Positions 1 to 34,102 of a DNA stretch of 34,102 nt are shown here, piece after piece; the first letter of the stretch is position 1; each line of letters starts with the position of its first letter. The notes under the pieces are model-generated. The model saw only the letters and a list, made by a program, of their open reading frames with translations. It was not told where the DNA came from and did no database searches. This stretch comes from Viridothelium virens. Its lineage: Eukaryota > Ascomycota > Dothideomycetes > Trypetheliales > Trypetheliaceae. The position numbers and the translations under genes are program-made. The stretch is taken from assembly GCA_010094025.1 (NCBI GenBank), contig ML991900.1:1-34102 (forward strand), given 5' to 3'.

Positions 1-275
1 AAAGTGGTGGTGGAGCTATAATGAATTGAAAGGGTGGAGCGTAGGATGTGGAGAGCCTGCAGGAGAGGGTGGCCTGCAGGAGGTGGGCCGGACGTATATC
101 GTATGCTGTCATTCCCGCGCGCGATATGCAGGGTCATCCTCAGCTTGGCGCGAATCCCTGTCCAACCTTCCAGAGTGCGGCTTGCAGCTTCTCAACCCAA
201 TTCTTTGATTGCAAATCCTCGAAAAATAGGGCGAATGGACCCAAAGTAGCATCAATGTATGCAGACCCTGCGTAG

Positions 276-283
276 TATAAAAA
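276..283 (+). promoter_or_regulatory. TATA-like box upstream of the SDR gene
   Basis: A TATAAAAA stretch lies about 110 bp before the start codon of the downstream oxidoreductase gene, a usual spacing for a fungal core promoter. A pyrimidine-rich leader follows it. The assignment rests on sequence and position only. The rest of 1-392 shows no convincing coding sequence. Confidence 0.4.
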
Positions 284-392
284 GAAGACATCATGCCTTC
301 AAGGTTTCTCAGATCCTCTATTCTTTGTCTGAGATTCTTCTTAAACCAAATTCCTCGAGGTCAATTCTCACCATCGACTAAAAGAAGGCGCA

Positions 393-1140
393 ATGGCAGC
401 AAAGCCCGTTGTGCTTGTTCTCGGAGCTGGACCTAGGATCGGTGCCTCCGTTTCTGAGAAATTTGCCAGTAATGGCTACAGGGTCGCTATTGCGTCCAGG
501 AAAGGCTTGAAGACAACCGACGGGATTCTCTCCCTCAAAGCAGACTTTGCCAAGCCCGACTCGATCCCGGCACTGTTCAGCGCAGTCAGAGCCGAATTCC
601 GTGCCTCTCCCAGCGTCGTCATCTACAACGCGGCGGCGCTCACGAGCACTCCCGATAAGGACTCCATGTTTTCAATACCAGCTGAGAGTGTTGCCTCAGA
701 TTTGAGTGTTAACACTGTCAGCCCTTACGTCGCAGCGCAGCAGGCTGTCAGTGGATGGGAGACGCTGCCGAAGGAGACCAAGAAGACGTTCATATACACC
801 GGCAATATCATGAACGTCTCCATCGTGCCCATGCCGCTGATGATGGATTTAGGCATGGGGAGGTCGGCGTCCGCATTCTGGATCGGCGTTGCCGATGCGA
901 TGTACTCGGCCCAAGGGTTTCGGTAGGTCTCTCAAAGTGAAGCTCCGCGTGGACTGTTTCTGATATACGCGTTTCGCCAGATTCTTTTACGCAGATGAGC
1001 GTCACGGAGACGGCAAGTTCAAGGGCCAGACGCTTGACGGCTCCGCACATGCCGAGTTCTATACACAGTTGGCAAATCATGAGAACGTTCCGTGGCACGC
1101 GACGTTCGTGAAAGGCAACGGTTATGTCAAATTTGAGTAG
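393..1140 (+). CDS. Short-chain dehydrogenase/reductase-like protein (2 exons)
   Basis: The gene encodes a 229-residue Rossmann-fold oxidoreductase of the SDR superfamily, probably cytosolic and NAD(P)-dependent. An intron at 923-980 (GTAGGT...GCCAG) joins exon 393-922 to exon 981-1140 in frame. Residues 6-17 carry a beta strand followed by GAGPRIG, the nucleotide-binding glycine motif. An Asn-Ala-Ala-Ala segment follows in the middle. The second exon adds a tail beginning FFYADER, typical of an uncharacterised fungal SDR group. The classic catalytic Tyr-x-x-x-Lys is not evident: the expected area reads LGMGRSAS, so it may be an atypical or non-classical member. The 3' end converges with the Zn2Cys6 gene, 111 bp away. 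The substrate is unknown. Membership of the RiPP cluster to the right is possible but unsupported, because 5 kb and a decayed stretch lie between them. Confidence 0.85.
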
Positions 1141-1251
1141 TAAATCGAAGAAGAAATGAGAACATACCAAAAGTAAATATCAGATGACTCTCATAGATAA
1201 GGACTCAATCAAGTGCCCTGAAAGCAATTGAAATGCTGTATGACTGCTCCT

Positions 1252-3039
1252 TTACAACAGTAGTATTACATCGCCTTGGCTTCTGAAGCACGCTGCAAGG
1301 TCGCGGGTCGTAATATCTCCTACGTCCCTACTTTGCCATACATTCTCCATAATCCTAAGCGCCTTATGTACAGTGCCGAAGACGCTTAGGGGCAGTGGGT
1401 CCACCATTCGGCGCAATTGAGTCTCCTGAGCTGGTTCCGCAAGACAGCCTGCGACGCAAAATGGCCACACCATCGTACGCAGCATTGCCGGCGGCGATAT
1501 CGTACTCAGCAGCTCGATGATTCGATCGACGTTATGACGTACGTCAGCGCTGGCAACCTGCCATCCAGACACAACAACAGATAGGTAAATGAGCGCTGCA
1601 TGAGCCCAGACACGCGTAATCAGGTAGCCCTGGATGGCGGGTATTTCTGATGGCTGGTAGGCAGATGCTGCGACAACATCCAGCAGCCCGCTACTCTCTT
1701 TCGGATCAACTGCGGGTTCGGATTCGGCCTCCAAGCGTCTGAGATGGGCTAAAAGCGGCTCTTTGATAGCCATAGCACGGTGAGCCAGCTCAATGACATC
1801 GAGGCTCCCGGCTACCCTACATCGCTGTTTCCACGCATCAAGCGTAGCTACCTCGCTGATTCCTAGCAAGACTAGATTTTGGACCCCAATAACAGCCTCG
1901 AGATTGATAGGAGATTCGGTACCTTCGCTTCCTTTCAGAAGGCTAAGGTGGTACTCGTAGAGTCTGGGTTGCTCTTGAAGCATTGTGCTGGCAATAATAT
2001 CATCTAATATCACTAAAGCAGAGGAGAAACGAAAGGCAGCTTGTTCAGCAGTTGGAAGCTGGACAGATTGTGTGGACAAGGTCGATGACGACGGGCCTAG
2101 ACGGCTCACGACAGCATTAAAGCGTGTATCGTGCCCTACCGATTGCTCTGTACCAACACTGTCGAGCAGCTGTGTAAAAAGAGCCAGAGCGGCATTGAGG
2201 TGTACCTGCCAGCTATCAAAGCTCAAGACGGCAGTCTCGAATCGTTGCAGCTGCATGATGCTTGCCATGATCCGTACAGCGCCGTGTAGATGTTCTGCAA
2301 TATGTGAGTCACTGATAATCTGCAGTGCTTGCCTCAGTACCCCAAAGGCATCACCGGTTTGTGTGAGTACTTTCTTCCAAGCCGCTTCATCACCAGTCGT
2401 TCCCCACGCGAAAGAAAAATAGAAGCTCTGACAGAGAATGGCTTTCCGTACTAATGGCCTTCTTATCATCATCTCTAAGATCCAGGCTTTGCCGCCTTGG
2501 AGGAGGGGGGGGTGGTAGAAAGGGAACAGGAAAGGAAGCACTTTTTCTAGGTAGAACATCAAGAGGGCAGTGTCAGATCCTTCGAAGACCATGCGTCCGC
2601 ATGCATCCTGGCTTCTATGGATGCCGTGAACTGCGTGTTGGACCCCGAGCCAGGACGTCTCCGGGGGTAGCTCTAACTCATTATTGTGAACCTCTGGAAT
2701 TGCTTTTAAGAGATCACATATCGGAGCTGCCGCACTCCTGAGCGTATTGTTTGGTAATGCTGTCAGTTGGCCAGTTGTAGCTTCGGCATGTGAGATGTAG
2801 TCGCCAGAGACGTTAAACACACGCTCCCCACGTCGGGAATGCGCCCTTTCTTTGACCTCGCGTTTGAGCTGCTGAGCCATCTCTTCTTGCTTCACACTAC
2901 CGTCCATCCACTCCGGTCTATTGTGTTGGTCGTTATGGCATGTGATACCGAGTGCAGTGCACGCATCACATACAGGGTAATTCTCATCGCATTTCTTCCG
3001 CCGAACTCGGCACGTCCAGCAACCATCGGATGTCCTCAT
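1252..3039 (-). CDS. Zn2Cys6 fungal transcription factor
   Basis: A single open frame encodes 595 residues. Residues 7-34 form a binuclear zinc cluster with spacing C-x2-C-x6-C-x6-C-x2-C-x6-C and the basic stretch RVRRKK between the second and third cysteines, the usual DNA-binding module of Gal4-type regulators. The long helical remainder ends with a Trp-Pro-Phe-Cys-Val-Ala-Gly-Cys segment and a C-terminal helix. These resemble the fungal-specific transcription factor domain 2 (PF11951) found in acr-2-like proteins. The start is the first ATG, 6 codons before the first zinc ligand. It lies head-to-head with the small gene at 3637 and converges with the SDR gene. Such factors often sit in secondary-metabolite loci, so a role in regulating neighbours is plausible but inferred. 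Confidence 0.9.
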   Translation of the reverse strand: MRTSDGCWTCRVRRKKCDENYPVCDACTALGITCHNDQHNRPEWMDGSVKQEEMAQQLKREVKERAHSRRGERVFNVSGDYISHAEATTGQLTALPNNTLRSAAAPICDLLKAIPEVHNNELELPPETSWLGVQHAVHGIHRSQDACGRMVFEGSDTALLMFYLEKVLPFLFPFYHPPLLQGGKAWILEMMIRRPLVRKAILCQSFYFSFAWGTTGDEAAWKKVLTQTGDAFGVLRQALQIISDSHIAEHLHGAVRIMASIMQLQRFETAVLSFDSWQVHLNAALALFTQLLDSVGTEQSVGHDTRFNAVVSRLGPSSSTLSTQSVQLPTAEQAAFRFSSALVILDDIIASTMLQEQPRLYEYHLSLLKGSEGTESPINLEAVIGVQNLVLLGISEVATLDAWKQRCRVAGSLDVIELAHRAMAIKEPLLAHLRRLEAESEPAVDPKESSGLLDVVAASAYQPSEIPAIQGYLITRVWAHAALIYLSVVVSGWQVASADVRHNVDRIIELLSTISPPAMLRTMVWPFCVAGCLAEPAQETQLRRMVDPLPLSVFGTVHKALRIMENVWQSRDVGDITTRDLAACFRSQGDVILLL

Positions 3040-3636
3040 TGCGCTGGTCTGATAAGGAGGTTGAAGCCGATTTCAATACATCGCACGACGGATCCGGTCT
3101 CAGAGACAGCCTATTTGTTCTAACTCAAGCGTTGCGCTCGTGGAACGAAACCAAAGAATTGCTGCTGGAGTCCTTGCGAAGGGATGTGCAACAAATACAG
3201 TTGAAAGCGTACTCTAGGACCACGGAATGCTGCGCCACATCATGGAAGGGGAGGCTGACCAGCCTCGCAAGCCCCTGCTGACATAATCTTTACCCTATCG
3301 ATTCAGGCGTCAGAATTACAGAAATTGTCCTAGTAGTTTGCTTCAATTCGTCTCAAGCTGTATAATCGACCTACACGTCAGAGATTTCCCAAAAATAGCA
3401 TCGAAATGGGACAATCACGAAGACACCTGATGAGCGCCTTTCCCTGTGCTGCACCTCTTCTTGTGCGTTTGTACTCTCGTTTGTACTTTCGTTTGTACTT
3501 TCAGCCTCAACCCCTCTCTTGTGTGTTACTTCGTTTCTGTAGATCCTGTGAGTGCTAGAGCACAGCATTGATTCCCTTGAATACCCTCACATTTGTCAGT
3601 ACGCACCAGAGCAGTCGCGATCTTGACTTCAGCGTT
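3040..3636. promoter_or_regulatory. Divergent intergenic region between regulator and small gene
   Basis: This interval separates the start codons of two divergent genes and must contain both promoters. No ATG-initiated ORF of convincing composition is present. It holds a short 12-bp tandem repeat (listed separately) and CT-rich tracts near the right-hand start. No operator can be assigned from sequence alone. Confidence 0.4.
3466..3501 (+). repeat. 12-bp tandem repeat, 3 copies
   Basis: Three consecutive copies of CGTTTGTACTYT are present, the second and third identical and the first differing at one base. It lies about 135 bp upstream of the ATG at 3637, within the divergent promoter. It may be a binding-site array or a simple minisatellite. 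Confidence 0.7.
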
Positions 3637-4149
3637 ATGGCTCTGAGACTCAGAAACGTGAACGCCTCCATGACTGGTGCAACCTCAGGAAGCGTCTCTG
3701 CTGGCCTTCAACATGATGCTGACCGTTCCGGAAGTATTCAAAATAGTTCACCAAAGCCTCGTACCGGCTCTACCTTCCTCATCAAACTTGCCTCGTCCGG
3801 AGAGTTTATTACACTGTTTGAGGGGCAGATTGTGCTAGCTCTACCTCATGGGCGCGAATCTCACTGGATGTGTGTGGGAGATGAGGAATGGTCTGGCTTC
3901 AAAAATCTTATCTCGGGAAGATTTCTGGGTCGCGACGAACACTGGAGACTGGTGTGCGATCAAAAGTGGCATAGAGAATGGGAGAAGTTTCGTGTTAAGG
4001 AGAGGCGCGGAGGAGGAAGTGTCTTGATCATGAAACATTGGTCCACACTTCGGCCCATAGGCACAAAGATGGAAAACGACGTGGAGAAGTTGGCCATGAT
4101 CGAGAATTGGGAATCTGACGAGATGATCTGGGAATTTATCGAGGCCTAG
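3637..4149 (+). CDS. Conserved hypothetical protein, fascin/beta-trefoil-like fungal family
   Basis: The gene encodes 170 residues with no intron. The ATG at 3637 is preferred because the frame upstream of it has no ATG back to 3568. Residues 1-45 are Ser/Thr-rich and probably disordered. A compact domain follows with Trp-rich segments: HWMCVGDEEWSGFKN, then SGRFLGRD, then a Trp-x3-Trp-x2-Phe pair, ending in WEFIEA. In established fungal proteins this pattern (SG-x-FLG-x-D, ending in WEF) marks an uncharacterised small family likely to adopt a beta-trefoil or fascin-like fold. That assignment is from memory of the pattern, not a search. No signal peptide or membrane segment is seen. The biochemical role is unknown. 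Confidence 0.7.
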   Translation: MALRLRNVNASMTGATSGSVSAGLQHDADRSGSIQNSSPKPRTGSTFLIKLASSGEFITLFEGQIVLALPHGRESHWMCVGDEEWSGFKNLISGRFLGRDEHWRLVCDQKWHREWEKFRVKERRGGGSVLIMKHWSTLRPIGTKMENDVEKLAMIENWESDEMIWEFIEA

Positions 4150-4309
4150 CTTCTGGGACTTTTAATGACGTTCGGGATTCTCTGACGTCTTCCGTTGATG
4201 AAAGAAATCTCCTTGGTGGAAAAATTTCCTATACTGAGGTCTTACTGGCCTACCTACCCATAGCATGTAAGTATTGACGTTATCTGATCTCCCTGACTAG
4301 GGGTACGTA

Positions 4310-4490
4310 CCTTACGGCGGCTGGGGGGTTCCTCAACAGGTAATCAATACAATATTATTTCGAATTCACTGTTAAGACCTTGTCGGACCATGTTAACACC
4401 GCCTTAACATGGGCCAACATGGTCATAACAGCTGAACTGAGGTAACATTGTATTGATTACCTGTTGAGGAACCCCCCAGCCGCCGTAAGG
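4310..4490. mobile_element. 181-bp MITE with perfect 44-bp terminal inverted repeats
   Basis: Bases 4310-4353 and 4447-4490 are perfect reverse complements, starting CCTTACGGCGGCTGGGG. The element is flanked by TA on both sides (4308-4309 and 4491-4492), the duplication made by Tc1/mariner/pogo-type transposases. The 93-bp interior contains smaller palindromic words (CCATGTTAA and TTAACATGG) and no ORF. It is therefore a non-autonomous miniature inverted-repeat element. The perfect match between its arms suggests recent insertion or recent amplification. Confidence 0.9.
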
Positions 4491-6116
4491 TATGTTACGG
4501 AAGCGAGAATCGATACATTCTATTTTGGCAGGTTGGCATTTGGAGCACGGCTTCACTTGGAGGTAGTCATTAGAGCGGCTCCAGAGGCAGTCTCATCCCT
4601 ACTCAATAAGTTTTTGTAACTTCTATTACCTTCTAGGTCCTAGAATCCACTCTCTTCTCTCATTCCATAACAAAGTCAGACACTGGTTGGGTAAGTTGAC
4701 GGTTTGACAGGCATTCTCTCCGTCTTTACTGTAACATAGCCCCAGGTTCGACATTATCTGAGAGGTATTGCCTCTTCCGGTTTCTAGAGGGCAACATCCA
4801 GGAGTTTTGTTCATAAGTCCCGGAACGACAAATACCCGAAACCCCCAAGAGTACAAAGGAGACCACCAAACGTATTTGCCTTCGTTATCTATGGATTGAC
4901 AGTCTATGCACCAAGTGCGATAGCTCAACGCTTGCGCGATACAAGTATTCTGACTGAGCAAGCAAAATCTCATGCGACCTACTGTAAAGTATCTCATGAA
5001 GGTGTTGTTTCTCCAATAACGATAAGTTACTGAACTTATCACCTTCCATCGGCGGGGACGGCCGAACGTCCTGACTTACGGTTGCACCACATTAAGAATG
5101 TCGCACTTAGCAGCGCAAAGCACCGAAATGCAACATGACCAGGACTTTGGATGCGTCTTAGCTTACCAGGTGCGTAAATTCAGCAGTCGGTAAGAGATGA
5201 CGTTATTGAATTTCTTATCATTTTCCTTCTCTCAGCACACATGTCGGAATAGGCTTGTCTTCCTGCAGGGCCGACCCGCTCTGGTGGGATGCGGCATTTG
5301 CAAGCATCTGGGGCTTTTCTCCTCCAGGATAATGCTGAACAAGACCAGTAGCTGAAATTGCCCATTGATACACCTTGTGGAGTTTTTGCAATCCCATTGG
5401 AGTGGGCACCGCCGGCCCCCCAGCCTTAGCAAGGTCCTCAGTGTCTGAGAAAACTCAGTCCTGTGCTTGCGCGATTTCCAGGGTAATGTTCTACTTCTCT
5501 AAGAGTCACGACTATTTCCATCCTCAGCTACGTAAGCCTTGCATCAAGGACCCTGTTCCAGCTTCAAACCCAGAGGCCCATGAAATTGTGCGAGGTATAC
5601 CTTCATAGATATTCTCGTCGGTGTAGTGATGCGGTCATGCGGTGAAACGATAGAAATACTGACCAAGCAGTATGGCGATCGGCAGCGTTCGCGCAATAGG
5701 CAGCAGCAGCAACACGAGACCGATAACGACATGGACCAAGAGAATTGATTTTTTGAACAATACTTATGCTGGGATCAACAACTCACTTTTTTCATTTGCC
5801 TGACAGCCCATGCAATCCGCCGCATATGGCGTCCACCGCATAGAACAGTGCTGGGGGGTGCTGACCTATAGGGTAGCCATGCCTGAGAGGCTACCCGCAA
5901 AGAGCCGTATGGTTGAGCGTTCTCTCCGCCGCCAACATAAGGCACAGAGGCGACCGGCGCAGTGCTGGCTCTACCCCATCTACTGTCTTTGACCCGACAC
6001 GACCTTGCTTCTCTCCGCTTCTTATTCCTTGCTTGACTATCCATTCATTGCAGCTTTCAGTCCATGAACTTGCATCATTCCTCATTTCATTTCATGAGCT
6101 CCAAAGCTCATCTCCA
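4491..6116. other. Gene-poor interval with possible decayed fragments
   Basis: No gene is supported here. The minus-strand frame at 4626-5042 opens only with GTG and has no recognisable domain. On the minus strand between about 5760 and 5220, short open stretches have protein-like composition, for example a hydrophobic segment VHVVIGLVLLLPIARTLPIA near 5720. They are broken by stops and frame changes and may be remnants of a lost gene. The last few hundred bases before 6117 must contain the promoter of the membrane-protein gene. Confidence 0.45.
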
Positions 6117-7315
6117 ATGCGAGCCATGGAGTCCAGCTATACAGCAGCATTTATGGATATATCACGAAGTGAGGTTCTCGCTATGGGCATAGTGTTTCCC
6201 ATCATGGATATCTTGGCAGTTGGACTGCGGCTTCACGCAAAACGAGTACGATCAACGTCATACGGAATCGATGACTGGTTGATTGTAGCTTCGTTGATTA
6301 TCGCTTGCGGTTGTGCCTCCCTTCTTATCACAGGTGTTGCAACCGCAGGATTTGGTATGAGGTCTCCCGGCACAACTTCTCTATCTGGGTACGAAGAATC
6401 TGATCCGGTCTTACTCGCTACGAAACGACTTGCTGTTTGTATGAACTGGATGCAATTGTGGACTCTAGGACTTTCGAAGCTCTCGGTGCTCTCCTTCTAC
6501 CGGAGCATTTTCGTGACCAGGACTTTTAGACTTCTCTCTTGGATCATGATATTTATTGTCGTTGCATGGGTCCTTGGTGGCTTCTTCGCTGTTGCTTTCC
6601 AATGCGGACCGCGTATCGAACTATTGTGGTCCTCCGCTAAAAGCACGAAAGCCCATTGCAAGTCTGGTAAAGATGTCGCGTTTGGCTTCTCCATTCCAGA
6701 TGTAATCATAGACCTCTTGATTCTCTGCATGCCGATCTACTGGGTGAGTAACACTTGACATGAGTTTTCATCAAGGTCTAATAACCACAGACCCTAAGTC
6801 TGCAAATGTCGAAGAAGAAGCGAGCAGCCGTTCTAGCAGTCTTTCTCTTCGGTGCCCTGACGGTAATCGCAAGTATCGTGAGGTTAGCATTCTATATCAA
6901 GCTCTATCCGACCATAAAATTGTTTCCGAATCAGCTGGGCGTGCAGACTACTATCGTATATTGGAGCATGTTCGAGATTGGATTGTCGATAATTGCTGCC
7001 TGTCTACCTACTTTCTGGCCTTTGTTCACACGACATTATCCAGAGCGACTTGGTTACTCGCTCAGGAATCTGATGACTAGTATTCGCTCTCGCTCTTCAG
7101 GAGGATCTCGATACTCTCAGCGTCACGCTCACCTCGAAAGCTCATCTGAAACAACCTTTCCACCTAAAGTTGAAGGTAGTGATGGCTATGGTGTAGAGGT
7201 CAATGCTGTGCCAAGAGCTAGGCGACCCAGTATTGATAATGACGGTGGAATTTTTGTTACAACTGGTCTTACTAGGCAAGAATCTGTGCCAAACATTCCC
7301 AAGTCCATGGTATGA
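6117..7315 (+). CDS. Rhodopsin/SAT4-type seven-helix integral membrane protein (2 exons)
   Basis: The gene encodes 383 residues. The intron at 6744-6790 (GTGAGT...CACAG) falls in phase 0. ATGs at 6117 and 6126 are the candidate starts; the frame extends upstream without a better ATG. The protein shows about seven hydrophobic segments. The sequence YGIDDWL after the first loop, the GFGM element, a Cys-Gly-Pro in the extracellular loop and the long polar Ser/Arg-rich cytosolic tail are typical of the fungal rhodopsin domain (SAT4/PTH11-related) membrane family. An N-terminal CFEM domain is absent. The role of these proteins is mostly unknown; some act as receptors, and many lie beside biosynthetic clusters. 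It is co-directional with the UstYa gene 424 bp downstream, so it may belong to that locus. Confidence 0.88.
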
Positions 7316-7624
7316 GTGTGACTACCTGCTGTGGTCTCTGAGGATTGAGACGAGTCTGAGGCTCAGCATGTTCAGCGTCTTCTTTGCAGGAAACAATGTA
7401 ACAGAGGCCACCATGGTTTTAGAAGTACTGGTTTTGTAAGTTTGAGGGTATTGTGTAGCGGTAAATATCGTCAAAAGCTTGTCGAACCATTGCTTGGTAT
7501 ACTTGAAAATTATCGTGTCAGCCTTCAGGAAATGCATGATGACTGCATAAGGCATATACTGCCGTGTGATGGACCCATCAAACAAGACCCGGGGTGACCT
7601 TGTCCAAGTTGTAACGGCAGATCT

Positions 7625-7630
7625 TATAAA
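7625..7630 (+). promoter_or_regulatory. TATA-like box upstream of the UstYa-like gene
   Basis: A TATAAA lies about 110 bp before the ATG at 7739, at a spacing similar to that of the SDR gene promoter. The assignment rests on motif and position only. Confidence 0.35.
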
Positions 7631-7738
7631 GTGCCAAGCTCACTCCTGAAGACGCTCATACCTTCATAGGACTCCAGTTCTCGTTTTGTGCCGGCTCTTT
7701 ACATTGGAAAGCGTCCTCGATATCGTTTCTGACTCATC

Positions 7739-8674
7739 ATGTCCAAGGAGCAATTGCTCGGACGACCGTCATTCTCCCTTTCTGACGGGGACTCCCAGGA
7801 GTATGGTAAATTCAAGCTGCGTACTGAGGGGCGGTATACTGTTTTTAACAGTGTAATTGTACTCATCTTCTCTTTCTGTCTCCTGCTTTCAATCACGGGA
7901 AACATTCTCCTCTTGAAGCATCCAATTTCTCATAGAAATGCCCAAACGTCCAGTCAATGCCCATCTCGCTATAGTAAGTTGCTACATAACTCATCTGAGC
8001 GGTCTCGCTGACCGTCTTCAGGTGGCTTGGGTTTCGATAAGGGGGTAACCTACCACACCCAGACCGACTATTGGGGAGATAACGAGACTCTCGCAGACGA
8101 GTTGTGGGAGAGCATTGACACAGCACCCATGGTCATTGCACTCTCGTATGAAGAGGCCTACAAACGAGGTCTTTCGTGGTCCGTTCCCTGGTTCTGGGAT
8201 GATGACAAGGGTATCTACCTGGTCAAAGCATTTCACTCCATGCACTGCCTCGTGAGCCGCTCTTTCAGTCTCTCTGGAGCTTTTACTGATCGAGATTTGC
8301 AGAAATTACTCCGCAAGGCAATTAGAGACTACGCGTGGAATCGGGATAATCCCGTGCCTCTATTTCACGTAGATCATTGCCTCGACAGCTTACGGCAAGA
8401 TATCAGATGCAAAGCCGACGATACCCCCATGCCCTCTGTCAATGAGGCGCACAAGACTGGTGACGGTCAGATACTGGAATGTCGTGACTGGGATGGTCTC
8501 GTTGCATGGGCACGTCATCCGGACAGGCATTCGTGCTTCGAGCATATTAACGAGTACAAAGATCCAGTGCATAAGTTGGAGCAGTTTGCCTTCTGTCCGA
8601 CGGATCATCCCAGCCATGGTGTGATGACTAGGTACTTTGAGAAGTTTGGTCACAAGGATGCATTTGCCGAATAG
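7739..8674 (+). CDS. UstYa-family (DUF3328) oxidase-like protein (2 exons)
   Basis: The gene encodes 295 residues. An intron at 7974-8021 (GTAAGT...TTCAG) splits codon 79. A single membrane span covers residues about 33-59 after a short polar N-terminus, giving a type II membrane anchor with the rest lumenal. The two family-defining HxxHC motifs are present: HSMHC at residues 150-154 and HVDHC at 194-198, the latter followed by LDSLRQ and then a C-terminal cysteine region. In ustiloxin, phomopsin, asperipin-2a and cyclochlorotine pathways, UstYa-type proteins carry out oxidative cyclisation or hydroxylation of the peptide, probably with a metal bound by the His residues. The repeat-type precursor lies about 1.2 kb downstream on the same strand, so this is a candidate maturase for that peptide. 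All key residues are intact. Confidence 0.92.
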
Positions 8675-9860
8675 TCTAGATCTTGCTGCACAATGAGGCG
8701 CAGATTGTTGGATATTGCGAAGGGCCTTTTAAGATGTATCGGTATAGTATTGGCCAATCACTCACAGCCGTTTGGGGTATGCATGTGATTCTGCGTGTCA
8801 GCAGCACTTTTAGGCAAACGTAGCTAATGAGGCATCAACTTCGAAAGCCCTCTTGCCTTTTCCGCCTAGCATCAGAGCAGCCGATACTTGCCTTCGAGAA
8901 TTTTTGTTGCACTGAGCGGCAGAAGAGATGGGAGCGATTGGGAGAACGTATCCTGTCACACACACCCAGTCCTATAGTTGTTTCGGTGACAACTATGACA
9001 ATTGCAGATAAGGTACAGAGATCGTAGCTGTTGCTCAATCGATTCCGCGTTCGCGGGTCATGTCTGTCTCAGCAATAGAATAGGGGTCCTTATCTGTACA
9101 ATAACAGTCGACGGAGCGGCCCCTACCTTGTCACGGCTCGTCTGTGCTAGCGTGCACTAAAAGCCTCGATTGGAGTATTTTGGAAGGGGGTTGAAGTGAT
9201 GTTGTATTGCGCGGCGTTGTCAATCGAGCTCTGGATTCTATACATAGAGTAACTCTAGCGTTACCGTACCAGAAATTCGTGTCTTTGCTTTTCAAGCGAT
9301 CGACGGCTGGCACGGCCGGGAGCCGGAACCCTGGCCGGGAACGGCTGCGCTACCTCTAAGCTCGTGCCGCACTCAACGCCTCTCCTTACTTTGCTTGTAA
9401 CTCGGCCCTTCAGTTATCATACCTTCCTTGCTTCTCTTATTTGCGCAGTCCTATCACGATCACGATCACGACTAGGCTAAATTCCAGCTCGCTGCATCCT
9501 CCAGCCCACAAGGCAACAGCTCTGCATCCTCCATCCAAGGCACCCGCAATCGCTGCATTTGCCTCAAACATGCCGCATGTGGTGCAGAGGAAGTCTGACC
9601 GACGCGTGTTATTGAGGTCTTCACCGTTCATATAGAGCATGGATTATCACGCATGCGCGGATTTTCTTATTGGTGCCTGCCCAGGGAGTCACTCGACTCC
9701 GTTGAACCATGTAGCCATTTTGGTCGGGGATGCTGGAGGAAGAGAGGCCCCTTGCAAGTACAGTTAAAACTCCTGAGCAACCCATCTGATTCTCCATCAA
9801 AACCACGCAGACTTACTTCTTATTAATTCTGGTCCTACACAACTTCAATCTTGATTCATC
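8675..9860. other. Intergenic region between UstYa-like gene and peptide precursor
   Basis: About 1.2 kb with no convincing ORF. It contains a small TCACGA triplicate at 9454-9471 and two copies of CTGCATCCTCCA near 9490-9530. The right end must carry the precursor promoter, but no clear TATA box was seen there. Confidence 0.5.
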
Positions 9861-10304
9861 ATGCGTTTCACCAGCCAAATCACTCTTGTTCTGGTCGCTG
9901 CTGCAACTACCATCGTGGGAGCTCCCCTTTCCTCCCTTCCCGGTAGCTTAACTGGGCGTGCCCCCCCAAGCCTGGATTCTGAGATCATCGAGGACAGCTC
10001 AAGTAGCTCGAAGCGTGCAGCTCCAAGCCTTGACTTTGAGCTTTCTGAAGATAGCGCCAGTAGCTCCAAGAGGACTGCACCAAGCCTGGACTATGAGATT
10101 TCGGAGGACAGTTCAAGCAGCTCCAAGCGTGCCGCTCCAAACTTGGATTCTGAGATTCACGAGGATAGTGCAAGTAGCTCCAAGCGTGATGCTCTAAATT
10201 TTAACTATGAGATCAACGAAGACAAAGCTAGTAATCTCAAACGGGCTGCTCCAAGTCTTGATAAGGAGATCCATGAAGACAGCGCCAGCAGCTCCAAGCA
10301 GTAA
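9861..10304 (+). CDS. Secreted Kex2-processed repeat protein; candidate RiPP precursor
   Basis: The gene encodes 147 residues with no intron. Residues 1-20 form a signal peptide: a basic start, a hydrophobic core and a cleavage-like VGA-AP. A short leader reaches TGR at residue 33. Exactly six 19-residue repeats follow (34-147), each ending in Lys-Arg except the last, which ends Lys-Gln at the C-terminus. The pattern is (A/T/D)-(A/P)-x-(S/N)-(L/F)-(D/N)-x-E-(I/L)-x-E-D followed by a Ser-rich tail and KR. Position 7 is the most variable: Ser, Phe, Tyr, Ser, Tyr, Lys. This layout is that of Kex2-processed repeat proteins, including dikaritin precursors. The upstream UstYa-like gene and downstream methyltransferase support a RiPP role. 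It lacks the Trp-rich alpha-pheromone motif. The mature product cannot be deduced. Confidence 0.9.
   Translation: MRFTSQITLVLVAAATTIVGAPLSSLPGSLTGRAPPSLDSEIIEDSSSSSKRAAPSLDFELSEDSASSSKRTAPSLDYEISEDSSSSSKRAAPNLDSEIHEDSASSSKRDALNFNYEINEDKASNLKRAAPSLDKEIHEDSASSSKQ
9960..10301 (+). repeat. Six tandem 57-bp coding repeats
   Basis: The precursor repeat region is six consecutive 57-bp units with no gaps, starting at the Ala codon after TGR and ending just before the TAA stop. Units 1-4 and 6 are similar to each other. Unit 5 (10188-10244) is the most divergent in both DNA and protein. The KR codons at the unit ends are conserved in the first five. Confidence 0.93.
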
Positions 10305-10955
10305 GAGCAGATGGCCGTAGATCACTGTATGAGAGTATCCCTCTTCTGAGTAAGCTTATTCGCTGGCTCCTTCTTACCATCATTCGGCATTTTTGATGAA
10401 ATCTAGACTATTACCTCCAGTATTGGGATAAATTCCCGGCAAAGACGAAGGAAACTTGGTCAGTCCTGATACGATGGCTTTGGAGAACGAGCAAGATCAC
10501 ACTCATTTGCCCTCAAGGCGAAGGCGGAGGAAACAACGACGATAAAACTATATGTAGCCCAACGAAAATCTGGGTTAAAAGCCTCTTTAGTAATGCGCAT
10601 CTCAAATGTCTCATGCGAGATTTTTGCCCTCCATAGATCACAAGGCGGCATAGGCATGGCCGGAAGTTCGCACCGAAATTCACTGAGATTGGTTACGAAG
10701 CTTCAGTCTCAGCATAACTCAGAGTTCCCTTATTGAACATGTTAATGCTACAAGCAAAATTATTACCAGAAGGTACAATCAATCAAACAATCGTTCTTTA
10801 GCGCTGTTCCTGCAGCGGAGAGCAACAGTCCAGATAGTACCTTACCTCCCGTCCTTATAGTACCCCTCGATTCACGTGACCCTAGAGTATCCCAGGTATT
10901 TGTTTGAGAGATGCGCTACCGTACTCTAGTCTCTCATTCTTTCTACAAGATAGTC
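10305..10955. other. Intergenic region before methyltransferase gene
   Basis: No supported gene. It holds the presumed terminator of the precursor transcript and the methyltransferase promoter. A CACGTG hexamer (E-box-like) lies at about 10873-10878, roughly 80 bp before the methyltransferase ATG. Confidence 0.4.
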
Positions 10956-12086
10956 ATGGCGCTTTCTATTGAGCAAACCGCAGAAGAAGGCTATCACAAT
11001 GCTTTGGCCTACGAGAAGTACCGACCATCATATCCGTCAGAGACAATCAACCTTCTTACGGAGCTACTACACAAGAAGAGCGAAAGTCACTATCGAATCG
11101 TGGACTTAGCTGCGGGGACTGGAAAGTTTACTGAGCTTCTCGCGATGCCGCTTGCAGGCCGGCAGATCATAGCTGTCGAGCCACATCCACAAATGCGACA
11201 AATTTTAGCGAGTAAGGAACTTGAGGGAGTATGTACGACTGATGGAACAGCTGCTCAGATGAAGGATGTAGCGACAGGATGGGCCGATGCCGTGGTGGTC
11301 GCTCAGGTACGGATCTATGCGCTATTAGCCCCGAGAAACTTCTAATTTCGAATGGACTTTCTCCTAATGACTCACGCCTGCCAGGCCTTTCACTGGTAAG
11401 TTAGCAAGAATATGTAGCCGGTTAACGGAAGTCCGCCATGACTAGGTATAGTCGGTAATAGTTGGAAGGTTTGCAAACCTAGAGTCTTTAAGAGAGATTC
11501 GCCGTGTCCTATGCGCAGACGGAGTTCTATTCCTTTTATGGAACCAAGAAGACTGTGCGTATTGGAATTTCAAAGTCATTCAATTATTCCACGGCTCCGT
11601 AATGCTGATCGTAGATATCTAAGTCAACTCACCGACTGACTGGCAGCCCGCGACAAAGTGGGAAACGCAAGTCAGAGATCTGGCATGGAGCTTGGATGAC
11701 AAGGTACACAGCTTTCGGAGGCCAAGATGGATGGCTGTGTTTGGGGAGCACCAGGAGACTGGGGAGATTATCGATAGCCCAAAGCAAGACCTGTTTGCCG
11801 TACCACTTCAGAGAAGAGCTGTGATGAAGACAGAATGGTTGGAGAAGATGACAATATGGGCGCGCTTCAGCACGTTGAGCTTTGTTGCCACTTTGGGAGA
11901 AGATGAGTTGCAGGTAAGACAGGCATCTTGATTCCTACATTGATCGAGTGAGATGCTAAAGCGACGGACTAGAATGCGAAGCGAAGGGTGGAAGAAATCC
12001 TCGAAGGTGAAGATGTAGAGTTGAATGACAAGGACGAGGTAGCAGTTCATATTTCCACTCAAATGGTATGGACCACTGCATTGTGA
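10956..12086 (+). CDS. Class I SAM-dependent methyltransferase (5 exons)
   Basis: The gene encodes about 282 residues. Exons are 10956-11306, 11385-11395, 11469-11574, 11647-11913 and 11973-12086. The reading is continuous and matches the fungal type-11 methyltransferase layout. It has FxYxxYRPSYP-like start residues 20-27, SAM motif I VDLAAGTGKFT at 48-58, the acidic post-I residue in VEPHPQM, and AQAFHWF joined across two introns. It then has the ExRRVL-x2-G-x4-LWN segment, and ends after a Val-Trp-Thr. An upstream in-frame ATG at 10911 exists, but 10956 has the better context. The third intron uses a weak GTCATT donor; that choice is required to keep the family pattern. UstM and PhomM methylate RiPPs in related clusters, so it may methylate the neighbouring peptide. 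That role is an inference. Confidence 0.82.
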
Positions 12087-12571
12087 GCTACCATGAACAA
12101 ATTATTCAGGAGTTAGAATACCAAATTGTACTTCTAGGTATCCAGCAGTACGCTTTGGTTTTTTTTATACGCCTAAATTGCTCAGAAGCGAATTTTATAT
12201 GAGGTAAATGATGATGCACAAGCGCAAACCTTGACGGCATGTTGTTCAGAGGTTGGCGGTGCTGCTGAAGTCAATGAGCCACGAGAATTGAGCAGAAGCG
12301 CACTCTGGCGCGTGAATGACCCATGTATTCTAAGACGTTGGTCAATCGCCATAATGCATGGCGTACCAAGACCCCGTGTCACTATAACGTTAACACACTA
12401 CTCTACTTGATAAATCAGACTACCTGCCACGAGTTCACTACAAAGAGTCTGCGCCATGCCGAAGGGCTCCCATACGTACTGTACATATCATGCTACCTAT
12501 TCAAATTCTTTCGTCTGCTACTCTAGTTATTCGCATTGCACTAAAGGCTTCTTTACCATCTCCCGGACGGA
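12087..12571. other. Intergenic region, nothing recognised
   Basis: No coding or RNA feature is supported here; only short, broken frames are present. Confidence 0.5.
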
Positions 12572-13018
12572 ATGGCTATTTTAAATTTACATAGCCTTGC
12601 CAACAGCCAAAATATTCTTATGGCGCAAACTCAAAAGGCTAAAGCCGAGATGGCTAGCGCCAATCTAAAGTTTCCGATGAATTCCACTCTCATCGCCCGC
12701 TTAAAGCTCCCCTCGCAGCAGCACCCTTGACAGCTTCAGTAGCAGCTCCTCCATGAGATTCAAAGAGAATGGCAGCACTCGGCTACTGCTTGCATTACTT
12801 GGCTCAAGGAGGGTTCACAGACCTCGGTGCTCGATGCGATGCGCAAGGCGCAGTTGGGGGAGACGTGGGCTAAGGAGAAGGCCATTGCGGAGAGGGAGCG
12901 GACGGGTGTGCTGACATTTGAGAAAAAATTAACTGGGCTTCCGGACTTGTGGATCGACCAGAATCGATCGCTTAGTAATGCGGCTAACGATTCATACCTT
13001 AGTACCTCTAGTACGTAA
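12572..13018 (+). pseudogene. Decayed ORF with two in-frame stops, unknown function
   Basis: From an ATG at 12572 one frame runs 148 codons to a TAA at 13016-13018, interrupted only by TGA at 12728-12730 and TAG at 12740-12742. Both sit in a Gln-rich stretch and can be explained by C-to-T changes of CGA and CAG, the type of change produced by RIP. The predicted product is polar, helical and probably coiled-coil, with Lys/Glu-rich segments such as AKEKAIAERER. No family is recognised. It may be the remnant of a transposon-associated or lineage-specific gene. Confidence 0.45.
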
Positions 13019-14207
13019 ACCTGTTTGCTCCTCTCGAACCTCCTTTTCGACCACATTATGCACGCCTATCTCTTGTGTATCAGTCGGCCTGAACTTCCGA
13101 GACCTGTACTCTACATGATCAATGCCTCTCAACTTAAATCCGAATGTTGTACTCCCCTCGGCATTTTCAGATTCCCTTAGAGAAGATCCTCATCATTAGC
13201 CATGGTGCTTTTAAGTTCCTGCAATGCCTCGTGTTACAATCAGATAAAGTTTCCAACTCTATTGGTTAACACTGATACTTGCTTTCCAACTCTATTAATC
13301 CATGCTTATACTTCCTTTCTAATTATGGATCTATTAACGTTTACTCAACTAATTGGCGCTACTTCTCGGAATTTCATCAATGGCTCTCTACATTCAGCCT
13401 ATCTCTGCTACCGTGTATCTCAGATCGCAACTCACGATCTCAAGCGATGAGCTGGCTATCCTCTATACAGTAGTCTTTTACGCTTATCAGATCTGTTGAG
13501 CCCTCTTGAGTTCGGCTAGTGCATTCATTTTCTCGCACAGAATCCCTAATCTACCTCTTGCCCATCAACGTCTCCCAGCTGGAAGCTCCAGTAAAAGGTA
13601 CCAATGCCATTGATGCTCGGGTGAGAAATTACCAGCACTCGTTAATTTTCGAAGCAAAGCTGGCAGTTGTAGACAGAATCCATAAATACCTGGCAGTAAG
13701 TCTTTTTCTTCTTATGATTAGTCTTTGTCTCTTAGGATTCGTTGAGTAGTCAAGGATTTGCTTAAAGGCTATACTTGCGTCTATCCATAAAGCGTAATCT
13801 GGCTAGGGCCAAAGCCCCAACAGGCAATAGATGATGCCAGTAGATGATGCTAGACCTTGGTAAAGAATCTGACCGACTCATTTGACAAGCTATTGAAGGT
13901 AGCGGAACGGGCGATGAAGCATTTACTCTAACGAATCAGAGGCTGGTGTGGGATTGCTTACCGGGTTTAGGAAAGGAAAAATATCAGTCACAAAGTATCT
14001 GAACAGATTTTGTGGATACGCAGATTCGACTCATCGCTAGTGGGAGACATATGAATATAAAAGGAGCGGCCGCCCCCAAGTTCATTCTGACCCCAGACAG
14101 CTTCGGCGGTAGTTGGCTTACTCTTGTGGTATCGTGGCATTGTCCAGCTTTATCACGGGTTCTCTTAACTGTTCACCATTGTTGTTCTCTCCCATTCATC
14201 TCCGCTT
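13019..14207. other. Intergenic region, nothing firm
   Basis: No gene is supported. The stretch is moderately AT-rich with small duplications: TTTCCAACTCTATT occurs twice near 13250-13300, and GATGATGC-like words recur near 13830. The plus-strand frame at 13519-13749 has no recognisable domain. Confidence 0.4.
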
Positions 14208-14760
14208 GGCGTTCGGGTGCTGCCTTAAAACCCTCAAATCTCTGTCCTACCTTCACCATCTCTTCGACCGGCGTTCGGGTGCTGCCATGAAACCCAGATC
14301 TCTCATCCCCTCTCCTTCCGACCGGCGTTCGGGTGTTGCCATAAAACCCAGATCTCCCATCTTCTCACGGCTTGCTCCCATTGACAATACTGGCGAGGTA
14401 CCTTTCGAGGGCTCCATCACCGCCAAAATTCCTCTTCGACCGGCGCTCAGGGTGATGCCAGAAAGCCCTCCTCTTCCCAAAACGCGGCATGGTACCGCTC
14501 TTACAGCCAACATCGGCGAGGTTCCTTTTGAGGGCTACATCACCGCCAAAACTCCTCTCCGACAGGCGCGCAGGGTGATGCCACGAAACCCTTCTCTCCC
14601 CAAATCGCGGCTTGCTTCCGCTGACAATACTGGCGAGGTACCCGGCAGGGTCTCCATCACCGTCAAAACTCCCTCTTCAAAATTCCTCCGACCGCTGCAC
14701 AGGGTGACAGCAAAAGACCCTCCTCTCAGTGCCCAGCGATGGGACACTTTCGCGACGAAT
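14208..14760. repeat. Nested degenerate tandem repeat (minisatellite)
   Basis: A motif close to CGACCGGCGTTCGGGTGNTG followed by CCATRAAACCC recurs about six times (near 14208, 14270, 14324, 14442, 14562 and 14695). The first three copies are 54-62 bp apart. The later ones lie inside longer units of 117-123 bp that also contain GGCGAGGTACC at 14392, 14515 and 14632. Both strands stay largely open: the plus frame 14113-14775 is uninterrupted, and the minus frame is interrupted by one TAG at 14535-14537. Neither has an ATG in a convincing place. I call it a repeat array, not a gene. Confidence 0.75.
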
Positions 14761-16470
14761 TTTGGGAGGACTTAGGGCTACTTCTTTTCCTTTGTTCTTG
14801 GGGCTATCGTCCTTTTGGGTTTGCGATGGTGTTGGGCGCAGTTTCGAATACTCTTTTTCCCCACAGGGGTTTTTCAGCGAGTCGGAATCCAAACGAGCCG
14901 TAAACTCCACTGTTCCTCCCCCATCTCCATCATAGGCGTGACTGTTTGCTTTTAGGTACGTTTGAGACCTGTTCAGATGCGGAGCGAAGAGCCTAAACCC
15001 TTTATACTTGATGTTGTTCATGAAGTAGATCCAATCAACATAGCCTCGGAGGTGGTGTTTACCACATCTCACGCGCGCTCGGATCCCTTCATGTAGATCC
15101 TTACGCCCTGTAGTTATTAGTTCATTTTCCTTCGCCCTCACCCAGATAGGGAGGTCTATATAACAGCCTGCACCTCGGGCGACCTAGATAGGTCAATTGA
15201 GTTCTTTCCTCCGATTCAGTTGTTTGTTACAACATCAATACTTGCCATTTCAACGCTGACATGCCATCTCCGCATCTCGAGATCGACCTATCCCATCCAA
15301 GTACTCATTCCAAATGTTGAAACGCACAGACCCAAGATATAGTACCTCTAGAGTATCAAGTCAACTTGCAGTGCAGCCGTCAAGTTGTTGCTCCAGTACC
15401 TTCGGTCTACCCAATAAGCAAAAAACTTCACCACGATGGAATATACAAATCAGAGAATTGAAGTACGAAAATTGCAAGATTGATATTCTGGCTCATCGAA
15501 TCGACACAAAACCAGACCCGTTGAGGCAAGTCGCTGCAGCCCCTGTATAAGGCACGACACTGAGGGATCGCCGCCGGCTGCGATACTATGCTCGGGGCCA
15601 ATGTCTCATGAAACTATGATTGGTAAGGATATGAAGCTGTAGATTTGTAACTTCGAAGGACTACAAAACACAAACTCCCTCCGGTATAAAAGAGACTTGT
15701 ACGTGACTTGGTAGTACTCTGTCAGTTATACTACCTATACTAGGTTTGTCTAATACAACCTTCTGTGTCCAAATTAAATGTTCACTTTTTTCAGCTCTAT
15801 CCAGCTTAGGTACCTACCACCAGACAGTAATGTTCCCTCTCTACATGCAATGCACCAACTCTCGACTGGGTACGTGTATACAGTGTTGCCAATCCTTACA
15901 AGGTGGTCTTCGAAGAGTTCGGATCCAGAGTCGCTCATCAAGTCGCATCGTCATCCGGAAGTGGTGCTTGGCAGTGGGTACAGTTCACTTGCACGACTCG
16001 TCCCTCGCCGATCCATAAAATGTAAGGCCGTCGATGATTGCAGTCTTTTTTGAAGACTGTGCTCTGATGCGCCATTGTTGAAGGTCTTGGATGAGTGCGG
16101 CAAGGCTTGAATTAATTCGTGTGAACTCTTCGCAGTATCGTTGATGGAGGATTATGGTGAAGCTGGGGTTATTAAGGTTACTTACCTCTACAGTAGGTCA
16201 CTGAACTCCACCGGAGGGTCGAACGAGGTTGTGCGGCCATGGGGGATTCTACAACGAAGCCTCGATCTCACGAACTTCGTCAGATCGAGCACGAAAATCG
16301 AAATGAATACGGACATATGCCGCCTGTTAATAAATGCCAGACTCTCCAAGTCCTTGTGTAACTTACGCTTACGACTTCGTGGTTCTAAGCTTTGGGGAAG
16401 AGGCTCGAGGCTTTTTAATCGAGTCAGCTGCGAAAGACTTAAGTGGTCTCCTCCGTGATCGTTGAAGTGA
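14761..16470. other. Intergenic region, nothing recognised
   Basis: About 1.7 kb without a supported gene. The minus-strand frame at 14677-15141 starts only with GTG and partly overlaps the tandem repeat. Other frames are short. No RNA gene or known mobile element was seen. Confidence 0.4.
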
Positions 16471-16625
16471 TGATGATGTATGTGGCGTATTTAGATGTCT
16501 CATGTTATATAAAGCAGGGCAAGCCTATCACGTGAATACGAAATAGGGGTTGTGAGCTGCCATATATCCATAGATCCTCACCTCCATAGCTTTATCATCA
16601 AGCTTTCACCATTTTTTCATCATCA
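16471..16625 (+). mobile_element. 155-bp MITE, copy B of a three-copy family
   Basis: The element begins TGATGATG and ends CATCATCA, forming 8-bp terminal inverted repeats. It is flanked by the 5-bp direct duplication AGTGA at 16466-16470 and 16626-16630. The interior contains TATCACGTGA and a CCTCCATAGCTT...AAGCTTTCACC block shared with the elements at 17623-17736 (reverse orientation) and 28882-29036. It has no coding capacity. Confidence 0.85.
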
Positions 16626-16630
16626 AGTGA

Positions 16631-17228
16631 GAATCTCTAAACAAGCGATACGTCACTCCTTTACCTAGGAGAAACTTTATCCAGAAACTCCTAAGTAGTT
16701 TCCATTCCTGACCTGCGCATCTATAAGACTGGGTAACTCATTTGGGAGCGCCTCGTCAGGGTGTCTCAGCCTCGCGTGCCGACCCGCTAAGAGCGTGCAC
16801 TGGACAAAGCAGTATTTCTTTTGCCCAAGCATCCTCTTCTTACCCCCGCAAAAATGTCTCGGCACTCTTCCGGGGGGCTATGGTCTGGTCGAGCCTTATC
16901 ATGTTCGAGGTCATTTGAGACAAGCGGCCTCTGTAACGAAGGCCGGAGCGGGAATATTGTGGGCACAAGGCAGAATTCTTGGCTACCCACCATATTTGCA
17001 AGCCTGTAATGGGTATCCCGACAAGCCCACAATCTGCCTGGTCGATTACGGTTCCGAGTAACTACTGGGGGGTCTTAGGCATCGCACGGGGGTGACTTTT
17101 CTTGTGAACTGACAACTTCCTTGTGGACTTACAGCTTCCTTGTAAACTGACAGCTTCCTTCGACCAACACCTCAATCATTCAAAATCACTCATAGTCGCT
17201 AACCGCATGACATTTTGAATATTTTCTA
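16631..17228. other. Upstream region of the G-alpha-like gene
   Basis: No supported gene; frames at 16677-17061 lack convincing starts and domains. The right end, including the 19-bp tandem repeat, is the presumed promoter and leader of the gene starting at 17229. Confidence 0.4.
17101..17157 (+). repeat. 19-bp tandem repeat, 3 copies
   Basis: Three head-to-tail copies of CTTGTRRACTKACARCTTC are followed by a short partial copy. The array ends about 70 bp before the ATG at 17229, so it lies in the likely promoter or 5' leader of the Helo/G-alpha fusion gene. Confidence 0.8.
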
Positions 17229-19311
17229 ATGGACCCAATCACGATAGTCGGTCTTATAGGCTCTGTGGTTGGTACTGCTGATGTGGTGACTAGGAGCATA
17301 AAGCGACTGAGCCGGCTCAAAACTAAGTTCCGAGATGCACCTCTTCTCTTGCTAATTTTAATTGGTCAGCTCTGTGCGATCCAAACAGCACTAGACGAAC
17401 TGTCTGCTTGGTCGCATAAAGACCTTTCGAGAGATCGAAGATATCAGAAGCTTGCAGTACAGGTCGGCAGCTCCCTTGAGTGTTTTCGTCCCTTGATATT
17501 CTCACTCCAAAGACGACTCGATCAATTCGAAGGTGACGAGAGAGATCAAATCAGTTTGGGTAGACGAGTGGTATTTCTGTGGAATGAGAGTGAGTTAGCT
17601 GAATACTTCACTCTCCTGGATCTGATGATGAAATTGGGTGGTGAAAGCTTGTAGATTAAGCTATGGAGGTGAGAACCTTATATACATGTACACTAGTGGA
17701 TCACGTGATAGGATTGCCTGTGCTCATACATCATCAGGATCATCAAGTCAACGCACTTGCACTTCTGCTACAAGCAATTCAATGGTGATTTGTCCTTCCT
17801 TTCAAAATGCTCTTCACTAAATTTCGAACAGCAAGACATTGATTGAGCAAGAAAAGGTAATTGTTAACGAAGAAAGTCAATCGGTACTTCAACATGCAAA
17901 GGAATGCTCGTCATCCCTGATTAGCCTGGTGAACGTGCCCGGAGTTGAAACCAATAGCATTCTATCGGAAGATACCCACGCTCTTAGCACAGCTTTTGAG
18001 TTTGACTCTGTCTTAATGGCTACGCCTATCTACGAAACAGCTCGCAGATCCCATGTGCGGCGGCTAGTACATTTAGAAAGGGCCTTAGCAAAAGCTTTTA
18101 AGCAACGCCGAGTCGACGGGCATGCACTCTCTCGAGATGAGTCTTCCCAGCTTATCAAGGGCGAACTTGAGTCTGGGACTTTATCTTGCCCCGCAAAGAA
18201 AAGTACGGTCCAATTTGCCAATAGAAATCGCTCGTGGTGGAAGCTTTCTATTCCTCGACCCGCTAGTACTATGAGGACAGGCTTGCTGCATGATACAGTG
18301 TCCGAGGATGCGGCGGAAGCGAAGATTCTCAAGGTGCTCATGTTGGGCGCGGGCGCAAGTGGCAAAAGTACCTTACTCAAGGGGTTGAGATTATTGAGCA
18401 GTGAACACGCTTTCAGCACTCGAGAGCGTCTGCAATGGAGAGAAATTATACTTTACAGTGTGGCCATGGATCTTCGCGACATTATTGGGGAAATGGAAGA
18501 GCTTGGTATTACCTTGGGGGATGGCCACAACGAGCAACATAAGCAGACCGTCTTTTCGCTCCGGGACGACGTTGAAGATTTTCTTGATCATCTTCACCCC
18601 CCAATTCTAAGGCTCGCATGTGCTGTAAAGTCTTTATGGCTTGATCCAGAAGTGCAGAGCTGTTGGCGAAAGTTGGACTATCAGCATGGTAATTTTCGAT
18701 ATTTTTTGAAGAATCTACATCGGTTGGGCGACCTTGAATACATACCCAGTCATGAGGATATTCTGAGATCTCGTTTAAAGACAACTGGGATCTCAGAAAC
18801 ACGACTAAAGTTCAGTCCAGCTGAGGTCAGACTTTTCGACGTAGCAGGAGTGCGATCCGAGAGAAAGCTATGGGGACGTGTTTTTGACAACGTGTCTACA
18901 TTGATATTTGTGGTTGACGCAACTGGGTACAAGAAATGCCTTCTTGAAGATCGAAACGGCAACCATATAAGAGAATCGCTTATGCTCTTTGGATCTCTTG
19001 TCAAAAGCAAATACTTTCGGGAGACATTTATCTTATTGCTATTCACTCGAGCAGACGAAATCCACGAAGAACTAGAACAAACTTCGGTTCTTGACTACTT
19101 TGCAGACTGCCCTGCTGATAGCGATGGTCACACCAGTGTGACAGCCTATTGGCAGTGGCTGGAAAACCGTTTCCTCGCTCTGGTACCAGAGAAGGACCTG
19201 AGCGATAAACGTATTAAGATTTGCAAAACATCTCTTGTGGATCCGAGCGCAATAGGCGCTCAACAAGTTTTTAGGATTCTTACAGATTGGTTCTTCCCTA
19301 ACACGGACTAA
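17229..19311 (+). CDS. Helo-like N-terminal domain fused to divergent G-protein alpha domain (3 exons in the proposed model)
   Basis: The proposed exons are 17229-17637, 17697-17784 and 17832-19311, giving about 658 residues. Residues 1-130 start MDPITIVGLIGSVVG and match the helical Helo-like N-terminal domain of fungal STAND proteins. From about residue 330 a G-alpha-like GTPase follows. Its P-loop reads GAGASGKST (usual GAGESGKST). Switch I reads RSRLKTTGISET and is well kept. Switch II reads FDVAGVRSERKLW (usual DVGGQRSERKKW), so the GTPase-stimulating Gln is Val. The NKxD motif is replaced by TRAD. The last intron, 17785-17831, restores the conserved LLLQAIQC reading. A MITE at 17623-17736 interrupts the conserved LLD-HQVNAL stretch. 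The intron 17638-17696 inside it would bypass the stop at 17652-17654. Without that splice the gene is broken. Function is unknown; a signalling or incompatibility-type sensor is conceivable. Confidence 0.75.
17623..17736 (-). mobile_element. 114-bp MITE inserted in coding sequence, copy A
   Basis: The insert is flanked by GGATC at 17618-17622 and 17737-17741, a perfect 5-bp duplication, and has TGATGATG/CATCATCA ends. Removing it with one GGATC restores CTCCTGGATCATCAAG, which reads the conserved Leu-Leu-Asp-His-Gln. It is inverted relative to copies B and C. A 38-bp stretch (17631-17668) is the exact reverse complement of a segment of copy C. The insert carries its own GT and AG sites, which may let it be partly spliced out. 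Confidence 0.9.
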
Positions 19312-20339
19312 GGTTGACTATCAAATAGATCTTCCCTTTTATCTTCTTTTTCACTATCGTGACTGTATTGACTCATCATTTTAATGTTTATTTATATGGC
19401 ACACTTTGTGCATAATCTGATCTTGTGCACGGTTTTTCTAGTTCTGCAAGATCAAACAAGATGAAGATCTGTACATCTTATGATCAGCGCACTCACGTAG
19501 GAACTGAAGGCTGACTTGGCTATTGTGGCCGTGTAGCCGCTCATATTTAGGATTAGGGGAAGGTAGACAGAGAAAGCTGTGCCATCGGTGATGCTATACT
19601 CTACCGCAGATAATTGTTATGCTGGAAAATTTTGGTACATTTTTGCCATTTGGGAGAATCCATTCCTCGTTTCGGCCAATTTCGACCCCATCGGGTAAAT
19701 ATACGTACCAATCGTCTTATTATCTAGATTTTGGGGTTTACATTATGCGCTGCCAATGCGTCAAATTATAGTGTCTATCTTTGTATATGGTTTCCAACAA
19801 CTTTTCAGATCGAGTCCGAGGTACGATAGGAAGTAGAATCTGTCTATTTCAAAAGATACCTGTTTTTAACAAATGTTACTAATAATGCAGTTTTTTAAAT
19901 ACTATACAACTGCGGTGGCAAATGTGCTGAAAATTACGCAGTCTTTATCGTTTGCGGAGATTGACCGCATCACGCTTGGCACCGATGGGTGACTGCATCG
20001 AAATTTTGACACAAATACAAAAGTGCGTGCCTTTGATGCACGTCTTGTTACATGTATGGGGAAGCGCCTTCCTCAAGACTCGAGGAAACGAGAACATGAG
20101 ATTAAAGGAGAGCATGGCAACTGCAGGTACCACCCACTACACTGGTGCACTTTTTCTTTTGGACCTACGTTATGTCATCGTGTTACTCTATGACATCTAC
20201 TATTGTCACTACTTATTCGTATAAGACTCTCCCACCAGGTCCTTTCCCTTTCTTAGCATAATCTTCCAAACATAATCAGGACTACAAAGTCCATCTATGC
20301 CAGCTTCTTGCAAAGCAGTTCTTCGTCACCACCTCCACG
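19312..20339. other. Intergenic region, nothing recognised
   Basis: About 1 kb of AT-rich spacer between the G-alpha fusion gene and the next small gene. No gene, RNA or repeat could be supported. Confidence 0.5.
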
Positions 20340-20810
20340 ATGGCAAGCGGGAATCCAACCCTCGACGCCGCCGAGGCTTCAACCGGCAGGGAGCCTCTTA
20401 ACCCACAACCCACTTCCCCTCAAACTCCCAACCTCCGCACGTCTTCCACCTCGCAAATCCCCACCTCTCTCTCCTCCCTTCCCTCCGGTTACGACCCGTT
20501 CATTTTGCCCCTCGACCTCGGCAGCCGCACTTCTTCCTCGCAGAACATATCATCTCTCCCCAGCGCAAACGCATTTGAAGACCTCCTGCATGCCAAAGTA
20601 CGACCGCCGGGACCGGCGCGGGCGGAGGAGGTCGGGTTAGATATAGAGGGAAATAAGTTCGCGGAGGTGGTAGAGATGGTGCGCGGAGAAGTGGACAGTG
20701 GGCAGGTCAAGGTGTATAAGGTGAAGGCTGGGGTCGGGAAGGTGGAGTTCTATATCGCGGGCTTGGATTTGGGAGGGGAGAGGATAGTAGCTGTGAGGGC
20801 TGTGGGATAG
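20340..20810 (+). CDS. Small conserved-looking hypothetical protein
   Basis: The gene encodes 156 residues, intronless, from a well-placed ATG. Residues 1-75 are rich in Ser, Thr and Pro and look disordered. Residues 95-156 form a compact domain, with a segment EGNKFAEVVEMVRGEVDSGQ, then alternating strands, ending AVRAVG. This pattern, a disordered head followed by a short alpha/beta domain, resembles a fungal hypothetical family I recall but cannot name. GC content is clearly higher than in the AT-rich DNA on either side, which supports a real gene. It has no signal peptide or membrane segment. The function is unknown. Confidence 0.6.
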   Translation: MASGNPTLDAAEASTGREPLNPQPTSPQTPNLRTSSTSQIPTSLSSLPSGYDPFILPLDLGSRTSSSQNISSLPSANAFEDLLHAKVRPPGPARAEEVGLDIEGNKFAEVVEMVRGEVDSGQVKVYKVKAGVGKVEFYIAGLDLGGERIVAVRAVG

Positions 20811-22016
20811 GAAGATGAGGTGTGGCAGACGAAAAGGGGGTTCATAGCGGTTGTGGAGAAGTGTGGAAAACCTCTGGGGCACTTGTTTCAAATTTTACCT
20901 AAGTGCGACAGAAGGACACCAAAAGCTGGGTAGGTCTTCATCACCGCAGAGAATGCGACCAAGACCAGCTCTCTTCTATACAATAGAATGTCGCAAAGCA
21001 CACGCGAGACTGCCTCAGACCTCTATTCCTCCTGCGATAATCTCACCTTTCGCGACCTGTGCTTCACTCATCCACGCTACTGCGGCTCCCCATGGTGCTT
21101 AATCTTCGCCCCCCTGCGCTTTAGGCCTTCAACAACTCTAGCACATCTGTTTATTACAAATGGAGGAACTGCCTTGGAGTCATAAGTTGGGATGTACGTA
21201 ATACTCTCCACCTATCTTTACCTTTAAGTTTAGATAGCTTCCTTTTTAGACAACAAACATCATGAATTGGACATATGTGCATTTACACACCTTGTGCTCT
21301 GTAAGGCCCCCTGCCACTTATAATGCAAGCCTCTTGCGCTATTAACGGTGTTTTTTCTGACTTATGGATAAAGCCAGTAATTCTGGTCATCCACAATCTT
21401 CTCACGTAGGGAATTATCAATTTAGATTATTATCACCCTGCTAATCTCTCTCATCGTCCACGATCTTAAAGCCGCTATTAACGCCAACCTCACTATCTTC
21501 ATGTTCTGCCTGGGGAGTTAATATCATTCTTGCGTGTTTATCCTCTATTAAGTTTTTCACATTTGTAATAAGTTATAACATACTTTATAGGCATTCCGTC
21601 CAATGCCTTTACCCACTAATAATCTTATTATCATCCTCAATGTTTGAGAGGTTCGCAATCTTGCTACCACTCTTAATTCACCTCAATATAAGCTAGTATC
21701 CGAAGTTATCAAGTATTTAATGTTATTACTATAATATTTAAATTCTAACTCTTGACACTCTTAAGTCTTGACACTTTTGTAGCCGCCGATGCTCTGCTTA
21801 TACTATCCTATATTAATGGGCAACAGTTAATCACCGGATCGCATCACTAGTATTGGTACGGGATGTCAAATGGAACTCCCCAAAAAGCGTCTTTTATGCA
21901 CTCTGAGAGCCTCGCTCTCAGGCCCTGGCCATCGGTTGAAACAACTCCATTAACATATATCCTGGATCTGCTGTAAGCTTACAAATAAGCGACAGTCCAT
22001 ATTTATCCGGCTCTTT
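20811..22016. other. AT-rich gene-free region
   Basis: Composition shifts to AT-rich after about 21180, with many short stop-interrupted frames and no supported gene. This is consistent with degraded repeat DNA. Confidence 0.5.
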
Positions 22017-22877
22017 AGTTCTTTGCCTTGGGAATTACAGTTAATAAGTTTTGACTATCTAGAACTATGGGAAAAGGCGTCCCTTGCTCTCACCTGCTGT
22101 TTCTTCCTCAACAATATTGGGATCGAATATCTGATGGTGCTTAATTTGCCTGAGAATTAAGAACAAAAATGCTTGCTTTTATTATCTCAATATAATACCA
22201 AACTTCCTGACCATAGGTTCTGCTTTGTATGTGCAGCTTTCCATCAAGGATGGGAGAGCTGTTGCTTTGAATCACATGCTACTCTATTACTTTACCATGA
22301 AGTCAATCTTATATTTAAAGACGTTCAGCTTGCAATGCGAGCGCACAGATATGGCAAAAGATTTGGCAAGCCGTTGGATGAACTCCTCCCACGGGACACG
22401 TTTCCTTTAAATGACTGGCATTGGCAGCATGCTGTGGACGGCGCATTTGTTGACGGTCGTCTCCTTATACGTGCAGAAGCTGCATGGCGGCTCTTTTCTA
22501 AGAAGCAGTTTCGACCTCCCAGATGGATGATGATAATCCCAGTCTGCCATTACTATGCCGAAGAACTCTACACACTCTGTAATCATGCGGTAAGCTGGCT
22601 TAATACAGATGTTGGCTATTTATATCCAGTATGCTATCCCCTACAACAATGTTATTAATGTGGAATGGAATACCAGGTGCGACTTGAGTATGAAACGTTT
22701 ATAAATCCCGAAGAGATACCGGTATGGTCCATTATAATTACACGCTGGATTGATTTGGGTGAGTGCAGGAGCCCGTACAGCCTTGAATGGCAGCGGGCAG
22801 TCTCAAGAATGGGATTTGCACAAGATATAGCCACAGTTGGTTGTGGGACGGTGAAATGTCGGTTTGAAAGGAGCTGA
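22017..22877 (+). pseudogene. F-box protein pseudogene
   Basis: One frame reads SSLPWELQLISFDYLELWEK followed by ASLALTC, a recognisable F-box-type opening, then FFLNNIG. It meets a TAA at 22158-22160 where the reading otherwise continues smoothly (LPEN, stop, EQKCLLLLS). Downstream it reads LPDHRFCFVCAAFH and YHEVNLIFKDVQLAMRAHRYG, both typical of a large fungal F-box family. A 48-nt intron at 22629-22676 links exon 2, ending at TGA 22877. No ATG is present in front of the F-box. The missing start, internal stop and AT-rich codons indicate a pseudogene. Intact relatives would be SCF ubiquitin-ligase adaptors. Confidence 0.72.
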
Positions 22878-23578
22878 AGAGGGAATGTCAAAAATCAGAC
22901 CATATATTATTCGGGTAGCTAGAGCTAATACATAAATAAGACCGGTACCGCAATCCTGTTAACGCTGCTACATCTGCTTTGCATTCTCCTTCCAATTCCA
23001 TAGTCGCCTTATTGTAATTCGCGAGGTCTGCATCATAAACCCGTTGATGAGCCGAGTGCTGCTTGCTGCTGAATGAAGGTCATTAAATAGCAATAAATGT
23101 CAAGTGAGAGCTGCGAGACATCAAGGGCGGAGAGAGAGATTAAAGAGCTGTGAAGAGGAATTGAGTATCTCTACATAGACCTCTCATCTCTACATGAGCC
23201 TCACCTTTTTATAAAATTAAGATAATATCTTATTGATAATTTTAGAGGTGGGGGTGGTGTGGAACTGTGGATCTATGAGGTTTAAGCGAGTGAATCGGAA
23301 TCCATTGGACGGTTTGATCTGATTCGGCCGGATCGTATTGAACCAAATCGGACGCATCACTGGAGGCCCTGGGGCCCGGGGTGGGGTGCGGTGTGTGCCT
23401 ACTGCCCAGCCATTTCTAATGCCAGTGCGCCCTTGTCAATGCGTGCTCACAAGGCAGACTTCTGTCTCAGCCTTGAGGATGGCGCATATAAGGGGCTGTG
23501 TTGCTCGTCTTCAGTGTCCCACATCTGCTGAATTTTTTCCTTCCGCTGTCTCGCTTCTACGTTTATTGTTTGCAGATT
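22878..23578. other. Intergenic region with a local GC-rich patch
   Basis: No supported gene. A GC-rich stretch at about 23330-23480 contrasts with AT-rich surroundings. Words such as GATCTGATTCGGCCGGATC recur imperfectly near 23300-23350. It may be a fragment of an old repeat; I could not identify it. Confidence 0.35.
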
Positions 23579-26480
23579 ATAGCTGAGATACTCGGTGTTG
23601 TAAGTGGCGCCCTTTCTGTCGCAGGTTTTGCGGGCCAACTGGCACAAAGCGCATCCTTTCTTTACGACTTTATCAAAGATATAAGAGGCGCGCCAAAATC
23701 AGTGCAGGCTTTAGACAATAAGCTTCGTATTCTTGAATCAATTCTTGTGGAGATTCAGAGATCATGCCTTGATCATAATTCAGACCTTGAGGAGCCTCTT
23801 CGGCATTGCCAAAGACTCGTGCAAAAAGCTCTTAGACTTTGTGAAAAAGGTCGACCCCAAACAGTATGCGACACGGAAACGAAGGGTGTGGGGTCAATTT
23901 AAAGTGGTGTTGAAGCGTTCTAACTTAAATAAATATCATGAAGAGTTGAAACGCTCCCAGTCAATGCTTCTTCAGGTTTGTAGCAATCTTATACGGTATG
24001 TTCAGAGTTCTTTGAAATATAGCAGGTCTGCCTCGTCTTCATTCACAGGTGTTCGTGCGGTTATCAGAGAGTCTGACATTAGACAGATCTGAACAAAAAG
24101 TTCATACAAATGATTTGAAACTTATTGTTCAACAAACGGGAGACTTGTTCACTGAGCATAAACGCAACACGACATCCATTGAAGCAATACAGCATACAGT
24201 TGCAGAGATACGAGATAACTCATCGATCTTGCATTCAACTGCTGGACGAGCTGTTACTATCACAAATGAGACTTATTCAAAGACTAATGAGGCACACTCG
24301 AAAATCGAACAGATAAACCGGAACACAGAGCAGCTTCGGGAAATAAACGCAAGGTTAGAGGCAACCCAGCAAAGTTTGGTAAACGAAACGACAGCACTTC
24401 AGTGGAGCGAATTCGCATCTTTCAAGGAAGAAATACACCGCACGATTTCTAAGAGTCTGAAACACCACCTCTCAGAACATTTCGGACAGCCGAGCGCAGA
24501 CAAAATACGACCACATCCCGGTGATAGCAAGATTGTACAAAATTAAGCCACTGGGGTTACAGCAAGAATCCCAGAGCTCCAATACTCTTACTTAGGAGAC
24601 GAAGATAAACTACATTTCCAGTCTCGACCTGAGAAGCTTGTCAACAACTGGATCAAAAAGTTTTCGACCGAGAGTCAGCGGATTCTGATTCGAAATGATA
24701 TTCTTGGCACTATATCTATTCGGACCACAACTACAGCATATGTTCGTAACCTCACAGAAGGCTATTCAGAGTCAAAACAAGTCACTCAGAACACCGTCAT
24801 GGTCCTACCTGCCCAATGGCTGAGATTTGGGGGTGTCGTCCTCGAACGTCACAAATCAGTGCTCTCAAGTTTTACTTGTAGCCAAGGCATTCCACGCTGG
24901 ACCCTGAGCCCAGTCAATGTTATTGACGAAAAAAGTGAGATTATTACAGCTTGTTTAACTCATGATTTTGGCACTATCCGCAGACTGTTTGAGGAGAGGA
25001 GCGCATCTCCTTATGATGTTGATTCCACTGGGCGGAATCTCCTTGGCTTTATCGCTGTTGGATTACAGGTACGCGGACTTCCTAGTCCTAACAGCTTATT
25101 CTTACAATGTCAGTAGTTCCAAATTTACAAAGGAAAGCACGAAACTATTCAGATGCGACTTGATGAAGTAGAAGCAATCATTGCGATGATGATTGACTAC
25201 GGTGTTGATTCAGGTTGCATGAACCTGCATGACAGGTAAGGTGCAACTTAGATGCGTACCTTCATACAATCTCAATGCCCGCTAATTTACTCATCAGTAA
25301 TTCCGTTTACCTCTCTGCCCAGTGCTGGTCCGAGACATGTTTGGAAGTACCAGTGAATGCTTCCCTGGAAGAGCACGGCAATTTTCTTGTTCGAAAGCTA
25401 CTAAGATCCGCCAAAACGGACCCTTTCTCCACAACTGATGCCTATGTACGTATCGGCCCGGAAGGGGGTCATGAAGTTGTCGACTTTCCGGGAATGGTTA
25501 GGGGATTTCCGCCTGAACCAATGACAAAACTTCAGTTGGACGTCTTCATGACCCAGAATGAATGGCAACTAGTCTGGTCTTCATGGCAACTAAATGAGCT
25601 GAGTAGTGTGAGATCGTTAGAACCTCTCGATAGGGAATCGGATGTTCGAAGCTATGTGGCCTTTTGGGTGACCAGCGATGCTGAAATTATCAGAAAGCTG
25701 CTAGACTCAAAATTGGATCTCCTTGGAGCATTCTTGAATCTGAATTTACTTCATCTGGAGCCGGCAGCTGATCATTCCGTCATCGACGCTCTGAATGTCG
25801 CCATTCACCAAGGAGGAGAGGTCATCGCGTTATTAACGGAACATTCGTACTATTCTCATGAACGAGAGCCGTGGATACGCCATCGTTTCAAGAAACTGGT
25901 CCTTATAGAATGTTGGCTTACTAAAGTATTCCAACTACTAATCACACACGGGGTTACCTATATGGCGGACTCAGATGTTGTAAATGAATTATGTCAACAT
26001 GCTCGAAAGCACAATGCAAGAACGCTCTACGCATGGACAAAGGCACTAGGACTATGTGCCAAGGAGAATTCTCCTCTCCCTGGATCTCGACTGAACAACT
26101 TTGTCTCTACAGATGACAGTGTTGCTACTGGAAGCGTTACCACGGAAGTACTAGAAATAGACGATGATTGGGAGACCGAAGATACAGATGTTGAGGAGTC
26201 GGGATGGGAGACTGAGGAGGAGCATGAAGAGGGATATATGCTTGAGATAGCGATAGAAAAAAAGGAGGATGATGCAAGAAACCCGAACCTTAGGGACAAG
26301 GACCGCCACACATGCTGTAAAGCTCTGGAGGACTATGACGAAGGTTATTGGAGCCATGTATACCCTCGTATTATGAGATCAAAAATGGACAGTGGCGCGA
26401 AGAAGCATGAAGAAAGCACACTTCGGAAGCTTACCAGACATGTACGAGACTTGATGGCTGTACCTCTGTTAGGCGGCTAG
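23579..26480 (+). pseudogene. Helo/NACHT-type N-terminal domain protein, degenerate pseudogene
   Basis: The N-terminal segment reads AEILGVVSGALSVAGFAGQL, the hallmark start of fungal STAND/NACHT N-terminal helical domains, but the expected ATG is ATA at 23579. A one-base insertion near 23823-23828 shifts the frame from LVQK to LLDFVKKVDPKQYATRKRR. A 73-nt intron (23976-24048) leads to a coiled-coil part with repeated KIEQINRNTEQL-like segments. A TAA at 24544-24546 interrupts this frame, which then continues. Introns at 25069-25116 and 25236-25297 join the last exon, which encodes an acidic region and a basic C-terminus. A poorly conserved ankyrin-like middle is possible. The intact protein would have had about 870 residues. 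The three lesions imply loss of function, unless some are sequencing errors. Confidence 0.75.
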
Positions 26481-27016
26481 ATAGATCCGCGCAAGTTCGC
26501 GAAAGGTGCACCTAGAGCGCGTAGCGACGCGATGTAGTTTGTTAGTTTTGACAACGTTGAAACTCCGTATTCAATATTGGCTCAACTACCATCGAAGCCC
26601 GGGGTACCCTTGCTGCGTAAAGCCTTTGCATATAGGTTTGGAATGATCGTTTGCAAGGATGACCAGAGGCTTAAACACAGAAAGCCGAGCTTTGAGCTAT
26701 CACCATTGCGATGTTTATCCTCACATCTTTTTTTTAAGGCAAAGTCGACAGGTCTGAAGCCCCGATTCTAAGTTTCGCCAAATATGCCCGCAGATGCAAA
26801 CTCTCACCAAACGACATGTTCAGTTGGAAGCGAATATTTGTTCTTAATTCAATAGCAATGCTCAATAAGAACTACAAAAAGCTAGTTTAACATTACTTAA
26901 ATTAAAACGCAATAGCTGCCGTCTTAGTTTTGATGGTCCGAGCGAGCTAAAGCAGCGGCGACTTGAGCCGAAGTGGGCACAGCACATTGGTGAATAGATC
27001 CGGAGACGGCCAAACG
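26481..27016. other. Intergenic region left of the foldback element
   Basis: No supported gene. The right edge holds the left copy of the 9-bp target duplication of the neighbouring element, GGCCAAACG at 27008-27016. Confidence 0.5.
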
Positions 27017-27629
27017 GGGTCTTTGTAAGGACAACACCGCCGATCTGTAGGGACAACACCAACTAACCCCTTTCGTCCGTAAGGAAATCTTCCTTAATTT
27101 CGTGTTTTGTCTTATACACACCGTAGGCCTTCAAAGTTTTTTTTTTTTCTAAATAAACATGTAGCTACACGTTTGGTGTAAGACCTACATAATAATAAAA
27201 GCTCTGCACAGAGGTATGAGACCTGGGCAGAGGCGTGAGACCTAAGTAGAGGCGTGAGACCTAGGCAGAGACCTACATAAAGATGAGAGAGGTCTACATG
27301 TAGGTACCTTTGGCAGAAGTGTAAGACCTACGCAGAGGTACAAAACCTGCGCAGAGGTATGAGGCCTATGTAGAAGGCAAGGTCTCACCTTTTTACCTAC
27401 GTAGATCTCACACCTCTGCATAAATCTCTGTGTAAGTTTCACACCTTTGCGCAGAGCTTTCATCTCTATGTAAGTCTCGCACCAAACGCGTAGCTAGGTA
27501 TGTATTTGTTTAAACAGCCTACAGTGTATACTAGATAAAACGCGAAATACAGGGGCGCGTTCATTACGGACGAAAGAGGTTAGTTGGTATCGTCCCTACA
27601 GATCGGCGGTGTTGTCCTTACAAAGACCC
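27017..27629. mobile_element. 613-bp Mutator-like foldback element (non-autonomous)
   Basis: The two ends are inverted copies beginning GGGTCTTTGTAAGGACAACA. Over the outer 66 bp there are only three differences, all transitions, and the first 38 bp are identical. Homology continues inward with indels to about 27230 on the left and 27410 on the right. The element is flanked by GGCCAAACG on both sides (27008-27016 and 27630-27638). The centre carries degenerate 19-20 bp tandem units around CAGAGGYRTGAGACCT. Long inverted arms, subterminal tandem repeats and a 9-bp target duplication fit a non-autonomous MULE. No transposase ORF is present. Confidence 0.88.
27195..27390. repeat. Degenerate 19-20 bp tandem repeats inside the foldback element
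   Basis: Seven or more units of the form GCAGAGGYRTGAGACCTA occur, some spaced by a short palindromic insert around 27265-27305. They form the inner part of the left arm and the centre. Related words appear in reverse orientation at 27400-27470. Confidence 0.7.
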
Positions 27630-28881
27630 GGCCAAACGGCGTTAATTTAAGAGTAATTTAGCTAGATTCGGGTTAGATTACTGGGCTTAATCCTCCTGAT
27701 AGCGTACCAGAACATTCAGCACCTCGATTAGTACCCTAGGGGAATGAGTATTACCGTAGGAGAATGAGTGCTATAGGGCGAAGATCCCTCATGTAAATAA
27801 GCGCCTAGTACAAAACGATTCGTTCCCCTTGTCCCTCACACCGTCGTTGACGCCATACTTTTTTCACATCAATAGAGTCAGCCCAGCCTAAAATTGAGCA
27901 CCTGTGGCTCTATTTGTCGCGATGCGCGCGTACTTGTAGCTGCTTAAAAGCGCAATGGCCTTACCGTTGCTGAACCGATCTCGCGCTATCAGGAGCTGCC
28001 TAGATTTGTCCCGCTTGCACTTGCCGATCGCAGATAAAGATAACATAGCAGAATTAAGAAGAATAGATTCTTACTCAATGGATGTAAAGTTGAGCCGGAA
28101 TAGGAAATGCTTTCCTAAAGGCGTAATTCTAGTAACCGATTCACCGGAACACATTACAAAAATTAGTTTATGTTAGATATAGGCTGCGTGCGGAAGCAGT
28201 GCAGTGATGTACATTTACTAAATAATTACTATTTTACTAAGTAATAGTAATGTAGTAATGCAAATTCTATGATAGTAATAGTAAATAGCAATTACTATTA
28301 TACTATTCTTTAGAACACTGGAGTAATCTATGTTCTGGTAAATCGGCGACGGATTTTACCCTTTTAGGAAAACGGTTCCTGTTTGGGTTCAGTTCTGCAC
28401 CCATAGGGTAAGAGTACCTACCCTTTATCTTATCTGATCTTTCCTAATATTGACATTGTTCTCCATCTGGTAATACTGTAGCTTAGACAGGTAAGTTTGA
28501 ATGACTTTTTGGCTCGACTTCACCTCTCTCGCCGCTTTTTCCTCTACTTCCCACTATTCTTGAACCTACGAACAAGCTGAAAGCGCGTTCCAGCCACCAG
28601 CTCTCTTCATACCCAATTAGGATGAGAGGCCTCTTGCTTTTCAAAACTGCGACGGAGAAAACTCACTTAGAGCTCCTTATTCCGTATCACCCCCCCGACG
28701 GTAAGGTAGTAGGATTAAAATTGGAGTAAGTATCTGTCTTCCCTAATCCTTTTCCCACTTTATTATCACATTAACAGCATACTAAACAATGTGAGATAAA
28801 AGCAACCAAAGCCCATACTAATATCTCTCTGTATTCTACTGAGTAGCTTTTTTGTTAATATTATTCAGAAGGGTATGTAGG
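27630..28881. other. AT-rich intergenic region
   Basis: No gene is supported. A small duplication, GGGGAATGAGTATTACCG and GGAGAATGAGTGCTATAG, lies at about 27738-27776. A block of TAGTAATA-like words lies at 28216-28310 (listed separately). Confidence 0.45.
28216..28310. repeat. AT-rich imperfect repeat of TAGTAATA words
   Basis: Multiple overlapping copies of TAGTAAT and its reverse complement ATTACTA occur within 95 bp, giving imperfect palindromes. This is probably a low-complexity satellite-like patch. Confidence 0.6.
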
Positions 28882-29036
28882 TGATGTTGCATGTGATGTG
28901 TGAGAAGGCAATTTACCTTTCTATTAGCAATCCTATTCACGTGATTACGAGTGAGGTTTGTGAAGTTGTCCATGTATAGATGTCCTCGCCTCCATAGCTT
29001 AATCTACAAGCTTTCACCACCCAATTTACAACATCA
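28882..29036 (+). mobile_element. 155-bp MITE, copy C
   Basis: The ends are TGATGTTG and CAACATCA, an inverted pair that differs from copies A and B by one matching change at each end. It has the same length as copy B and keeps the CACGTG site and the CTCCATAGCTTAATC...CACCACCC block that is identical in copy A. No clear target duplication remains, so it may be the oldest of the three. Confidence 0.8.
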
Positions 29037-29552
29037 GATCGAGGCAAGGAGTAGTATGGACGGTGCCAAGGCGAGCAATGCAAGGGATGTACAGGGATCC
29101 AAAAATGGAGGCTCGATGGGCAATCTCAGAACTCGCAGCTCCTGGTTCGTCTTGAGGAATGGGCAAAAGCGCTCGCTGCTCGGAGTTATGGTTCTCCCGA
29201 TGCCGACCCAACCCCTGCGTCTTGTTAGCGCTGTGGCTGCTCTGAGCTTTCACCATTATCTTGAGCAAAATTCTTATCGCCATCTGGAGCATGTGCGCAA
29301 GAGTTGTGGAAATCTCCTCGATGCGATTAGTGCGAGGATTGAGGACTTCCCCATGAACACTGATGAGAACCGCAAGGCCCCCTGCGTGACACTCATCTGA
29401 GGATACTGAAACATTCCACAGTACCCTTAAAGCGGTGAGATGATAAAACAAAGAGAGCGGCAGACAGCCGCTGGCCGTTTGTCTCTTGATCAACTTCTCA
29501 CACCTGCCCACCGCTTAAAATCTTTGCTACTCCTACAAGAGCTGCCTCTTCC
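29037..29552. other. Upstream region of the acidic-tail gene; possible decayed ORF
   Basis: All frames here are broken or lack a credible start. Short segments with protein-like composition appear, for example RLEEWAKALAARSYGSPDAD near 29145-29205, but they shift frame. It is either leader sequence of the next gene or a gene remnant. Confidence 0.35.
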
Positions 29553-31553
29553 ATGCAGACTCCAGCACCTTCGAATTTACTCAAGCGTCGACGCTCCCAT
29601 CAGTATCCCTTTGAGCTTGAGGGGGAAGCTTGTCAGACTGCATCGAAGAAACACAAAGCTATCCATACACCAAATCCTACACAGACAGCAACATCTCAGG
29701 ACAATTCTTCGCCGATTCCATTAGAGAAGCGTGCATTGAAAGAACTAAGACGGATAAACGATCAGGCAGCACGAGAGTCTCGGGCGAAGCATCAGGTTCA
29801 TCGCCCTGCTACTAGACTTGCCACTGCAGAGTGGAGGAGATGCAACCCATCCCCAAAACCTCTCAAGCCTGCCCATACATATCTTATGAACTGTGGAGAC
29901 GAGCAGTACAAAAACCTTCAGAGCTTTGCCAGGCACGGCGGACCAGACCTCTGGGAGCTCAGAGGCGTATGGATCTCCAGTGTATCCCGTTGTAATGCTC
30001 ACGCTAATTAATGCCTTTAGTGCCAGAGATCGGCCCTTTACGTGAGCAACATTCTAATGGATTCGGGCCAAGCCAGTTTGATGAGCAGGTCGCGTGATCG
30101 CCAGTCCACAACTGAGGGCGGCATTAGCAAGAGCTTATCGGCGTACAACCGGACCTTTCAACAGATCCTCGTCGACAATCATGTTTACCCCCCTGACTAT
30201 GAACATCCGGGCGGCATTGAAGCGCCTGAGCCTGAAAATTGGGACTACATCAATGAGAGGCTCGCCAGGCCCCGGCCCTCTCTCTCGCCCTCCAAGTTCT
30301 CCAAGGAACAGCATAAGGCTTTTAAACGACTAAACTCGAGCGCTGTAAAGGAGGGCAAGGTGAAGAGGAAGGTAATCCCCATTATCGAAGGCACAGTTAA
30401 GGATCCCCGCACAGAGTCCGGCGAGATACCCTTCACCAACCTGGTTCCGCTTGTCACAACCGAAAATCTCGTGTCCGGCAACCCGGACTTCTACTACGGC
30501 GCGCGGCCAGAGCAGCTTGACCGTCGCGTGCGCGAAGAGCTCGGACAATTCATCACTCCTTCCACGCAGCATGACCAACCAATCCTACCTAACCACTTCA
30601 CCGCCGCCAAGGGCCCGGACGGAACCGCAGCCGTCGCGGAACGACAAGCCACGTACCACTCCTACTTCGGCGCGCGAGGTCAGCTACACCTCCGTAACTA
30701 CGGACGTGGCGAACTTCAGTTCGACAACAACGCCTACACGGTCTCGACCATCTACAACAGCGGCACGCTCAGCATCTTCACCAACCACCCCACCCCCCCC
30801 AAAACGCCCGGCGGACAGCCCAACTACTACATGACCCGCGTGCGCTCCTTCGCTATGAATGACACTCCCGAAACCTGGAGAGATGGTGCAAAGTACTACC
30901 GGAATTCCATGGACATGGCCAAAGAGTTCAGGAACGAGGCCATAGACACCGCGAACGAGGCCATCGCCAACCGAGATCGAGCTCCCGTTCCCGTTTCTGC
31001 TGCTATTACCCAACTCCCTTCCAACACCACCAACAACACTGCCACACTTACCACCAGCTTCGCCTCCACAGTGACATCCCAGCAGCTAGATGTCGACACC
31101 CTCGCCATGCAATCCCAACCCCAAACCCAAGTTTTCGAGCCCACCCCAAGCGTCACCAGCGACGACTTCCAGACCGCAGAAAGCGCTCACGGCCAGGACT
31201 CCTCCTCCGCCGATGCTGACCAAGAAGAAGAAGAAGAAGAAGAAGACGACAACGATGCAGACGACTTTAACGACGACGAAGAAGAAGAAGAAGAAGAGCC
31301 AGCCGCAAAACCACGGCCCGCCAAACGCGCCACCCGATCTCGACGGCCGACCTTGGAGGAAGAGAAGGATTCGCGAAGAAGGAAGTGGCGGAATAATCAT
31401 CAGGATGGCACCTCCTCCCAAGGTACGAGGAGTACGCTCCTCTTGTCTTCTTCGGCTGCTGCTACCCAAAGGGGAAAAGGGAATGTAAGGGGAAGGGGAA
31501 GGGGAAGGGGAAGGGGAAGGGGGAGAGGGACGGGGAAGAAGCGTGGTGCTTGA
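29553..31553 (+). CDS. Expanded fungal family protein, possible restriction-endonuclease-like fold, acidic and RG-rich tail (2 exons)
   Basis: The gene encodes about 648 residues. A 54-nt intron at 29967-30020 joins two frames in phase 0 and removes an apparent stop. Residues 10-35 carry basic clusters (KRRR, KKHK) that look like a nuclear signal. The conserved core spans about 285-450. It includes PDFYYGARPEQLDRRVR, the AKGPDG segment, then YFGARGQLHLRNYG, FDNNAYT and YYMTRVRSFAM. These are typical of a fungal family often expanded near FunK1 kinases (possibly DUF7924; not verified). In relatives I recall an E-A-K triad before GPDG that may be the ExK of a PD-(D/E)xK fold; here it reads A-A-K. 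Residues about 535-565 are almost all Asp/Glu. The C-terminus has repeated Arg-Gly. The molecular role is unknown. Confidence 0.78.
31228..31300 (+). repeat. GAA-type microsatellite encoding an acidic tract
   Basis: Two runs of GAA/GAAG triplets encode poly-Glu with Asp interruptions in the C-terminal half of the gene at 29553-31553. They are in frame and have no stops. Confidence 0.85.
31478..31532 (+). repeat. Hexanucleotide AAGGGG repeat encoding Arg-Gly
   Basis: Consecutive AAGGGG units encode alternating Gly and Arg near the protein C-terminus. Such repeats slip easily, so RG copy number may vary between strains. Confidence 0.85.
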
Positions 31554-32721
31554 GGGAGGTGGATACTTGATCGTTTCCCCCACAGGACAGAGGCCGCCGT
31601 CCGCCTTCGCTGGCACATCCTCCAACGGTCCGCCGCCGTGGATCGGAGTGTCAAGACAGGGAGCTGAGGGATGGTCCCCTGTATCTTTGGCCTGGCGACA
31701 TCTTCGAAGGCCTTCGATGTCTAGACAACAAATATGCCCACCAACTGATAGCTCCTTCGATAGCCGCTGCGATTGAAAATTGGCTCCAGTCACAAAATAC
31801 GCCTGTTGAAGCTATCGCAAAGCTTATTCGCCTTTCCCGAGGCGCCTCTAAAGAGAAAATTAATTATAAGCATGGATTCTTGGATCTCTTGGCTGGCAAG
31901 TGAAACGAGAATCTTTTCAGATATAGGTAGCGATCGTTTGATAGGACGAAGAATCATCGTGATAGTTCATTCCAGCTTTTATGGACTAGTATTTCAGACA
32001 TGAGTGACCAAAATAAGGCCTGCATTGGAGATTCGCATAGTCTCATGCTGTAATCTGCAACAGATGCTGATTGGCAGCTAAAATTGCCAAGCACATGACG
32101 TGGCGATTGTTGCTACCTACCTATTACGGCGCGGGGGGGGACTCCGAACTAGATGTAAGGAGAGAGTCAATTACAACAATATGTTACAGCATGTATGCAG
32201 AGGTTTTATTAAGAAATAAGCTAACCGCATTAGGAGTAGGCTGTGTAATCTACAGCTTATTATGGATGTTTAAATACTTATAAATATGCTGTGTTATAAT
32301 ATATTATAAGGATATCCTTATTATAATTGCTTTTTTTAAGAGGGTACTCTATTAATTAGCTCTTAATAAAGCTTTTGGTTACTTAATATTAATATTAAGC
32401 TAAATTTAATTTTAAATTTAAGTAATTTAAGGCTGGTTTTGGTAAATAAAAAACTTTTTATAAGTATTTTTTTATATTCTTATCTTTTTTTTAAAGGATT
32501 TTATAACATATTATTATTACTTAAACAGATGTTAGAATAAAAACAGCTATTTTATATAACAGACCCTTTACATGCATCTTTTTCAACATAGGTCCTATCT
32601 GTTCACAGGCTGTCCACATCCTATTCGGAAATCCCTCTCCGCCGTAAGTAGGTAGTGTTTGTTTTTCAACGCTGCAACAACACACGCTTCTTTCCCCAAT
32701 CAAATTTTCTTTAAAACTACA
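31554..32721. other. AT-rich spacer
   Basis: No gene is supported. Between about 32284 and 32530 the sequence is almost entirely A and T with homopolymer runs, the most AT-rich stretch of the window. This composition fits a RIP-mutated or degraded repeat. A short GC-rich patch follows the preceding gene (31560-31720). Confidence 0.5.
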
Positions 32722-34102
32722 ATGCCTAGATTTTCAGATGACTAACGCAAGGCTATCGCCGATGGTCCATTGAATCCTAGATTAAAGCAGATACGTGAGC
32801 CGCTACAACATGCTTATGAAAAGCTTGGTGTCGAATCTGCTCCTGGTGACGTGTTGGAGGAGCACTCTGACCAAGGTTCGGCTTTCCCGAATACAATAGG
32901 GCTTCACTGCCCAAAACAGAGATACGAGATGCCATCTCAACACTTATTGGAGTCCTACAGACTCATTCTGTGGCCAAGAAACTCCAATCAACAGGGCAAG
33001 TATCAGTTGACCGCGAACTCGCGATGATATACAGCCGACGGGGCACAGATGATAGTCACTTGACACCATTCGTCTCCCTCATCAAACTCGTCACGGAGGA
33101 TGATGCTACCGACACAGCTATCTGAACGGCAGTCCTCGAACTTATCTCAACCGTCGCGGCTAGCACTCCTCCTCCCCGCATGCTACCCCTCGTTCGACAG
33201 TACACCTATCACATATTCCTCAGCTTCTTTTCAAGATTCGTCCGAGCAGACACGCTGTTTGTTGAAGCCGGAGCTCCTCCATGAGCTTAAGCATCACACA
33301 TTCGGCTTTGTGGAAGGTTTCGATGCGAAGTATTACCCCATTAATTATGAACACCGCAAACCCAAGAGATCTACAATGTTACCCGCGCACACTTTACTTT
33401 CCCGACGGAAAATCCAAACGAGGAGAGCGTGTGGAAATGGTTGCAGACCTTCCAAAGGGAACACCTTGCCACGGCGCCAGGAAACTATCACAGAACTAAT
33501 AGCAAAAGTGAAATGACTCCGTCTCAACCTGAGCGACAGTTAGAGATATTTATCAAGCACCGTGATGTGCCGTCGGATGCGAAGCATGACTAGCGGGATG
33601 TCCGGGTCGTGGGCGAACACACTATCTCGAGTAAGGATAGCTGGTCGCAGAAGTTTCTGCAACTCGCCACCTATGTGCGGCACATCTTCTCCCTGCAGCC
33701 GGCGCGTCGATTTGTACACGGCCTCCTTCTCTTCGGCACTATCATGGAGCAGTGGGTGTTTGATCGGTCGGGCGCATACGGACCAGAGGCCTTCGACGTT
33801 ACCGCTGATCCAGGGCGGTTCATCCGCGCCATTGCAGGTTACGCGTTGATGAGCGATGAGGAATTGGGATTGGATACCTTCATCGAGCGCAACGGACCGA
33901 AGCAGTATGTGTCAAAGTTCCAGGTAGGAAAATGATTGTAAAGGTTAAGATCTCTGTCTCTCCTATCTGGCTAGGAAATGAAGCTGTATATATACACCGT
34001 AACAACCCCTGTATCTTCGGGATCTCATCCTTCTGCTTCCGAGAGTATTAGTCAGCTAAATGACCTAGAACTCTCTGATACAGCTAGGATAATATTGACA
34101 GT
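32722..34102 (+). pseudogene. FunK1-type fungal protein kinase pseudogene (5' part, runs off the window)
   Basis: Fragments in several frames match the N-terminal half of fungal FunK1 kinases. They include STGQVSVDRELAMIYSR near 32995, ENPNEESVWKWLQ near 33410, and RDVRVVGEHTISSKDSWSQK at 33594 onwards. The segment RFVHGLLLFGTIMEQWVFDR and the hallmark MSDEELGLDTFIER near 33850-33890 follow. In-frame stops lie at 32743-32745, 33123-33125 (TGA where Trp is expected) and 33591-33593 (TAG in HD-stop-RDV, where Trp is usual). At least one frameshift lies near 32905-32925. The two Trp-to-stop changes are G-to-A transitions, as RIP makes. The kinase catalytic motifs would lie beyond the right edge. 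An intact gene would encode a serine/threonine-like kinase. Confidence 0.78.

Follow-up and report, generated by a model that had tools for sequence, protein, structure and literature searches.

Organization of the locus

The window examined here is one entire contig (C130; 34,102 bp) of the lichen-forming Dothideomycete Viridothelium virens, and four genes with modelled exons, all on the forward strand, are packed into positions 6117-12086 of it. These gene models are predictions, made without transcript evidence. The precursor gene has no intron, and open frames for the other three proteins are obtained when exons are joined over GT-AG introns. The features of the locus are as follows.

1252..3042, reverse strand: Zn2Cys6 transcription factor, a candidate regulator (Pfam Fungal_trans_2, E 1.4e-49; Zn_clus, E 2.3e-07)
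6117..7315, forward strand: Fung_rhodopsin (SAT4/Pth11-like) membrane protein, 383 aa; exons 6117-6743, 6791-7315 (Pfam PF20684, E 2.6e-45)
7739..8674, forward strand: UstYa/DUF3328 protein, 278 aa; exons 7739-7973, 8022-8251, 8303-8674 (Pfam PF11807, E 1.1e-25)
9861..10304, forward strand: secreted Kex2-repeat precursor, 147 aa, no intron (from the translation; no Pfam match)
9960..10016, forward strand: repeat unit 1, variable residue S, single R before it, KR end (translation)
10017..10073, forward strand: repeat unit 2, variable residue F, KR end (translation)
10074..10130, forward strand: repeat unit 3, variable residue Y (LDYEIS), KR end (translation)
10131..10187, forward strand: repeat unit 4, variable residue S, KR end (translation)
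10188..10244, forward strand: repeat unit 5, the most diverged, variable residue Y (FNYEIN), KR end (translation)
10245..10301, forward strand: repeat unit 6, variable residue K, KQ and then the stop (translation)
10956..12086, forward strand: SAM-dependent methyltransferase, 290 aa; exons 10956-11306, 11385-11395, 11469-11598, 11647-11913, 11973-12086 (Methyltransf_11, E 3.6e-11)

A sequence-only reading of this DNA had described four co-directional genes encoding a SAT4-type membrane protein, a DUF3328 protein with both HxxHC motifs, a repeat precursor and a SAM methyltransferase; strand, open frames and normal splice sites agree with that description, as do the profile matches listed for the three spliced genes. 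The PF20684 match (155.3 bits) lies over the cut-off and spans the full profile (1-237), with six hydrophobic segments recognized by the Kyte-Doolittle scale and a seventh that may fall below threshold. The UstYa protein has a single N-terminal membrane segment by hydropathy and its HxxHC motifs are HSMHC and HVDHC, at residues 150 and 177, with the H, H and C residues invariant in an alignment of the window protein and nine relatives. A UstYa relative is also present in Bathelium mastoideum, another member of the Trypetheliaceae, on a contig of 1.25 Mb. In V. virens the UstYa protein is encoded close to the precursor. The UstYa gene lies upstream of the precursor across a gap of 1,186 bases, so that a DUF3328 gene with two HxxHC motifs stands near a precursor, the arrangement used to recognize dikaritin (ust-RiPS) loci.

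Distances of ∼3.1 kb and 4.7 kb separate the Zn2Cys6 gene from the PF20684 gene and from the start of UstYa, respectively. Comparison of the regions upstream of the four genes reveals no 8-mer common to all of them and three 7-mers that are. No paralogue of the methyltransferase was found at another UstYa locus, the best one being ∼220 kb from a UstYa gene on C9, and its membership of the cluster is uncertain, with adjacency as the sole argument for it.

The precursor and its repeat units

The precursor begins with a predicted signal peptide (approximately residues 1-21), for which hydropathy alone provides a hydrophobic segment at residues 7-21 and small residues preceding P22, and continues into six units of 19 residues each, punctuated by five KR sites. 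Six KR-ended repeats in a secreted protein had been proposed; the six units and the predicted signal peptide stand, with the correction that KR ends five of the units and KQ the sixth. Kex2-processed repeat proteins (KEPs) have been defined by three or more tandem repeats between Kex2 sites, each from 8 to 100 aa long (PMC7329392), and the precursor shows this organization together with its predicted signal peptide.

The differences between units are mostly silent, which argues that the repeats are more than a chance arrangement. The uncorrected ratio of nonsynonymous to synonymous differences per site is 0.26 overall, falling to 0 at the ED pair, 0.12 at E-[IL] and 0.18 at KR. We have set aside the interpretation of this gene as encoding a structural or cell-wall repeat protein, since constraint seems to fall on the KR sites and on the ED pair, among others. 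One residue in each unit is variable and least constrained (S, F, Y, S, Y and K in units 1 to 6), and this is the position occupied by tyrosine in ustiloxin-type cores.

No homologue of the precursor was found at E <= 0.001 in an unmasked search of the 8,000 candidates with most shared words, or at E <= 10 among 353 candidates when serine runs were masked as X; both searches are weak because the query is short and of low complexity. A search of the V. virens genome returned the precursor's match to itself alone, and a literature search with six hexapeptides cut from the units listed two publications, neither of them related as judged by title. The peptides of this cluster thus look new, in line with the earlier proposal that a repeat unlike known cores implies a new product, although the tests behind this are weak ones. 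The calculated [M+H]+ values of predicted units are 1602.665 for PSLDYEISEDSSSSS and 1570.675 for PSLDFELSEDSASSS.

Comparison with ustiloxin, phomopsin and victorin

The precursor shares with the ustiloxin/phomopsin type (G-10, PMC7329392; EDYxI motif, PMC6339444) a signal peptide, KR-separated units and a UstYa partner, and units 3 and 5 (D-Y-E-I and N-Y-E-I) are in register with its D-Y-x-I. It differs in that the tyrosine position varies from unit to unit with glutamate fixed at the position that follows, and in having no sequence relative detected in the weak searches described above. For the YxIx core of this type, Ile or Leu is retained in all six units but tyrosine in only two. No tyrosinase match was found on C130, an absence qualified by the possibility that the assembly has split the cluster, since the window is a whole contig; one UstYa-linked tyrosinase match is present on C9. 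With tyrosine in two of six units and no tyrosinase match on the contig, placing the locus in the ustiloxin/phomopsin type would be an overstatement, and we have downgraded that assignment because the tyrosine is not conserved.

Victorin, a UstYa-type RiPP from a Dothideomycete (PMC12048977), offers a further comparison. The cross-links join Y to I in ustiloxin and phomopsin and F to L in victorin (PMC9233826), and window unit 2 contains both Phe and Leu, the victorin pair; this likeness concerns the residue pair.

Precursors at other UstYa loci

Kex2-repeat precursors are present at six of 17 sampled UstYa loci when the window is included and at five of 16 when it is not, and all six lie within 0.86% of the genome. 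The repeat scan covered 265,055 bases, and five dinucleotide shuffles of the same bases gave no matches. No Kex2-repeat ORF was found at the remaining 11 of the 17 loci. The five other precursors (on C47, C1, C36, C18 and C65) resemble that of the window in having KR-separated units, a UstYa gene nearby and a signal-peptide-like start that ends before AP or VP, and those on C65 and C47 also share with it a nearby PF20684 gene; the unit sequences of all five differ from those of the window precursor.

The pairing of a precursor with UstYa is an already known kind of fungal RiPP cluster, with DUF3328 genes enriched beside Kex2-repeat precursors across fungi (22% of 7,878; PMC7329392). Several such clusters in one genome are not unusual, since nine dikaritin clusters composed of DUF3328 genes and repeat precursors are described in Venturia inaequalis (PMC9632046). 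That fungus is a plant pathogen, unlike the lichen-forming V. virens, and the available text describing its clusters makes no mention of a PF20684 link. Of the dikaritin core proposed for the window (precursor, UstYa and methyltransferase), the first two are upheld as a pair, and the methyltransferase, with no relative at other UstYa loci, is not.

UstYa genes and Pth11-like membrane proteins

Of 29 UstYa loci, 10 have a PF20684 gene no more than 3 kb away, against an expectation of ∼1.0, and the other 19 have none at that distance. None of the 29 loci has a p450, Zn_clus or HET family member within 3 kb. These counts rest on partial scoring of the candidates (PF20684, 150 of 224; p450, 92 of 197; Zn_clus, 150 of 166; HET, 113 of 113), which makes the p450 control thinner than the others, and MFS_1 was of no use as a control because 9 of its 392 candidates were scored. 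Counted per gene within 5 kb, the proportions are 12/129 for PF20684 and 3/90 for p450, a difference that is not significant (p 0.11). The genome-wide association with UstYa supports membership of the membrane protein in the cluster; of the four-gene grouping first suggested, this part is strengthened and the methyltransferase remains attached by its position.

A tree was built from exon pieces of 10 UstYa-linked rhodopsin genes (from nine loci) and 10 unlinked ones, all taken from the matches of the window protein; the linked C36 gene is ∼5.3 kb from its UstYa, and the C65, C3 and UstYa-linked C8 genes were left out. The tree is poorly resolved and the linked genes do not form one clade, so that descent of a single inherited cassette is unsupported.

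Among the literature matches listed, we found no earlier report of a link between UstYa and PF20684. A 2026 review places PF20684 with the class XIV Pth11-like GPCRs (PMC13308352), and a PTH11-type GPCR gene is recorded in a Trichoderma RiPP cluster (PMC7099791).

A proposed pathway and its alternatives

We consider it probable that the locus is a compact Kex2-repeat/UstYa RiPP-type cluster yielding short peptides, because of its gene content, the HxxHC motifs, the constraint on the repeats, the genome-wide pairing, the published enrichment and the PF20684 association; the explanation is weakened by tyrosine in two of six units at the least constrained position, the lack of a tyrosinase match on the contig, the uses of UstYa outside RiPP pathways, the 11 of 17 loci without a precursor, the 19 of 29 without a PF20684 gene nearby and the non-significant per-gene comparison with p450. 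The precursor would enter the secretory pathway and be cleaved by Kex2 at KR, with the basic ends taken off by Kex1-type trimming and the X-A/X-P dipeptide that starts each unit removable by a STE13-type dipeptidase. The outcome would be a set of acidic peptides of ∼15-17 residues, mostly sharing a P-S-L-D-x-E-I-x-E-D scaffold with the one varying residue. UstYa may then introduce oxidations or cross-links into at least some of these peptides, for which the candidate sites are the residue pairs of the Y and F units, as in ustiloxins and victorin, or otherwise the constant Ile/Leu. The Pth11-like protein would most likely be connected with the product as a sensor or regulator, and the methyltransferase may or may not participate.

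The same dipeptides (AP, AA, TA, AA, DA and AA, the second residue being A or P in all six units, five of which follow KR) are a STE13 signature tied to alpha-pheromone-type peptides (PMC6339444, PMC7329392), and three of the six units have no aromatic residue at the core position. Both observations would suit a locus producing unmodified linear peptides of the pheromone or hormone type, with UstYa acting elsewhere or on a minority of units. We think this unlikely: the dipeptide starts are not six independent observations because the units are duplicates, precursor-UstYa adjacency recurs in the V. virens genome, and pheromone-annotated precursors are described as having no accompanying DUF3328 genes, with three exceptions (PMC7329392). 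The precursor translation also contains no Trp and so no WxW, the sequence contained in MF_alpha-type pheromones (PMC7329392).

It is very unlikely, in our estimate, that UstYa, the PF20684 protein and the methyltransferase serve some other small-molecule pathway with the precursor as a chance neighbour. UstYa proteins are known from polyketide and nonribosomal peptide clusters (PMC12048977), and the sampled loci without a precursor could be read in the same way; against this, no synthase domain was found in a scan of 18 proteins and frames of the window (a subset of the frames), and six precursors within so small a fraction of the genome contrast with a published mean of 5.25 per ascomycete strain (PMC7329392). 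That the cluster is decaying, with the precursor losing its Tyr cores and last KR, would fit the scarcity of tyrosine, the terminal KQ and the divergence of unit 5, but is likewise very unlikely given four open genes with normal splice sites and purifying constraint on the repeats.

A broader idea, to which we assign a low probability, is that in V. virens several UstYa-matured repeat peptides are signals for which the adjoining Pth11-like class XIV receptor is their own sensor, with the single varying residue of the units acting as a specificity code. That Kex2-repeat peptides of the STE13 type may be sensed by GPCRs has already been suggested in general terms (PMC6339444); the new element would lie in connecting them with the Pth11-like genes that neighbour UstYa. 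If true, a large class of fungal GPCRs that are still orphan would gain candidate ligands.

Implications for lichen-forming fungi and orphan receptors

A 2025 survey of lichen fungi reported that the two RiPP clans under study had no repeated precursor regions (PMC12048977); by contrast, the genome of the lichen-forming V. virens alone shows six Kex2-repeat precursors that adjoin UstYa genes. While the cluster type itself is known, its linkage of UstYa with a PF20684 receptor is a novel lead. Receptors of the Pth11-like class are mostly orphan according to the 2026 review (PMC13308352), and the UstYa-Pth11-like association, if valid in other fungi, may offer a route to their ligands.

The four-gene locus

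Viridothelium virens is a lichen-forming Dothideomycete of the Trypetheliaceae; its assembly comprises 30.7 Mb in 175 contigs, and the window is one complete contig of 34,102 bases. The four genes of the locus, predicted from sequence, were modelled with introns and then scanned with Pfam; the models give open frames, and the coordinates from the sequence-only reading proved correct:

6117-7315, + strand, Fung_rhodopsin (PF20684) membrane protein, 383 aa, Pfam E 2.6e-45
7739-8674, + strand, UstYa protein, 278 aa, Pfam PF11807 E 1.1e-25
9861-10304, + strand, secreted Kex2-repeat precursor, 147 aa, no intron
10956-12086, + strand, methyltransferase, 290 aa, Methyltransf_11 E 3.6e-11

The UstYa protein has a single, N-terminal membrane segment and the motifs HSMHC (at 150) and HVDHC (at 177), in both of which the H, H and C are invariant in an alignment with nine relatives. 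Its nearest outside relatives are two proteins at 63% and 78% in alignment, followed by those of Lobaria immixta and Bathelium mastoideum, both lichen fungi, and then of Aspergillus and Penicillium species. The closest paralogues within the genome lie on contigs C46, C68, C35, C145 and C41, of which at least three (C46, C35 and C145) have a PF20684 gene within 5 kb.

The methyltransferase had been counted as part of the pathway core, and here we find nothing beyond adjacency in its favor; its one clear paralogue in the genome (C9:52240-53227) is separated by about 220 kb from the contig's UstYa genes. A tyrosinase is required in the ustiloxin and phomopsin pathways according to PMC7329392, whereas no tyrosinase match is present on the whole window contig. 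On contig C9 a tyrosinase is found some 4 kb away from a UstYa gene, and the 12 kb of C9:274247-285828 contain one tyrosinase and a pair each of PF20684 and UstYa genes, with no Kex2-repeat ORF in the stretch read.

Elsewhere in the window, several overlapping CGG/CCG pairs upstream of the precursor (9304-9340) are possible zinc-cluster binding sites, and tandem repeats of 54 and 123 bases occupy 14208-14622. The frame at 17821-19308 (+) matches a G-protein alpha subunit (E 5e-70, domain from residue 162); the ORF upstream of it (17211-17651) has no Pfam match and on visual inspection is similar to the N-terminal domains of fungal STAND-type proteins. What may be a STAND-like or decayed gene lies at 23492-26477, where one frame carries an N-terminal domain of PigL_N type (E 9.6e-07) and the frames after it have no Pfam match.

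Constraint and variation in the precursor units

The precursor has a hydrophobic signal segment (residues 7-21) followed by six 19-residue units, as first read, although KR terminates five of them rather than six, the last ending in KQ. The units differ among themselves mainly at silent positions, with an uncorrected ratio of nonsynonymous to synonymous differences per site of 0.26 over all unit pairs, and of 0 at the E-D pair, 0.12 at E-[I/L] and 0.18 at K-R. Position 7 is the outlier (S, F, Y, S, Y and K in units 1-6), with a ratio of 4.6 that reflects very few changes at a site chosen after looking. Units 3 (D-Y-E-I) and 5 (N-Y-E-I) resemble in register both EDYxI, described as the motif of ustiloxins and phomopsins (PMC6339444), and YxIx, described as the core of their type of precursor (PMC7329392). 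The Tyr is nearly invariant in those systems, whereas here its site is variable and the Ile/Leu is fixed. Each unit also opens with X-A or X-P, a STE13-type signature of pheromone-like precursors (PMC6339444). Searches of weak power for sequence relatives of the precursor found none.

Repeat precursors at UstYa loci

The 49 PF11807 matches in the genome merge within 10 kb into 29 loci, 17 of which, including the window, were scanned for ORFs with repeats separated by dibasic sites, over uneven spans of about 4.5 kb to 20 kb (34 kb for the window). Seven ORFs were recovered, one an antisense reading of another, leaving six precursors, each at a locus of its own (the window, C47, C1, C36, C18 and C65), and none at the other 11 within those spans. 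The five outside the window each have a signal-peptide-like start upstream, maybe in another exon; their unit sequences are distinct.

These six precursors sit in 265,055 bases, 0.86% of the genome, compared with a published mean of 5.25 Kex2-repeat precursors per ascomycete strain (PMC7329392), and because of this their clustering at UstYa loci is far from chance, with detectors that differ between the two studies. The repeat scan found nothing in five dinucleotide shuffles of these bases, and no repeat precursor was found in 10 stretches around UstYa-unlinked rhodopsin genes, which total only 13,710 bases. DUF3328 neighbors are reported for 22% of 7,878 such precursors (PMC7329392).

Fung_rhodopsin genes near UstYa loci

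PF20684 has 158 matches in the genome, of which 150 merge into 129 genes; family counts are lower bounds, drawn from the best 150 of 224 PF20684 candidates and the best 92 of 197 p450 candidates, and expected values assume uniform placement.

UstYa loci (of 29) with a family member nearby, among the matches listed
PF20684 (129 genes): within 3 kb, at least 10 (1.0 expected); within 5 kb, at least 11 (1.5 expected); within 10 kb, at least 12 (2.6 expected)
p450 (90 merged genes): within 3 kb, 0 (0.7 expected); within 5 kb, 3 (1.0 expected)
Zn_clus (112 rows): within 3 kb, 0; within 5 kb, 1 (the window's own)
HET (98 rows): within 3 kb, 0; within 5 kb, 1

With the window excluded, at least 9 of 28 loci have a PF20684 gene within 3 kb; 19 of the 29 have none at that distance among the matches listed. 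Against p450 alone the difference per gene within 5 kb is not significant (12/129 versus 3/90, p 0.11). It is significant within 3 kb when the three control families are combined (10/129 versus 0/300, p 4.7e-6); in this test the ten counted are loci, and the 300 control entries are partly merged genes and partly rows. Two of the six precursor loci (the window and C65) have a listed PF20684 gene within 5 kb; a further one lies near UstYa at C47, absent from the family list and detected by searching with the window protein, and at C36 the distance is about 5.3 kb. For C1 and C18 there is none within 10 kb among the matches listed.

A proposed pathway

We consider it reasonably probable that the window locus is a RiPP-type cluster. 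The open frames and their order, the motifs, the constraint on the units and both genome-wide associations are direct observations. Judging from the protein families, the precursor would enter the secretory pathway and be cut by Kex2 and trimmed, and its peptides would undergo UstYa-dependent oxidation or cross-linking. With the cross-links of ustiloxins and victorin as a model (PMC9233826), units that pair Y with I, or F with L, could be linked in this way and those with S or K at position 7 could not, so several chemistries, or a mix of modified and linear peptides, would be expected.

Within the scope of the searches made, the cluster's sequence appears to be new, and clusters of its kind are already described, widespread and several per genome; Venturia inaequalis is reported to have nine (PMC9632046). 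Two features are unusual here: the residue varies where a Tyr would be expected, and there is the link to receptor-like genes. A 2026 review (PMC13308352) places PF20684 under class XIV, Pth11-like GPCRs, and describes most fungal GPCRs as orphan, and GPCRs have already been suggested, in general terms, as possible receptors for STE13-type peptides (PMC6339444). That the Pth11-like protein might be a sensor of the cluster product is a guess, and its family's association with UstYa genes makes the idea worth testing.
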